Notes under the pieces: model-generated
What the model was told of the DNA's origin: nothing
The model's database searches: none
Seen by the model: the letters and a program-made list of their open reading frames with translations, nothing else
Translations under genes and position numbers: made by a program
Shown: in pieces, positions 1 to 58,218 of the stretch
Layout of the letters: each line of letters opens with the position of its first letter
Position numbering within the stretch: the first letter of the stretch is position 1
Assembly (NCBI GenBank): GCA_021824635.1
Contig: JAKAKD010000035.1
Span: 1-58,218, forward strand
From: Bacteroidota bacterium
Lineage (GTDB): Bacteria > Bacteroidota > Ignavibacteria > Ignavibacteriales > Melioribacteraceae
Length of the DNA: 58,218 bases
Reading direction: 5' to 3'

Positions 1-2415
1 ACCGTCTGTATATGATTTTACTTTTTCATCAGCAAAAACGGCTTTCTTTACTTCAGACTCAATCATATCAACCGGCAAATCAATTTTCGATCTGACTTTT
101 CCGTTTATCTGAACAACAATCGTCATGTTATCAACCGAAAGAGCTTTTTCATCAACATCAAACCAGATTGGGTTCTGGAAAAGCGAATTTTCTTTGCCAA
201 GAAGTTTCCAGCATTCTTCGCCAAGATGTGGCGCAAGCGGCGAAATCATAACAGCAAATCTCTCTAAGACATAAGTCTGCAGATCTTTTCTGCATTCACT
301 TAAATTTTTCATCTCGTTGGAAAGCTCCATCAAAGCAGCAACTGCGGTATTGAATCTAAAGTTCTCAATTTCAATATCCGTCTTTTGAATTGACTGATTC
401 ACTTTTCTATAAATTGATTTTTCAACTTCGCTCAGTTCGGAAATTTCATATTTATCTTTCGCCGGAGATTCTTTTGCAGAATCCAGATGCGATTCAAACA
501 TTGTATAAGCTCTTTGCACAAAGCGGTCAACGCCTACAATTCCCTTATCGCTCCAATCTCCTCCAAGTTCATATGGACCCATAAACATAAGGTACATTCT
601 AAAAACATCCGCGCCGTAATTTTCAATAAATGAATGCGGGTCCACAACGTTGCCTCTGGACTTAGACATTTTTGCGCCTTGTGCAGTAATTGTTCCTTGA
701 TGTATAAGTTTTTGAAATGGTTCGTTACTGTTTACCATTCCAATATCTCTCAAAAATTTGTGAATGAAGCGCGCATAGAGTAAATGCATTACAGCATGTT
801 CTGCACCGCCGACATACATATCTACCGGAGTCCATTTATTTGCAAGATTGGAATCGAACATTGCACTGTTAAAATTTGGATTCATATAACGGAGATAATA
901 CCATGATGAATCAACAAACGTATCCATCGTATCAACGTCGCGTTTTGCCGGTGCGCCGCATTTTGGACAAGTAGTGTTTACAAAATCATTATTGCTTGCC
1001 AACGGAGAACCGCCATCGGGTTTGAAAGCAACTTCATAAGGAAGCACAACCGGGAGTTGATCTTCCGGAACAGGAAGTTCGCCGCATTTATCGCAATAGA
1101 TAACCGGTATTGGTGTTCCCCAATAACGTTGGCGCGAAATAAGCCAATCACGTAATCGGTAATTAATTTTTCTTTTACCAATTTTATTTGCTTCAAGATC
1201 ATCAGTAATTTTTTCGATTGCTAAGTCGGATTGTATTCCATTATATTTACTAGAATTGATCAACGTTCCGATTTCAGTATAAGCAGCCTTTAGTTCATTA
1301 TTGGCATCTGTTCCGGATTCAAGAATTACTTTGCGGATTGGCAGATTAAATTTCTTTGCAAATTCAAAATCGCGTTCATCATGCCCGGGTACAGCCATAA
1401 CACAGCCGGTTCCGTAAGTTGCAAGTGCGTAATCTGCAATCCAAATTGGAACGCGCTCGCCGTTGACAGGATTGACAGCATAAGCTCCGGTTGATATACC
1501 GGTTTTTTCTTTTACTGTAGATGTCCTTTCAATTTCACTGAACGATTTTACCGATTCAATATATTTATCAACACCATCTTTGAATGCCGGTTTTGTAATT
1601 CTCTGAACAAGATCTTTTTCAGGTGCAATAACAACGTAAGTTACTCCGAATAATGTATCCGGACGTGTAGTAAATACCGTAATTTTTTCTTCGTGTCCTT
1701 CAACGGCAAATTCTACTTCGGTGCCGACACTTTTTCCAATCCAATTTGTCTGCATCAATTTTGTTTTTTCCGGCCAGTCAATTTTATTAAGACCGTCCAG
1801 AAGTTCATCGGCATAATTTGTAATCTTGAAAAACCATTGTGTAAGATTTTTTTGAATGACAGTTGTGCCGCACCGTTCACATGTTCCGTCGTTTAATACC
1901 TGTTCGTTTGCTAACACAGTTTGATCTTTAGGGCACCAATTAACAGGCGCGTTTTTTCTGTAAGCTAAACCTTTTTTGTAAAGCTGAAGAAAGAGCCACT
2001 GGTTCCATTTATAATATTCCGGAACGCAAGTCATTAACTCCACATCCCAATCGTACATTCCGCCCATCTGCTTCATCATATCGCGGATATCCGCAATATT
2101 TTTCAACGTACTGTCTTTAGGATGAACTCCGGTTTTAATTGCATAATTTTCAGCAGGTAAACCAAAAGCGTCGTAGCCCATCGGTTCAAAAACATTATAG
2201 CCTTTCAGTTTTTTAAACCGCGCCCATGAATCCGTTGGTCCGTAATTATACCAATGTCCTATATGCATTTTTGCGGCGGATGGATAGATAAACATTACAA
2301 GGCAATAAATTTTTTCTCTGAGGTTTGCCAAATCAGTTTTGTGAACTTTCTTTTCTTCCCAAAACTTTTGCCAGTTGCTTTCAACTTCTTTAAAAGGATA
2401 TTTCATAATTCTCAT
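1..2415 (-). CDS. leuS: Leucyl-tRNA synthetase (3' end beyond the left edge)
   Basis: Charges tRNA-Leu with leucine in the cytoplasm. About 805 codons are visible; bacterial LeuRS is usually about 810-870 residues, so only the extreme C-terminus is missing. The class I signature is present as MHIGHW near residue 48, and the second signature as AKMSKSRGNV in the C-terminal third. A zinc-type cluster (CPKD...CERCG) follows the first catalytic half, and a connective editing region with TTRPDTLFG is recognisable, so both synthetic and editing activities should be intact. The start is either ATG 2415 or the in-frame ATG 2406, and neither has a clear Shine-Dalgarno. It is divergent from zwf, with about 150 bases between them. 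Confidence 0.95.
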   Translation of the reverse strand, partial: MRIMKYPFKEVESNWQKFWEEKKVHKTDLANLREKIYCLVMFIYPSAAKMHIGHWYNYGPTDSWARFKKLKGYNVFEPMGYDAFGLPAENYAIKTGVHPKDSTLKNIADIRDMMKQMGGMYDWDVELMTCVPEYYKWNQWLFLQLYKKGLAYRKNAPVNWCPKDQTVLANEQVLNDGTCERCGTTVIQKNLTQWFFKITNYADELLDGLNKIDWPEKTKLMQTNWIGKSVGTEVEFAVEGHEEKITVFTTRPDTLFGVTYVVIAPEKDLVQRITKPAFKDGVDKYIESVKSFSEIERTSTVKEKTGISTGAYAVNPVNGERVPIWIADYALATYGTGCVMAVPGHDERDFEFAKKFNLPIRKVILESGTDANNELKAAYTEIGTLINSSKYNGIQSDLAIEKITDDLEANKIGKRKINYRLRDWLISRQRYWGTPIPVIYCDKCGELPVPEDQLPVVLPYEVAFKPDGGSPLASNNDFVNTTCPKCGAPAKRDVDTMDTFVDSSWYYLRYMNPNFNSAMFDSNLANKWTPVDMYVGGAEHAVMHLLYARFIHKFLRDIGMVNSNEPFQKLIHQGTITAQGAKMSKSRGNVVDPHSFIENYGADVFRMYLMFMGPYELGGDWSDKGIVGVDRFVQRAYTMFESHLDSAKESPAKDKYEISELSEVEKSIYRKVNQSIQKTDIEIENFRFNTAVAALMELSNEMKNLSECRKDLQTYVLERFAVMISPLAPHLGEECWKLLGKENSLFQNPIWFDVDEKALSVDNMTIVVQINGKVRSKIDLPVDMIESEVKKAVFADEKVKSYTDG

Positions 2416-2533
2416 AGTATTTTTAAAAATGCATCGGAAATTATGGAAAATGGAGAGGGTTATCAAGGAAAGCACTGTAAATATGCCATTTAATATCAAT
2501 CATTGCGGAACTATTTGAGTCAATTATTCATTT

Positions 2534-2541
2534 TATATTTG
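2534..2541 (+). promoter_or_regulatory. Candidate -7 box (TATATTTG) of zwf
   Basis: TATATTTG fits the Bacteroidota-type TAnnTTTG element and lies 28 bases before the zwf ATG. A TTTG occurs at 2514-2517 but the 16-base gap is shorter than the usual 19-20, so only the downstream half is convincing. Confidence 0.35.
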
Positions 2542-2569
2542 TATTAACAATAAAAGCTCTGGTAACAAT

Positions 2570-4090
2570 ATGAATAAACCGTTAGACCATGTTTTTGTAA
2601 TATTCGGCGCTTCCGGGGATTTAACAAAAAGAAAATTGATGCCGGCTATTTATTCTTTATATGTGCAAAATCTTTTGCCGGATAAATTCGCTCTTCTTGG
2701 AACTTCACGCAGTAAGTTCAATGATGAAGAATTCCGCACTAAAATGAAAAAATCACTCGTTGAGTTTAAGGAGATTGATGATCTATCCAAAGCAGATGAA
2801 TTCTTAAAAAAAATATTTTACCTGCAGTTGGATTCCGAAGACAGCAGCACATATTTAAATTTATCGAATAAATTAAATTCATTAAGAGCCGACAATGATA
2901 TTGGCGGGAATACAATTTACTATTTATCCACACCTCCGAATCTCTATCCTATAATTCCAAAAAATTTAGCAGCTAACAACTTGAACAAAGAAGATGACGG
3001 TTGGAAAAGATTAATCATAGAAAAACCATTCGGATACGATTTTGATTCTGCCGAGAAATTAAAAAACGGATTGCTGCTGGATTGGACAGAAGAACAAATT
3101 TTTAGAATTGATCATTATCTTGGAAAAGAAACCGTACAAAATCTTTTAGTAACAAGATTCTCTAACGGAATTTTTGAACCTCTCTGGAATAGAAATTTTA
3201 TTCATCATGTTGAAATTACATCCGCCGAAAGCATAGGAGTTGAAGAGAGAGGCGGTTATTATGATTCATCCGGCGCTTTGCGCGATATGGTGCAAAATCA
3301 TTTATTGCAAATTGTTGGATTAGTTGCAATGGAACCCCCTTCATCTCTGGATTCATCTTCAATCCGAAATGAAATTTTGAAAGTGTTCCAATCATTTAGA
3401 CCAATTAAAAGCGAAGACGTAAATCATGTTGCAATTAGAGGGCAATATCTTGAATCGAAAATAAAAGGCGAACAAGTAAATGGTTATAGAAAAGAAAATG
3501 GAGTTGATCCTAATTCCACAACCGAGACTTACGCTGCAATAAAATTTTATATTGATAATTGGCGCTGGGGCGGAATTCCATTTTATATCAGAACAGGGAA
3601 AAGATTACCAACACGCGTTTCCGAAATTGTAATTCATTTTAATCCGACACCTCATTTTCTTTTCAACAAAGACGGTTCCACAAATCCATGTAATCAATTG
3701 GTTTTGCGTATTCAGCCGGACGAAGGAATTCTTTTAAAATTCGGCATGAAAATTCCCGGCGCAGGTTTCGATGTTCAAAACGTTAATATGGATTTTCATT
3801 ATTCTGATTTATCGTCACAAAGAATTCCATCAGCGTATGAACGTCTTTTGTATGATTCGATGAGAGGCGACTCAACTTTATTTGCGCGTAGCGAAGAGGT
3901 AATGGCTGCATGGAAATTTTTAATGCCGGTCATTGATGCATGGGAAAATGATAAGACCATTCCTCTGTATGGTTATCCATCCGGTACATGGGGACCGGAA
4001 AACGCTGATGATTTGATCGAAGGAGAAAGTATGACATGGCGTTATCCTTGTAAAAATTTAGCTGACGACGGGATTTATTGTGAACTCTAA
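2570..4090 (+). CDS. zwf: Glucose-6-phosphate 1-dehydrogenase
   Basis: Oxidises glucose-6-phosphate to 6-phosphogluconolactone with NAD(P)+, the first step of the oxidative pentose phosphate pathway in the cytoplasm. The N-terminus has the dinucleotide-binding motif FGASGDLTKRK (residues 12-22). The catalytic signature RIDHYLGKE lies near residue 178, with the histidine and lysine conserved. At 506 residues it is close to the usual 490-510. It starts at an ATG about 28 bases after a candidate promoter box. Its 3' end overlaps the next gene, pgl, by 11 bases, so the two consecutive enzymes of the pathway are probably translationally coupled. Confidence 0.97.
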   Translation: MNKPLDHVFVIFGASGDLTKRKLMPAIYSLYVQNLLPDKFALLGTSRSKFNDEEFRTKMKKSLVEFKEIDDLSKADEFLKKIFYLQLDSEDSSTYLNLSNKLNSLRADNDIGGNTIYYLSTPPNLYPIIPKNLAANNLNKEDDGWKRLIIEKPFGYDFDSAEKLKNGLLLDWTEEQIFRIDHYLGKETVQNLLVTRFSNGIFEPLWNRNFIHHVEITSAESIGVEERGGYYDSSGALRDMVQNHLLQIVGLVAMEPPSSLDSSSIRNEILKVFQSFRPIKSEDVNHVAIRGQYLESKIKGEQVNGYRKENGVDPNSTTETYAAIKFYIDNWRWGGIPFYIRTGKRLPTRVSEIVIHFNPTPHFLFNKDGSTNPCNQLVLRIQPDEGILLKFGMKIPGAGFDVQNVNMDFHYSDLSSQRIPSAYERLLYDSMRGDSTLFARSEEVMAAWKFLMPVIDAWENDKTIPLYGYPSGTWGPENADDLIEGESMTWRYPCKNLADDGIYCEL

Positions 4091-4805
4091 AATCGTTATA
4101 TCAAAAAACATTGAAGAACTTTCGGAACAATTCGCGCAGATATTATTAGCCGGCGTGAATAAAAGCGAGCATAGTTTTAATTTAGCACTATCCGGCGGCT
4201 CAACGCCCAAAATGATTTACAAATTTTTGGCAGACAATTATAAATCCAAAATTGATTGGCATAAAATAAAATTCTTCTGGGGAGACGAAAGATTGGTTCC
4301 GCCAAATCACCACGACAGCAATTATAGATTAGCAAAAGAAAATCTTTTTTATAAAATAAACACCGCACCGGAGAACATATTCCGCATTCATTGCGAGCTT
4401 GATCCGGAAGAAGAAGCTAACCGGTACGCTTCCATCATAGAAGAAAATGTAAAATCGGAAAACAATTACCCGCAATTTGATTTACTTATTTTAGGTTTAG
4501 GTGAAGACGGGCATACTGCTTCCATTTTTCCGGATTCGCTAAACTTGTTTGAAGAAAAAAAGATTTGTGCTGTTACAGAACATCCCGGTACTCATCAGAA
4601 AAGAATTACGTTAACAGGAACCGTTATTAACAACGCAAAACAAGTAGTATTTCTTGTAACAGGGGAAAGTAAAAGTAAAATTGTTGATTTAATTCTCAAC
4701 AAAAAAAGTGGTTATGAACAATTGCCTGCATCCTTAGTTAATCCCACTTATGGCGAATTGATCTGGATGCTGGATAATTATTCCGCCGGTTTAATCAAAC
4801 AATAA
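4080..4805 (+). CDS. pgl: 6-phosphogluconolactonase
   Basis: Hydrolyses 6-phosphogluconolactone, the product of the zwf enzyme encoded just upstream. The 241-residue protein has the two conserved glucosamine-6-phosphate-isomerase-like segments of the DevB/SOL family: SGGSTPK near residue 38 and GLGEDGHTASIFP near residue 139, the latter carrying the catalytic-region histidine. The start codon is GTG at 4080, inside the last codons of zwf, which suggests coupling. No 6-phosphogluconate dehydrogenase follows, so the third step must be encoded elsewhere. Confidence 0.95.
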   Translation: MNSKIVISKNIEELSEQFAQILLAGVNKSEHSFNLALSGGSTPKMIYKFLADNYKSKIDWHKIKFFWGDERLVPPNHHDSNYRLAKENLFYKINTAPENIFRIHCELDPEEEANRYASIIEENVKSENNYPQFDLLILGLGEDGHTASIFPDSLNLFEEKKICAVTEHPGTHQKRITLTGTVINNAKQVVFLVTGESKSKIVDLILNKKSGYEQLPASLVNPTYGELIWMLDNYSAGLIKQ

Positions 4806-4883
4806 ACCGGCAGGGTTGATGAGTTTCATTTACCTTACGCTTTTTATAATTTGCATACAAAATAATAATTAACCGAGGCAGCA

Positions 4884-6917
4884 ATGAAGTACTTCGTTCG
4901 TTTAATAATTTTAGTTCTCGCACTAACATCTATCAGCGCACAACAAAAACGCGCAATGACTGTTGAAGATATGTGGAATATGAAACGCGTCGGCAGTTTC
5001 GATATTTCTCCCGATGGAAAAACTATTGCGTTTGCCGCAACTTCTTATAACATGGGAACAAACAAATCTAATTCAGATATATGGTTAATCGACGCTGACG
5101 GGAAAAATATCCGTGCTTTCAAAAATTCTGAAGTGAGCGAAAACTCTCCAAAATTTTCACCGGATGGGGAAAAGATTGCATACTCAAAAAAAGGTCAAAT
5201 CTGGATCAGCAACATAGATGGCTCGGATGATCAGCAATTGACAGATCTCTATACGGGCGCCTCCGGAATGGTTTGGTCCAATGACGGAAAGAAAATTTTA
5301 TTCGTTTCGGATGTATACCCGGATTGTGCAACACAAGACTGCAATAAACAAAAAGACGAAGCCGCAGAAAAAAATCCGGTTAAGGCAAAAATAATTACCG
5401 AATTGATGTACAGAAATTTCGATCACTGGCGCGGGGAAAAACGAAGTCACTTATTCTTATTTGATCTTGCTAACAAAGAATATGTTGATTTAACATTCGG
5501 CAGCACATTTGAAGTTCCTCCGGTCGATCTCGGGTCAGATAATGATTACTCATTCTCGCCGGATGGAAAAGAAGTAGCTTTCACAATGAACACCGATAAA
5601 GTCGTAGCAACAAGCACGAACAATGATATCTTTGTAATCAAACTTGACGAAGTAAAAAAGAATGCCCCTACACCTTATAAATTAATTTCAAAAAGTAAAG
5701 GAAGCGATTCTCAGCCTGTTTATTCGCCAGATGGAAAATTTATAGCGTTCACATCAATGGCTCGTGCGGGTTTTGAAGCCGATAAAAAATCAATTGTACT
5801 TTATAACCGCGCTACCGGCGTATTAAAAAATCTTACGGAAAAAATTGATTTGACTGCCGGACAAATTATTTGGTCGCCGGACTCAAAATATATTTTCTTT
5901 GATGCACCGAACGAAGTTTACAACTCGATCTACAAAATAAATGTTGTGACCGGGAAAAATGAAATCATTGTTAAAGAAAACGGAAATTCAACTTTAGCAA
6001 TTTCACCGGATGGACAGACTTTATTTTTCAAGAAACAAAAATCAACTATGCCGTATGAGATATTCTCGGTTAACGCAAACGGCGGAGAAGCGAAACAACT
6101 GACTTTCGTTAATAAAGATTTGCTTTCGCAATTAGAGATGAATCCAATAGAAACTTTTTGGAGCCATGGTGCTAAAGGGGCAAAGGTTCAATCTATTTTA
6201 GTCAAACCTCCATTCTTCGATCCAAACAAAAAATATCCTCTTATATTTTTAATTCATGGTGGACCGCAAGGTCATTGGCTTGATGATTTCCACTTCAGAT
6301 GGAACACACAATTGTTTGCATCAAAAGGTTATGTTGTTGTTGCACCAAATCCTCGCGGTAGTCAAGGTTACGGACAAAAATTCTGCGATGAAATCTCGCG
6401 CGATTGGGGTGGTAAAGTTTATACTGATCTAATGAACGCGTGCGACTATGCAATCAAAAATTACAAGTTCATTGATCCGAAAAATACTTTTGCAGCCGGT
6501 GCTTCTTACGGCGGTTATATGATCAACTGGTTGGAGGGTCATACTTCGAGATTCAATGCGGTTGTTAGTCATGATGGTGTTTTCGATTTGGAAAGCATGA
6601 CCGGATCTACAGAAGAATTATGGTTCCCTCTGTGGGAATACGGCGGTCCTTATTGGAAAAACAGAACCGATTATGAAAAATTTTCTCCGAACCGTTTTAT
6701 AAAGAATTTCAAAACTCCAATGCTTATTGTCCATGGCGGGCATGATTATCGTGTGCCGGAAGGTCAAGCAATGGAATTATTCACGGCGCTGCAGCTTATG
6801 AATGTTGAAAGTAAATTTTTGTATTTTCCGGATGAAACACACTTTGTTCAAAAAGCTCAGAACGCGCGTTTATGGTGGAATGCAGTTTTTGATTGGTTCA
6901 ATCAACATAAAAAATAA
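4884..6917 (+). CDS. Secreted S9-family (prolyl oligopeptidase-like) serine peptidase
   Basis: An exported peptidase of the dipeptidyl/acylaminoacyl-peptidase branch of family S9, likely removing or releasing dipeptides from oligopeptides in the periplasm. A signal peptide with a hydrophobic run ends at SAQ near residue 20. Residues about 30-400 form a beta-propeller with repeated SPDGK (PD40) motifs. The C-terminal alpha/beta-hydrolase has the nucleophile in GASYGG near residue 540, the acid in GGHDYRVPEG near 620 and the histidine in DETHFV near 651. At 677 residues it has typical length. A TATAAT hexamer at 4845-4850 may be its promoter. With the S46 and M3 enzymes below it suggests a peptide-degrading lifestyle. 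Confidence 0.93.
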   Translation: MKYFVRLIILVLALTSISAQQKRAMTVEDMWNMKRVGSFDISPDGKTIAFAATSYNMGTNKSNSDIWLIDADGKNIRAFKNSEVSENSPKFSPDGEKIAYSKKGQIWISNIDGSDDQQLTDLYTGASGMVWSNDGKKILFVSDVYPDCATQDCNKQKDEAAEKNPVKAKIITELMYRNFDHWRGEKRSHLFLFDLANKEYVDLTFGSTFEVPPVDLGSDNDYSFSPDGKEVAFTMNTDKVVATSTNNDIFVIKLDEVKKNAPTPYKLISKSKGSDSQPVYSPDGKFIAFTSMARAGFEADKKSIVLYNRATGVLKNLTEKIDLTAGQIIWSPDSKYIFFDAPNEVYNSIYKINVVTGKNEIIVKENGNSTLAISPDGQTLFFKKQKSTMPYEIFSVNANGGEAKQLTFVNKDLLSQLEMNPIETFWSHGAKGAKVQSILVKPPFFDPNKKYPLIFLIHGGPQGHWLDDFHFRWNTQLFASKGYVVVAPNPRGSQGYGQKFCDEISRDWGGKVYTDLMNACDYAIKNYKFIDPKNTFAAGASYGGYMINWLEGHTSRFNAVVSHDGVFDLESMTGSTEELWFPLWEYGGPYWKNRTDYEKFSPNRFIKNFKTPMLIVHGGHDYRVPEGQAMELFTALQLMNVESKFLYFPDETHFVQKAQNARLWWNAVFDWFNQHKK

Positions 6918-6929
6918 TTTGGGATAAAA

Positions 6930-7289
6930 ATGGATTACGACGATAAAGATTTTTGGGATTCTCCGGTTTTAAAAGAAAAACAGTTCGAGACCAAAGAAGA
7001 AGTTGAACGCGGTACTGAATATGTTGAAGAGCGCCTCTGGAATAAAGTTGAACGCGAAGGTAAAAAAATCCGCTTTGCAAAAGATGTGAAAGCTTTGTAC
7101 CGGTATTTGAAAGACAAATATGTTCCTTGGTACCGTAAATCAATTGTGGTTGCGGCGCTTATATATTTTATCAGTCCAATTGATGCAATTCCGGATTTTA
7201 CTCCGTTCTTCGGATTTCTTGATGATCTCGGAGTCATTGTAGCGGCAATCAAATATTTAGGAAGTGAGATTGTTCCATACTATGATTAA
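6930..7289 (+). CDS. YkvA family protein (DUF1232)
   Basis: A 119-residue protein with a charged N-terminal half (about residues 1-65) and a C-terminal DUF1232 segment. The latter carries the family signature of a membrane-type helix with YFISPIDAIPD, followed by GFLDDLGV. The biochemical role of the family is unknown; it is usually a small membrane-associated protein. The start ATG is only 12 bases after the stop of the S9 peptidase, so the two are probably cotranscribed, although nothing links their functions. Confidence 0.85.
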   Translation: MDYDDKDFWDSPVLKEKQFETKEEVERGTEYVEERLWNKVEREGKKIRFAKDVKALYRYLKDKYVPWYRKSIVVAALIYFISPIDAIPDFTPFFGFLDDLGVIVAAIKYLGSEIVPYYD

Positions 7290-7296
7290 TTAATTG

Positions 7297-7342
7297 ATAA
7301 TTGCGAATTGAGAATTATTTTCCATTATCAATTCGCAATTAT
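7297..7342. repeat. AT-rich inverted repeat between ykvA and the lipocalin gene
   Basis: ATAATTGCGAATTGA at 7297-7311 is exactly inverted at 7328-7342 across a 16-base loop. The flanking text repeats the AATTGAGAATTA theme again, so it looks like a multi-unit repeat rather than a plain terminator. A related AATTCTCAATTCTCAATTA run occurs at 22243-22261. Confidence 0.7.
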
Positions 7343-7369
7343 TAATTCTCAATTACTTTGAAAGGTTTT

Positions 7370-7921
7370 ATGAATTATAAATCAGTTTATATAAAAATAT
7401 TTTACTTTGGAATACTAATGAGTTTATTCGGCTGCGGATCATCTAACTACGCCCCTCTTGATGTTGTTGATAAAGTTGATGTAAACCGCTATATAGGTAA
7501 ATGGTATGAGATTGCAATGTTGCCTAATAGTTTCCAAAAAGGATGCAATTGCACCACCGCTGAATACAGCATAATTGATGCTGAGACAATCCGTGTTATT
7601 AACTCTTGCAGAAAAGACAGTACTACCGGCGAACTTGATCAGGTAAACGGAAAAGCATTTATTGTTGAAGGTTCGAACAACGCAAAACTACGTGTACAAT
7701 TCTTTTGGCCTTTTCGCGGCGATTACTGGATTATTGATCTCGACAAAGATAATTATCAGTACGCTGTAGTTGGTGCGCCAAGCAGAAAATATTTGTGGAT
7801 TCTTTCCCGAACACCTAAGATGGATGAACAACTTTTCAATTCACTTGTTGATAAATGTAAATCAAAAGGATTTGATGTAAACAAACTAGTAAAAACGAAT
7901 CAAGATTCTTCTCATCTGTAA
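7370..7921 (+). CDS. Lipocalin-family outer-membrane lipoprotein (Blc-like)
   Basis: Predicted lipoprotein that binds small hydrophobic ligands or lipids at the outer membrane, as bacterial lipocalin Blc does. The N-terminal signal ends in a lipobox LFGC, so the mature protein starts at a cysteine near residue 21. The lipocalin signature YIGKWYEIAMLP follows near residue 40, and the third conserved region (LWILSRTP) lies toward the C-terminus. The ATG at 7370 is preferred over an upstream in-frame TTG at 7358 because AAAGG precedes it and it gives a compact lipoprotein signal. The length of about 183 residues is normal for bacterial lipocalins. Confidence 0.88.
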   Translation: MNYKSVYIKIFYFGILMSLFGCGSSNYAPLDVVDKVDVNRYIGKWYEIAMLPNSFQKGCNCTTAEYSIIDAETIRVINSCRKDSTTGELDQVNGKAFIVEGSNNAKLRVQFFWPFRGDYWIIDLDKDNYQYAVVGAPSRKYLWILSRTPKMDEQLFNSLVDKCKSKGFDVNKLVKTNQDSSHL

Positions 7922-7936
7922 ATTTCAAAAACTTTT

Positions 7937-9472
7937 TTATTCCTTAAAATTGAGAGAATAAATATCCAGCCTCCTGTCTTGCCAATTTAAAACACTGCCC
8001 GATTGTTTATGCTTTTTGAGAAGTTCTATATCAACATCATCAATAATCACCATTTCAATATTAGGAGTTGCCTCGGCTTGTATAGCATCCCGTGCAAACG
8101 GAATGTCCGATGGAGTGAATATTGCCGATTGAGCATAATTAATATCAAGATTTTCTACAAACGGTAAATTGCCCACCGAGCCAGTGATGATAGTATAAAC
8201 ATGGTTTTCAATGCACCTTGCCTGTGCGCAGTAGCGAACCCGTAAATAAGCATAACGTTCATCGGTACAGAAAGGAACAAAGATTAATTGAGTTCCTTTT
8301 TCAACAGCAATACGGGAGAGTTCAGGAAATTCAATATCATAACAAATTAGTATAGAAATTTTTCCTCTGTCGGTATCAAATACTTCTACTTTATTGCCCG
8401 GTTCAATTCCCCACCATTTTTTTTCATTCGGAGTTATGTGCAGTTTATATTGTTTATCTATCTTTCCGCTTCGATGAAATAGATATGAAATATTATAAAG
8501 ATGATCATTCTCAATCGTAAAATGCGAGCCGCCTATAATGTTAATATTATACTTAATTGCCAGATTGGAAAAAGCATTAAGGTATTCCGGTGTAAATTGA
8601 GAAAGTCTTCTTACAGCTAAGCCCGGGCGTTCAGCGGGAAGAAATGATAAAAGTTGTGTGGTAAATATTTCGGGAAAAAGAATAAAATCACATTTATAGT
8701 CTGATGCCACATCAATAAAGTATTCGCATTGTTTAATGAACTCCTCAAAATTCTCTATTGATCTCATCTGATATTGTACTGCACAAATTCTTACCGGATG
8801 AGTAGGAATAAAAATACGGGAAGTATCCGGCTTATAATCTAAATTCGTCCATTCCAAAAAAGTTGCATATCCTTTTGAATCCTCGTCTGATGTTAAATAA
8901 TTAGGAATCAATCTCTTGAGAACAAATCCGTTTGAAATTTGAGTAGTAAGCACCGGATCAAATAAAGTTTTGCCCATAACTTTTTCAACATATTCTCTGG
9001 CGCTCATTTTTTCCGCAAATTTACCATAACCGGGAATTCTTCCACCGATAATTATTCTCATTAAATTTTTTCTTACACATAATTCCTTTCTTGCATCATA
9101 AAGACGGCGTGCTAGTTTTAATCCTCTAAATTCAGGATCTACCATTATTTCAATTCCGTAAAGAGTATTACCTTTAAAAGTGTGATTTTTTATATATCCG
9201 TTGTCTGCAATTTCTTTCCAGCTATGCCACTCCGAGTACAAAGTAAAATCGAGAATTAAACTGCTTGAGGAAGCTACAAGTTTTTTATTGTAGATAATCC
9301 CAATTTGTCCTTCCGGGAAAATTGAAATTTGACTTTCGAACTGCTCTTTAGTCCACGTTGCCATTCCCGGAAAACACTTTTCCTGAAGCTTAATAACATC
9401 CGGATAATCCGCTTGTTGGAGCGGGCGGACTTTAATTCTATTAGGCGAAATGATTCGATTCCCTTTCTCCAT
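7937..9472 (-). CDS. GNAT acetyltransferase fused to a carbon-nitrogen hydrolase
   Basis: A two-domain cytoplasmic enzyme of the YhcX-like type. Residues about 10-215 form a GNAT N-acetyltransferase domain ([19 protein letters not shown] is the acetyl-CoA-binding stretch). Residues about 225-505 form a nitrilase-superfamily amidohydrolase with a complete catalytic triad: Glu in FPEIF, Lys in YKLHITP and Cys in [11 protein letters not shown]. Known members of this 510-residue fusion have no firmly assigned substrate, so none is given here. The start ATG 9472 is preceded by GGAG at good spacing. It converges with the lipocalin gene, leaving only 15 bases between stops. Confidence 0.92.
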
Positions 9473-9574
9473 ATTGTTCTCCTTTATTATATCTCAATAA
9501 AAGTAGAATGTATTGATTTAACTTTTGTAAAGTAGTGAAGTATGAACTATAATTCAATTTATCTTACAATGGAG

Positions 9575-9582
9575 TATATTTG
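9575..9582 (+). promoter_or_regulatory. Candidate -7 box (TATATTTG) of the Nudix gene
   Basis: TATATTTG lies 20 bases before the Nudix ATG and is identical to the box upstream of zwf. No matching TTG is found at the expected upstream distance. Confidence 0.3.
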
Positions 9583-9602
9583 TAACAAAAAAAGGTCTAG
9601 AA

Positions 9603-10139
9603 ATGAATTTCACTGTAAGCAAAACCAATATAGTTTTTCAAGGAAAAGTTTTTGACGTAAAAGTTGATGAGATAGAATATAACGGAAGCGGAAATAAAAG
9701 TTTTAGGCAGGTGGCTTTACATCCTGGCGGCGCTGTTGTACTTCCACTGAAGAGTGACGGAAGAATTATTTTAGTATCTCAATACCGATATCCACATAAC
9801 GAAGTGCTGCTTGAACTTCCGGCTGGTAAACTTGAAAAAGGAGAAGACCCGCTAAATTGTGCCACAAGAGAACTTACCGAAGAGACCGGATATTCATCTA
9901 AAAAAGTCTCCAAGCTTGGAAAAATTTATACGACTCCAGGATTCTGTGATGAGATTCTTCATATTTACCTCGCAGAAGATTTAATCCCCGGAGATCATGC
10001 AAGAGAAGAAGGCGAAGAAGGAATGGAAGTTGTTGAATTAACTCTTGAAGAAGCTGAAGAAAAAATACGGAACGGAAAAATTGTTGACGCAAAGACAATT
10101 TGCGGAATCTCCATGTACAAACTCGGTTCTAGATTCTAG
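9603..10139 (+). CDS. Nudix hydrolase, ADP-ribose pyrophosphatase-like
   Basis: Hydrolyses a nucleoside diphosphate linked to another moiety, most likely ADP-ribose or ADP-sugars, to AMP plus a sugar phosphate. The complete Nudix box lies at about residues 75-97, with GKLEKGEDP followed by RELTEETGY, giving all the metal-binding glutamates. The protein is 178 residues, typical for NudF-like enzymes. Its last codons (SRF and the TAG stop) lie in a TCTAGATTC repeat that begins the inverted-repeat flank of the next gene, so the extreme C-terminus may have been rewritten by that element. Confidence 0.92.
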   Translation: MNFTVSKTNIVFQGKVFDVKVDEIEYNGSGNKSFRQVALHPGGAVVLPLKSDGRIILVSQYRYPHNEVLLELPAGKLEKGEDPLNCATRELTEETGYSSKKVSKLGKIYTTPGFCDEILHIYLAEDLIPGDHAREEGEEGMEVVELTLEEAEEKIRNGKIVDAKTICGISMYKLGSRF

Positions 10140-10140
10140 A

Positions 10141-10163
10141 TTCTTGATACTAGATGTTAGATA
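10141..10163. repeat. Left inverted-repeat flank of the four-helix-bundle gene
   Basis: GATACTAGATGTTAGATA at 10146-10163 matches, inverted and with 16 of 18 bases, the sequence at 10596-10613. TTCTTGATACT at 10141-10151 also recurs inverted within 10633-10652. The gene at 10173-10550 lies between them. Confidence 0.65.
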
Positions 10164-10172
10164 CTTGAGTAT

Positions 10173-10550
10173 TTATCGAGGACTTTGGTGCTCTTTCTGA
10201 ACAGATTGAATAAATGAATTCAATTTTTTACCAAGAGTTTCTAATTTTAAATGTAATTCTGCAAAAAGATTTTCGTCAGCAAGTGACTTAGTTTCGAATA
10301 GGGTCTCCAAATGGTCGGTTGTTTCATCATTCGAAGCTAACGCCATCATAAGAAAATGAATAAATTCATTTTTATAATATCTTCTTCCGTATCCTTCAAC
10401 AATATTTGATTTTACAGATTTGCTTGATCTTCTAATCTGGCTACCAACTTCATACATCTCGAACTTTGGCAATTTTTCTAAAGTAATTTTATGAATATCG
10501 ATTACAATCTCGCGAGCAAGTTCCCATATCTCTAAATTTTTGTAACTCAT
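10173..10550 (-). CDS. Four-helix-bundle protein (S23/IVP family)
   Basis: A 125-residue all-helical protein of the family (TIGR02436) first described as encoded in 23S rRNA intervening sequences and common as stand-alone genes in Bacteroidota. The family features are the N-terminal [14 protein letters not shown], the central [19 protein letters not shown] with its basic patch, and the C-terminal [12 protein letters not shown]. The same fold occurs in Avd, the accessory protein of diversity-generating retroelements, but no reverse transcriptase is seen here. It lies alone between a Nudix gene and murI, flanked by imperfect inverted repeats, which suggests a compact mobile unit. Function is unknown; nucleic-acid binding is an inference. 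Confidence 0.9.
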
Positions 10551-10595
10551 ATAAAGATAAGATCAGCGGTTATAAAATAATTATATAAATTCGAT

Positions 10596-10652
10596 TATCT
10601 AACATCCAGTATTGGAAATCATGAATCTAGTAACAAGAATCCAGTATCAAGA
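10596..10652. repeat. Right inverted-repeat flank of the four-helix-bundle gene
   Basis: It contains the inverted counterpart of 10146-10163 at 10596-10613, and at 10633-10652 a second unit whose reverse complement begins TTCTTGATACTGGATTC, matching the left flank. The block ends 2 bases before the murI stop. Confidence 0.6.
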
Positions 10653-10654
10653 AA

Positions 10655-11473
10655 TCATTCATTCGTTAATTCATCCAATTCAACTTTATGAAGATGAGTG
10701 ATTTTCTTGCCTAGAAATCTTTCTGCAACTTCCCGGAATTTTGTTGGTACGTCGCTCACATAAAATTCAGCTTGCCCATGATGAACAGATTGATTGCGCA
10801 GTCCTCTTCCGTTTAAATAATCTTCAACCAATCTTGCTGCCGGAGTGCCGGAATCAATTAGCTTAACGTTTTTGCCAACAACTTTTTGAATAACATCTGC
10901 TAGAATAGGATAATGAGTGCAGCCAAGAATTAAACTGTCAATTTTCTTTTTATGAAGTTCACCCAAATATTCTTTAGCAATTAATTCAGTTACTTTATTA
11001 TCGAGCCAGCCCTCCTCTGCAAGCGGAACAAACAGCGGACAGGCCTGCTCATAAACTTTTACTTTTGGGTTTAATTTCTTCAACTCGTGCGCATATGCTT
11101 TATTATTTATTGTCGCCCTTGTTCCTATCACTCCAACAATTCCTTTTTTTGATTCCTGCAGAGCTAATTTAGCGCCGGGTTCAATCATTCCAATTACCGG
11201 AATAGTTAAAAATCTTCTTAATTCTTTTAATGCAACAGATGAAGCAGTGTTGCACGCAACAACAAGCAGTTTAATATTTTTTCTTAAAAGAAAATTTGCC
11301 GCTTGAATGGAATATTCAACAACTGTTTCATTCGACTTTGATCCGTAAGGAACACGGGCTGTATCGCCAAAGTAAATAATATTTTCGTTCGGCATTAACC
11401 GGGCAACAGACTTAACAACTGTTAAACCTCCGATACCTGAATCAAAAAAGCCAATTGGATTTGTTCTGTTCAT
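10655..11473 (-). CDS. murI: Glutamate racemase
   Basis: Interconverts L- and D-glutamate to supply D-glutamate for peptidoglycan. Both catalytic cysteines are visible: VACNTASS near residue 73 and LGCTHYPIL near residue 185. The N-terminal FFDSGIGGLTV carries the conserved aspartate. The length of about 272 residues is standard. The ATG at 11473 gives the usual N-terminus. A TTG at 11482 is possible, with AGGTGA close upstream, and would add three residues. It follows the glnD-like gene by about 17 bases on the same strand and is probably cotranscribed with it. Confidence 0.96.
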   Translation of the reverse strand: MNRTNPIGFFDSGIGGLTVVKSVARLMPNENIIYFGDTARVPYGSKSNETVVEYSIQAANFLLRKNIKLLVVACNTASSVALKELRRFLTIPVIGMIEPGAKLALQESKKGIVGVIGTRATINNKAYAHELKKLNPKVKVYEQACPLFVPLAEEGWLDNKVTELIAKEYLGELHKKKIDSLILGCTHYPILADVIQKVVGKNVKLIDSGTPAARLVEDYLNGRGLRNQSVHHGQAEFYVSDVPTKFREVAERFLGKKITHLHKVELDELTNE

Positions 11474-11490
11474 GAAATTCAAATTGTCAC

Positions 11491-14046
11491 CTATAACATT
11501 TCTTCTATCGTTTGAGTTAATTCGTGAGTAATAAGTTCGTTTACATCTGGAGAGATTTTTTTTCTATTGCGGTCAAGTATATAGAATGAATCCACAACGT
11601 CGTCTCCCTTTGTGGAAATTTTTGCAAAATAAATTGAAAGACCAAGCTCATTCATTTTTTTTGTTACCTGATAAAGAAGACCAAGACGGTCCGGAGAATA
11701 AACATCTATGATTGTAAATTTATCGTGTTTTTCAAACGCAATTTTGATTTTCCCTTTCCGTTTGAAAAGTTTGTTCTCAATCCGCCACCATTTAGATTTT
11801 ATTTGACTAAACTCTTTTGTGATCTGCAATTCGTTTTCGACAGCGAGATAAACATCATTTGTAATTTTTGAATAACGTTCTTCTTCAACAGTTCCGTTGG
11901 TTCTGAAATCGGAAACATTAAAACTGTCAATTACAATTCCATCTTTACGCGTAAATATTTTTGCATCGTGAATGTTAAGATCATTTATAGAAAGCGCGCC
12001 GCACATTCTAGACAGCAAAGCTTCGGAATCACGCGTAATTATTGTAACCACAGTAAAAGCGCCTTCCACCTTAAAGAAGACGGAAACAGGCGAACCTTTT
12101 TCAATCTCTTCAATATGTCTATTAATTTCTTCCGGAGAAAAATGATGGAGATAGCCCAAATCATTTATTGATTCGATATGATCTTTGAATGAATCTTCAG
12201 AAAAAATTTCCGAGCCGTTTATAATTTCTTGCAAATTGCTGGCAAGTAAATCATGCCCGGTTATCCGTTCATCAAGCATTGTTTTAGTTTTACGGTATAG
12301 CTCGTTGAGAAGATCGCTTTTCCATTGAGTCCACACTACTTGCGAAACAGCAGATAGATCAGCGTAGGTTACCAGATAAAGCAAATCAAGTAATTCTGAA
12401 TTTGAGAATAACGTAGCAAAATTGTTGAGTGTTGATGCGTCATTCAAATTGCGGCGGAACGCAACTTGTTCCATTGTTAGGTGATGATGAACGAGAAACT
12501 GAACAGTTTCGATTTCTTCTAATCCGTAACCAAGCCGTTCCATTATCGAGTTCGCTATTTCCGCACCTATAATCTCGTGTCCCGACAAACTAATTGGTTT
12601 TGCAATATCATGAAAAAGAATTGCGAGAAATAAAATATCTTTATCGCGCAATCCTTGAAACAATTTTCCAAGTATAGAACTTTCAGAGGAAAGTTTTTCA
12701 ACATTGTTTAATGCAATCAACGTGTGCTCATCAGCAGTATAGCAGTGATATACCCCCGGCTGAAAGAAACCAACCAGTTCTTTGAACTCAGGCAAAAAAG
12801 CACCCAGCACACCAACTTCGTTCATGGCGGTTAGAGTTTTTCCGACATTCCTCGGCAATTTCAGTATTTCACGAAAGAAAACGGAAGATTGCGGTTCAAA
12901 CAGTTGTGTCTCTTCATGATCAATTACAGCTTCGATGATTTGCGACCTCAAATTCTCCTCGAACCGCGCATCGTGTAATCCGCGGTAATAATAAGCGCGG
13001 AGAATTGTTGATAGCGATAATTTTTTTTCATGCATTAAAGAGATGCGCTTTCCCTTGAGAGAAAAATCATCATCTAGCTGAATAGAAAGATAATCACTTA
13101 ACGGCGGAGTGAATTCTTCTTCGAACCTCTTCATCATTGTGATTGAGAATCTTTTAACAACATTTGAGGCATCAAAATATTTGCGCATGAAAGCGTGCCA
13201 TCCGTCGCCGGAATATCCAAGCACATTCGCAATCTTTTCCTGATAAATAAATTCCAGCCTGTCATTCTTAACGCCGCTTAAAAGATGCAGATGATTTCTC
13301 GTGTTCAGAATTTGGCGGTAGCTTTCCTGCAAACGAACAACACCGCGGGGAATTAAAATTTTATTTTGTTTGAGAACACTCATGAAGTATTGTGTCTGCG
13401 TTATTTCTTCTTGGGACGTAAGCATCAAATTGTTTTGAAGTATATATATCCACTCTACAACTTGAAGATCGCGAAGTCCTCCTGCCGTATATTTTACGTT
13501 CGGCTCTAAAACTTTTGCAGAGCTACCGTATTTGTCATAACGAAGTTTTATATCATCAAAAAATTCAATTACCAATCTTTGCTTGTAGTCATCAGTGATA
13601 GTTTCAAATACTTTTTTATTCCACTTCAGATAAAGTTTTTCATTACCAAGGATATAACGTGTCTCAAAATATTGTGTAAAGGCGTGTAAATCTTCTACAA
13701 GAAATTTTTGAATATCTGAGAATTCGCGCACTGTGGAAGAGACTTCAATACCTGAATCCCATAAAAGAGTAACGCAATCTTTTATAGTTTGCTCGTGTCC
13801 TTCTACTTTTTCGAAAATGAACATCAGATCAATATCCGAGTACGGCGAAAGCTCACGCCTGCTGAAACTTCCGACCGATGCAACAGCGCAGTTGAGTTTA
13901 ATTTCTTTTAAGATTTTCTGGATATATTCTTCAACAAGCAAGCTCCATTTAACACAGAACTTGAACGAATCTTTTAGAAGTTCCTCATCATTGAAGATAG
14001 AGTTGCGGTCTTCAAAAAATCTTTCTTTTAGTTTTAGATGATCCAT
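11491..14046 (-). CDS. glnD: [Protein-PII] uridylyltransferase-like, NT/HD/ACT/ACT
   Basis: GlnD-type bifunctional nitrogen-status enzyme, expected to uridylylate and de-uridylylate PII. Domain order fits: a nucleotidyltransferase near residues 58-78 (GSFSRRELSPYSDIDLMF, with the metal-binding DID), a GlnD-type helical region, an HD domain near residue 475 (ILFHDIAKP), and two ACT domains near 665 and 775 (the second with SPDRLGLLYQV). At 851 residues it is close to the usual 850-900. No PII gene or glutamine synthetase is in the window, so the substrate is assumed from the family. The start ATG 14046 is preceded by AAGAG. Confidence 0.9.
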   Translation of the reverse strand: MDHLKLKERFFEDRNSIFNDEELLKDSFKFCVKWSLLVEEYIQKILKEIKLNCAVASVGSFSRRELSPYSDIDLMFIFEKVEGHEQTIKDCVTLLWDSGIEVSSTVREFSDIQKFLVEDLHAFTQYFETRYILGNEKLYLKWNKKVFETITDDYKQRLVIEFFDDIKLRYDKYGSSAKVLEPNVKYTAGGLRDLQVVEWIYILQNNLMLTSQEEITQTQYFMSVLKQNKILIPRGVVRLQESYRQILNTRNHLHLLSGVKNDRLEFIYQEKIANVLGYSGDGWHAFMRKYFDASNVVKRFSITMMKRFEEEFTPPLSDYLSIQLDDDFSLKGKRISLMHEKKLSLSTILRAYYYRGLHDARFEENLRSQIIEAVIDHEETQLFEPQSSVFFREILKLPRNVGKTLTAMNEVGVLGAFLPEFKELVGFFQPGVYHCYTADEHTLIALNNVEKLSSESSILGKLFQGLRDKDILFLAILFHDIAKPISLSGHEIIGAEIANSIMERLGYGLEEIETVQFLVHHHLTMEQVAFRRNLNDASTLNNFATLFSNSELLDLLYLVTYADLSAVSQVVWTQWKSDLLNELYRKTKTMLDERITGHDLLASNLQEIINGSEIFSEDSFKDHIESINDLGYLHHFSPEEINRHIEEIEKGSPVSVFFKVEGAFTVVTIITRDSEALLSRMCGALSINDLNIHDAKIFTRKDGIVIDSFNVSDFRTNGTVEEERYSKITNDVYLAVENELQITKEFSQIKSKWWRIENKLFKRKGKIKIAFEKHDKFTIIDVYSPDRLGLLYQVTKKMNELGLSIYFAKISTKGDDVVDSFYILDRNRKKISPDVNELITHELTQTIEEML

Positions 14047-14068
14047 TTTGCTCTTACATCAAATGCAC

Positions 14069-14094
14069 GTAGGGGCGAGTAACCTCGCCCCTAC
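14069..14094. repeat. GTAGGGGCGAG palindrome (REP-like), 11-bp perfect arms
   Basis: GTAGGGGCGAG, loop TAAC, then the exact reverse complement of the arm. It lies between the tyrosine phenol-lyase stop and the glnD start. It is the same design (GTAGRG...CYCTAC) as the palindromes at 43748, 44395, 47341, 49544 and 51775. A second small hairpin (GGAACG...CGTTCC) follows at 14102-14119 and may be the terminator of the upstream gene. Confidence 0.85.
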
Positions 14095-14125
14095 AAATTA
14101 CGGAACGGTTTATCGTTCCAAGTAT

Positions 14126-15517
14126 CTATATTTTTTTAAATTTAGCCTGGAAGAATCTCAAGTGCTTTGGTTCATAAACCATTTTCAATCCTTTGATCTT
14201 CTTCCTGTTTTCATAAACTTGCGCAATTGATTCAACAGTAACATCAATGTGAGCCTGAGTATAAACACGGCGTGGAAAAGTTAAACGGACTAATTCCAAT
14301 TTTGGATAACGGTGCTTTCCCGTTTGCGGGTCACGCCCAGAAGATACAACTCCTCTTTCCATTGCACGTACACCGCTATCAACATAAATTTCTGCAGCGA
14401 GTGTTTGCGCCGGGAAAAGATCTTGACTAAGATGAGGCAAGAATTTTTTTGCGTCAACAAATATTGCGTGACCGCCAAAAGGATAAACAATAGGAATATT
14501 ATATTTTTCAAGTTGTTTACCACAATACTCCACCTGTCCTATGCGTGCTTTAATGTTATCGAACTGAATCATCTCTTCCATTCCGCGCGCCATTGCTTCC
14601 ATATCGCGTCCGGCTAAACCGCCGTAAGTGTGAAGTCCTTCATAGACAACAACCATACCGCGTGCTTCTTCATAAGCATATTTATTGCGCGTAGCAAGAA
14701 TGCCGCCGATGTTAACCATCAAATCTTTTTTAGCGCTTACCCAGAGTCCATCAAAGTAAGAACAGATTTCCAATAAAATCTGTTCGATAGTTTTTTTCTC
14801 GTATCCCTTCTCTCTCATCTTTATGAAATACGCATTTTCTGTCGCACGTGTTGCATCGAACCAGAGTTGTATTTTGTGTTTTTTCAAGAGAGAAGAAACT
14901 TCTTTTAAATTTTTCATTGAGAAGGGTTGACCGCCTGCCATGTTAACTGGACCCGCCATAAAAACATAAGAAATATTATTTGCGCCTTCTTTCTTAATCA
15001 AGTCTTCAAGTTTATTAACGTTTATATTACCTTTAAATGGATGTGTGTTCTGAGGATCGTGTGCTTCATCAATAATTACGTCAACAAATTTTCCGCCGGC
15101 AAGTTCTATGTGTTCGCGTGTTGTTGTAAAATACATGTTGCCCGGAATTATAGAACCCGGTTTAACCAATATTTTAGAAATCATATGTTCGGCGGCGCGC
15201 CCTTGATGTGTAGGAACAAAGTACGGCATTCCGTAATATTTTTTTACATTATCCCACAGATAATAAAAATTTCTGCTTCCGGCGTAAGCTTCATCTCCGA
15301 GCATCATGCCGGCCCACTGATAGTCGCTCATAGCGTTTGTACCGCTATCGGTTAAGAGATCAATATAAACGTCCTCGCTTTTGAGCAGAAAAGTATTATA
15401 ACCAGCTGTCTTAGCAGCTTTCTCTCTATATTCACGAGTCGTCATCTTGATCGGCTCTACCATTTTTATTTTATATGGTTCTGCCCAGCTTCTTTTGATT
15501 GTTTTCTTTGCTGCCAT
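14126..15517 (-). CDS. tpl: Tyrosine phenol-lyase-like PLP enzyme (tryptophanase family)
   Basis: Beta-eliminating lyase that splits an aromatic amino acid into pyruvate, ammonia and the aromatic ring. The PLP lysine is in SAKKDLMVNIGG near residue 263. The family contains tryptophanase and tyrosine phenol-lyase. Three positions resemble the latter: MYFTTTR (Thr124 region), VRAMERG near residue 384 (Arg381 of the Citrobacter enzyme, which contacts the phenol OH; tryptophanases have a hydrophobic residue) and LRFF near 457 (Phe448; tryptophanases have His). The predicted product is therefore phenol from tyrosine rather than indole. At 463 residues the length fits. GGAGAAACG before ATG 15517 supports the start. 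Database naming as tryptophanase would not be surprising. Confidence 0.85.
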   Translation of the reverse strand: MAAKKTIKRSWAEPYKIKMVEPIKMTTREYREKAAKTAGYNTFLLKSEDVYIDLLTDSGTNAMSDYQWAGMMLGDEAYAGSRNFYYLWDNVKKYYGMPYFVPTHQGRAAEHMISKILVKPGSIIPGNMYFTTTREHIELAGGKFVDVIIDEAHDPQNTHPFKGNINVNKLEDLIKKEGANNISYVFMAGPVNMAGGQPFSMKNLKEVSSLLKKHKIQLWFDATRATENAYFIKMREKGYEKKTIEQILLEICSYFDGLWVSAKKDLMVNIGGILATRNKYAYEEARGMVVVYEGLHTYGGLAGRDMEAMARGMEEMIQFDNIKARIGQVEYCGKQLEKYNIPIVYPFGGHAIFVDAKKFLPHLSQDLFPAQTLAAEIYVDSGVRAMERGVVSSGRDPQTGKHRYPKLELVRLTFPRRVYTQAHIDVTVESIAQVYENRKKIKGLKMVYEPKHLRFFQAKFKKI

Positions 15518-15580
15518 CGTTTCTCCAATTTTAATTATTATTCAATTTTTAGTTGTAATTAAATTTTCAAAACGGCACCG

Positions 15581-15955
15581 TCAAACAAATTTTTTCTTCA
15601 ATTTTTTTCTTCTTTGCTCTGCAATTATTTCAGAGGAGATACCGCCGCGAGTATTGAAGTTGGCGGTTATTTTTATATAACGCGGTTTCATAACTTTAAT
15701 CATATCGTTCAGAATCCGGTTTGTTACGGCTTCGAAATAGATTCCATCATTGCGGAAAGATTGCAGATAAAATTTATAGCTCTTCAGTTCAACACAAATT
15801 TTTTCCGGGATATATTCGAGAACGATTGTCGCAAAATCCGGCTGTCCCGTTACCGGACAAACGGAAGTAAACTCCGGTGCTGTGTGTATAATTATGTAAT
15901 CCCTTTCCGGGTTAGGATTAGGAAATGTAACAAGTAGTTTTTGTTTGTCGTTCAT
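15581..15955 (-). CDS. queF: NADPH-dependent preQ0 reductase
   Basis: Reduces 7-cyano-7-deazaguanine (preQ0) to preQ1 for queuosine in tRNA. The short, single-domain form is 124 residues. The catalytic cysteine is in SVCPVTGQPDFA near residue 33, and the QueF signature ELKSYKFYLQSFRND follows near residue 57. It lies 71 bases downstream of queC on the same strand, so two steps of the preQ1 pathway are adjacent; queD and queE are not in the window. Confidence 0.95.
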   Translation of the reverse strand: MNDKQKLLVTFPNPNPERDYIIIHTAPEFTSVCPVTGQPDFATIVLEYIPEKICVELKSYKFYLQSFRNDGIYFEAVTNRILNDMIKVMKPRYIKITANFNTRGGISSEIIAEQRRKKLKKKFV

Positions 15956-16026
15956 TTAATATCTCTTTAATAATTTCAAAAACAATAGAACACAGAATAA
16001 TTAAACTGTTCATCCTAGATTTTCAA

Positions 16027-16716
16027 TCAATCATATCTCGGTCTAATTTTATAAGGAATCGGATCTTCCACTCTCGCCTGTTCAAACCCACGCAAACGGA
16101 AAGCGCAACTGTCGCACACACCGCATGCTTCATCTTCGCTTTGGTAGCACGACCACGTAAGATTCAACGGTGCATTTAATTCAAGTCCCTTTTTAACAAT
16201 ATCCGCTTTAGAAAAATGAATTATTGGTGTTTCAATTTTAATTTTTGTTTCAGGTTTGGTACCAAGCTCAACCATCTTTTCGTACGCTTCAAAAAACTCA
16301 GGACGGCAATCAGGATATCCGCTGGCGTCTTCGTAAACAGCACCAATAAAAACCGCATCGGCGCCGATTACTTCTGCCCAGCTTACACATGCGCTCATAA
16401 TATTTGCATTCCGAAACGGCACATAAGAACTAGGTATTTCTCTATTGTTAAGGTCTGCTTTTGCAACTTCAATTGATTTATCTGTTAGAGAAGAGCCACC
16501 GATTTTTGTAAAATGTCCGAAATCTATTACTAATCTTTTTTCTGCATTATAAAAATCTGCAATATCATGAAAAGCTCTCAGCTCGCGTTTTTCAGTGCGC
16601 TGACCGTAGTTTATATGAATTAATGCAAGACGATAATTTTGATTTGCAATAGCAGCAGTAACACAACTATCCATTCCGCCACTGACAGCAACTACAGCTA
16701 ACTTATTTTTTTCCAT
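16027..16716 (-). CDS. queC: 7-cyano-7-deazaguanine synthase
   Basis: ATP-dependent synthesis of preQ0 from 7-carboxy-7-deazaguanine and ammonia. The PP-loop SGGMDSC is at residues 9-15, and the C-terminal zinc-binding cysteines CYQSEDEACGVCDSC lie near residues 189-203. At 229 residues it has normal length. It is followed by queF on the same strand and preceded by an MFS gene with a 79-base gap; whether that carrier belongs to the pathway cannot be told from sequence. Confidence 0.95.
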   Translation of the reverse strand: MEKNKLAVVAVSGGMDSCVTAAIANQNYRLALIHINYGQRTEKRELRAFHDIADFYNAEKRLVIDFGHFTKIGGSSLTDKSIEVAKADLNNREIPSSYVPFRNANIMSACVSWAEVIGADAVFIGAVYEDASGYPDCRPEFFEAYEKMVELGTKPETKIKIETPIIHFSKADIVKKGLELNAPLNLTWSCYQSEDEACGVCDSCAFRLRGFEQARVEDPIPYKIRPRYD

Positions 16717-16795
16717 TCATAATTCTTTTTATTCACGGCACAAAAATAGCAAATTGCAAAGTGAGATGGAAAAACAGAATTAGCTCAATTATTTA

Positions 16796-17959
16796 TTACT
16801 TCTGTTTATTTTTAAGAATAAAAAGCATAAAAACTATTAATAATGAAACTATGGATGAGATAAAAAACGGCACTTGCGCTCCGAAGCTGTCCCATAAAAT
16901 TCCAGTAAGAAATGAACCAAACATAATTGCAAAACTAGAAAGTGCTGTAAGTAATCCTATTGCAGAACCGCGGAATTCATCCGGTACAAGATCGGATACC
17001 CACGCTTTGGAAATTCCCTCTGTTGAAGAAGCATAAATTCCGTAAAGAGCAAAAAGAAGCCAGACAACTACATTATCACTGTTAATCGCAAAACCGAAAT
17101 AGACTGCAGAAAAAATTATCAGACCAAAAATGAAAATGTTTTTCTTGCCGAATTTGTCCGAGATTATTCCGATAGGATAAGATGAGAGCGCATAGATTAA
17201 ATTATAGAACACATAACCAAGAATAGCCGTTGTATCCGAGTGAGATATTTGTTTTGATTTTAAAATCAAAAAAACATCGCTGCTGTTAACCAAAGAAAAT
17301 AATGTAAATACAACAAGAAGAATTTTATATTCGGAAGGTGCGCTATTCCAAAATTCCAGATACATTTTTTTCTTAGAATTTTTCAATGCGCCTTTCGCAT
17401 CTTTAACCACAAATGTAAAACCAATTGCGAACAAAGAAGGAATTAGAGCAAACAAATAAATCCAACTATACTTTCCTGGGAAAAAGTTAAGAAGAACAAT
17501 TGCCGCAATAGGTCCCGCAACCGCACCAAAAGTATCCATAGCCCGATGAAATCCGAATACTGCTCCTGTATTTCCATTTGCATAACTAGCAAGAAGCGCA
17601 TCGCGTGGTGCGGTGCGAATCCCTTTACCAATTCTATCAACAATGCGAGCCGAGACAACTGATGGAATGGTTGCAATCAATCCGGGAATAGATTTGAACA
17701 AGCCCGAAAGACTATAACCGATAATAACAAAAATTGAACGCTTGCCAATTTTATCTGAGAGTGATCCAAAATAGCCTTTTAATAGTCCGGCAGTTACTTC
17801 TGCAATGCCTTCTATTAATCCAACCACAGACATCGAGGCTCCGAGAATTGAAGTCAGGAAAATTGGAGTTATTGGGTAAAGCATCTCGCTTGCAAAATCC
17901 GTGAAGAAACTGACCAGTCCAAGAATCACAACAGATCGTGATATGTTTTTAAATTTCAT
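16796..17959 (-). CDS. MFS transporter
   Basis: A 387-residue integral membrane carrier with about 11-12 hydrophobic segments and the MFS motif between the second and third (GSLSDKIGKRS near residue 66), repeated in the second half (GIISDKFGKKN). These are the two pseudo-symmetrical MFS halves. The substrate cannot be assigned. The upper region RIGKGIRTAPRDALLA resembles a subgroup often annotated as multidrug or uncharacterised exporters. It is divergent from the Sua5 gene, so the 18.0-kb intergenic region may hold promoters for both directions. Confidence 0.88.
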   Translation of the reverse strand: MKFKNISRSVVILGLVSFFTDFASEMLYPITPIFLTSILGASMSVVGLIEGIAEVTAGLLKGYFGSLSDKIGKRSIFVIIGYSLSGLFKSIPGLIATIPSVVSARIVDRIGKGIRTAPRDALLASYANGNTGAVFGFHRAMDTFGAVAGPIAAIVLLNFFPGKYSWIYLFALIPSLFAIGFTFVVKDAKGALKNSKKKMYLEFWNSAPSEYKILLVVFTLFSLVNSSDVFLILKSKQISHSDTTAILGYVFYNLIYALSSYPIGIISDKFGKKNIFIFGLIIFSAVYFGFAINSDNVVVWLLFALYGIYASSTEGISKAWVSDLVPDEFRGSAIGLLTALSSFAIMFGSFLTGILWDSFGAQVPFFISSIVSLLIVFMLFILKNKQK

Positions 17960-18099
17960 TTTAATAAAATATTTGTTAATTCAATTTCTTCAAACAAGTT
18001 CAATATTCCAAAAAGTTTCTAAAGACAAATTAATAAGCTAAGATAGAACTTCATATAAAATCTTCATAACTTATCTTGAGATTTATGAAAGGAACTGAG

Positions 18100-18714
18100 A
18101 TGGAATATTATGAATTACATCCTATAACACCGCAAATGCGTTACATCAATAAAGCCGTTGAAGTATTGAAAAACGGCGGCGTAATTATTTATCCGACAGA
18201 TACTGTTTATGGATTTGGCTGCGACATTTTTAACAAAGAAGCTTTAGAACGTATCTACACAATTAAACAAGATGCCGAGACAAAATTGTTCAGTTTCATC
18301 TGCCCCGATCTGAAAGACATTTCCAAGTATGCTAAAGTTTCCGATTATGCATATAAGAGTATGAAAAAATTATTGCCAGGTCCCTATACTTTTGTTTTAC
18401 CCGCAGCGAGAGAGGTTCCTAAAAAATTATGGACAAAAAGAAAGACCGTTGGAATCCGTATTCCGAATAATAATATTGCTATAACGCTTGCAAAAGAATT
18501 AGGCAATCCAATTATCAGCACCAGCGTAACAAATCATAAAGGAAATATTTTGTTTGATCCGCTTGAGATACAAGCTGTGTTTAATTTGCGAGTTGATTTG
18601 ATGCTTTCATCAGGTGCTTTAGAAGGAAAACCATCTAGTATAGTTGATTTAAGCAGAGATGAACCGGAAATTCTACGCGAAGGTGCTGGCGATGTGAGTA
18701 TGTTCTATTTATAG
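18100..18714 (+). CDS. L-threonylcarbamoyladenylate synthase (Sua5/YciO/YrdC)
   Basis: Makes threonylcarbamoyl-AMP from threonine, bicarbonate and ATP for the t6A modification of ANN-reading tRNAs. The YrdC-domain signature is present: YPTDTVYGFGCD near residue 30, KRKTVGIRIPNN in the middle and ISTSVTNHKG near 145. The protein is about 204 residues, the short form without the C-terminal Sua5 domain. Of several in-frame starts (TTG 18076, ATG 18085, ATG 18100) the last has AAAGGA six bases upstream and is chosen. YciO paralogues of unknown role share these motifs, so assignment to the t6A step is likely rather than certain. Confidence 0.88.
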   Translation: MEYYELHPITPQMRYINKAVEVLKNGGVIIYPTDTVYGFGCDIFNKEALERIYTIKQDAETKLFSFICPDLKDISKYAKVSDYAYKSMKKLLPGPYTFVLPAAREVPKKLWTKRKTVGIRIPNNNIAITLAKELGNPIISTSVTNHKGNILFDPLEIQAVFNLRVDLMLSSGALEGKPSSIVDLSRDEPEILREGAGDVSMFYL

Positions 18715-18784
18715 GAATAGGTTAACAAAAGAATTTTTCGGTATTCAAAGAAGTAGATTTTAAGGACAGATATAAAATTGCGGG

Positions 18785-18801
18785 ATCCTAAATTTTAGGA
18801 T
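18785..18801 (+). terminator. Palindromic hairpin after the Sua5 gene
   Basis: ATCCTAAA/TTTAGGAT with a single central base is followed by a T-rich stretch, between convergent genes. The inner 15 bases recur exactly at 39833-39847. Confidence 0.5.
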
Positions 18802-18855
18802 TTGTTCTTTCTGAAAAGTTGATTAATCACAAGAAGAAATTGCATATTTATGTAA

Positions 18856-19092
18856 TCAACCAATCCAATTCTCAGATGTATGAGAAAATGGTCTGCTTCT
18901 TTTTTCCGGTTTTTGTGATTCGGTTGTTGAAAGTGTTTTTTTTACTTCATCTGCCGGTGATGGAAACTCAGAAACAAAAGAGGACGACTCATTACCTTTC
19001 GATAAAGTAAACCGATCTTTTTTCTCACCAATATTGTGAAGCTTTGACCACTCAAGCTTTGAACTTGATTGGTTGATAGTCAGTACGTTCAT
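18856..19092 (-). CDS. Small hypothetical protein, 78 aa
   Basis: I do not recognise this protein. It is 78 residues, hydrophilic, rich in serine, lysine and glutamate, without a signal peptide, membrane segment or cysteines, and probably largely disordered after residue 30. It is believed to be real because the ATG at 19092 has a near-perfect Shine-Dalgarno, AGGAGGT, five bases upstream, one of the strongest in the window. It converges with the Sua5 gene and has a 355-base upstream region of its own. Function is unknown. Confidence 0.6.
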   Translation of the reverse strand: MNVLTINQSSSKLEWSKLHNIGEKKDRFTLSKGNESSSFVSEFPSPADEVKKTLSTTESQKPEKRSRPFSHTSENWIG

Positions 19093-19447
19093 TTGTACCT
19101 CCTATTAAAAATTGTTTGAGAGAGGGAAAACTGGATCAAATAGAGGGTGAAATTCTCTTTGGCAATATACAAAAATTGAAGATCAGAAGTAACCATTAAG
19201 AACAAGAGAATAAAAATGGTACTATCATTATTAAGAAGATGCCTCTGAGAAATTATTCTTGAGCACATGTCATTCCTACAAAAGCGGAAATCCAATGTAA
19301 TATGAAAAGATTTCCGTTTACACGAGAAAGACAACTTGAATATTTCTGATCTCTATTTAACTTATTTCGAAAAATCTCTAGTTGGAAAAAAAATTCAGAA
19401 AAAGATCTTTTTCTGAAATAGAAAATTCTTCCAATTACCGTTCTTTA
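19093..19447. other. Intergenic region without a supported gene
   Basis: Between two minus-strand genes. It holds the strong ribosome-binding site of the small orphan (19097-19104), the SDR terminator hairpin near 19382-19433, and otherwise AT-rich sequence. An 81-codon minus-strand frame across it has no ribosome-binding site and an unconvincing composition, and is not counted. Confidence 0.6.
19382..19433 (-). terminator. Long AT-rich hairpin downstream of the SDR gene
   Basis: A perfect 24-base palindrome with arm TTCAGAAAAAGA (19394-19417) is enclosed by TTGGAA...TTCCAA (19382-19387, 19428-19433). It starts about 15 bases past the SDR stop and is probably its terminator. Confidence 0.6.
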
Positions 19448-20227
19448 TTATTTTGATTCTTCCCTATATGATATAGTTGCAGATGCTTGTCTTGCTGCAA
19501 GAAGAGTAATTTCCGCAATATTAACATGCGGAGGACGTGTCGCACAAAATACAATGGCATCAGCTACATCATCACCGGTAAGCGGAGTTAAACCTTTGTA
19601 AACATTTTTAGCTTTCTCCTCGTCGCCGTAGAAGCGGACTTTACTAAAACCGGTTTCTACCAATCCTGCATCAATAGTGCTGACTAAAATATTTTTATCA
19701 ATTGTATCCATTCTTATAGAGCGTGTAATTGCATCTACGGCATGCTTAGAAGCACAGTAAACAGCTCCTTTAGGATAAGCTTCTCTACCGGCAATTGAAC
19801 CTATGTTTATTATGTGTCCGCCTTTCCTTTCAATCATACTATTAAGAATTACATATGTAACATTTAAGAGCCCTTTTACATTGGTATCTATTACTTCGTC
19901 CCAGCCGTCAGGATTATCTTCATAAAATTTATTAAGACCTCGGCCCAGACCAGCATTATTTATGAGAATATCTATTTTCTTAAATTCTTCTGGCAATGAC
20001 GCAACTGCTTTGGTCACATCTGCTCGTTTACTTATATCCAGACTAAAAGCATAAACCTTAACACCAAATTTCTGCCGGATATCGTCAGCTATTTCATTTA
20101 GTAAATTTAATCTTCGGGCACAGATAACAAGGTTAGCTCCCTGCTTAGCGAATGCATACGCTGATGATTTCCCGATTCCCGAAGTTGTGCCAGTAATGAA
20201 GACGGTTTTACCTTTTAATGATTCCAT
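19448..20227 (-). CDS. Short-chain dehydrogenase/reductase (YdfG-like)
   Basis: NAD(P)-dependent classical SDR. The Rossmann glycine motif is TGTTSGIGKS (residues 12-21), the structural NNAG lies near residue 90, and the catalytic Tyr-Lys pair is YCASK near residue 157 with the serine in NIGSIAG before it. The arginine in CARRLN after beta-2 favours NADP. At 259 residues it is a typical SDR and closest in look to the YdfG group, which acts on 3-hydroxy acids such as serine or 3-hydroxypropionate. The true substrate is not determinable here. Confidence 0.9.
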   Translation of the reverse strand: MESLKGKTVFITGTTSGIGKSSAYAFAKQGANLVICARRLNLLNEIADDIRQKFGVKVYAFSLDISKRADVTKAVASLPEEFKKIDILINNAGLGRGLNKFYEDNPDGWDEVIDTNVKGLLNVTYVILNSMIERKGGHIINIGSIAGREAYPKGAVYCASKHAVDAITRSIRMDTIDKNILVSTIDAGLVETGFSKVRFYGDEEKAKNVYKGLTPLTGDDVADAIVFCATRPPHVNIAEITLLAARQASATISYREESK

Positions 20228-20472
20228 CTACTCCTCAACATTTTTTTAATGATTTCCAGCACAAAGTTAACATAATTAGTATAAATTTTTACAGCGCAAT
20301 TATTAATAAGATTTTGTTTTAATAACACAAAACGGTGTTTAGCAATCGTTTATATCCAAAATTTGATAAAAGTTACCACAAGTCACATCTTTAAAATAAA
20401 ATCAAAATTGGACTGCTCTCTTTGGTTTATTTTCTTAAATTACAATTGAATAAAAATTACTTCAAAATTTTA

Positions 20473-21084
20473 ATGCATAAATCGCATCTCCAACAAGTAG
20501 AAGATTATGTCCTTTCAATTCTTACAGAAAGAACTCCTATTCAGAATAAATATCACAGTGTCGCTCATACTCGGGACGTAGTTAATTCCAGTATTGAAAT
20601 AGGAATTGGGGAAAAATTAACTCCCGATGAAATGGAAATGGTTCAAATTGCCGCATGGTTTCACGACATCGGTTATATAGAAAAATCCGAAGATCACGAA
20701 GAAATCAGTGCTATGTATGCCAGCAATTTTTTGTCCGAGGGGAATTATCCCTCAGATAGAATTGAGTCTATCATTGGCTGTATTCTTGCGACCAAGGTTC
20801 CTCAAAAGCCAAAGAACAAATTAGAAGAAATAATTTGTGATTCGGATCTCAATCACATTGGCAGAGAAATATTTTTTAAACGCAATGACATATTCAGACT
20901 TGAGTATGAGAATCATATCGGACGCAAGTTAACAGAATATGAGTGGATAACAAAGACGATTGATTTTGTGACGCGACACTGTTTCTTTACCGAATACGCA
21001 TTGAAAAATTTTTCGGAACAGAAAAAAGAAAACCTTAGAATTCTACAAGAGCAACTTGACCAAATAATTAATCAATCAAAATAA
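20473..21084 (+). CDS. HD-domain phosphohydrolase
   Basis: Metal-dependent phosphohydrolase of the HD superfamily. The metal ligands appear as YHSVAHTRDVV near residue 25, the HD pair in AAWFHDIGYIE near residue 70, and a later aspartate in CDSDLNHIG near residue 125. The length is about 203 residues from the ATG at 20473. An upstream TTG would add 17 hydrophobic-to-basic residues without a ribosome-binding site, so the ATG is preferred. The substrate is unknown; a nucleotide is the usual one. It is followed 39 bases later by a SixA-like phosphatase on the same strand. Confidence 0.82.
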   Translation: MHKSHLQQVEDYVLSILTERTPIQNKYHSVAHTRDVVNSSIEIGIGEKLTPDEMEMVQIAAWFHDIGYIEKSEDHEEISAMYASNFLSEGNYPSDRIESIIGCILATKVPQKPKNKLEEIICDSDLNHIGREIFFKRNDIFRLEYENHIGRKLTEYEWITKTIDFVTRHCFFTEYALKNFSEQKKENLRILQEQLDQIINQSK

Positions 21085-21123
21085 TTTTAATACCGCAAAC
21101 CCCCGCAGAAACAGCTAATTCTT

Positions 21124-21624
21124 ATGAAAACACTTTATCTAATACGCCATGCTAAATCAAGCTGGGATGACCGGGATCAAACCGACTTTGAACGCCCGTT
21201 AAATAAACGCGGTGAACACGATGCGCCTTTGATGGCGGACACTTTAAATAAGAAAAGAATTGAACCCAATTTAATTATCAGCAGTCCGGCGAATAGAGCA
21301 TTCTCAACTGCATTAATATTCGCCGAGAAATTAAACTACGATCTTAATTCCGTTAAGACTGATGATCGAATTTATGAAGCAGGTTTGAGAGAGTTGATCT
21401 CTATCGTCCGAGAAATTAACGACCAGTACAATACTGTAATTATCTTTGGACATAATCCGGGATTAACCTCTTTTACAAATTTATTAGGCGATAAATTTAT
21501 TCCCGAGATGCCGACTTGCTCTATAGTCGGCTTGGAACTTGATGTTGCTCAGTGGAATCTAGTTGAAAGACATTGCGGAAAAATATTTTTGTTTGAATAT
21601 CCGAAGAAACTGAAGATCAATTAA
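21124..21624 (+). CDS. SixA-like histidine phosphatase
   Basis: A small branch-2 histidine phosphatase with the phosphohistidine motif LIRHAKSSW at residues 6-14 and the second histidine in FGHNPGLTSF near residue 110. The 166-residue single-domain form matches SixA, which dephosphorylates phosphohistidine on Hpt or PTS proteins in E. coli. The target in this organism is unknown. It probably forms an operon with the HD protein upstream. Confidence 0.88.
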   Translation: MKTLYLIRHAKSSWDDRDQTDFERPLNKRGEHDAPLMADTLNKKRIEPNLIISSPANRAFSTALIFAEKLNYDLNSVKTDDRIYEAGLRELISIVREINDQYNTVIIFGHNPGLTSFTNLLGDKFIPEMPTCSIVGLELDVAQWNLVERHCGKIFLFEYPKKLKIN

Positions 21625-21635
21625 TAATTGTAAAG

Positions 21636-22193
21636 CTACTTAACCAGCTTTGAAATTGACTTAAACTCATCAGTCCCGCAAACATTAAGTAACTCAAACA
21701 ACACGGATTCAGTCAAAGTAATTTCAGCACCATTACTTTCCATACGACGAAGTGCAATCTCGTAATCAAATTTTCTGCGTGAAGAAACTGCATCTGCAGC
21801 AACATGAACTTGAAATTCCTCAGCAAGCAAATCCAATACTGTTTGCAAAACGCATACGTGCGACTCAATACCGCAAACAACAACCTGTTTAATTCTTTTT
21901 CTTTTTAAGTCTTGGAACAAATCACCGGCACCGCTGCAACTAAAAGTCATTTTTTGAATTGCTTCTGTATTCCCAAATGAGGATTTGATTTTAGATTCGG
22001 TTGGTCCAAGCCCTTTGGGATATTGTTCCGTATAATAAATTGGAACGGATAATATTTTTGATCCATTTATCAATTTCAGAGTATTTTCGACTACACGTTC
22101 ATATTCATGAATAACAGGAAGAATCCTTTCCTGAATATCAATTACAAGCAAAGCGGTGTTTTCTCTTTGAAGAATTCTAGGATGACGATTCAT
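21636..22193 (-). CDS. Isochorismatase-family cysteine hydrolase
   Basis: A 185-residue amidase-fold protein with the catalytic Asp in LLVIDIQERIL near residue 19, the Lys in IQKMTFSC near 82 and the nucleophile Cys in VCGIESHVCVLQ near 115, plus the family cis-peptide region. It resembles the YcaC-type subgroup, whose members hydrolyse amides of unknown identity. The short form is not fused to an aryl-carrier domain, so a role in siderophore synthesis is not indicated. It converges with the SixA gene with 11 bases between stops. Confidence 0.88.
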   Translation of the reverse strand: MNRHPRILQRENTALLVIDIQERILPVIHEYERVVENTLKLINGSKILSVPIYYTEQYPKGLGPTESKIKSSFGNTEAIQKMTFSCSGAGDLFQDLKRKRIKQVVVCGIESHVCVLQTVLDLLAEEFQVHVAADAVSSRRKFDYEIALRRMESNGAEITLTESVLFELLNVCGTDEFKSISKLVK

Positions 22194-22257
22194 GTTTTGT
22201 AATTGTTTATTGTTTGTTAAAAATTTTAATCCGCAATTCTAAATTCTCAATTCTCAA

Positions 22258-23094
22258 TTAATAAATCGGATTCATTCCGTATTTACCACAAGAATACATC
22301 ATCAGAATAGATGCAAGGTCAATAGCCGCACGCTTTTCATCATCTTCCGGAACAACCAGATCGTATACTTCAGCAATGACTTTCATATTTGCCAATATTT
22401 TTTTCAACTCAGAATAGGTTGGCTCGCCATGCCAGTTAGCAACGCGCTTAACTAAATTTTCTTCGTTACGGCGGAGAAACTCTGAAAATGTGATGATATT
22501 ATAACTCAACTTTGTACGCGGTTTACAAACGGTAATTAAATCGTTTGTGTATTGATCCCATTTTTTAGCAATGTCTTCATTTTTATCATACATCACTTCT
22601 TTAGCGTTATCTAACGTAAATTTTGCGCGCGTTTGAACTTTGAATTTTGGAATAAGAGCGTATCCGTCAAAACTTTTTATGCCGGTTCCCTTCTCTGTGT
22701 ATTTCCACCTTCTTGCAAGCTGAGCTGCTGTCTGTATAGAAACAACTTTATCCAGTTCGCTATCTATGACAACAAATTTTCCCTGCTGATAATTTACAAC
22801 TGTACACCAATGTTCCCAATTTTTTACACTTAAAATGCACGGGTGTCCTTTCTTTAGTTCGCCAATCAACATTCTGCGTGCATCATCGGGATTACTTGAT
22901 TGAAAATGTTTCAGTTTGCAGCTGAACCTTCTTGCCGCGCGGGAAAGACCAATTTCATCTGTACCGGACCACCAGGTGCTTCCTGCAATTGTTCCGATCT
23001 GATCTTCATCTTTAAAAATACCAAGCATTACAAGAGCGTACTTTAAAGCAAATGGTCCGCATTGATATTTGTTTGGTTGTGGATAGAAACTCAT
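22258..23094 (-). CDS. C39-like papain-fold peptidase
   Basis: Residues 1-155 resemble peptidase C39-like domains: the catalytic Cys is C12 in YQCGPFALKYAL, the His is H95 in NWEHWCTVV and the Asp is D111 in VIDSELD. The glutamine of the oxyanion hole is Q11. No signal peptide, transporter or GG-leader domain is attached, so it is probably cytoplasmic. The C-terminal 120 residues are helical and unrecognised. It is divergently transcribed from an ATP-grasp ligase with about 100 bases between starts, suggesting shared control and a common peptide-like substrate, which is an inference. Confidence 0.75.
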   Translation of the reverse strand: MSFYPQPNKYQCGPFALKYALVMLGIFKDEDQIGTIAGSTWWSGTDEIGLSRAARRFSCKLKHFQSSNPDDARRMLIGELKKGHPCILSVKNWEHWCTVVNYQQGKFVVIDSELDKVVSIQTAAQLARRWKYTEKGTGIKSFDGYALIPKFKVQTRAKFTLDNAKEVMYDKNEDIAKKWDQYTNDLITVCKPRTKLSYNIITFSEFLRRNEENLVKRVANWHGEPTYSELKKILANMKVIAEVYDLVVPEDDEKRAAIDLASILMMYSCGKYGMNPIY

Positions 23095-23194
23095 TAGTTG
23101 AAATATTCATCCTTCTTGTTCGGAGACAAAAATAACAAAACTTTTGATATGCAAAACAAAATTGTCTAAATTTCTAAAAAAAAATAAGAGTAAA

Positions 23195-24247
23195 ATGAAA
23201 GTAGCTATTGTTTACAACGAAGTTAACCCCGATTTATACCAAAAGACGAAAGGCAAAGCCAAAGATTTGGACTTTAAGCCCGTTTTTGCACTGGAAAGTT
23301 TGAATCCCATCTCCGAATATGAAGATATGGCTAAATCCTTGCAAAAAGTGGGTTATGACGCTTATACGCTGAATATTATGGATAGTCTTCAAATCCTTAC
23401 TAAAGATTTGGAGAAGAACAAACCGGATGTCGTTTTCAATTTGGTTGAAATATTCAAGGATCAGCCGCGACTCGAGATGAGTTTTACCGGAATCTTAGAA
23501 CTACTAAATGTAACGTACACCGGGGCTCCGCCGATGGCACTTGGTACATGTCAGAATAAAACTTTAACAAAAAGAATTCTTGGTACTCTGGGAATACGCA
23601 CGCCACGTTATAAAATAATTAAGGATATGGATCGGTCATTCCGGCTTGGTCTGCGATATCCTCTAATTGTAAAACCTGCTTGGGAAGATGCAAGTGTCGG
23701 TATTGATAATGATTCAATTGTAAATAATGTTGACGCACTGAAAAAAAGAACTGAGTATGTTTTTAATTCTTTCAAACAGCCTGCTTTAGTTGAAGAATTT
23801 ATTGTCGGCAGAGAATTAAACGTTTCCGTCTTCGGCGATAAAAATCCTACTGTATTACCAATAAGTGAAATTGATTTTTCCCGTATGCCTGAAAATTTAC
23901 ATCCCATTGTAAGTTTTCAAGCAAAGTGGGATCCTATGCATGAAGCATACCATAAAACAATTCCTATTTGCCCCGCAATTCTGCCGGACGAAATAAGAGA
24001 AGAAGCCGAAAGAATGGCATTACAGTGTGTACAAGCTGTTGGAACACGCGATTACTCCCGTGTTGATATGCGACTTTCGAAAGAAGATAATAAACTTTAT
24101 GTGCTGGAAGTGAACCCCAATCCGGATTTAACAGAAGGCGCCGGATTCATGCGCTCTGCTAAACATGCCGGTTATTCTTACAAAAAAACTTTAAAGATGA
24201 TTGTGGATTTTGCGTATGAAAGAAAGCAATCAGCAATTAGCCGTTAG
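23195..24247 (+). CDS. ATP-grasp ligase, D-Ala-D-Ala ligase-like
   Basis: An ATP-grasp enzyme of the Ddl superfamily forming an amide between an acyl-phosphate and an amine. Ddl-like N-terminal segments MKVAIVYNE and DVVFNLVE, the ATP-binding segment YPLIVKPAWEDASVGI and the C-terminal metal-binding EVNPNPDL are visible. At about 350 residues it is Ddl-sized, but the N-terminal HGxxGEDG motif of true Ddl is absent and LTYTGAPP-like LNVTYTGAPP is retained, so a different amino-acid or peptide ligase is more likely. The start is set at ATG 23195; an upstream in-frame start at 23144 adds a lysine-rich stretch lacking family similarity. Confidence 0.82.
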   Translation: MKVAIVYNEVNPDLYQKTKGKAKDLDFKPVFALESLNPISEYEDMAKSLQKVGYDAYTLNIMDSLQILTKDLEKNKPDVVFNLVEIFKDQPRLEMSFTGILELLNVTYTGAPPMALGTCQNKTLTKRILGTLGIRTPRYKIIKDMDRSFRLGLRYPLIVKPAWEDASVGIDNDSIVNNVDALKKRTEYVFNSFKQPALVEEFIVGRELNVSVFGDKNPTVLPISEIDFSRMPENLHPIVSFQAKWDPMHEAYHKTIPICPAILPDEIREEAERMALQCVQAVGTRDYSRVDMRLSKEDNKLYVLEVNPNPDLTEGAGFMRSAKHAGYSYKKTLKMIVDFAYERKQSAISR

Positions 24248-24277
24248 TTTATAGCAAACTATTAAACGTTTGTTGTT

Positions 24278-24811
24278 TTATGAATCAATTCCCTTGCGTG
24301 ATATAATTCCTTTTTGATAATAATGTTTTATCTCGTGCATTTCAGTTACCAGATCCGCACGGTCAATCAGAACTTGCGGACAATATCTTCCTGTTAGAAT
24401 CAGTTCAACATTTTCCGGTTTTGCATCTAACATTGGCAAAACGTCTTTCACAGTGAACAGACCGAAATAAATAGCAACACAGATTTCATCTAGGATTATC
24501 AGGCTATAATAACCACTCAACATTTTTTGTTTTGCAATTTCGAGAGCAAGTTTGGCTTTATCAATCTCTTCTTGAGGCGGTGATTCTTTTCTAAAAACAT
24601 AATCATCCTTTCCGACTTTTTCGATTGTTATCCACTCACTTAATATCTTCAGACTATTCGATTCGTTATAAGGGAAATCTTTCATGAACTGAATGATATA
24701 AGATTTTAGTCCCGCGCCCGCAGCCCGTACCGCTTGACCGATTGCCGCGGTCGTTTTTCCTTTACCGTTTCCGGTATAAATCTGAATAAATCCCCGTTCA
24801 AGTTTTTTCAT
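24278..24811 (-). CDS. cobO: Cob(I)yrinic acid a,c-diamide adenosyltransferase
   Basis: Transfers the adenosyl group of ATP to the cobalt of corrinoids, giving adenosylcobalamin forms. The P-loop GNGKGKTTAAIG lies at residues 14-25, a CobA/CobO-family LDEICVAIYFG near residue 107 carries the acidic Walker-B region, and LTGRYCPQVLID follows near 137. At 177 residues it matches the BtuR/CobO family. With no other cobalamin genes nearby it may serve corrinoid salvage. Its start overlaps the stop of the DUF1289 gene by four bases (ATGA), a coupled pair. Confidence 0.93.
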   Translation of the reverse strand: MKKLERGFIQIYTGNGKGKTTAAIGQAVRAAGAGLKSYIIQFMKDFPYNESNSLKILSEWITIEKVGKDDYVFRKESPPQEEIDKAKLALEIAKQKMLSGYYSLIILDEICVAIYFGLFTVKDVLPMLDAKPENVELILTGRYCPQVLIDRADLVTEMHEIKHYYQKGIISRKGIDS

Positions 24812-25011
24812 AGCAGTGAATGTTTATTTTTTCTTGATGATGATTTTCTGATTTCAGCTTGCTGCAGAATCTGATTTTTTTCTTCAACTGAGAAATGGGT
24901 CCACTGAATTATCTCTTCTATTGTGCGGAAACATCCTTTACAATAATTTGTTACCGGATCCATAATGCATTTATTGTTGCAAGGTGATATTTGATTTTGG
25001 CCGGAGTGCAT
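24808..25011 (-). CDS. DUF1289 zinc-binding small protein
   Basis: A 67-residue protein with four cysteines spaced CNNKC...CKGC (C11, C15, C24, C27), the DUF1289 pattern, followed by the family's helical TIEEIIQWTHFS segment and a basic tail. It probably binds one metal ion. The function of the family is unknown. It is the first gene of a two-gene unit with cobO, overlapping by four bases, a hint of a role linked to corrinoid or metal handling that is only inference. Confidence 0.85.
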   Translation of the reverse strand: MHSGQNQISPCNNKCIMDPVTNYCKGCFRTIEEIIQWTHFSVEEKNQILQQAEIRKSSSRKNKHSLL

Positions 25012-25100
25012 ACATTCCCTTTCTTTTTCTTTCTTTTTTTGAGTTTCTCCTCGTCTCTTAACTATAAATTAGCCAATAAAAGTTTCAAATGAAGATAAAA

Positions 25101-25128
25101 AAAGGCCGAATAAAATCCGACCCTTTTT
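25101..25128 (-). terminator. Terminator of the first S46 peptidase gene
   Basis: A GC-containing stem GGTCGGAT/ATTCGGCC (minus strand, with two G-T pairs) is followed by a run of T, about 35 bases past the peptidase stop. Confidence 0.75.
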
Positions 25129-25160
25129 ATATAATAACTTCTGATTCTCAAATCTTTCTT

Positions 25161-27341
25161 TTACTTCATCTTTCCATCTTTTAATTCATCTGCAAGACGG
25201 TCAAATTTATAAACGTTCTTTATTGCTTCATACATACCTTTGGAATCAACACCGACTGTTCTGTTATATGATGGTAAATAGATGAAATTACCTTGAAGAC
25301 TTTCGATGTTGCCGTCGAAAGCAAGACCAATAACTTCTGCGTTCTTATTTATAACCGCGCTTCCGGAGTTTCCGCCAACTATATCGTTTGTTGCAATAAA
25401 ATCAACGGGGGTTTTCAAATCTAAATCCTTTGGAATATTCTTCCATCTTTCAGGAAGATTGAAAGGATATTTTCCTTCGAAGCCGTAAAATCTATCATAC
25501 AATCCAAAAAATGTGGTTTTGATTGGCGCAATTGTTCCGTTGTATTCATTTCCTTTCAAAACGCCGTCGCTCAATCTTAAAGTTCTGTTTGCATCCGGTG
25601 TAACCGATGTTCCGTAAGTTTTGTAGAGAATTTGTCCCAACAAACCGAACGCGATATTTTCTGTATCCATAATTTCTCTTTGCTGAGCTCTCAATGGTTC
25701 AATCTTATCATAAACTTTTGCGTAGTATTGAACAAAAGGATAGTTTAACGATAAGATTTCTTCCGGTGTTTTTTTGAAAAGTTCTTGAACAGCCGCTTTG
25801 CTGGTGAAAAGCGATTTAGCAATCAATTCTTTGGCTGCATCTTTACCGGCTTTTGCTTGATAAAATCTTGTAACATTTGCATCGTTCTTGCCAAGGTTCA
25901 TTGTAATAAAATCAAGGTCAATCTCTAATTTTGCTTCTTCTAACAAATTATCAAAATTATCAGGATATAAATTATCATTGAATCCAGGCGTCATAGCGCC
26001 GCCCCTTCTTCCGCCGCCAAAACGTGCCGCTCTTTGATTTTGTTCTTCTGCTAATTCTTTCTTTTTCTCTTCGGGCAACATTTGATATTTAACATAAGCA
26101 ACCAATTCATTAGCAATCATCATATAGCGTGATGAATACTGTCTGTTTGGCGAAAAGGCAGCTAACTGTGGTTCTACTTTTCTCAATTCTTCGCGTGTAG
26201 TTTCAATTGTCTTCCAAACATGTCCATATTGTTTGTTTAATTCCGGATTACTGAAAACTACCTTTTGAAGTTTCTTCTCGAAATCTTTTTTACGCGCGAT
26301 CAAGTATGGATCATTTAGAGCTTTGTATGTGTTAACAGTATTTTTCCAACCGTTACTAAATGCAAGGCGCATTGCTTCATAAGCCGCGGCGTTTTTTGGA
26401 TTAACCGATTTTAGTTGATCGAGACGATTGTAAACATTATCGGATTCGAAAGCACTGTTACGGTATGTAATATCTCTTAAGTATTCAAGTTGAGCAACAG
26501 TTCTTAATCTGTTTGTAGAGCCCGGATTACCTACAGTAAAAACAAGTTCTCCGTCAGATGCGCCGTTTGCGCTCCATTTGAAATAATGCTCTGATTTAAT
26601 CGGTTTGTCGTCGTCGCCATAAATTCTTAAGAATGTGTAGTCGAGATCGTAACGTGGATATGTAAAATTATCCGGGTCGCCGCCGTAAGATGCAATTTGT
26701 TCTTCCGGTTGAAAGACTAAACGAATATCGGTATAAGTTTTGAAACCTTGGACAAAGAATAAACTTCCGTTGTAGTATGAAACGACATCGCATTTAAGTT
26801 TAGTTTCTTTTTCATATTGATCTTTTAATTCTTTCATCTTTGCGTCGCGGAGAGCAATTTTTTCCTTTTCATCTTTTCCATTTTCTAACGCAGCCAAAAC
26901 TTCTTTTGTAACATCTTTGAGCATAACTAATTGTTCTGCGGTATAATTTGGTACCTTTCTTTCATCGGCTAAAGTTGGGGCAAAGAAAGCTGTGCTGGCA
27001 AGATCTTCTCCCTCTTTTTGAACTTGTCTTCTTGTTCCTCGCGAACAATGGTTGTTCGTCATTATAAGTCCGTCTTCTGAAACAAACGAAGCTGTGCATC
27101 CGGGAATTCTCAGCGCTGATAAACGAACATTATCAAACCATTCTTGTGTTGCTTTGAATCCGTATGTTTTTTCTAAATAATCGAATGGGGGAAATTCAAA
27201 AGTCCACATCTTTCCGGTATCAAGTTTTTGCGATTTGACCGTATCCTGATTGATAGTCTGAGCATTAAATTGAAACGCAAAAACAACAATCAATAAGAGA
27301 GATAATGTTAAATATCTCTTAACATCTAAAAAGTTTTTCAT
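25161..27341 (-). CDS. S46 dipeptidyl-peptidase (DPP7-like), first paralogue
   Basis: Periplasmic serine exopeptidase that removes dipeptides from the N-terminus of oligopeptides. A signal peptide ends at FNAQ near residue 28. The chymotrypsin-like halves carry the catalytic His in TNNHCSRG near residue 97 and the Ser in GGNSGSAV near 658. The residue 18 after that serine, known in this family to set P1 preference, is Gly (FDGN), as in DPP7 with aliphatic or aromatic P1, and not Arg as in DPP11. At about 726 residues the length fits. The start is set to ATG 27341 by AGGTGG upstream; the 15 extra codons before it look untranslated. Confidence 0.93.
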   Translation of the reverse strand: MKNFLDVKRYLTLSLLLIVVFAFQFNAQTINQDTVKSQKLDTGKMWTFEFPPFDYLEKTYGFKATQEWFDNVRLSALRIPGCTASFVSEDGLIMTNNHCSRGTRRQVQKEGEDLASTAFFAPTLADERKVPNYTAEQLVMLKDVTKEVLAALENGKDEKEKIALRDAKMKELKDQYEKETKLKCDVVSYYNGSLFFVQGFKTYTDIRLVFQPEEQIASYGGDPDNFTYPRYDLDYTFLRIYGDDDKPIKSEHYFKWSANGASDGELVFTVGNPGSTNRLRTVAQLEYLRDITYRNSAFESDNVYNRLDQLKSVNPKNAAAYEAMRLAFSNGWKNTVNTYKALNDPYLIARKKDFEKKLQKVVFSNPELNKQYGHVWKTIETTREELRKVEPQLAAFSPNRQYSSRYMMIANELVAYVKYQMLPEEKKKELAEEQNQRAARFGGGRRGGAMTPGFNDNLYPDNFDNLLEEAKLEIDLDFITMNLGKNDANVTRFYQAKAGKDAAKELIAKSLFTSKAAVQELFKKTPEEILSLNYPFVQYYAKVYDKIEPLRAQQREIMDTENIAFGLLGQILYKTYGTSVTPDANRTLRLSDGVLKGNEYNGTIAPIKTTFFGLYDRFYGFEGKYPFNLPERWKNIPKDLDLKTPVDFIATNDIVGGNSGSAVINKNAEVIGLAFDGNIESLQGNFIYLPSYNRTVGVDSKGMYEAIKNVYKFDRLADELKDGKMK

Positions 27342-27384
27342 AAACCACCTGTATGTTAATTGTTGAATAACTATAAAGCTGTCC

Positions 27385-27416
27385 AAAAAATAAGATAGCA
27401 GTTGTTGCCAACCAAT
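27385..27416 (-). promoter_or_regulatory. Promoter of the first S46 gene (TTG-N20-TATTTTTTG)
   Basis: On the minus strand a TTG is followed after 20 bases by TATTTTTTG, close to the Bacteroidota -33/-7 consensus. The same arrangement with the same spacing precedes the paralogue at 29661-29691. Confidence 0.5.
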
Positions 27417-27454
27417 TAACTTGTAGGAGTGAATTGTTAAATTTTGTTAAAAAA

Positions 27455-27476
27455 AAGCCCTCTTAATTGAGGGCTT
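27455..27476 (-). terminator. Terminator of the second S46 peptidase gene
   Basis: The minus-strand hairpin AAGCCCTC/GAGGGCTT is followed by eight or more T, starting about 10 bases after the stop at 27486. It is a textbook intrinsic terminator. Confidence 0.88.
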
Positions 27477-27485
27477 CAATAAAAA

Positions 27486-29621
27486 CTATTTTCTTAATTC
27501 ATCGGGTATTTTCCCCGTCTTCAATTCTTCTGCAACTCTCTTTGCGCCGAGCAAATCTTGAAGAATTTCGAGAATTCCTTGTGATGCGACAGAGACCGCT
27601 CTGTTGGCTTCAGTTGTATAGATAAAATTACCTGCTAAACTTTCCATGTTGCCATCGAAAACAGCGCCAACAACTTCTGCTTTTGTATTGATTATCGCGC
27701 TGCCTGAATTTCCGCCGATAATATCATTCGTACTAATGAAATTATAAGGAGTGCTTAAATCGAAATCCGGATTTAGTTTTGTCCATCTTGCCGGTAGATC
27801 CCACGGATATTGTTTCTTGTGAGAATAATATCTGTCATATAAACCGTAGAAAGTTGTGATCGTAGGAGCGATTGTTCCGTTGTAATGATAGCTCTTCATA
27901 ACACCATCGCTAATACGTAAAGTAAATGTTGCATCCGGCGGAATTGATGTTCCGTAAACGGCATATAATACTTGTCCTAATTGACTTTCCAAAGCTTGTT
28001 CGGTTTCATTAATTTCTTTTGATTTAGCGGCAAATTCTTTGGCTTTGTCTTGTGTGTTAAGTACATAATAAATGAACGGATCGTTGGAATTCATAATTGC
28101 ATCCGCACCATTTTTTGCAAGATCAACAACTTTATCTTTTGTAGTAAGAGATGAATTTTTCAAAGCGTAATCTGCAGCAGCTTTACCGCTTAATCCATTG
28201 AACATTTTTTTTGCCAAAGGATTTTCGTTGCCAAGATTCATGTTAATATAATCAGCCATCATTGCCGTTAGTTTGCTATTCATGCTCTCATTTACTTTTT
28301 CCGGGAATAAGCCGTTGATGGTAGATTCTAACTTATCAGCTTTGTAATCGGGATTTCTATCAGCTTCCGGTTTCTTAAGATTGTTTGCAAGTTCAACAAT
28401 TTTTCTTGCAATAGATAAATAAACCGGTACAAATCGTGGGTTGATACTGTAAGCCGATGCCTCAAATGCAAATTTTCTTGCTTCATTTCTTGTCTGTTCT
28501 ATTCCTTCCCAAAGATGACCGTATTTTTGTTTTAGTTCGGGACTAGCCGCAACCGCATCTTTAAGTTTTTTCTCAAAGTCTTTCTTGCGAGCCATGAATA
28601 GCGGATCTTGTAAACCGGCAAGAACACCGGTGTAAACTTTTGCGCTGTTACCGATAAAAAATTGCTGTCCTCTATATTCATCTGCTTTAGCAGGTTCTTC
28701 GGCAATCATCTCATCATAAATTGAAAACAGACGGTTCAAGAGAAAGGCACCATTTTTATAAACAACATCTCTGTAGTATTCAAGTTGTGCAATAGTTTTT
28801 AATCTTTGTGTTGAACCGGGATTCCCGACAACAAACAAAAGTTCATTTTCTTGCGCACCGTTCTGACTGAACTTGTAAAAATTTTCTGTCTTCATTGGTT
28901 TTCCGTCTTCATCATAAGCGCGGAGAAAAGCAAAATCCGCATCATACCGCGGATATGTAAAGTTATCCGGATCGCCGCCATATAAACCTACTACTCTTTC
29001 ATTTGAATAAACTAACCGAATATCCTTGTAAGTTTTATATCCGTATAAAGAAAATTTACTTCCGTTATAAAGAGGTGTAACCTTGCAATTTAATCCCGTG
29101 TCATTATTATACTTGGTTTCTAATTCCTTAATAGCATTATTTCTTTTTTCAATTTTTTCTGCGTCAGTTTTGCCTGAATTAAAAGCTTCCATAACAGGTG
29201 CTGTTACATCTTCAATTAGAACTAGCTGTTCAACATAAGTCGGGGCTTTTCTTTCATCAGCTAAAGTTGATGCAAAAAAACCATTCTTAGGAATGTTTTC
29301 TCCATCTTTACTTATGCCTTCGAGAAATCCATCAACACAATGATGGTTTGTCATTATTAATCCGTCCTCCGATACAAAAGAAGCCGAACATCCTCCACCG
29401 AATCTGAGTGCTGATAGTCTAACTTTTTTTAACCATTCTTCGGATGCGTCAAAGCCATATGTTGATTTAATATACGCGTTTGGATAATCTTCAAACGTCC
29501 ACATTTTCCCCGTATCAAATTTCTGCGCCTTGACTGTATCTAAGTTAGATTGCGCGCTTAGCGGCAAAATAAAAACAAACAGAAATGAAAACATTATTGA
29601 TTTAAATAATACTCTTTTCAT
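27486..29621 (-). CDS. S46 dipeptidyl-peptidase (DPP7-like), second paralogue
   Basis: A tandem paralogue of the downstream S46 gene with the same architecture. A signal peptide ends at LSAQ near residue 23, the catalytic His is in TNHHCVDG near 94, and the Ser is in GGNSGSAI near 639 with Gly at the P1-determining position (FDGN). The length is about 711 residues. The start is set to ATG 29621, which has AAAGGTG upstream; the long upstream in-frame stretch contains the promoter and no signal sequence. Each gene has its own promoter and terminator, so the pair is duplicated units rather than one operon. Together they point to growth on peptides. Confidence 0.93.
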   Translation of the reverse strand: MKRVLFKSIMFSFLFVFILPLSAQSNLDTVKAQKFDTGKMWTFEDYPNAYIKSTYGFDASEEWLKKVRLSALRFGGGCSASFVSEDGLIMTNHHCVDGFLEGISKDGENIPKNGFFASTLADERKAPTYVEQLVLIEDVTAPVMEAFNSGKTDAEKIEKRNNAIKELETKYNNDTGLNCKVTPLYNGSKFSLYGYKTYKDIRLVYSNERVVGLYGGDPDNFTYPRYDADFAFLRAYDEDGKPMKTENFYKFSQNGAQENELLFVVGNPGSTQRLKTIAQLEYYRDVVYKNGAFLLNRLFSIYDEMIAEEPAKADEYRGQQFFIGNSAKVYTGVLAGLQDPLFMARKKDFEKKLKDAVAASPELKQKYGHLWEGIEQTRNEARKFAFEASAYSINPRFVPVYLSIARKIVELANNLKKPEADRNPDYKADKLESTINGLFPEKVNESMNSKLTAMMADYINMNLGNENPLAKKMFNGLSGKAAADYALKNSSLTTKDKVVDLAKNGADAIMNSNDPFIYYVLNTQDKAKEFAAKSKEINETEQALESQLGQVLYAVYGTSIPPDATFTLRISDGVMKSYHYNGTIAPTITTFYGLYDRYYSHKKQYPWDLPARWTKLNPDFDLSTPYNFISTNDIIGGNSGSAIINTKAEVVGAVFDGNMESLAGNFIYTTEANRAVSVASQGILEILQDLLGAKRVAEELKTGKIPDELRK

Positions 29622-29660
29622 ACAACACCTTTTGTTATTGAATGTGATATTGAATTGCAT

Positions 29661-29691
29661 CAAAAATAAAACAGTTCGGAGTGATAACCAA
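29661..29691 (-). promoter_or_regulatory. Promoter of the second S46 gene (TTG-N20-TATTTTTG)
   Basis: TTG at 29691-29689, a 20-base spacer and TATTTTTG at 29668-29661 on the minus strand match the Bacteroidota -33/-7 consensus. They lie 40 bases before the ATG. Confidence 0.55.
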
Positions 29692-29778
29692 GATTTCCAA
29701 GCCCGAGATTGGACAAAACTTAGTAAGATATTTCTCAAAAGATGATATTACGGTTGGTGAATGATGACAACAAATACA

Positions 29779-29807
29779 ATAATGGCTGCCAGTCATGCCG
29801 CCATTAT
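29779..29807 (-). terminator. Hairpin after marR
   Basis: ATAATGGC at 29779-29786 and GCCATTAT at 29800-29807 form an 8-bp stem about 25 bases past the marR stop. The tail is T-rich but interrupted, so termination is likely rather than certain. Confidence 0.55.
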
Positions 29808-29832
29808 AAAATTTATACTGAAAGAGAAAATT

Positions 29833-30282
29833 TTACCCTCGAAGTTTATCTAATAGTTCGTTTAGCTTTTTTGCTTCGGATTCGGAAAGGTTCTCGAAGA
29901 GCGAATCATACTTTTCATTTAACTTGTCCATCTCCAGAAGTAACTTCAAACCTTTTTCCGTGATGATTACATCCACGCGCCGCCGGTCGTCTAAAGAAAG
30001 ATTTCTCTTCACAAAACCTTTAATGCGTAAACGCTCAACAAGCCGTGAGGCATCCGACATTTTATCCAGCATCCTTTCCTTAAGTAAATTTATTGTTGCT
30101 GGATTTGGATATTGTCCTCTAAGTATGCGCAAAATATTGTATTGATTACCGGTTATTTGGTACTTAGTAAACAGTTTGGATTGTGAATTCATAAGCCAGC
30201 CGTAAGTGTAAATAACATTTACGGCAAGCTTGTGATATTCATTGCGAAATTTTTGCTGTTTTATTTCTACTTCGAGCTTCAT
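29833..30282 (-). CDS. MarR-family transcriptional regulator
   Basis: A 149-residue winged-helix regulator. The order of helices and wing is typical: the helix-turn-helix region lies around residues 60-85 (TINLLKERMLDKMSDASRLVERL), followed by the wing with the conserved LSLDDRRRVDVIITEKG. The effector is unknown. Its start overlaps the stop of yceI by four bases, so it is the second gene of a yceI-marR operon and probably controls that operon, a common arrangement. Confidence 0.9.
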   Translation of the reverse strand: MKLEVEIKQQKFRNEYHKLAVNVIYTYGWLMNSQSKLFTKYQITGNQYNILRILRGQYPNPATINLLKERMLDKMSDASRLVERLRIKGFVKRNLSLDDRRRVDVIITEKGLKLLLEMDKLNEKYDSLFENLSESEAKKLNELLDKLRG

Positions 30283-30866
30283 TTCGATTTTTGCAACTCA
30301 AGATTAACAGTCATTTCAACTGTCTTACCAACAACAGCACCACCGGCTTCAATCAATGCGTTCCATTTCAAATTATAATCAAAACGGTTTATCGAGCCTG
30401 TTATTTTAAATCCGGCTTTAATATTTCCATACGGATCTTTGACCGAACCATTATAAACAACATCGAGAGTTACTTCTTTTGTTACGTCTCGGATTGTAAG
30501 ATCGCCAACAAGTTTGTAATTCTTGCCGCTTACTTTCTTAAAAGATTTTCCTTTAAAAGTCAGTTTTGGAAATTTCTCGGCGTTGAAAAAATCATCTGAT
30601 TTAAGATGTTTATCGCGCGCATCGTTATCAGTACTGATACTGTTAACGTCTGCCCAGAAATCAATCTTAGCATCGCTAAAATCATCTTTGGATGATTCAA
30701 CAGTTGCATCAAAAGTTTTGAATTCTCCGGTAACTTCCGATATGATTAAGTGAGTAACTGTAAATTGAACTTTGGAATGAGCTTTATCTACAGTCCATTT
30801 TGTTTGTGCATTTATAGTCATTAGACTAATTAGTGCTAGAATTGCAGCAAAACGAAATTTTGCCAT
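30279..30866 (-). CDS. YceI-family periplasmic lipid-binding protein
   Basis: An exported 195-residue protein with a signal peptide ending at INAQ near residue 21. It is followed by the YceI lipocalin-like barrel (WTVDKAHSKVQFTVTHL near residue 23, later RDKHLKSDDFFN and KEVTLDV). Family members bind isoprenoid-like lipids in the periplasm and often respond to stress. The ATG at 30866 has the strong ribosome-binding site AGGAGG. It is transcribed first, with the MarR regulator overlapping its stop by four bases. Confidence 0.92.
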   Translation of the reverse strand: MAKFRFAAILALISLMTINAQTKWTVDKAHSKVQFTVTHLIISEVTGEFKTFDATVESSKDDFSDAKIDFWADVNSISTDNDARDKHLKSDDFFNAEKFPKLTFKGKSFKKVSGKNYKLVGDLTIRDVTKEVTLDVVYNGSVKDPYGNIKAGFKITGSINRFDYNLKWNALIEAGGAVVGKTVEMTVNLELQKSK

Positions 30867-31016
30867 TTGAACCTCCTATTTATTATTTGATATTTATTAC
30901 GAGTTAGAATATATGTTGCGACATTTAATGTTATAACGTAGATGTGGTTTTATAAGTTCCCGTAAGAAGAATTATTTTCATTAATTATTTGGAGGGATAA
31001 CTAACTGCCGGTTGAA

Positions 31017-31304
31017 TTACATAAAAATCTCCGGATACATAAACGGCTGTATTCTTCTTTCGTCCTCAAATGTGCCATTGCAGAGATGACACTTTCGAGT
31101 ATAGAAGACTCCCGGCTCTTCAGACCCTTCAAGAGAAAAGAAATTTACAACCGCATGACAGTTGCTGCACTGAACTATATGATGGGTATTTAACCTCTTT
31201 ACGCAATCGGGACAAAGGAAATCTGTATCTGAATATTTATCCTTCAACCCGATAGGGAAAATTGAATTACAATTTGAATTGCTGCAAGATGTAAATTTTT
31301 GCAA
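31017..31304 (-). CDS. Small multi-zinc-ribbon protein
   Basis: A hypothetical protein of about 95 residues with four cysteine pairs (CSNSNC, CPDC, CSNC, CHLC), each flanked like zinc knuckles, so probably two zinc ribbons. It has no signal peptide or membrane segment. The only ordinary in-frame start is TTG 31304, but it has no ribosome-binding site. An excellent GAGGAGG at 31337-31331 is instead spaced five bases from an in-frame ATC at 31325, and an in-frame TAA lies just upstream. The true N-terminus may therefore be seven residues longer, starting at a non-standard codon. No family was recognised. Confidence 0.7.
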   Translation of the reverse strand: MQKFTSCSNSNCNSIFPIGLKDKYSDTDFLCPDCVKRLNTHHIVQCSNCHAVVNFFSLEGSEEPGVFYTRKCHLCNGTFEDERRIQPFMYPEIFM

Positions 31305-31427
31305 TCCAGTAAAAACTGATTCGATAACAACCTCCTCTTAGAAAAACGCTGTAAATATAATCCGGCAGCTAATTCATTTCGATGCAAAAATTAATCCTAT
31401 GAGGTTAGTAAATCCTTTTGTTTTGAT

Positions 31428-31435
31428 TAAATTTG
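31428..31435 (+). promoter_or_regulatory. Candidate -7 box (TAAATTTG) of the phosphohexomutase gene
   Basis: It matches TAnnTTTG and lies 37 bases before the ATG. No clear -33 TTG is seen at 20 bases. Confidence 0.3.
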
Positions 31436-31472
31436 CCCCGTAAAAAGTTTTAGAAAATTTTTGGAGAAAACG

Positions 31473-32819
31473 ATGGAAAGAATTCAGTCTTTCAAAGCTT
31501 ATGATATAAGAGGTAAAGTCCCCGGCGAATTGAACACAGACCTTGCATATAAAATTGGACGTGCAATTGTAAAATATTTGAATGCGAAATCAATTGTGAT
31601 CGGTAGAGACGTACGGAAGTCATCACCGGATCTTTCATATGCACTTACAGCGGGAATAACCGATGCCGGCTGCGATGTTTTCGATCTTGGATTGTGCGGA
31701 ACTGAAATGATTTATTTCGGCACTCCGTTCCTTAATGCCGATGGCGGTGTAATGATAACCGCAAGCCACAATCCGCCGGAATACAATGGATTGAAATTCG
31801 TAAAAAAAGGTTCTGTTCCGATGGGGTACGATTCCGGTTTAGACGTAATTGAACAAATGGTTCTGAATAATGAACTTGGTGAGATAGCGGCTGTAAAAGG
31901 GAAAGCAATTCAAAAAGAGATAATGAACGAATTTATTTCTAAGGTAACACAATTTTTTGATGCAAAGAAAATTCTACCTTATAAAGTGGTCGTGAACGCA
32001 GGCAACGGATGTGTTGGACCCGCTCTTGACGCACTTGAAAAATATTTGCCCGTTGAAATGATAAAAGTTTTTCATGAACCGGATTCAAATTTTCCGAATG
32101 GAGTGCCAAATCCTCTGCTTCCAGAAAACCGTCAGCCGACTATTGACGCAATTAATAAATATGGCGCCGATCTTGGCGTTGCATGGGACGGCGATTACGA
32201 TAGATGCTTCTTTTTTGATGAACGTGGAAGTTTTATTGAAGGGTATTATATAGTTGGTTTGCTTGCCAAATCAATTCTAAAATTAAATCCGGGAGAAAAA
32301 ATTGTTCACGATCCCCGCCTCATCTGGAATACGATTGATGTGGTTACAAAAGCGGGCGGTGAAGCAGTGGTTTCTAAAAGCGGTCACGCTTTCATAAAGC
32401 AGAAAATGAGAGAAGTTAATTCAATCTATGGCGGAGAAATGTCGGCTCATCATTATTTCCGTGATAATTTTTATTCCGATAGCGGACTCATTCCATTTGT
32501 TCTAATTCTTCAATTAATGTCCCATGAAAAATCAAAACTTTCCGACCTCGTAGGGGAAATGATAAAATCATATCCTTGTTCGGGAGAAATTAATTCGACC
32601 ATTCCGGAACCGGCTTTAATGATCGAAAAATTGAAAGAAAAATATTCTGACGGGATATTGGATGAATTAGATGGGGTAAGTATCGAATTTCCGGACTGGC
32701 GTTTTAACGTTAGAATGAGCAATACAGAGCCGCTTCTTCGGTTAAATGTTGAATCCAAAAAAGATGAAAAATTAATGCAAAAAAAAACCGACGAACTCTT
32801 GAAATTTATTAGAGGATAG
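31473..32819 (+). CDS. Phosphomannomutase/phosphoglucomutase
   Basis: Interconverts hexose 1- and 6-phosphates for sugar-nucleotide and exopolysaccharide synthesis. The phosphoserine loop TASHNPPEYNGLK lies near residue 96, the metal-binding DGDYDRC near 238, the sugar-specificity loop GGEMSAHHYF near 320, and the phosphate-binding RMSNTEPLLRLN near 415. GEMSAHHYF is the form found in enzymes acting on both mannose and glucose phosphates. At about 448 residues the length matches AlgC/ManB. The start is ATG 31473 with GGAG seven bases upstream; an upstream TTG lacks a site. Confidence 0.93.
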   Translation: MERIQSFKAYDIRGKVPGELNTDLAYKIGRAIVKYLNAKSIVIGRDVRKSSPDLSYALTAGITDAGCDVFDLGLCGTEMIYFGTPFLNADGGVMITASHNPPEYNGLKFVKKGSVPMGYDSGLDVIEQMVLNNELGEIAAVKGKAIQKEIMNEFISKVTQFFDAKKILPYKVVVNAGNGCVGPALDALEKYLPVEMIKVFHEPDSNFPNGVPNPLLPENRQPTIDAINKYGADLGVAWDGDYDRCFFFDERGSFIEGYYIVGLLAKSILKLNPGEKIVHDPRLIWNTIDVVTKAGGEAVVSKSGHAFIKQKMREVNSIYGGEMSAHHYFRDNFYSDSGLIPFVLILQLMSHEKSKLSDLVGEMIKSYPCSGEINSTIPEPALMIEKLKEKYSDGILDELDGVSIEFPDWRFNVRMSNTEPLLRLNVESKKDEKLMQKKTDELLKFIRG

Positions 32820-32880
32820 TTATATTTGTGTGTAGCAATTGAAAAGTGTTGGCGTATAAAGACCAATAAGGTAATCGGAA

Positions 32881-33099
32881 ATGTCTAAAGAACAAGAAAA
32901 AACGATTGATGTTGATAAGCTTTTGAAGAATAAATTAAAAGCGGTTAGTGTTGGTTCTTTAGAAAATGCTATTTCGAAAGTAGTAAGTGATATGGTTGGA
33001 GAAGATTACAAATGCACCATTGGAGAAGTTAAATATACGATGTTCAGCGGTGCAGATTTTCACATAAAAATTGAATTAAGTTATAATCCAGAGCAATAA
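32881..33099 (+). CDS. Small hypothetical protein, 72 aa
   Basis: I do not recognise a named family. It is a 72-residue acidic-basic mixed protein without cysteines, signal or membrane segment. The N-terminal 35 residues are probably helical and the rest alternates as in a small beta-sheet (YKCTIGEVKYTMF, DFHIKIELSY). It follows the phosphohexomutase by 61 bases on the same strand and may be cotranscribed with it. A weak AAGGTAATCGGAA precedes its ATG. Confidence 0.6.
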   Translation: MSKEQEKTIDVDKLLKNKLKAVSVGSLENAISKVVSDMVGEDYKCTIGEVKYTMFSGADFHIKIELSYNPEQ

Positions 33100-33103
33100 A
33101 GTT

Positions 33104-33161
33104 TAGGGAGTTGCGGCTGGGCTTAGGTCTCCCCCCAACCTGGGTCTGGCTCTTCTCCCTA
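33104..33161. terminator. Hairpin between convergent genes
   Basis: TAGGGAG (33104-33110) pairs with CTCCCTA (33155-33161), followed on the plus strand by GTTTTTTA. The long, C-rich interior has a small AGGT/ACCT pairing. A bidirectional terminator is plausible; a repeat element cannot be excluded. Confidence 0.4.
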
Positions 33162-33166
33162 GTTTT

Positions 33167-34306
33167 TTATCTACCCTCAATGATTTTTCCTAACTCTTTA
33201 ACAACCTTTTCAATCTCTTCGTTTGTATTATAAAAATGAGGTGAAAACCGAATCATCCCTTCGCGTACTGCTGAATATATTTTCTTCTTTTCTAATTCAT
33301 CATAAATCCTTTTTGCATCTTCATGCTTGAATGTTATTATCCCGGCTCTATTTTTTTCAGTTACATTTTCTAGAATGGTTTTAATTCCAATCTGAGATAA
33401 TTTTTCTAAAAAGAAATTAGTGTTAGCTAATATTTTATTTTCAACATTCTGCATTTCGAAATTGAGGAATAGATCCAGCATAGAATCGAATATTGCAACA
33501 CCAAGAGCATTTACAGTTCCGTTCTGAAAGCGTTCCGCACTTGATTTTAGTGTGAGCTCATAATCAAGAAGATTCCATGCATTATTAACTGAAGTCCAGC
33601 CGACATTTTTTTGATTAATCCGGTTTTGCAATTCTTCGCTTAGATAGATATAAGACAATCCTTGACTGCTCATCAGCCATTTTTGTGTACCGCCGGAGAG
33701 AAAATCTATTTTAGATTTGTTCACATCTATTTGAACAACGCCGGCACCTTGAATTGCATCTATACTAAAAATAATTCTATGCCGCTTACACAATTCCCCT
33801 ATTGCGTCAACATCTGCACGATAACCGGAAAGAAATTGAACAAGACTGATCGAAATTAATTTTGTTTTTGGCGTAATCGCCTTTTCAATATCTTCAAGAT
33901 CAACAATTCCATTGCGTGATTTTATCAGATCAATTTCAACACCTTGCTTTTGTAAATTTAGAAAGGGATAGATGTTCGATGGAAATTCAATGTCATTCAA
34001 AATAATTCTATCACCTGCTTTCAAATCCAGCCCTTGGGCTAGTATATTCAATCCATTTGATACATTATCAACCCATGCAAGCCGGTCTGCCGTTGTCCCA
34101 AGTATTTTCCCAAGCTTTTCTTTCGCACCGCTGTCCCATTTCAGAAAGGATTGATAATTCTCAATCTTATCACCGCTCCGCTGCTGTGCGTATTCATTTA
34201 TACGGTTCAATACCAGAGAAGACCATGGTCCTTTTGCGGCATGATTGAAATAGATCTGATCGGTATCTAAATGAGGGAATAATTTTCGTGCTTCAGTAAT
34301 GTTCAT
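33167..34306 (-). CDS. Class V aminotransferase-fold PLP enzyme
   Basis: A PLP-dependent enzyme of the cysteine desulfurase/isopenicillin-epimerase branch. The PLP lysine is in GGTQKWLMSSQG near residue 207, the preceding aspartate is in IFSIDAIQGAG near 178, and the N-terminal YFNHAAKGPWS is family-typical. It is 379 residues, slightly shorter than SufS, and the mobile loop with the sulphur-accepting cysteine of desulfurases is not apparent. The reaction is therefore not assigned. It converges with the 72-aa gene. Confidence 0.85.
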   Translation of the reverse strand: MNITEARKLFPHLDTDQIYFNHAAKGPWSSLVLNRINEYAQQRSGDKIENYQSFLKWDSGAKEKLGKILGTTADRLAWVDNVSNGLNILAQGLDLKAGDRIILNDIEFPSNIYPFLNLQKQGVEIDLIKSRNGIVDLEDIEKAITPKTKLISISLVQFLSGYRADVDAIGELCKRHRIIFSIDAIQGAGVVQIDVNKSKIDFLSGGTQKWLMSSQGLSYIYLSEELQNRINQKNVGWTSVNNAWNLLDYELTLKSSAERFQNGTVNALGVAIFDSMLDLFLNFEMQNVENKILANTNFFLEKLSQIGIKTILENVTEKNRAGIITFKHEDAKRIYDELEKKKIYSAVREGMIRFSPHFYNTNEEIEKVVKELGKIIEGR

Positions 34307-34389
34307 ATTTTTTCCAATGAATTTGATTTTAACCTCTCTAAAATTATAGAAACTTTTCGATAATACGATTAGAAATAAAAGGAATTGTT

Positions 34390-34551
34390 ATGAACAAACT
34401 ATTAGAAATTGCCCGTGCGTTTTACGGAGTATTTATACCAAGAAAATATCAGAAAAACTTTTTGCGTTTTGCTGAAAAATATTTGGATGAAAGATATTCG
34501 GTTGAAACAGCAGTCGGCTTAGCACTAAGAAAGCTAAATCTGGATAGATAG
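34390..34551 (+). CDS. Small hypothetical protein, 53 aa
   Basis: A short frame starting at ATG 34390 preceded by AAAAGGA six bases upstream. The translation is basic and helical: it begins MNKLLEIARAFYGVF, followed by RKYQKNFLRFAEKYLDE, and ends RKLNLDR. It resembles a DNA-binding or partner-binding helix pair but matches no family known to me. It lies just before the accessory island of DUF2442, DUF4160 and YefM/YoeB, so it may be part of that cargo. Confidence 0.45.
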   Translation: MNKLLEIARAFYGVFIPRKYQKNFLRFAEKYLDERYSVETAVGLALRKLNLDR

Positions 34552-34575
34552 ACCAATCAAATTTTGAATATCAAC

Positions 34576-34598
34576 GAAGAGATTCAAGGTTTTTCAAC
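34576..34598. repeat. Left direct repeat of the accessory island
   Basis: A 23-base unit GAAGAGATTCAAGGTTTTTC plus three further bases recurs at 35127-35149 with one mismatch, in the same orientation. It brackets the DUF2442 and DUF4160 genes. Confidence 0.7.
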
Positions 34599-34836
34599 TA
34601 GTAGTAATTAAACTATTAACAGAAATATCTTCATCAATATCTTCCCAATGAATGCCGATACCTCTTCCAATAAGACGCCAGTTTTTCCTTTGCAGATCTG
34701 TTGCGTCACGTAAACGTGGAAACCATTCTAAAGGGGCCGAGACTTCCCTTCCGTCTGCCAAAACAACCCGGAGGGAATCTGGCAAAAAAGATAAATCTAT
34801 TATTCTCGGTTCAACTTTTACGGCTAAAGTATTCAT
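34594..34836 (-). CDS. DUF2442-family protein
   Basis: A small protein of about 80 residues with the DUF2442 features: a beta segment LRVVLADGREVSAPLEWFPRL, then the charged RKNWRLIGRGIGIHWEDIDEDISV. Members usually sit next to DUF4160 genes, as here, and the pair is suspected of being toxin-antitoxin-like without firm proof. The start is ATG 34836 with GAGGAG upstream; that site and the start codon lie inside the last codons of DUF4160, so the pair is overlapping and translationally coupled. Confidence 0.82.
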   Translation of the reverse strand: MNTLAVKVEPRIIDLSFLPDSLRVVLADGREVSAPLEWFPRLRDATDLQRKNWRLIGRGIGIHWEDIDEDISVNSLITTS

Positions 34837-35053
34837 TCCACTTCTCCTCAAACAACTTTTTATTTTCTTGAACTAATTTTCTTAATTCTGAAATTTCACT
34901 ACTTCTAAAACCGTCCGATTTTGCCAATTGAATCGGGTTGAGCTAAAATTTTGCATATCGGTCAGCTTGTTCAATGTGAATGTGCATTGGCTCGTTTCCT
35001 TCACGGCTGAAAAAGAAAAAACGATATCCATTTGTTCTTAAAATTGTAGGCAC
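34811..35053 (-). pseudogene. DUF4160-family gene interrupted by an amber codon
   Basis: Read from GTG 35053 the frame encodes a normal DUF4160 protein: it opens VPTILRTNGYRFFFFSREG, followed by NEPMHIHIEQADRYAKF. It then hits TAG at 34945-34943 exactly where the family has tryptophan (KFWL). After the stop the same frame continues with clear family similarity (LNPIQLAKSDGFRSSEISEL) to a TGA at 34813-34811, overlapping the DUF2442 start. This is a single-base nonsense change (TGG to TAG) in an otherwise intact 80-codon gene. It could be a recent pseudogene, or be readable by suppression. Confidence 0.8.
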
Positions 35054-35083
35054 ATGTAAATATAAAATTTAATTGCCCCGTCG

Positions 35084-35117
35084 TCAAGGTTTATACCACT
35101 CACCCAGTAAACCTTGA
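35084..35117. repeat. Inverted repeat TCAAGGTTTA/TAAACCTTGA
   Basis: Ten-base perfect arms at 35084-35093 and 35108-35117, just before the right direct repeat, share the CAAGGTTT core with it and with the hairpin at 35749-35772. Confidence 0.6.
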
Positions 35118-35126
35118 ATGCCAGAT

Positions 35127-35149
35127 GAAGAGATTCAAGGTTTTCCAAC
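35127..35149. repeat. Right direct repeat of the accessory island
   Basis: It matches 34576-34598 at 22 of 23 bases, same orientation, about 60 bases before the antitoxin start. Confidence 0.7.
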
Positions 35150-35210
35150 AATAATGAATTGACAAAGCGTGCATAAAAGCGTACGTTTGCGTAAAATGAA
35201 AAAGGATTTT

Positions 35211-35453
35211 ATGAGTACGGTAAATTCAACACTCGCAAGAAACAGCCTCTACCAATTAATAGATAAAGCAAATGAAACCAGCGAGCCAATAATTATCACA
35301 GGAAAAAGAGGAAATGCCGTTTTGGTTTCAGAGGATGATTGGAGGGCAATTCAGGAGACGCTTTTTCTAATATCCATACCGAACATGAGAGAATCAATAA
35401 TTACCGGAATGAAAGAGCCGGTTAGTAAATGTTCTAATAAAATAGTATGGTAA
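35211..35453 (+). CDS. YefM/Phd-type antitoxin
   Basis: The antitoxin of a type II pair, which binds the YoeB-type toxin encoded just downstream and autorepresses the operon. The N-terminal DNA-binding Phd fold (VNSTLARNSLYQLIDKANE) is followed by the signature EPIIITGKRGNAVLVSEDDW and a C-terminal toxin-wrapping tail. The length is 80 residues from ATG 35211, chosen because AAAGGA precedes it; an upstream start would add a basic 14-residue extension with no site. It overlaps the toxin by seven bases. Confidence 0.88.
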   Translation: MSTVNSTLARNSLYQLIDKANETSEPIIITGKRGNAVLVSEDDWRAIQETLFLISIPNMRESIITGMKEPVSKCSNKIVW

Positions 35454-35713
35454 AGTGGAAAGTAGTATTCACAAAGCAAGCGCTGAAGGACGCAAAAAAA
35501 ATTAATGCTGCCGGATTAAGGCAAAAGGCAGAAAAAATCTTATCCATTCCTGAGAAAAAACCACTTCAAAATCCACCACCGTATGAAAAACTTGTAGGCG
35601 ATCTAACCGGTGCTTATTCACGCCGGATTAATATTCAGCATAGGATTGTTTATCAAATTTACGAAGAGCTTAAAACTGTAAAAGTAATACGTATGTGGAC
35701 TCACTACGAATAG
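35447..35713 (+). CDS. YoeB/Txe-type ribosome-dependent mRNA interferase toxin
   Basis: An 88-residue RelE-superfamily toxin that cleaves mRNA in the ribosomal A site. Family features include the N-terminal WKVVFTKQALKDAKKI, a central PPPYEKLVGDLTGAYSRRIN and the C-terminal RIVYQIYE...VRMWTHYE, with the catalytic-type Glu, Arg, His and the terminal Tyr retained. The gene overlaps the antitoxin by seven bases, a standard antitoxin-first operon. Confidence 0.9.
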   Translation: MVKWKVVFTKQALKDAKKINAAGLRQKAEKILSIPEKKPLQNPPPYEKLVGDLTGAYSRRINIQHRIVYQIYEELKTVKVIRMWTHYE

Positions 35714-35748
35714 AAAAATATTTTTAAGGTAATCAAATACTAAAGATA

Positions 35749-35772
35749 CGGTCAAGGTTTGGACCTTGACCG
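35749..35772. repeat. CGGTCAAGGT palindromic hairpin
   Basis: Perfect ten-base arms with loop TTGG, between the convergent toxin and M3 peptidase genes. No long T run follows on either strand, so it may be a REP-like element instead of, or as well as, a terminator. Confidence 0.6.
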
Positions 35773-35793
35773 CCAAGAAAGTTTTCAACTAAA

Positions 35794-37677
35794 TTATTTT
35801 TTCTTATTCAAAATTTCTTCCATCTGATCCATAACCTTATTCATCTTTGCCATAGTTAAATCAAATGCTTCGGATGATAAAGGATCAATACCGGCTTTCT
35901 TAATTAACTCGATCGGATAATCGGAAGAACCGCCGTTTAAGATATTGTAGAACTTATCAACTGCCGGTTGACCTTCGTTTATGATTTTTTCGGCAAATGC
36001 AGTTGCATAGATCAGTGAAGTTGAATACTGATAAACATAATAAGTGTAATTCACAAAGTGAGGAATATACGCCCACTCATAAGCGACATAATCATCAACC
36101 ACACACGCGCCTTCATCATTGCCGTAATATTTTTTAACTATATCGTAATAAATTTTACTCATCTCCTCACCGGTAAGCGGACTTCCATTTTCAATTCGCT
36201 TATGCAGCTCAAGTTCAAATTCAGCAAAAGAAGTCTGGCGGAAAATTGTTGTGCGAAGAAGATCCAGATATGAGCCGAGCAGGTAAAGTTTTTCCTGATC
36301 GTTTTTTACTTTATTGACCATGTAATCGTTCAGAAGAGTTTCGTTGATTGTAGAGGCAATCTCTGCAACAAATGTTGCATACTGAGCATCAACAAACGAC
36401 TGATGTTTATTCGAAAAATAACTGTGCATTGTGTGTCCCAACTCGTGTGTAAGAGTAGAAACAGATCCGTAATCATCAGTCCAGTTCGTTAAGATGTAAG
36501 GATGATTATCGTATTGAGCGCCTGAAGAATACGCCCCGCTCCGTTTACCGCTAGTCGGCATGTAATCAATCCATCTTTCATCAAACGCTTTCTTTACTGT
36601 GGCAACATATTCACTTCCCATTGGTTTGAAAACATCCAGCAAAAGTTTTTGTCCGTCTTCAATTGTGTATTTAAAATCAACCGATTTTACAAGCGGTGTA
36701 TAGAGGTCATAATAATGGACTTGATCAACGCCGAGCATTTTGGCTTTCAACTTTAGGAAGCGGTGCAAAGTTGGAAGATTTTTATGAATTTGATCAATCA
36801 GATTTTCGTAAACAGAAACCGGAATCTTGTTTCCGTTAAGCGAGCTTTCAAGAACTGTTTTATAATTTCTATTTTTTGCGTAGAAATAATCAGCGCGTAT
36901 CTTTCCTGCCAGATTCGCTCCGATAGTATTTTGAAATTTTTTGTAATTCTCAAAAGTTGATTTCATAACCAGCTCACGGTCGGCGCGGTTTTCCACAGTT
37001 CTATATTTAGTATAGGCGGAAGAACTGAGTTCAACTTCTTCGCCCGTTGATAATTTTACTTTTGCGTTAGGTTTTTCCGCATTATCAAATATTCCGTAGA
37101 CTTCATCCGGAGTTGAAGTTATTAATCCGGCGCTTGCAAGAATTTCTTCTTCGCGAGTGTTTAATGTATGTTCCCGCAATCTGAGTATATCATCAACAAA
37201 AAATTTGAACTCGCTTAATTCTTTTCTCTCGTCAAAGAACTTTTTGATTTTTTCCGGCTCGATTTTCAGAATCTCCGGATTAATAAAAGCGGAGACCTCA
37301 CCGAGTTTTGTACCAAGTATTGTTGCCTGCTGATTTAACGATTGATTTGAACTGTTTCGTAAATCCTCATCGGCAACGCGTGCTGAATAATCAGAAAGTT
37401 TATAGTAGCTTTTGTAAATATCAAAGAATAAACGAAGGGTTGAATAGAAAGTATCCGCGCTTTCTCCCATTTTACCCTGGAAGTTTTTTAATCGATCTAT
37501 CTGTTCTCCAATTGATTCACGGTCTTTCTGCCATTCATCAACATTTTTGTAAATAATTGAATTGTCCCACTTATATTTATCCGGAACATTTTTACGTTCC
37601 AAATTCTGAGCAAAAGTAAATTCTGATACCATTATTACCGCCGAAATGATTATTAAAAATCTGAAAAAATGTTTCAT
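35794..37677 (-). CDS. pepF: Secreted M3-family oligoendopeptidase F
   Basis: A zinc endopeptidase of family M3B cleaving oligopeptides. A signal peptide ends at TFAQ near residue 24, unlike cytoplasmic PepF of Gram-positives, so it probably acts in the periplasm. The HEXXH zinc motif is LTHELGHTMHS near residue 409, with the third ligand glutamate region E[IV]AST about 25 residues on. At 627 residues including the leader the length fits. With the S9 and S46 peptidases it completes an extracytoplasmic peptide-degrading set, and the OPT transporter gene follows just upstream on the same strand. Confidence 0.92.
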   Translation of the reverse strand: MKHFFRFLIIISAVIMVSEFTFAQNLERKNVPDKYKWDNSIIYKNVDEWQKDRESIGEQIDRLKNFQGKMGESADTFYSTLRLFFDIYKSYYKLSDYSARVADEDLRNSSNQSLNQQATILGTKLGEVSAFINPEILKIEPEKIKKFFDERKELSEFKFFVDDILRLREHTLNTREEEILASAGLITSTPDEVYGIFDNAEKPNAKVKLSTGEEVELSSSAYTKYRTVENRADRELVMKSTFENYKKFQNTIGANLAGKIRADYFYAKNRNYKTVLESSLNGNKIPVSVYENLIDQIHKNLPTLHRFLKLKAKMLGVDQVHYYDLYTPLVKSVDFKYTIEDGQKLLLDVFKPMGSEYVATVKKAFDERWIDYMPTSGKRSGAYSSGAQYDNHPYILTNWTDDYGSVSTLTHELGHTMHSYFSNKHQSFVDAQYATFVAEIASTINETLLNDYMVNKVKNDQEKLYLLGSYLDLLRTTIFRQTSFAEFELELHKRIENGSPLTGEEMSKIYYDIVKKYYGNDEGACVVDDYVAYEWAYIPHFVNYTYYVYQYSTSLIYATAFAEKIINEGQPAVDKFYNILNGGSSDYPIELIKKAGIDPLSSEAFDLTMAKMNKVMDQMEEILNKKK

Positions 37678-37794
37678 TATTTCTCCTTGAAAATTAGTAA
37701 ATCAACCGCACAAAAATTATGGAATAACCTTATAATATTTTTCCTCTTCATGATCCTAAAATTTTTCAACCAAAATAGTTAATAGAAATAAAAA

Positions 37795-37812
37795 CCCCCG
37801 GTGAGCCGGGGG
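37795..37812 (-). terminator. Terminator of the OPT transporter gene
   Basis: A 7-bp GC stem CCCCCGG/CCGGGGG with loop TGAG (plus strand) reads on the minus strand into TTTTTA, about 27 bases after the stop. A strong intrinsic terminator. Confidence 0.9.
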
Positions 37813-37838
37813 CGTCTAAGCAACAATTTTTAGAAAAA

Positions 37839-39824
37839 CTATTCTTCTTCTTTCTTCGCTCTCAATGAATCCCAAATCATATAGAATGCAATCAAACAGA
37901 ACATTATTAGCGCAAGCATTTCTGCAGAATGAGATTCTTGCCATTCTCTGTTCACCCAATTAAATCCGCTGTAACGAAGTATTGCACTGAATACACCAAA
38001 CAAAGCGCCGCCGGCTATAAATCCGGATGCTATGAGAGTTCCTCTTTCTCTTCTGGCTATATTTAGTTTTTCATCACCTTTCTTTCTGGTTGAAACATAG
38101 AGAGAAATCAATCCGCCTACAAGAAGCGGTGTGTTTAGTTCCATAGGAATATACATTCCAAGTGCAAATGCAAGCGCAGGAACTCTAAGCATTGTAAGTA
38201 TAAGAGCTAATATTGCGCCGGCGAGATATAGCATCCATGGCGCTGGTTGATTGGACATTAATGGCTGTATCACTGCTGCCATTGCATTCGCTTGTGGAGC
38301 TACTAGCGCACCGTCACCGACAAATCCGTAAGTTTGATTCAATACCATCATAATCCAAGCAACTGTAGCTGCAGAAACTACCGTACCAACAAATTTCCAT
38401 TTTTCTTGTTTATACGGAGACGAACCGAGCCAATAACCAATTTTCAAATCTGTAATGAAAGCACCGGCCTGTGAAAGTGCAGTACAGACAACACCGCCGA
38501 TTATTAATGCCGAAATCATTCCAGCCGGACCGCTTAATCCAACTGATACTAATACTGCCGATGATAAGATCAAAGTCATCAACGTCATTCCGGAAACTGG
38601 ATTAGTCCCGACAATTGCAATTGCTGTAGCGGCAACAGTTGTAAATAGAAACGCGATGACAAGCACTATTAATAAACCAATAAACGCTTGGAATAAATTA
38701 GTAACAACACCAAACAAGAAGAAGACAAAAATTAAAACCGCTGTTAAAAGAATTCCAATGAAAATAATTTTCATTGCTAAATCTCGTTGAGTGCGCAGAC
38801 TTTCTACATTAATTTTCTTTCCTAATAATTCATGAAATCCAAGTGTGAATGCTTTTTTGATAATTCCGGACGAACGGATAATTCCGATAAGCCCGGCCAT
38901 AGCTATTCCCCCAATTCCTATGTGGCGTACATATGCTTTAAATATTTGTTCGGCAGACATATTCTGGATTAACAAAGTTACATTCGTACCAATTGGAGTA
39001 GTGATGTAAGTGCCAAAATACGCAATGATAGGAATCATAACGAACCAAGACAAAAACGAACCCGCAACCATTATAGCGGAATATTTGGGTCCGATGATAT
39101 AACCGAGACCTAAAATTGCCGAGCTAACACTGAGTCTGAATTCAAGCTTTATTTTTTCAGCAATTACTTGACCGGCAGGAATAACTTTTGTTGTAAACAT
39201 TTCACTCCACGACCCAAAAGTGGCAACAACAAAATCATAAACACCGCCGATCAATCCGCTGACAACCAAAACCATTGCTTGCTTTCCGCCTTTCTCGCCG
39301 GCAACAAGAACTTCGGTAGTTGCTGTTGCTTCCGGAAATGGAAATTGTCCGTGCATTTCTGAAACAAAATATTTTCTAAAAGGAATCAAGAAAAGAATTC
39401 CTAAAAATCCGCCAAGTAGAGAAGCAAGAAAAGTCTGATAAAACTGCACTTCTAATTTTAAGATGTAAATTGCTGGAAGTGTAAAGATTGCACCGGCAAC
39501 AACTGCGCCCGATGTTGCACCGATTGATTGTATAATTACATTCTGCCCCAGTGCACCCTTCTTCTTAAGACCTGTTGATATTCCCACTGCAAGAATTGCA
39601 ATTGGGATTGCGGCTTCAAAAACCTGACCGATTTTTAATCCAAGATACGCTGCCGCCGCAGAAAAAATTACAGCCATTACAAGTCCGGTAATTACAGAAT
39701 AAGGTGTTACTTCAGGAAATGAAATATGAGGAGACATAATAGGAACATACTCTTCGCCGGGTTTTAATTCTGTGTAGGCGTTGGTTGGCAATCCGCCATT
39801 GGTTGGTTTTTCGTTAGAACTCAT
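37839..39824 (-). CDS. OPT-family oligopeptide transporter
   Basis: A proton-coupled importer of small peptides (or metal chelates) of the OPT superfamily. The 661-residue protein has roughly 15-16 hydrophobic segments and prokaryotic-type OPT features (the GLKIGQVFEAAIP loop, the FPFPEATATTEVLVAGEKGGKQ segment, the ADLKIGYWLGSSP-like ITDLKIGYWLG loop). The start ATG 39824 has TAGGAG seven bases upstream, inside a small palindrome (39833-39847). It likely works with the secreted peptidases. A membrane protein lies 68 bases upstream on the same strand. Confidence 0.92.
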   Translation of the reverse strand: MSSNEKPTNGGLPTNAYTELKPGEEYVPIMSPHISFPEVTPYSVITGLVMAVIFSAAAAYLGLKIGQVFEAAIPIAILAVGISTGLKKKGALGQNVIIQSIGATSGAVVAGAIFTLPAIYILKLEVQFYQTFLASLLGGFLGILFLIPFRKYFVSEMHGQFPFPEATATTEVLVAGEKGGKQAMVLVVSGLIGGVYDFVVATFGSWSEMFTTKVIPAGQVIAEKIKLEFRLSVSSAILGLGYIIGPKYSAIMVAGSFLSWFVMIPIIAYFGTYITTPIGTNVTLLIQNMSAEQIFKAYVRHIGIGGIAMAGLIGIIRSSGIIKKAFTLGFHELLGKKINVESLRTQRDLAMKIIFIGILLTAVLIFVFFLFGVVTNLFQAFIGLLIVLVIAFLFTTVAATAIAIVGTNPVSGMTLMTLILSSAVLVSVGLSGPAGMISALIIGGVVCTALSQAGAFITDLKIGYWLGSSPYKQEKWKFVGTVVSAATVAWIMMVLNQTYGFVGDGALVAPQANAMAAVIQPLMSNQPAPWMLYLAGAILALILTMLRVPALAFALGMYIPMELNTPLLVGGLISLYVSTRKKGDEKLNIARRERGTLIASGFIAGGALFGVFSAILRYSGFNWVNREWQESHSAEMLALIMFCLIAFYMIWDSLRAKKEEE

Positions 39825-39832
39825 TCGTTATC

Positions 39833-39847
39833 TCCTAAAATTTAGGA
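39833..39847 (-). promoter_or_regulatory. Palindrome overlapping the OPT ribosome-binding site
   Basis: TCCTAAATTTTAGGA on the minus strand contains AGGA of the Shine-Dalgarno of the OPT gene in its right arm. The same 15 bases occur at 18786-18800. A weak stem could lower translation. Confidence 0.4.
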
Positions 39848-39892
39848 TTGAAAAAAATGTTCTGGTGATCAGAATCTTATTCTTACTCTTCA

Positions 39893-40657
39893 TTACAGAC
39901 TATGGGGAATGCTATAAATTATTATCATCACTAATGCCGCAAGCATTGCCCACCATCCAGGTTTCTTATTTTTCTTTATCATGTAAAAAGCAAAAAACCA
40001 TACTATAAAAGCAATTTGAGTTTTATTATCTGTAACATCAGTTCCAAAAGGCCAGCCGCCCCATATATCTCCAAACGCTAATCCGTTCATTGCAAACCCA
40101 AGCGCAAATCCGCCGATGAATAAAACAATTACAGTCCAGAGACCAAATTTTTCATACCGCGGTTCTTTATTAAAAAATTCAAGACCGGTTCTGGTGGATA
40201 ACATCATTGCAAAAAACATTGCAAAGATGTGAGGGATTAAAACCACCAACGGAACATCATCTTTGAAGCGGATAATTATATTTTCACTTGCAGGTACCTT
40301 GGCTGAGGACTGATCCTTAAATAACATTATGTAATATTCTAGTTTTTCTAATCTTTTTTGAGCCGGAAGCTCTGCCTTCAATATTTCTCCGCCGGTCATG
40401 TTAACTTGCGAGAATTCGTTTTGTGTATTGAACTTTCTAAAATATAATGTCCCGTGAATTGAACTGTCGTTTGTATTAATCTCGATAAAATAATTGGAAC
40501 TTGAACTGTGACTCCGTTCAAGTTTGTAAGCAATTTCTTTTCCATCAAGAACTACTTTTCCAGATAGCGGGAATGTAGGACCAGTTACACGTTGATAAAA
40601 TGCAGAAATTAATGTTACTACAATTGCAATAATCCAAAAAAGTGTTGTTCTTTTCAT
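39893..40657 (-). CDS. Hypothetical membrane protein, 254 aa
   Basis: Not recognised. Residue 5-22 is an N-terminal membrane anchor or signal. Residues about 30-140 are a polar, probably extracytoplasmic beta-rich domain (TFPLSGKVVLDGKEIAYKL, HGTLYFRKF). Residues about 140-250 have four hydrophobic segments, with FAMMLSTRTGLEFF between the first two. It precedes the OPT gene on the same strand and may be cotranscribed. A role in transport or sensing is only suggested by this. It has normal base use. Confidence 0.75.
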   Translation of the reverse strand: MKRTTLFWIIAIVVTLISAFYQRVTGPTFPLSGKVVLDGKEIAYKLERSHSSSSNYFIEINTNDSSIHGTLYFRKFNTQNEFSQVNMTGGEILKAELPAQKRLEKLEYYIMLFKDQSSAKVPASENIIIRFKDDVPLVVLIPHIFAMFFAMMLSTRTGLEFFNKEPRYEKFGLWTVIVLFIGGFALGFAMNGLAFGDIWGGWPFGTDVTDNKTQIAFIVWFFAFYMIKKNKKPGWWAMLAALVMIIIYSIPHSL

Positions 40658-40881
40658 TCGCAGCTCTTCTGTTTTTTATGGAAAGTTTAGGGCAAACTTA
40701 GTGAATGTAGATTTTAGGAACAATCGAAATTTACGGCAATTGACAGTTCCTGCATTTAGCAACCGATTTATTATTTGCGAATGTTTTGTGCCCGGCGTAT
40801 AATTTTTTATTGTCAACGCAAATTTTGAGAGAATGATATTAAACTTTGCTATTTTTGATTTGCAATTCGAAAGAGGAAAAT

Positions 40882-41463
40882 TTGGATAAAGAAAAATTCA
40901 TTACCGATTCGCTTAAGGAAAGCAGCGAAGTAAAGTTAAATATGGAATCTGCATGCAAAGCGGAAATTTTAGTAGCCGTCCAAAGCATAACAGACGCTTT
41001 TAGAAACGGAAGAAAATTATTGTTATGCGGCAACGGCGGCAGCGCAGCAGATAGCCAGCATATTGCGGCAGAATTTATGATTAGGTTAAATCACAAATTG
41101 CAGAGACCGGCATTACCGGCTATTGCATTAACAACCGATACATCAAATCTTACAGCCGGCGGAAATGACATCGGCTTTGAAAATGTTTTTGCGCGTAATG
41201 TTGAAGGTCTTGGTAACGAAGGCGATGTTTTGATTGCGATCTCCACGAGCGGCAACTCGCCAAATATTATTAAAGCAGTAAATAAAGCACATGAGAAAAA
41301 AATGTTTGTAGTTGGATTTCTAGGCGGAACCGGCGGAAAATTGAAAAATATTGTTGATCTGCCAATTGTAATTCCATCGGCAAACACTCAGCGTATTCAG
41401 GAAGGTCACATTACAGTTGCGCATATTATTTGTGAGCTGGTAGAGACAGAACTATACGGATGA
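40882..41463 (+). CDS. gmhA: D-sedoheptulose 7-phosphate isomerase
   Basis: Forms D-glycero-D-manno-heptose 7-phosphate for lipopolysaccharide heptose. SIS-domain signatures GNGGSAADSQHIAAEFM near residue 52 and ISTSGNSPNI near 123 are visible, with the conserved metal and substrate ligands (the His in SQH, and the glutamate and histidine in QEGHITVAHI). The length is about 193 residues from TTG 40882, which has AGAGG before it; a TTG at 40846 would add 12 codons. No other heptose genes lie in the window. Confidence 0.9.
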   Translation: MDKEKFITDSLKESSEVKLNMESACKAEILVAVQSITDAFRNGRKLLLCGNGGSAADSQHIAAEFMIRLNHKLQRPALPAIALTTDTSNLTAGGNDIGFENVFARNVEGLGNEGDVLIAISTSGNSPNIIKAVNKAHEKKMFVVGFLGGTGGKLKNIVDLPIVIPSANTQRIQEGHITVAHIICELVETELYG

Positions 41464-41576
41464 AAATATTTTTCCGCATCAAATTAAAATCGCATCAATA
41501 ATGACTGCGCTTTTTTAAGCAAAATTTTCCTTTTCAAATAATTGGATTACAATTCAAAAAAAAATTCAGGTAAGAG

Positions 41577-43751
41577 ATGAACATTCCTTTAGTCATAGCA
41601 AAAGAACTTAACATACAAGAGAAACAAGTTACATCTGTAATAAATTTATTCGGTGAAGGCGCAACAGTTCCTTTTGTAGCAAGATACCGCAAAGAGCATA
41701 CAGGCGGATTGGATGAAGATTATCTCCGTCAAATTGAAGACCGCCTAAGCTATCTAACAATACTTGAAGAGAGAAAGCAGACGGTTCTTAAAAGCATAGA
41801 AGAGCAAGGGAAATTGACTGACGAACTGCGCGATAAAATTTTGGCGGCAGTTAAACTTCAGGAAGTTGAGGATCTCTATCTTCCGTACAAACCAAAACGA
41901 AAAACACGCGGCACAATTGCAAAGGCAAAAGGTCTTGAACCGCTTGCTTTATTCATTCTCGAAAATCCAAATTTCAAAAAGAATTTTGATGAGGTGCTAG
42001 CTCAATATGTAAATCCGGATTTAGGAGTTAACACAATTGAAGAAGCGCTTCAAGGTGCTAAGGATATAATTGCAGAGATGATAAGCGAAACCGCCGAAGT
42101 CCGTCAGGCGGCACGCGAGTTCCTGCTGGATGACGCATCTATTGTCTCTTCAAAAGCTGATACGAAGAAAGAAGAACTGCGCGCAAACAAAAAAGATGTT
42201 TACGAAGTCTATCATAATTTTTCTTGTCAGTTAAACAAAATCAAACCTTATCAGCTTCTAGCTATTAACCGCGGTGAAAAAGAATTTTTTCTGAAAGTGA
42301 TTTTAAGCTACGATAAACCGGGAATTCTAAATACAATTTTTGATAAATATTTTTCTTATGACGAATCCGTCTTTGATGAAATACTGAATGAAATAGTTGA
42401 AGATTCATTCTCGCGCTTAATCTATCCTTCAATCGAAAGAGATGTGAGAAATCAATTGAGTGAAGAAGCAGATTTACACGCAATTGAAATTTTCGCCGCG
42501 AACTTACGACAGTTGCTTCTTCAACCGCCGATCAACAGTAAAAACATTTTGGGAATTGACCCCGGTTTTTATTCGGGTTCAAAACTAGCTGTGATTGATA
42601 CTACCGGGAAATATATTGAGGGAACAACTATCTATCCCCATCCGCCACAGAACAGATCAGCGGAAGCAAAAAAAATCCTTCTTGATTTAGTAAAAAGATA
42701 CGGCGTTAATCTTATTGCTATTGGAAACGGAACCGCAAGCAGAGAGACAGAATTGCTAATTGCCGATCTCATCAAAGAGAACAAACTCGATTGTCATTAT
42801 TTAATAGTGAATGAAGCGGGCGCATCAGTTTATTCTGCAAGTCCGCTTGCAAAAGAAGAATTTCCGGAACTGGAAGCAAGTCAAAGAGGAAATATCTCGA
42901 TTGCCAGACGTGTTCTAGATCCGCTTGCCGAACTTGTAAAGATAGATCCTAAATCAATTGGAGTCGGACTTTATCAGCACGATGTTGATCAAAAATTACT
43001 TTTGAAAAAATTGGACGATGTTGTTGTAAGCTGCGTGAATTATGTGGGTGTTGATGTTAATACCGCCTCCGCATCACTGCTAAATTATGTTTCCGGACTA
43101 AACAAGAGAATCGCAAATAATGTTGTAAAATACAGAGAGAAATTGGGAAGATTCTCCAACCGCGAACAGTTAATGGAAGTAAGCGGAATGGGAGAAAAAG
43201 CATTTGAGCAGTGTGCCGGATTTTTGAAAATTCCTAACGGAGAAAATCCGCTTGACAATACATTCATTCATCCGGAATCTTACGAAGCCACGACAAAACT
43301 TTTGAAACTTTGTGAACTCTCCACAACTCACATAAACGAAAAAGGGAATCTTGTAGAGTTGTTTGTAAAAAATAAAGGAACTCAAAAAGTTGCCGAACAA
43401 ATTGGAATTGGAGAGCCTACATTAATAGACATTCTTGAAAATCTAAAAAAACCGGGACGAGATCCGCGCGAAGAGATGCCAAAACCAATCCTTAGAAGCG
43501 ACGTTTTGAAAATGGAAGATCTTGAAAAAGGAATGAAATTAAAAGGAACTGTTAGAAACGTGGTTGACTTTGGCGCGTTTGTGGATATTGGCGTTAAGCA
43601 GGATGGGCTTCTTCACATTTCTCAGATCGCAAATAAATATGTTAAGAACCCGTTAGAGTTATTAAAGGTCGGAGATATAATTGATGTAACGGTTCTTTCT
43701 GTAGATATTCCCAAGCAGAGAATTGCACTTAGTATGATTTCAAACATGTAG
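41577..43751 (+). CDS. tex: Tex-family RNA-binding protein with S1 domain
   Basis: A nucleic-acid-binding protein associated with transcription, broadly conserved and essential in some bacteria. At 724 residues it has normal length. The Tex N-terminal domain (residues 1-190), the YqgF-like RNase H fold (GIDPGFYSGSKLAVID near residue 323), helix-hairpin-helix regions near 500 (DVNTASASLLNYVSGL) and a C-terminal S1 domain (KGTVRNVVDFGAFVDIGVKQ near 654) are in order. The final codons ATG-TAG fall in a REP-like palindrome at 43748, which supplies the stop codon. Confidence 0.95.
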   Translation: MNIPLVIAKELNIQEKQVTSVINLFGEGATVPFVARYRKEHTGGLDEDYLRQIEDRLSYLTILEERKQTVLKSIEEQGKLTDELRDKILAAVKLQEVEDLYLPYKPKRKTRGTIAKAKGLEPLALFILENPNFKKNFDEVLAQYVNPDLGVNTIEEALQGAKDIIAEMISETAEVRQAAREFLLDDASIVSSKADTKKEELRANKKDVYEVYHNFSCQLNKIKPYQLLAINRGEKEFFLKVILSYDKPGILNTIFDKYFSYDESVFDEILNEIVEDSFSRLIYPSIERDVRNQLSEEADLHAIEIFAANLRQLLLQPPINSKNILGIDPGFYSGSKLAVIDTTGKYIEGTTIYPHPPQNRSAEAKKILLDLVKRYGVNLIAIGNGTASRETELLIADLIKENKLDCHYLIVNEAGASVYSASPLAKEEFPELEASQRGNISIARRVLDPLAELVKIDPKSIGVGLYQHDVDQKLLLKKLDDVVVSCVNYVGVDVNTASASLLNYVSGLNKRIANNVVKYREKLGRFSNREQLMEVSGMGEKAFEQCAGFLKIPNGENPLDNTFIHPESYEATTKLLKLCELSTTHINEKGNLVELFVKNKGTQKVAEQIGIGEPTLIDILENLKKPGRDPREEMPKPILRSDVLKMEDLEKGMKLKGTVRNVVDFGAFVDIGVKQDGLLHISQIANKYVKNPLELLKVGDIIDVTVLSVDIPKQRIALSMISNM

Positions 43752-43774
43752 GGTCGACGTCCCGTCGACCCTAG
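43748..43774. repeat. REP-like palindrome at the tex stop codon
   Basis: TAGGGTCGAC (43749-43758), loop GTCCC, then its reverse complement GTCGACCCTA (43764-43773). The TAG at its left end is the tex stop codon. It shares CGACGTCCCGTCGACC with the copy at 44395-44418. Confidence 0.85.
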
Positions 43775-43831
43775 ATTTGAATGCCTAATGTTAGGTGTAT
43801 TGAGCTTCATTCTTTCGGGAAAAAAATAATA

Positions 43832-44341
43832 TTACAATTCAAGATTTTCATCACCAAAGTCAGAATTCCATTTAAGCGCATTGAACTGAATATAATTACG
43901 GATATTATACAGTCCTTTTTCATTTCTAATTATTCTATCGTAAAATGATCTTTGCCAAATATTACGGGTAGCTGTTTTATTATTTTCATTTATTCTTTTT
44001 GTTGATTCATATTTGAAATAAGCAATGATTTGGCTTAATGAAAATTTCTTCGTTTTAATATCGGGTTGAGGAAACCTCAACCCTACGACACCATTAATAA
44101 TCAATATTCCATGAAAATGGTTTGGCATAATTATAAATTTATCTATCTCAACATTCAGAAAATGATCTAAAATAGCCATCCAACTTTGTTCAACTATTTT
44201 ACCATTCTCATTGAGATGCATAGTTCCATTATTCACAAAACCAAAAAGTGATTTTTTATCATTAGCACAGATTGTAATAAAATAGTAGTTTGGCGAAGAA
44301 TAATCGAATTCCCTTAGACGTGTTCTTTTGCGTTCTAACAT
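43832..44341 (-). CDS. REP-associated tyrosine transposase-like protein (Y1/HUH family)
   Basis: A 169-residue single-strand DNA endonuclease of the IS200/RAYT type. Motifs: the HUH pair is HFH at residues 75-77 in IMPNHFHGI, and the catalytic tyrosine is Y134 in RSFYDRIIRN, followed by EKGLYNIRNYIQFNALKW. N-terminal RLREFDYSSPNYYFITIC is typical. No insertion-sequence ends or second gene are present; instead palindromes sit 58 bases downstream (43748) and 54 bases upstream (44395), and another lies inside the gene at residues 85-92. This arrangement suggests a domesticated RAYT with its REP repeats. Mobilising activity is not demonstrated. Confidence 0.85.
   Translation of the reverse strand: MLERKRTRLREFDYSSPNYYFITICANDKKSLFGFVNNGTMHLNENGKIVEQSWMAILDHFLNVEIDKFIIMPNHFHGILIINGVVGLRFPQPDIKTKKFSLSQIIAYFKYESTKRINENNKTATRNIWQRSFYDRIIRNEKGLYNIRNYIQFNALKWNSDFGDENLEL
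44063..44083. repeat. Palindrome inside the RAYT coding frame
   Basis: GGGTTGAGG, loop AAA, CCTCAACCC. On the coding strand it reads VGLRFPQP in frame (residues 86-93), a short insert in a variable surface region between the HUH motif and the next helix. It is followed by CTAC, as in the other palindromes. Confidence 0.85.
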
Positions 44342-44394
44342 TGCAATTCATAATGTTATTTTAAATCTATTTTTTTTATAGATATAATTCAAAT

Positions 44395-44418
44395 GTAGGG
44401 GCGACGTCCCGTCGACCT
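44395..44418. repeat. Imperfect REP-like palindrome upstream of the RAYT gene
   Basis: GTAGGGGCGAC, loop GTCCC, GTCGACCT. The inner stem (CGAC/GTCG with flanking G-C pairs) is intact; the outer positions are mismatched. Same orientation and core as 43748-43774. Confidence 0.7.
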
Positions 44419-44514
44419 TTTGTATTTTTGCAATTCAGTAATCAAAATTCTTCTTTATTATATCTGTTTTTTCGATTAACTGCCTTCCTATTTTATATCC
44501 AATCCGATTTTTTT

Positions 44515-44522
44515 TATCTTTG
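44515..44522 (+). promoter_or_regulatory. Candidate -7 box (TATCTTTG) of the aconitase gene
   Basis: It matches TAnnTTTG, 30 bases before the ATG. The upstream half of the promoter is not evident. Confidence 0.3.
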
Positions 44523-44552
44523 CAATGATTATTAAAAACAAGAGGAATTATA

Positions 44553-47081
44553 ATGACTGCAAACATTGATATGATCAAAAAAGTTTATGCCGGATTTAAT
44601 GATAAAGTAAAACACGCGCGAAAAGTAGTTGGACGACCAATGACTTACGCAGAAAAAATTCTTTATGCTCACCTTTGGGATAAAGCAACACAACCGCTTC
44701 AACGCGGAAAAGATTTTGCGGATTTTGCACCGGATAGAGTAGCAATGCAAGACGCAACTGCTCAAATGGCTCTTCTTCAATTTATGCATGCCGGTAGAAA
44801 ATCTGCCGCCGTTCCGGCAACAGCTCATGCAGATCACTTAATTGTTGCTCAAAACGGTTCGGAAGAAGATCTAGCGCGTGCAATTGATGAGAACCGTGAA
44901 GTTTATGATTTTCTCGAAAGTATCTGTCAAAAATATGGAGTTGGTTTCTGGAAACCGGGCGCTGGTATTATTCATCAAGTAATTTTAGAAAATTACGCTT
45001 TCCCGGGCGGAATGATGATCGGTTCAGATTCTCATACTCCAAACGCTGGCGGACTTGGAATGATAGCTATTGGAGTCGGCGGTGCGGATGTTGTTGATGT
45101 TATGGCCGGTATGCCGTGGGAATTGAAATGGCCAAAACTTATCGGTATAAAATTAACCGGAAAACTTTCCGGTTGGGTTTCTCCCAAAGATGTAATTTTA
45201 AAAGTTGCCGGTATTTTAACAGTTAAAGGCGGGACCGGTGCCATTGTTGAATATTTTGGCGAAGGTGCTAATTCAATTTCATGTACAGGCAAAGCAACAA
45301 TTTGCAACATGGGCGCAGAAATTGGTGCAACTACTTCTCTTTTTGCATTTGATGAAAAGATGGCAGCTTATTTAGAAAAAACTGACCGCGCAGACGTTGC
45401 AAACCTAGCAAGAAAAAATGCCGATCTTTTAAGAGCCGATAACGAAGTTTACGCGGAACCGGAAAAATATTTTGATGAACTCATTGAAATAAATCTCAGC
45501 GAACTTGAAATGCACATCAACGGTCCTTTCACACCGGATCTGGCGCATCCAATTTCAAAAATGAAAGAAGATGTTGCCACAAATAATTATCCTGACAAAA
45601 TCAGCGTTGCATTAATTGGAAGCTGTACAAATTCCAGCTACGAAGACATTGACCGCTCAGCCAACATTGCACGTCAAGCTCTTTCAAAAGGACTCAAAGC
45701 AAAATCTGAATTCAAAATCACGCCCGGTTCAGAACAAGTGCGCGCAACAATTGAGCGCGATGGGCAACTACAAACACTAACAGAGTTCGGCGGACAAGTA
45801 TTAGCTAACGCTTGCGGTCCATGTATTGGAATGTGGAAAAGAATGGATATTAAAACCGGCGAACGTAATACAATTGTAAATTCTTTCAATAGAAATTTTG
45901 CAAAGAGAAACGATAACAATCCGGATACACTTTCTTTTGTCGCCAGTCCGGAATTAGTTACAGCGCTGGCAATTTCAGGAAGTCTTTCTTTCAATCCCGA
46001 AACAGATTATCTAGTAAATGAAAATGGCGAGCAGGTAAAACTTGATTCACCATTTGGTGATGAACTTCCAAGCAGAGGATTCGAGAAAGATACAAAAGGA
46101 TATTTAGCGCCATCCTCTAACGGATTTAAAACCGAAGTGAAGATAAATTCAGAAAGCAGCCGTTTACAATTCTTGGAACCATTCAAACCGTGGGACGGAA
46201 AAGATTTTATTGAGCTTCCACTCTTACTGAAAGCCAAAGGCAAATGTACAACAGACCATATTTCTCCTGCTGGCGCATGGTTAAAATTCCGCGGTCATCT
46301 TGATAATATTTCTAAAAATATGTTTCTTGGCGCTATTAATGCTTACACAGGAAATCCAGGTGAAGCGAAAAATCAATTCACCGGAGAATATAAGCAAGTG
46401 CATGAAGTAGCTCGCGATTATAAAGCCCAAGGTCTTGGTTGGATTGTTGTAGGCGATGAAAATTACGGTGAAGGTTCATCCCGAGAACACGCAGCAATGG
46501 AACCGCGCTTCCTTGGCGGCAAGGCTATCATCACTAAAAGTTTCGCGCGCATCCACGAAACAAATTTGAAGAAACAAGGAATGCTTCCGTTAACGTTTGC
46601 AAATTCGGCTGATTACGACAAGATTTTTGAAGACGATAAATTAAGTTTGGTTGGATTGAATGAATTCGCTCCCGAAAAACAGTTCAAGCTGATTGTAAAA
46701 CATAATGACGGTTCATCGGATGAAATCATGTTGAATCATTCATTTAATTCCGGACAGATAGCATGGTTCAAAGCCGGCGGTGCGCTGAATCTAATAGCTT
46801 CAAAACAGAAAAAACAAACTGCAAGCAAAAAGAAAGTTGTAAGTAAAAAAGAAAAGACGGGAAAAAGAAAAGAAGTAAAGATCGTTTCGAAAAAAACGGC
46901 ACAAAAGAAAGTTGCTGTAAAAAAAGCTAAACCGGCAGTTAAGAAGAAAACTGTTAAAGCGGCGGCGAAGAAAATCGTTAAAAGCAAAAAGACAGCAACA
47001 AAGAAGGTTATAAAAAAAGTTGTAAAGCTTGCCCGCCAAGGCGGGAAATCAGTAAAAAAGATTGTTAGAAAGAAAAAATAA
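44553..47081 (+). CDS. acnA: Aconitate hydratase (mitochondrial-type) with lysine-rich C-terminal tail
   Basis: Isomerises citrate to isocitrate via cis-aconitate in the TCA cycle, with a [4Fe-4S] cluster. The mitochondrial-type N-terminus and substrate loops are visible. Cluster cysteines lie in [11 protein letters not shown] near residue 359 and in [11 protein letters not shown] near residues 420 and 423. The enzyme core ends near residue 748 ([10 protein letters not shown]). A tail of about 92 residues follows, with some 39 lysines plus alanine, valine, threonine and serine, resembling histone H1 C-termini and quite unlike the rest of the protein. GAGGAA precedes ATG 44553. The symbol follows family convention; the mitochondrial group is sometimes written acn. 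Confidence 0.93.
47032..47045. repeat. Palindrome CCCGCC/GGCGGG in the aconitase tail
   Basis: Six-base perfect arms with loop AA inside the coding sequence of the lysine tail, coding for ARQGG, the only stretch of the tail that breaks the lysine pattern. It probably represents another inserted small palindrome of a different type. Confidence 0.6.
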
Positions 47082-47093
47082 GAGGCACTTCCA

Positions 47094-47119
47094 AAAGGGT
47101 CGATTCATATCGGCCCTTT
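47094..47119 (+). terminator. Hairpin after the aconitase gene
   Basis: AAAGGGTCGAT (47094-47104), loop TCAT, and ATCGGCCCTTT (47109-47119) pair over 11 positions with one G-T. It lies 12 bases past the stop. Confidence 0.7.
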
Positions 47120-47250
47120 CTGTTCCCTCCGTAAATACTTCATCAACCGCGAAAACTTTTCATGGTATTATGGAATTACCATTGCACTTAGACTGTTTAT
47201 TTTAGATTTTAACTATGGAATAATTGTTGTCATAAAAATAGATTCTTTCT

Positions 47251-47552
47251 TTGGGGAAACCGTCATTGGGATCAATAGATTATTTCCTTATTAACTCTGT
47301 AAAAAAAATCCTCAACACAACTATAAAATATCCCATTCCAGTAGAGACGAGGCATGCAACGTCTCTACAACATATTGCGGTAGAGGTTTACGACAAACTT
47401 GGAAGAGAAGTTACTACACTTGTAACGAGCAAAAACTGCCCGGCAATTACGAAGTAAAATTTGATGGAAGTAATCTTTCAAGCGGAGTTTATTTTTACAG
47501 ATTGCAGGGCGGTTCATTCAGTCAGACAAAAAAAATTGTGCTGATGAAATAA
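47251..47552 (+). pseudogene. Remnant of a T9SS C-terminal sorting domain, frameshifted
   Basis: Only the end of a T9SS-targeted protein remains. In one frame it reads [20 protein letters not shown] and [15 protein letters not shown], up to about 47424. The rest ([20 protein letters not shown], then FYRLQGG... to KKIVLMK) is in another frame and ends at TAA 47550-47552. A single missing A in GTAACGAGC (expected GTAAACGAG) explains the shift. Passenger sequence upstream is lost or unrecognisable. It directly precedes two intact-looking relatives, so it may be a decayed duplicate or a donor for recombination. Confidence 0.75.
47341..47368. repeat. REP-like palindrome in the sorting-domain remnant
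   Basis: GTAGAGACG ... CGTCTCTAC arms of a 28-base unit. The centre (AGGCATGCAA) has two mismatches compared with the perfect copies at 49544 and 51775. Confidence 0.85.
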
Positions 47553-47566
47553 TAATAGTGAGAGAT

Positions 47567-49756
47567 ATGAAAAAGATTTTAACAATAGCATTAATCTTTA
47601 TATCAATTAACATGAACGCTCAATGGGTAATGAAAAATCCTAGTTCATTTGGTGGTATTAATTCCTTTTCATTCTATTCAAAAAATAATGTGTGGTTTAG
47701 TCTGGTTGGAGGTGATTTATACAATCTAAACTTAGAAAAAAAAATAATTAAAAAAATTTACAAAGGAGGGAGCAATATATCCAATATTAGCTTTGTAGAC
47801 TCTTCATACGGTTTTATTTCATCAGGTAATAATATTTTAAGAACAATAAATGGTGGAACAAATTGGGATACAGTTAATACTTACGGCTCAATGACTAAGT
47901 TTTTCTCCAAAGAAAAAGGAATCTCGGTAATAGAGTACCAAGGAATCTATGTAACTAGTGATGGGGGAAAATCATGGAATAAAAAAGTTGGTTGTTATAT
48001 TCTTGATTCATTTAATATGGTAAATCAATTTTATGGTACGTTTATTACCCATGTTCCTTTTATGTATAATAATGTGTATGCCTATTATAAAACCACCGAT
48101 GGCGGGAACAACTGGATCGAGTATGATTCTAAGACTTTAGACCCATTAGAATCTTTGTTTACTAAAGTATCTTTAGATAATAGACCAGAGTGGTATATAA
48201 ATCCGAATAGTGATTTTCCTAACTCAGTGAGCCCAACTTTATTGAAAATATTAGGGAACACCTTAAACGGTAATTTTTATGAGAATAATCTTTTGATAGA
48301 AAAGATTTGGGTTGTTGACTCACTTATAAACTATGCACTAACAAAGTCATTTGCAGATTATGTAATAATCAAAACAATTAATGGTGGTAAAAATTGGGAA
48401 TCAATGAATTCAGTTCCTTATGATTATACTACCGATATTGGATTCAAAATGTTTGATACGAATAATGGAATTTTGACATCCCGTAATTCCATTCAAATCA
48501 CCCGCGATGGTTGTACATCATTTGAAAAAGTCTTCGAAATTGATAATAGAAATAGTTTTAATGAAGATCTACTGGACATCTATTCAAAAGACTCAACAAA
48601 TATTTGGGCAGTTTCTAACAAGGGATCTTTCATCAATTCGACAGACAAAGGAAACTATTGGCAAGTAAAAATTAACAATAATCTAAATGCTCTGGTTCAA
48701 GCTAAATTTTTAGATTCACAAACTTCTTATGGAATTAGTAACAACATATTTTATTCTACTACTGATCAAGGTCTTACATGGAAAAGCTATGATTTTAGCC
48801 AAGAATTAATTGGTGCAGCAAGACTGCTTCATATGTTTTTCGTCGATAAAAATTATGGCTGGATATGCGCAGAGAATCATACTCTTTTTTCAACAAAAGA
48901 CGGCGGAAATACATGGGAAGTAAATCACTTGAACATCCAGTCTCCTAGTAATGACCATGTTCAATCTTCTTATTTCTTTGATAGAAATAACGGTTTTCTA
49001 CTCGTTGGTGAGAGATACATATGGGAAACCGATGACGGAGGAAAAACATTTAGTAAAATTCCGTTTGAGGATTGGTATGTAATCAAACAATTCTCATGTT
49101 TCAGTAAAGAAGAATGGTGGTTATCTACTATGGGATTTGGGATTAGAAAAACGACAGATGGAGGTAAAAATTGGGTATTGGTGAATCCCCCAACCAATAA
49201 TCCCTTATATAATGACTATCCAATGAGACCAATATATTCAATTGGCAAAGGAATAAAATACTTACCCGGCTGGAATGGTGAAATTTATAAAACAACTGAT
49301 GATGGTATAACATGGAATAAAACAGTTTTAGCAAATAGTGATCTTAGAATTAAATTTGACAATCTTTTAGTCTTCCAAGAAAAGGATGCTTGGCTTGTTG
49401 GAAGCAAGGGTGCCATTTTTTATAATCAATTGAAAAATAATTCTGTTATAAAACCACAAATAATTCCAAATGATTATTATCTATTTCAAAACTATCCCAA
49501 TCCGTTTAACCCAACTACAACTATAAAATATTCCATTCCAAACGTAGAGACGAGGCATGCCTCGTCTCTACAACATATTACGCTAAAGGTTTACGACATG
49601 CTGGGTCGCGAAGTTGCAACACTTGTAAATGAAGAAAAAGCACCTGGCAATTACGAACTAAAATTTGATGGAGGTAATCTAACAAGCGGAGTTTATTTCT
49701 ACAGATTACAGGCAAGTTCATTTAGCGAAACGAAGAAATTTATGCTACTAAAATAA
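47567..49756 (+). CDS. Large T9SS-exported protein with YCF48/BNR-like repeats
   Basis: A predicted cell-surface or secreted protein. A signal peptide ends near NAQW (residue 20). The body consists of repeated beta-propeller-like blades with Asp-box-type motifs (TTDGGNNW, TKDGGNTW, TTDGGKNW, TTDDGITW), the YCF48/BNR type. The C-terminal 95 residues are the type IX sorting domain starting YLFQNYPNPFNPTTTIKYS and ending in KKFMLLK. A palindrome inserts NVETRHASSLQHI between YSIP and TLKVYD. Length is about 729 residues from ATG 47567. The target and ligand of the blades are unknown. Confidence 0.88.
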   Translation: MKKILTIALIFISINMNAQWVMKNPSSFGGINSFSFYSKNNVWFSLVGGDLYNLNLEKKIIKKIYKGGSNISNISFVDSSYGFISSGNNILRTINGGTNWDTVNTYGSMTKFFSKEKGISVIEYQGIYVTSDGGKSWNKKVGCYILDSFNMVNQFYGTFITHVPFMYNNVYAYYKTTDGGNNWIEYDSKTLDPLESLFTKVSLDNRPEWYINPNSDFPNSVSPTLLKILGNTLNGNFYENNLLIEKIWVVDSLINYALTKSFADYVIIKTINGGKNWESMNSVPYDYTTDIGFKMFDTNNGILTSRNSIQITRDGCTSFEKVFEIDNRNSFNEDLLDIYSKDSTNIWAVSNKGSFINSTDKGNYWQVKINNNLNALVQAKFLDSQTSYGISNNIFYSTTDQGLTWKSYDFSQELIGAARLLHMFFVDKNYGWICAENHTLFSTKDGGNTWEVNHLNIQSPSNDHVQSSYFFDRNNGFLLVGERYIWETDDGGKTFSKIPFEDWYVIKQFSCFSKEEWWLSTMGFGIRKTTDGGKNWVLVNPPTNNPLYNDYPMRPIYSIGKGIKYLPGWNGEIYKTTDDGITWNKTVLANSDLRIKFDNLLVFQEKDAWLVGSKGAIFYNQLKNNSVIKPQIIPNDYYLFQNYPNPFNPTTTIKYSIPNVETRHASSLQHITLKVYDMLGREVATLVNEEKAPGNYELKFDGGNLTSGVYFYRLQASSFSETKKFMLLK
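49544..49571. repeat. Perfect 28-base palindrome in the sorting domain of the first T9SS gene
   Basis: GTAGAGACGAGGCA followed by its exact reverse complement. In frame it reads VETRHASSL plus the first base of Q. Because the unit is its own reverse complement, both orientations give the same peptide. Confidence 0.92.
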
Positions 49757-49798
49757 CCTGATCAAATATTGATTTATGCTAATTGTTTTGGAGGGTTA

Positions 49799-51559
49799 AT
49801 GACAAAAATTTTCCACATATCGAAACTCATTGTTACCTTAGTAATATTTTTATATACTATTTCTTATTCTCAAAACAGGTGGCAATCAATTAATCCACAA
49901 CCGACAGGATTTGATTTATACAAAATAGATAAAGATACATATGGAAACCTTTGGGCTTTCGGAGATTTTGGGACTATAATCAAATCCACAGATAATGGTA
50001 ACTCATGGAATCATCTATTAATAAATGAATATAATGCCCTATATGACGCCGCGATAGTTAATAATGAAATATGGGCTGTTGGTGCAAATGGATTAATATT
50101 ACATTCGGAGAATAATGGCTCAACCTGGTTAACACAAAACTCGAATACAACTAAGCATTTGGTCAAAATACAATTTGTTGATGAAAAGAACGGTTGGGTT
50201 ATGGCACAAGATAGTGTGATTCTAAGAACAGAAGATGGCGGTGCTAGTTGGGAAATTATAAATATTAATTCTCGCTGGACTCAATGTGACATGGCATTTT
50301 TAAATTCCAAGAATGGATTTTTATTGAGTGGTTATTTTTCTCCAGGTATTGATTGGATAGAAGCTTATTCTGAAGGCGCCTTGCTTAAAACTACTGATGG
50401 AGGAAAATCATGGAATTTATTTACAACTGGGACAATCAACTACAAAACAATCTTTTTTTTGAATGATAAAACAGGATTTATTTCTGCTATCGATTACTTA
50501 AAAGGAAACATGATATTAAAAACCACCGATGCCGGAATTAACTGGGATACAACGAAAACAAATAATAGCTGGTCGAAATTATTCTTCCGCGATTCGAATA
50601 ATGGAATTGGGTTTAGCAGCCATTATATTGGTAAAACAACAAACGGTGGAATAGATTGGGTTTTGTTGGACTTAATTGAAGTCCCCTCTCAAGTTAGCAG
50701 ACTTATAAGCATTTTTTCCAAAGATGAAAATGTAATAGTTGCTGGAACGGAAGGAAATATACTTAGAAGTTCTAATTTTGGTAATGACTGGATTAATCTT
50801 AGAAAATCTTTATCAATTTATTACGGCCATCTTCAGGGGATTACTTTTATCGATAGTCTGAACGGATTCGTTTATGGACAACAATGGGGTGATTTTCCTC
50901 AAGCCGATCCCTTACTTATTCATACAAAAGATGGCGGGAAAACCTGGATTAAAGAACAATCGCCGGATACTTCTGGCTTTACCATTATGAAAATCAATGC
51001 AGATGTAATTTGGGCAACAAGTCGTTCGTCATTATATAAATCAATCAATAAGGGAATTAACTGGATCAAAATGTTTACTAATCATGAAACAGATTTAATA
51101 AGGGATTTTTCGTTTTGTGGTGAAGAGAAGATGGGGCTCATTGCGGGAAGAAATTTTTATTTATCTACAAATGGAGGTGAGGATTGGACTACTCACAAAT
51201 ATTCTGATGGAATGTTTATGAAACAATTACTCATGATTAATGAAAAAAGGTGGATCGTGTTAGGACATAATGGTTTAAATGAGCCATGTTATATAACAAA
51301 TGATAGTGGAGAAAATTGGATTTTATGGGATCGGAAATTTACTGCTATGAATTTTATCAATGATAAAATCGGTTATGGTATTGATAGCGTTATTTATAAA
51401 ACAATAGATGGTGGTTACAATTGGAATGTAGTTTCGAGTTCAATGAAAAACAATACTTACTGGGTCTCTTCTTTATATTTCTTAAATGAAAATATTGGTT
51501 GGATGCAAAGCGGTAATGCGGCATATTTTACCAATGATGGTGGAAATAATATGGGATAA
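49799..51559 (+). CDS. Second T9SS-type YCF48/BNR protein, passenger part
   Basis: A paralogue-like surface protein with a signal peptide (start ATG 49799, after GGAGGG; leader ends near ISYSQ) and repeated blades (STDNGNSW, TEDGGASW, TTDGGKSW, THEDGGKTW-like HTKDGGKTW, TNDSGENW, TIDGGYNW). It stops with TAA at 51557-51559 after ...FTNDGGNNMG. A tandem 8-base duplication at 51551-51566 is the reason: with one copy the frame would run into the downstream sorting domain. As it stands, this 587-residue product would lack its T9SS signal. Confidence 0.82.
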   Translation: MTKIFHISKLIVTLVIFLYTISYSQNRWQSINPQPTGFDLYKIDKDTYGNLWAFGDFGTIIKSTDNGNSWNHLLINEYNALYDAAIVNNEIWAVGANGLILHSENNGSTWLTQNSNTTKHLVKIQFVDEKNGWVMAQDSVILRTEDGGASWEIININSRWTQCDMAFLNSKNGFLLSGYFSPGIDWIEAYSEGALLKTTDGGKSWNLFTTGTINYKTIFFLNDKTGFISAIDYLKGNMILKTTDAGINWDTTKTNNSWSKLFFRDSNNGIGFSSHYIGKTTNGGIDWVLLDLIEVPSQVSRLISIFSKDENVIVAGTEGNILRSSNFGNDWINLRKSLSIYYGHLQGITFIDSLNGFVYGQQWGDFPQADPLLIHTKDGGKTWIKEQSPDTSGFTIMKINADVIWATSRSSLYKSINKGINWIKMFTNHETDLIRDFSFCGEEKMGLIAGRNFYLSTNGGEDWTTHKYSDGMFMKQLLMINEKRWIVLGHNGLNEPCYITNDSGENWILWDRKFTAMNFINDKIGYGIDSVIYKTIDGGYNWNVVSSSMKNNTYWVSSLYFLNENIGWMQSGNAAYFTNDGGNNMG

Positions 51560-51566
51560 TGGGATA
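51551..51566. repeat. Tandem 8-base duplication ATGGGATA x2
   Basis: Two abutting ATGGGATA copies at 51551-51558 and 51559-51566. Removing one restores a single frame from the blades to the T9SS domain; with two the first frame ends in TAA and a second frame restarts at ATG 51559. Confidence 0.9.
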
Positions 51567-51987
51567 CTCAAGTGTTCCCGACATCTCGGCAATGAGTATT
51601 GTTGATCAGAACAATGTTTGGTCTGTTTCAAATAACGGAAGAATATTTAAAATGATACCAGGCACCATAACTGATGTTAAAGAAATGCATATTGCGTTAC
51701 CACAGATTATTTATTTATACCAAAACTATCCCAACCCGTTTAACCCTACTACAACAATAAAATATTCCATTCCAGTAGAGACGAGGCATGCCTCGTCTCT
51801 ACAACATATTACGTTAAAAGTTTACGATATACTCGGAAAAGAAGTTGCAACTCTTGTTAACGAAGAAAAAGCACCGGGTAATTACGAAGTAAAATTTGAT
51901 GGAGCCAACCTGTCAAGCGGAGTTTATTTTTATCGTTTACAAAGTGGTTCATTCACTCAAACAAAAAAATTTGTATTAATGAAATAA
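51559..51987 (+). CDS. Second T9SS-type protein, detached blade end and sorting domain
   Basis: The continuation of the preceding gene in the other frame: the last blade (MGYSSVPDISAMSIVDQNN, then VWSVSNNGRIFKM) followed by the sorting domain starting YLYQNYPNPFNPTTTIKYS and ending KKFVLMK. Its possible ATG overlaps the stop of the passenger part (TAATG), so termination-reinitiation could make this 142-residue domain alone, but it has no signal peptide and would stay in the cytoplasm. A perfect palindrome encodes VETRHASSLQ at the same site as in the neighbour. Confidence 0.82.
   Translation: MGYSSVPDISAMSIVDQNNVWSVSNNGRIFKMIPGTITDVKEMHIALPQIIYLYQNYPNPFNPTTTIKYSIPVETRHASSLQHITLKVYDILGKEVATLVNEEKAPGNYEVKFDGANLSSGVYFYRLQSGSFTQTKKFVLMK
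51775..51802. repeat. Perfect 28-base palindrome in the sorting domain of the second T9SS gene
   Basis: Sequence identical to the copy at 49544-49571, and at the equivalent codon position except that the extra AAC codon before it is missing. Confidence 0.92.
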
Positions 51988-52043
51988 CTGTAAGAAGTAA
52001 AACTTCTAGCGTTTCACCTTTCACGTCTTCCGTTTCACGCAAA

Positions 52044-52595
52044 CTATTCCTTTCTCCATGCAATTTTGTCCCCCTCTTTAATGCCATGCCTTTCGCAGTA
52101 ACCGGCATTAACTTCAACAACATACTGAGCCGGTTTTATTGAAGGTAATGATTTTTCGGAAAATGGTTCCGCATTCCTCTGAATCTTAATAATTTCCATT
52201 TTAGCATTTACGAATATAATATCGAGCGGAAGGATTGTGTTTTTCATCCAGAAAGCTTGTAATTCTTCGGTATCAAAAATAAAAAGCATTCCCTGGTTCT
52301 CATCCATTTTATCACGGTACATTAAACCCATTGTACGCTGTTCATCATCATCGGCAATTTCAATATCAATTTTGGTGATAGTATCACCTTTGGAATTAGT
52401 GAATAATAATTCACCTTCCTTTACGAACGAGAATGCCGTTTTAGTGCCCACTGCTTTATCCAAATCTTTATTTGAGGTTTCATTTCTAACCAATACGTTT
52501 GATAAAATAAAATATACAACAAATGCAATCAGAAGAATTACAACTCCAATCTGCATTAAAAGATTTTTTCTCGGTTGATTTTTTTTCTTGGTCAT
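52044..52595 (-). CDS. DUF192-family membrane-anchored protein
   Basis: A 183-residue protein with a basic N-terminus and one membrane segment (residues about 12-33), then the DUF192 domain (residues about 65-180) with FTNSKGDTITKIDIEIADD, a RTMGLMYRDKMDENQGMLF segment and FWMKNTILPLDIIFV. The family adopts a small beta-barrel of uncertain role and is often extracytoplasmic, as here. It is transcribed opposite to the T9SS genes with 56 bases between stops. Confidence 0.9.
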   Translation of the reverse strand: MTKKKNQPRKNLLMQIGVVILLIAFVVYFILSNVLVRNETSNKDLDKAVGTKTAFSFVKEGELLFTNSKGDTITKIDIEIADDDEQRTMGLMYRDKMDENQGMLFIFDTEELQAFWMKNTILPLDIIFVNAKMEIIKIQRNAEPFSEKSLPSIKPAQYVVEVNAGYCERHGIKEGDKIAWRKE

Positions 52596-52688
52596 AGTTT
52601 GTTTTGATTTTTATTTTGAAATATTATGCGCTTTGAGCTTCGTCATTTTAATGCAAAGACGCGGGGATAATTTAAGAATATTTGTGAA

Positions 52689-54401
52689 TTATAGCTTCAA
52701 CTCAACTTCTTTATGAGACGACTTAAATGAAATTTTGATTGAACGGTAACCAGATAAATCATTTACAAGAGATAATACATTTTTACCGGGCAATATGTTT
52801 CCCGAAAGGAGAATATTATTTGTTTTTTCCTTTACACCTATAATTTCAATTTTTTCTTTCTCCTTGGAGTAAAGCAGGACAGTTGATTTCCGGTTCGCGT
52901 CTTTGATTAGCACAGGTTTATTCAGCAGATCATCAACTTCCGCAAGTGCAATTAACTGCGGAAATTTAATTGAGATCACGTTCGATGATTCGATACTTTC
53001 ATTCCACAATTTGCTAACTGATTTCAATGTAAAATAATAATTAGCGCGTTTCGGTTTATCAATAGCAAGTGTAACAGAAGATCTATCAGCCGGAATAACG
53101 TCAAACAGATAATCCGCGAGCAATTCGGAATTTGAATTAGGAAGATTATACAAAGCGAAATACCTGATGCTGTCGTTTTGCGATTTCATTTTTTGATAAT
53201 CCCAGCTCAGTGAAAATAAATTTTGTGCTGATTGATTTCTTCTGTAACTAAGATTCGCCGGAGGTTCTGGATAAACGCCATCGAGCCATGCCATTACAGC
53301 CGGATAAGTTTTATATTGGAACGAATTGAATTCCGTATCCTTAATATTTTCATAACGGAAAAACGAAACGCCGTCTGCATTGATCGAACGCGCATATTGT
53401 ATCATCTGATCCATATCCGGTTTTACGCTCGGTTTGTAAGCACCAATACCAAGAACAACACTACGCCCGTAAGAATTTTCCACCCAATCTTTTGCAACTG
53501 CGCCAAACCGCGGGTTATCGTTAAAGCCCCAGTAAATTTGAGGTGCAACATAATCTATTATTCCCCGCTTCAGCCAATCGCGGGAATCCTGATATACTTC
53601 CGTGTATCCTTCCCAGCCGTTTGTTCCATTTTTATTTTTATAAATACCGATAGGAGCCACGCCAAGTTTTATGTAATGTTTAACAGCTTTTATTTTTTTG
53701 CTGATTAACTCTACAAGATCTGTAATATTTTTTCTTCGGTATTCGTCACGCGAGAGACCAGTTCCATGAACACTGTAAGAAAATTCATCTTCAAAATTTT
53801 TACCGGGATAACGGAGATAATCCAGATGTACGCCGTCAATATCATAATTCTCAACCATCTCGGCGATCATTTCAGAAATATATTCGCGCACTTCCGGAAG
53901 ACCGGGATCCAGCCATAAACTTTTTTGACCGTCTCGAATATCTTCAACAATCCATTCGGGTTTTCTTTTAGAGATATGATTCGAATTATTCAGAATATTT
54001 GATTCTGTTCCGCTGAAACATTTAACAACATTAACCCAAGCATGAATTTCCAAGCCGCGTTTGTGCGCTTGTTCAACCGCAAATTGAAGCGGATCATATG
54101 ATGCGGCTCCGTCAACCTCTCCGGTTATATAAGGAGAAAAAGGTTCGAATGAAGATTTGAATAACACTGTGCCATTGCTGGCAACTTGGAAATAAACCGT
54201 GTTTAGGTTTTTGGACTTAATGTTATCTAAAATTTCTATGAGAGCTTGTTTCTGTTTTTGCTGGTCAAAAGTCGGAGGAGGCCAATCTAATCTAAAATTT
54301 GTAGCAACCCAAACCGCACGGATTTCTCTTTCTGTTTGAGAGAATATATTAACAGCAAAGATTAGGAATAGCGCAAAGATCAAAAATGATTTTATCTTCA
54401 T
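52689..54401 (-). CDS. Family 10-like glycosyl hydrolase (GHL10)
   Basis: An exported TIM-barrel hydrolase related to GHL10/DUF187, acting on an unknown polysaccharide, possibly peptidoglycan-derived glycan. A signal peptide ends at IFSQ near residue 22. The barrel starts EIRAVWVATNFRLDWP and includes GLEIHAWVNVVKC near residue 115, DGVHLDYLRYPGKNFEDE near 195 (the acidic pair expected for catalysis) and a later PQIYWGFND segment. The C-terminal 180 residues are beta-rich and probably fibronectin-like. The start ATG 54401 is preceded by GGAAACG. It is 17 bases downstream of aroB on the same strand and probably cotranscribed. Confidence 0.88.
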   Translation of the reverse strand: MKIKSFLIFALFLIFAVNIFSQTEREIRAVWVATNFRLDWPPPTFDQQKQKQALIEILDNIKSKNLNTVYFQVASNGTVLFKSSFEPFSPYITGEVDGAASYDPLQFAVEQAHKRGLEIHAWVNVVKCFSGTESNILNNSNHISKRKPEWIVEDIRDGQKSLWLDPGLPEVREYISEMIAEMVENYDIDGVHLDYLRYPGKNFEDEFSYSVHGTGLSRDEYRRKNITDLVELISKKIKAVKHYIKLGVAPIGIYKNKNGTNGWEGYTEVYQDSRDWLKRGIIDYVAPQIYWGFNDNPRFGAVAKDWVENSYGRSVVLGIGAYKPSVKPDMDQMIQYARSINADGVSFFRYENIKDTEFNSFQYKTYPAVMAWLDGVYPEPPANLSYRRNQSAQNLFSLSWDYQKMKSQNDSIRYFALYNLPNSNSELLADYLFDVIPADRSSVTLAIDKPKRANYYFTLKSVSKLWNESIESSNVISIKFPQLIALAEVDDLLNKPVLIKDANRKSTVLLYSKEKEKIEIIGVKEKTNNILLSGNILPGKNVLSLVNDLSGYRSIKISFKSSHKEVELKL

Positions 54402-54418
54402 CAATCGTTTCCAATCAA

Positions 54419-55516
54419 TTACTGTTGAATAAAATAATTCAACCCCTGTTGTATAGATTGAGTTACATCGCTCTCGCTGACTTCTACATCAACCGCAACA
54501 TGTCCTACATCTTGCAATAACACAAATTTTATTTTGTGATCTCGTCCTTTCTTATCACGTTTCATAATTTCATAAATACGGGCGGCATCAAATTTTCTTA
54601 TTAAGATTTTGTCTTTCAGCATCAAAGGAAGTTTTAAATATTCGCTAAAAAGTTTATCATCCAGCAATCCGATACGCTTAGAAAGGTCAAGAGCACAAAC
54701 TAATCCAATTATAACTGCTTGTCCGTGTTTAATTCTAAAATTTTGTTCAATTTCAACCGCGTGGGCAAATGTATGCCCCAGATTCAAAATCTTTCTCAGT
54801 CCGTTTTCTTTTTCATCTTCCGCAACAACATCACCTTTGAAGCTGATACATGTATCAATAATTTTTGAGACTATCGCCGAATCAGTCTTAAGAAGTTTTG
54901 GAAGATAATTTTTACATGTTAGGAAAAATTTCGGGTCAATAAGAAAAGCGTACTTCACAATTTCACCAACACCGCAAATTATTTCTTCTTCCGGCAGTGT
55001 TTTTAAAAATTCGGTATCAATCAATACAAACTCGGGCTGATATATAGCTCCGACAATATTTTTGGTATCGCCGGAATTGATTCCGGTTTTTCCGCCGATT
55101 GAACTATCAACTGCTGCAAGAAGCGTAGTAGGCACCTGAATGAATTTGACACCGCGCATATATGTTGCCGCAGCGAAACCGGCAATATCTCCCGTTATTC
55201 CTCCGCCGACAGCAATGATAATAGTGTCTCTACCGAAACCTTTTACAATAAGATCATCCACTAATTTTGATAGAGAAATAAAATTTTTCTCCGCTTCACT
55301 CGAGGCAAACTCATGTACAGCTACTTTGCCGGAAAAATTTGAAGTGAATCTTTTTATATCTTCACGGTGAAGACTCATCACATTCCGGTCAATTACCAAG
55401 AATAAATTTCTAAATAATTTTTTTGAACGGATAATTTTATCAAGCGAATCAAAAATATTGATTCCAATGTAAACCGGATATTCCTTACCAGGAATATTTA
55501 TTTCAATCTTTTTCAT
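54419..55516 (-). CDS. aroB: 3-dehydroquinate synthase
   Basis: The second step of the shikimate pathway, converting DAHP to 3-dehydroquinate with NAD and a metal. The NAD-binding GGGITGDIAGFAA near residue 103, the substrate segment QVPTTLLAAVDSSIGGKTG near 127, the metal-binding glutamate and histidine in CGVGEIVKYAF near 185, and LNLGHTFAHAVE near 243 are all visible. At 365 residues it has typical length. It overlaps aroK by 14 bases, placing two shikimate enzymes in one operon with GHL10. Confidence 0.96.
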   Translation of the reverse strand: MKKIEINIPGKEYPVYIGINIFDSLDKIIRSKKLFRNLFLVIDRNVMSLHREDIKRFTSNFSGKVAVHEFASSEAEKNFISLSKLVDDLIVKGFGRDTIIIAVGGGITGDIAGFAAATYMRGVKFIQVPTTLLAAVDSSIGGKTGINSGDTKNIVGAIYQPEFVLIDTEFLKTLPEEEIICGVGEIVKYAFLIDPKFFLTCKNYLPKLLKTDSAIVSKIIDTCISFKGDVVAEDEKENGLRKILNLGHTFAHAVEIEQNFRIKHGQAVIIGLVCALDLSKRIGLLDDKLFSEYLKLPLMLKDKILIRKFDAARIYEIMKRDKKGRDHKIKFVLLQDVGHVAVDVEVSESDVTQSIQQGLNYFIQQ

Positions 55517-56054
55517 TTATTAGTACCGAGATCCTTTTTGCAATTTTATCAACTGTTCTTCCAAGAGGTTGTAAATCTGTGTCTATAGTAAAGTCTGCTT
55601 TTTCATAATACGAACGTCTGTTCTCTAAAAGTTCTTTTATTCTTTCTAAAAAATCTTCCTCGTTTTTTTCTTCCAGCACAAGATCACGAAAGAGCGGACG
55701 GTCTATTTTATTTTTCAATCTTTTATACAAATTACTCGGCGAAACTTTTAGATAAATTATTTTCCCGGTTGATTTCAATAAATTAAAATTTTCTTGACTG
55801 GTTAGAGTTCCGCCGCCAAGAGAAATTACAACACTGGAGCGCTCAGAAAGATTTTTCAATATTCCAAATTCAATTTTTCGAAAATATTCTTCTCCCTTCT
55901 TTTCGAATATTTCCACAATCGTTTGTTTTTCTTCGCTCTCAATTACTTTGTCAAGATCAAAAAATTCCAGTCCCAACACATTTGCCAAGATCGGCCCGAT
56001 TGTACTTTTACCGCTTGTCATAAATCCGGTTAAGTATATTCGTTTCTCTTTCAT
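55503..56054 (-). CDS. aroK: Shikimate kinase
   Basis: Phosphorylates shikimate at O-3. The P-loop is GFMTSGKSTIG (residues 10-20), the shikimate-binding aspartate-region FFDLDKVIE near 31, the GGGTLTS substrate motif near 80, and the lid RPLFRD near 117. At 183 residues it is standard. It is the first gene of an aroK-aroB-GHL10 unit, overlapping aroB by 14 bases. Confidence 0.95.
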   Translation of the reverse strand: MKEKRIYLTGFMTSGKSTIGPILANVLGLEFFDLDKVIESEEKQTIVEIFEKKGEEYFRKIEFGILKNLSERSSVVISLGGGTLTSQENFNLLKSTGKIIYLKVSPSNLYKRLKNKIDRPLFRDLVLEEKNEEDFLERIKELLENRRSYYEKADFTIDTDLQPLGRTVDKIAKRISVLINEKD

Positions 56055-56239
56055 TATTCATTTATACGATGTATTCGGAACGCAATATAATTAAACGAAA
56101 AGGAAGTTTTTGAATTATGTTTCAGAATATTCTAAAATGATTGTATCCGTAGATAAAGAGAACAAGCATCAAATTACCGTGTCTACCATAGTATAATAAA
56201 TTTGATGAACAGAAATTTCTGCTGAAAGTGCAAAAAAAA

Positions 56240-56263
56240 ACCGTCCAGATTTACCTGGACGGT
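56240..56263 (-). terminator. Terminator of the PpiD-like gene
   Basis: ACCGTCCAG/CTGGACGGT with a six-base loop, reading on the minus strand into eight or more T. It lies about 20 bases past the stop. Confidence 0.92.
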
Positions 56264-56284
56264 TCTTCGAATCAACAAATTATA

Positions 56285-58218
56285 TTATCTATAGAACTGG
56301 TAGCGGTTATCAACAATATCCGCTTCTTTCTTAAGATCTTGAATCCACTGACCGTAAAAATTAGACTTCTTAGTAAATAGAAGTTGTTTTTTAATTTCAG
56401 CTTTTTGCGCTTCGAATAAGGATGGATCGTACTGTGTTCTGTAATTAACTTTAATCAAATAAACATTCATTTTACCTTTAATCGGCTCTGACCACTTGTT
56501 CAGGTCCCCTTTAGCGGCATATTCACTAAAAGCAAAATCGCGGCCAATACCGGGTACGCTGCCGTATGTTGTAAACTCTGTAGTCGTGTCAACCCTTGCT
56601 GCAGGCCAAACGGTTTTTGCAATATTGCCGTCTCCGCTGTCACCAATTTTAGAACGAATATCTTTTGCAATAGAAGCAGCTTTATCCAGCTTCATTTTAA
56701 GCAACAGAATATTCTTAATCTGCGCTTTTGTTTCTTCAAAGTTTTTTAATCCCGGCTTAGTTATGTCAGAAACCATTGCTACAACGTGTCCCGCTGCAAC
56801 TCTATAAACATCGCTCACATCTCCCACGCTATTATCGAATGCGAATTTTACAAGCGCTTTATTAACACCAATACCTGGAATTCCCTGGGCTTCTTCATCG
56901 AAAGAAGGAGTTTCAATTACAGAGTATTTCATCATCTTAGCTTCATTTTCAAATCCGTCTTTCTTTGCGATGAAAGAAAAATCTTGAGCATTTTGATAGA
57001 GTTGATCTGTTGTTGATGCTGACGGCTGAATTTTGTTTACAATTTTTTCTATTACAAAATCCTGGTTGGACTTATCTGTAACTTTAATTATGTGATAACC
57101 GAAAGGTGATTTAATAGGTTTTTGAATAACTCCGACTTTTCCGTTAAAAGATGCATCTTCAAATGGTTTAACCATCTGTCCGCGTCCAAACCATCCTAGA
57201 TCTCCGCCTTGGAATTTACTTCCGTCATCGGATTTTGCTTTTGCAACAGAGGCAAAATCGGCACCTTTCATCAATTCATTATAAATGCCATTGGCTTTTT
57301 CAAGATCTGCTTTATCATTTCCGGTTGATTTAACCAAGATATGAGAAGCTCTCACTTGTTCTTTTTTAGATATAACCTTGTCAATCAATTTGTAAACTAC
57401 ATAACCTTCAGGCGTTGATACAGGTCCAAAAATTTCGCCGTTTTTTCCTCGAACCATTTCATCTCGGACTTGCTGCGGAATAGTTGATAATGAAACTGTA
57501 TCTTTTGAATATGGTCTCTCAGAATAGATTTGGACATAGCTCTTAAAGGAAGCAGTATCACCTTTCATTTTTGTTACAATTGCTTCGAGATTGTTTTTAA
57601 TTGCTATAGAATCACTTTGCGAAGGTTCTTTGCGGAAGAGAACATATTTTAATTTTCTTGCTGCAACTTGTTTAAAATCTTCCGGATGTTCATCGTAATA
57701 TTTTTTAATATCCGCATCTGTTACTTTCACGTCAGCATCAGGAATAGTATTGGCATCAATCAAAACATAGCTGGCTTTCATTTTAATTGCTTGTTTGAAA
57801 TATTGATCTTTAGCTTCCGCATCGCTAACCGTAACTGAAGCCGTTACATAACTCTGTAATTTTTGCTGAATTAGCTGTTGTCTAATCTGATCTTCAACAG
57901 TAATAACAATTTGCTTGTTGCGTGGGTCTTTTAAAGCTGCTTCATAAGCTTGTCTATTGAAATTCCCCGTAGAGTCTTTAAACTGCTGGGTTAATTGTGC
58001 CGGTGGATTCGGTCCCAGTAATGCATTTCTAACTTCATCATCTGTTACAATAATACCAAAGTCTTTTATTTTTTTATCAATCAGTTTTTGGGCAACAATA
58101 TAATCCCAAACTTGATCTCTAAAAAAATCCATCTGCGATTCATCAATAGTCTGACCAGCTTGTTCCTGCTGTTTTTTTAGATTATCAACTGCAGTAGAAT
58201 ATTCCTGGTAAGTAACAT
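56285..58218 (-). CDS. PpiD/SurA-like peptidylprolyl isomerase (5' end beyond the right edge)
   Basis: Periplasmic folding chaperone with parvulin-type prolyl isomerase activity. In the visible 644 codons the frame continues to the window edge without a preceding stop, so the N-terminal membrane anchor lies outside; the ATG at 58132 is internal. The SurA-like N-terminal region (TYQEYSTAVDNLKKQQEQ, then DQVWDYIVAQKLIDKKIKD) is followed by a parvulin domain near its centre (RASHILVKS ... GGDLGWFGRGQMVKPFEDA ... FGYHIIKV) and a SurA-like C-terminal part. Such proteins chaperone outer-membrane and secreted proteins, which suits a cell with many T9SS cargoes. Confidence 0.9.
   Translation of the reverse strand, partial: VTYQEYSTAVDNLKKQQEQAGQTIDESQMDFFRDQVWDYIVAQKLIDKKIKDFGIIVTDDEVRNALLGPNPPAQLTQQFKDSTGNFNRQAYEAALKDPRNKQIVITVEDQIRQQLIQQKLQSYVTASVTVSDAEAKDQYFKQAIKMKASYVLIDANTIPDADVKVTDADIKKYYDEHPEDFKQVAARKLKYVLFRKEPSQSDSIAIKNNLEAIVTKMKGDTASFKSYVQIYSERPYSKDTVSLSTIPQQVRDEMVRGKNGEIFGPVSTPEGYVVYKLIDKVISKKEQVRASHILVKSTGNDKADLEKANGIYNELMKGADFASVAKAKSDDGSKFQGGDLGWFGRGQMVKPFEDASFNGKVGVIQKPIKSPFGYHIIKVTDKSNQDFVIEKIVNKIQPSASTTDQLYQNAQDFSFIAKKDGFENEAKMMKYSVIETPSFDEEAQGIPGIGVNKALVKFAFDNSVGDVSDVYRVAAGHVVAMVSDITKPGLKNFEETKAQIKNILLLKMKLDKAASIAKDIRSKIGDSGDGNIAKTVWPAARVDTTTEFTTYGSVPGIGRDFAFSEYAAKGDLNKWSEPIKGKMNVYLIKVNYRTQYDPSLFEAQKAEIKKQLLFTKKSNFYGQWIQDLKKEADIVDNRYQFYR

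Follow-up and report, generated by a model that had tools for sequence, protein, structure and literature searches.

The window analysed here is a stretch of 58,218 nucleotides (contig JAKAKD010000035.1) from a Bacteroidota bacterium of the Melioribacteraceae. On its forward strand, a gene for an exported protein with BNR/Ycf48-like repeats (47558..49756) ends in a C-terminal Por_Secre_tail domain (CTD, 49493-49744). It is followed on the same strand by an ORF for a BNR/Ycf48-like passenger without a CTD (49769..51559), the stop of which overlaps the start of a 142-amino-acid ORF in a different frame (51559..51987) that carries a second CTD (51727-51975). Both CTDs exceed the cut-off of TIGR04183, the model of the T9SS type A sorting domain. 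A decayed remnant of a third CTD lies at 47317..47552, also on the forward strand, where the window ORF list holds no ORF of at least 100 amino acids. A RAYT-like gene (REP_Tyr_transpos / Y1_Tnp, by profile matches) is present on the reverse strand at 43832..44341, and its HUH loop is without a palindrome.

All three CTDs contain a palindromic unit of 28 bp. The sequence GTAGAGACGAGGCATGCCTCGTCTCTAC is perfect at 49544-49571 (copy 2) and 51775-51802 (copy 3) and is found with two altered bases at 47341-47368 (copy 1), all on the forward strand; these three matches compare with none in 100 shuffles. Alignment with relatives showed that copy 1 is a hybrid between two palindrome types, its left arm being of the AGG type and its right arm of the CAA (TTG) type. 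In copies 2 and 3 the unit encodes VETRHASSLQ in frame, with YSIP on one side and ITLKVYD on the other. A first-pass annotation had described three palindromes inserted in frame at one site of three sorting domains. The three units are real and copies 2 and 3 lie in intact CTDs, but copy 1 lies in the remnant, which matches the CTD model only downstream of the unit (model positions 39-70). An additional AAC codon precedes the palindrome in copy 2, so the copies share the turn but not the exact base.

In the 142-amino-acid ORF, the palindrome supplies residues 73-82, between predicted strands at 64-71 and 82-89, which would place the unit in the hairpin turn between strands 1 and 2. Of 29 CTD rows lacking a unit, 26 have 24 residues from N-YPNP to strand 2 and the other three have 25-26, compared to 31 and 32 residues in copies 3 and 2, respectively. 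The turn is longer when it holds a palindrome, but the net gains are 21 and 24 bp and 28 is not a multiple of 3, so this was no clean 28-bp insertion. We considered whether copy 1 marks an edge of the unit located 24 bp upstream of the palindrome and rejected this, as what the alignment reveals is a gap of 14 bases within a decayed CTD; the remnant also has a 1-base gap relative to the other two CTDs.

Genome-wide, 16 places match the unit with at most three mismatches. They extend beyond CTDs, three RAYT-like transposase genes being among them, and the same palindrome DNA is present in RAYT loops, in CTDs and outside long open frames. The anatomy, GTAGAGACG-N10-CGTCTCTAC, is that of a palindrome of 20-40 nt with GT[AG]G at the 5' end and C[TC]AC at the 3' end. 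With their dispersed copies, the units fit the double-foot GTAG REPs (GTAG...CTAC) that belong to subclass 2.4 of the RAYT/TnpA_REP system, as judged from sequence. The unit with at most one mismatch was present in 24 of 57 genomes, its own included. Copy number is low for REPs, at 4 to 36 exact copies across four genomes (two of the 36 in G058 had identical context and were merged when contexts were classified).

Three of the genome's RAYT-like genes carry the palindrome in frame directly after MPNHIHG. These genes matched NCBIfam REP_Tyr_transpos with E values of 1.3e-15, 1.1e-10 and 0.0039, the last being truncated by a contig end. Every one of them has a further copy 39-328 bp beyond the matched stretch: at 389 of contig C7, adjoining the RAYT gene at 3-350; at 56499 of contig C35, adjoining the gene at 55866-56402; and at both 17231 and 18344 of contig C92, on the two sides of the gene at 17579-18016. 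All three loci thus have the REPtron arrangement of copies flanking a RAYT gene, and two of the four flanking copies carry 1 or 3 arm mismatches. Among the HUH genes of this genome and its relatives, a palindrome scoring at least 11 directly followed the HUH motif in 35 of 69, compared to none of the 69 control segments upstream and one of the 69 downstream (loci were taken from the better-scoring profile matches, and genes too near a locus end were excluded from the 72 earlier rows). These loop palindromes occur in more than one reading frame. An in-frame REP between the HUH and Tyr motifs is a trait of TnpA_REP subclass 2.4, for which Table 1 of PMC6006769 gives HUH motif NH[IFV]H, then WQ, then Tyr motif YIxNNP. 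The RAYT rows had NHIH or NHVH in all five cases and WQ in all four that reach it intact, while the three rows covering the Tyr site read YIEQNP twice and YIHYNY once, against the YIxNNP string of the subclass. Six RAYT-like proteins scored 17 to 67 bits against NCBIfam NF047646 (best E 2e-18), below its curated equivalog cut-off of 80 bits, and are therefore regarded as relatives and not filed under that equivalog.

The link to RAYT, which the first-pass annotation had missed, identifies the element. In a survey of 198 genomes of the phylum, RAYT was found in 24 of 28 genomes with the palindrome and in 58 of 170 without it (Fisher 3.5e-7, from a hand tally that ignores kinship, with at most 17 candidates scored per genome). 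The remaining four palindrome genomes (G065, G091, G114 and G195) had no RAYT at the threshold used. The possibility of a new mobile element was rejected, since the anatomy matches the double-foot REPs described in PMC6006769. Rickettsia palindromic elements are likewise palindromic units in frame within protein genes, but the intragenic RPE-4 and RPE-6 are described in PMC3733652 as CGTC repeats without a dedicated transposase, whereas the units here end in GTAG/CTAC and are RAYT-linked.

The centre of the palindrome varies, and the encoded peptide varies with it. Five free pairs were examined for complementarity, and all five were complementary in 125 of 165 copies, representing 67 centres, where 0.17 copies would be expected. 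The covariation score was 0.347 compared to 0.079 for shuffled data, and none of 500 shuffles reached the observed value; two of the five measures in this analysis were not above shuffles (499/500 and 477/500). Stem pairing is thus conserved, although copies of the same genome are not independent. Changes on both sides were abundant and G-U pairs occurred in only 2 of 335 free-pair cells, which fits a constraint at the level of DNA. This bears on the suggestion that the palindromes are RNA elements, such as terminators or mRNA-stability hairpins, kept for expression. All units can fold as mRNA hairpins and such roles of REPs have been hypothesised (PMC3733652), but RNA would tolerate G-U, and the units of CTD-like matches lie 32-88 codons upstream of the frame end, making this explanation very improbable.

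The same data bear on whether VETxxxxSLQ has a function within the sorting domain, the palindrome being incidental. The peptide recurs at one place in the domain and in-frame coding is maintained. However, the turn is short and of one length in nearly all CTDs without the unit that were examined in G000, G057 and G059, the peptide sequence changes with the centre, two CTDs carry the unit in another reading frame, and RAYT loops, as well as sequence outside long open frames, contain the same DNA. The pairing pattern again fits a DNA-level constraint, and we give a functional peptide hardly any credence. A conserved VETRHASSLQ in palindrome-free domains, named by the first-pass annotation as the observation that would count against its view, was not found in the CTDs examined. 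That annotation had also proposed that a self-complementary unit, encoding the same peptide in either orientation, is suited to invading genes. This is true, but it holds for every palindrome; the unit is useful rather in having two open reading frames out of three, both of which are in use.

Units outside RAYT genes had centres identical to the RAYT-internal centre of their own genome in 6 of 30 cases, where 2.2 were expected and 95 of 5000 shuffles gave 6 or more, a weak result drawn from seven genomes and from copies among the matches listed. In G059, the CTD units are mostly TCATATATGA and the RAYT-internal unit is GGATATATCC.

The CTD turn is a recurrent host. In the genome contig collection, 34 of 77 pattern matches were CTD-like; these come from 15 assemblies and have 17 centres (assemblies were taken from record titles, CTD-likeness was judged by a regular expression, and the search pattern favours CTD-like contexts). 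Eight of 14 palindromes in G057 and 15 of 18 in G059 lay within CTDs, with one more assigned to a G059 CTD by eye; the first look at G059 CTDs scored 150 of 277 candidates. CTD hits numbered 43 to 151 per genome in the five genomes counted. Across the 15 assemblies, units at the same turn differ in centre, offset and frame, and contig C21 of this genome carries a different, single-foot REP at this turn in two CTDs. That one turn holds units in two frames and REPs of two types indicates, by sequence, more than one entry across lineages.

One could go further and suppose that only independent insertions occurred, with RAYT repeatedly placing REPs in the turn because of a preferred target DNA or because only loop insertions survive. 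The varied centres, offsets and frames and the second REP family on C21 favour this idea. It does not explain why CTDs of one genome (G059, G057) have synonymous codons in common beside the unit, and the 21- and 24-bp net gains, like the divergent tract of a tandem pair described below, are unlike clean 28-bp insertions. We consider it unlikely.

Within a genome, recombination over short tracts seems to carry the unit from one CTD to another. Close to the unit, CTDs with palindromes agree in their synonymous codons more often than the remaining CTDs. In G059, codon identity beside the unit was 0.85 among palindrome CTDs compared to 0.46 among others (0 of 300 permutations), and the excess ends about 8 codons upstream of the unit. 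In G057, identity in the nearest segments was 0.59-0.67 compared to 0.43-0.47; here the likeness has no sharp edge, being still raised 9-17 codons upstream (0.61 compared to 0.46), which fits wider domain copying equally well. The CTDs compared were 34 of the 105 in G057, 42 of the 151 in G059 and 32 of the 43 in G000; most were top scorers and not a random sample, and a few loci contributed more than one row. In a tandem pair of paralogs in a relative, a divergent tract of about 120 bp around the unit is embedded in more similar sequence. The pair is patchy further upstream, with identities of 0.66-0.80 in most 50-column windows over columns 0-600 and of 0.70 at columns 850-900.

Duplication alone would require a single gain of the palindrome followed by the copying of whole genes or domains, with neither conversion nor repeated entry. 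The three CTDs of the window adjoin one another, the copy 1 remnant shares 81.4% and 82.8% identity with the CTDs of copies 2 and 3, respectively, tandem paralogs are known in a relative, and the codon likeness in G057 spans the whole domain start. Against this stand the use of two frames and the presence of two types of REP at one turn, which need more than one entry, the position of the divergent tract inside more similar sequence, and the G059 data, in which the 12 TCATATATGA CTDs have an amino-acid identity of at most 0.32 beyond codon -23. Duplication alone is thus improbable. The first-pass annotation had favoured spread by duplication or recombination over independent insertion; within a genome this is borne out by the shared codons and the tract of about 120 bp, but it is not general across lineages. 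Its further proposal, that repeats at the ends of exported proteins shuffle passengers onto sorting domains, finds no support, as the measured tract is short and protein likeness in G059 is lost a short way upstream of the domain.

The kind of element is known, and its setting in T9SS sorting domains is apparently new. TnpA_REP subclass 2.4, as described by Quentin et al. 2018 (PMC6006769), shares the GTAG...CTAC palindromes, the flanking copies, the in-frame insertion between the HUH and Y motifs and the distribution in Bacteroidetes and Cyanobacteria, and is already known to have in-frame REPs inside its own transposase genes. The main text of that paper does not contain the term 'T9SS'; relative to its account, the sorting domains as recurrent host, the apparent spread by recombination and the half-converted palindromes are features of the present case. 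GTAG-tagged REPs as treated by Di Nocera et al. 2013 (PMC3733652) resemble our units in their tag, in their dispersal and in having intragenic copies, including some at about the same recB site in two Xanthomonas species. They differ in carrying the tag at one end, where our units have a foot at both, and Bacteroidetes are absent from the taxa listed there (Proteobacteria, Cyanobacteria, Chloroflexi and the PVC superphylum). A search of the open-access PMC literature for REPs in T9SS domains found only MITEs beside such genes. In Porphyromonas gingivalis, 5 of 19 BrickBuilt elements are reported beside PorSS CTD genes (PMC4596501), but these are described as MITEs, not REPs, and adjoin the genes instead of lying in frame in the domain. 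Text searches for the DNA and peptide strings gave, among the matches listed, only a 9-mer, in papers unrelated by title.

Taken together, we think it likely that these are RAYT-linked double-foot GTAG REPs, tolerated in exposed loops and exchanged between CTDs by conversion. Other RAYTs are reported to bind and cut single-stranded REP, and the mechanisms of REP dissemination are termed poorly understood (PMC8266576). We suggest that the first copy in a genome would arise through RAYT acting on single-stranded hairpins, and that tolerated sites would be DNA coding for exposed loops, namely the post-HUH loop of the transposase and the turn between strands 1 and 2 of the CTD. Later CTD copies may then come from gene conversion between CTD paralogs, because similar flanks supply the homology. 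Selection would enforce frame and loop tolerance, and palindromicity would be kept at the DNA level through hairpin-dependent copying or exchange. In the CTD lineage of the window, the palindrome of an ancestor was probably of the TTG-CAA type, as is seen at the corresponding position in Melioribacter roseus and in a genome from the genus of this bacterium. Conversion would have turned copies 2 and 3 into the AGG-CCT type and gone only halfway in copy 1.

A more speculative version, which we regard as a long shot, is that RAYT cuts a double-foot REP at both GTAG feet and swaps in another hairpin, so that occupied loops act as docking sites at which the site stays and the centre changes. If so, CTDs and the RAYT HUH loop would be standing landing pads for REPs with a cassette that is renewed, breaks made there would reshuffle the surrounding domain, and copy 1, with one half of the AGG type and the other of the TTG type, would represent an intermediate. 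Should exchange of REPs at occupied sites prove real, the function of RAYT could be tested there. With many T9SS CTD paralogs per genome, filled and empty, gain, exchange and change of centre can be traced at one defined protein loop. Our findings also indicate that in these bacteria REPs change the tag by which surface proteins are exported.

The 28-mer matched three places in the window and none in 100 shuffles, bearing out the first-pass annotation's three copies, two of them unaltered and one with a changed centre. Its placement of all three in sorting domains held for copies 2 (49544-49571) and 3 (51775-51802), which read VETRHASSLQ in frame within T9SS C-terminal sorting domains (CTDs) over the TIGR04183 cut-off, but copy 1 (47341-47368; two changed bases) lies in a gapped CTD remnant. 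Flanked by an aconitase gene and a BNR-repeat gene, the remnant matches the CTDs of copies 2 and 3 at 81.4% and 82.8% identity, with one gap of 14 bases and one of a single base; none of the listed ORFs of at least 100 aa covers it. The centre of copy 1 has AGG on its left side and CAA on its right: one half is of the AGG-CCT type found in copies 2 and 3, the other of a TTG-CAA type. The TTG-CAA type occurs at the equivalent turn in Melioribacter roseus and in one genome of the window's genus, and in decayed form in a further CTD of the window's genome (contig C93). In the predicted structure of the 142-aa ORF of copy 3 (mean pLDDT 73.7, pTM 0.57, with lower confidence in the loop), residues 73-82 lie between strands 64-71 and 82-89. 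The BNR passenger ORF (49769-51559) and its CTD ORF (51559-51987) are in two frames with a TAATG stop/start overlap; a frameshift has likely split one gene here, or the assembly is at fault.

In the window's genome as a whole (3.06 Mb, 107 contigs), 16 sites match the 28-mer when at most 3 mismatches are allowed. Three of these copies are in frame in genes resembling RAYT, the transposase linked to short palindromic repeats (REPs), directly after the HUH motif MPNHIHG; each of the three genes has a further copy 39-328 bp beyond the matched stretch. At least 6 of the 43 TIGR04183 hits belong to CTDs whose turn holds a REP: the window's three (the copy 1 hit is partial), one on C93 and two on C21, the last two with a different, single-foot REP. 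The outer arms, with at most 1 mismatch, were present in 24 of 57 genomes (this one and relatives), and a reversed control pattern in none of them.

Judging from the copies compared, constraint on the palindrome acts at the level of DNA. All five free centre pairs were complementary in 125 of 165 copies picked by their outer arms only (expected 0.17). The set, in which copies of one genome are not independent, holds 67 different centres. Among these 67 distinct sequences the covariation score was 0.347 compared with 0.079 in shuffles (0/500), changes on both sides filled 155 cells compared with 45, and G-U occurred in 2 of 335 free-pair cells; two cruder measures gave no excess over shuffles. 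The arms do not vary in this set, having served as the search key. Of the three frames of the unit, two are open and the other begins with TAG.

The RAYT-like proteins matched NCBIfam REP_Tyr_transpos with E-values down to 2e-18, yet stayed under its 80-bit cut-off. The Pfam Y1_Tnp cut-off was exceeded by three of the six tested, and a profile built from five found relatives in 41 of 57 genomes. Among the 69 HUH genes with sufficient flank, 35 had a palindrome scoring at least 11 within 120 bases downstream of the HUH motif; the 120 bases upstream of it gave 0, and a segment farther downstream gave 1. The loop palindromes vary (GTAGAGACG, GTAGGGACG and GTAGGGGCG among others) and use more than one reading frame. 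Among 198 genomes drawn from the phylum, RAYT was present in 24 of 28 with the palindrome arms and 58 of 170 without, uncorrected for kinship; the other four palindrome genomes had no detected RAYT. Outside RAYT genes, 6 of 30 distinct centres equalled a RAYT-internal centre of the same genome (expected 2.2; 95 of 5000 shuffles). Both the few matching centres and the four genomes without detected RAYT speak against a tight relation between RAYT and copy.

Several RAYT genes are of note individually. A RAYT-like gene in the window (43832-44341, minus strand), 3 kb from copy 1, has a loop without a palindrome; a relative (L144), 87% identical up to the HUH motif, also lacks a GTAG palindrome in its loop. 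L146 (genome G001, contig C3) and L135 (window's genome, contig C7) are 93% identical up to the loop, and the palindrome centre of L146 has an extra, partly self-complementary stretch of 21 bases that keeps the frame. L089 and L094 are 84% identical up to the loop and differ in palindrome, frame and downstream part, which looks like a chimera with its junction at the palindrome.

The CTD turn is a recurrent host. A scan of genome_contigs (84,980 species genomes per its description) for palindromes with a strand-2-like motif no more than 33 bases downstream yielded 77 matches in 74 stretches. By regular expressions 34 of the 77 were CTD-like; 32 of these use one frame and 2 another, and together they show 17 centres and come from 15 assemblies, told apart by record titles; since the pattern favours CTD contexts, 34/77 is no estimate of the share among all copies. 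The hosts were Ignavibacteria (Melioribacteraceae, Ignavibacteriaceae and others), one bin of Chlorobiota, several of Bacteroidota, and two whose title says only 'bacterium'. Counts free of this bias placed 8 of 14 copies in CTDs in genome G057, 15 of 18 in G059 (a sixteenth by eye), 1 of 4 in G060 and 9 of 34 in G058, where 16 others were in stop-to-stop frames of at least 150 aa. By identical places G059 is G041, and by identical contigs and places G060 (reached via L226) is G005, listed in the window's genus; its record, 'Melioribacter sp. nzgw155', is assigned by NCBI to Melioribacteraceae, Ignavibacteria. The offset differs between units: twelve of those in G059 sit a few residues later and themselves form the start of strand 2, and for the CTD type of G058 equivalence of the turn is based on alignment. 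CTDs of G058 (WQTX01, Bacteroidetes bin Cu122P3bin3; for example L338, L352 and L337) apparently carry up to three REPs: by eye, ahead of the domain, at the strand 1-2 turn, and, of a GTAGGGGCGAAC...GTTCGCCC type, after GRLV.

Matches outside CTDs made up most of the remainder of the scan, many of them cyanobacterial. Units of the GTAGAGACG...CGTCTCTAC type were seen outside CTDs in cyanobacterial records, and a few further matches in Anaerolineae, Gracilibacteria, Brocadiaceae, Desantisbacteria and Spirochaetaceae bins. Four Bacteroidota bins share the centre CGATTAATCG near the start of one kind of gene, which by the look of its sequence we take to be dihydrolipoamide dehydrogenase; this copy is positionally conserved.

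Were loops simply the only places that tolerate insertion, filled CTDs would not have to resemble one another in their flanks, but they do. Codon sharing (identical codons among identical residues, palindrome CTDs compared with other CTDs, 300 permutations) in G059 was 0.85 vs 0.46 over the 8 codons before the unit (0/300), showed no excess 9-17 codons before it (0.53 vs 0.55), and remained in excess downstream (0.72, 0.65 and 0.64 vs 0.57, 0.45 and 0.43). In G057 it was 0.59 just upstream and 0.62 and 0.55 downstream, compared with 0.43-0.47 (4, 2 and 9 of 300), with a left edge that is not sharp (0.61 vs 0.46 further upstream). A G057 tandem pair, one CTD filled and one empty, had identities of 0.96 and 0.90 over the 100 columns before the unit, dropping to 0.76 and 0.65 across the roughly 100 columns that surround it and returning to 0.90 and 0.94 over the next 100. 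This dip, in a pair also patchy further upstream, is the pattern that would be expected of a conversion tract, in either direction. Given this and the alike flanks, recombination between CTD copies most likely carried the unit within a genome. The first-pass annotation's preference for duplication or recombination over independent insertion therefore stands within genomes, on the shared codons and the tandem pair, but not across lineages, where different frames, offsets and REP types show repeated entry into the turn.

The element is of a known kind. The anatomy seen here, with REPs in frame within transposase genes and a double foot (GTAG...CTAC), is already described for TnpA_REP subclass 2.4 (PMC6006769). 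From this anatomy and the published RAYT biochemistry of other subclasses (PMC8266576), RAYT would make the first copies, hairpin copying or exchange would keep the palindrome perfect, and insertion into the loop would merely be tolerated. Among the open-access papers searched, we found none that reports REPs in T9SS sorting domains, a weak indication that no such report exists. What makes the CTD setting useful is that one genome offers filled sites, empty ones and half-converted ones for comparison.
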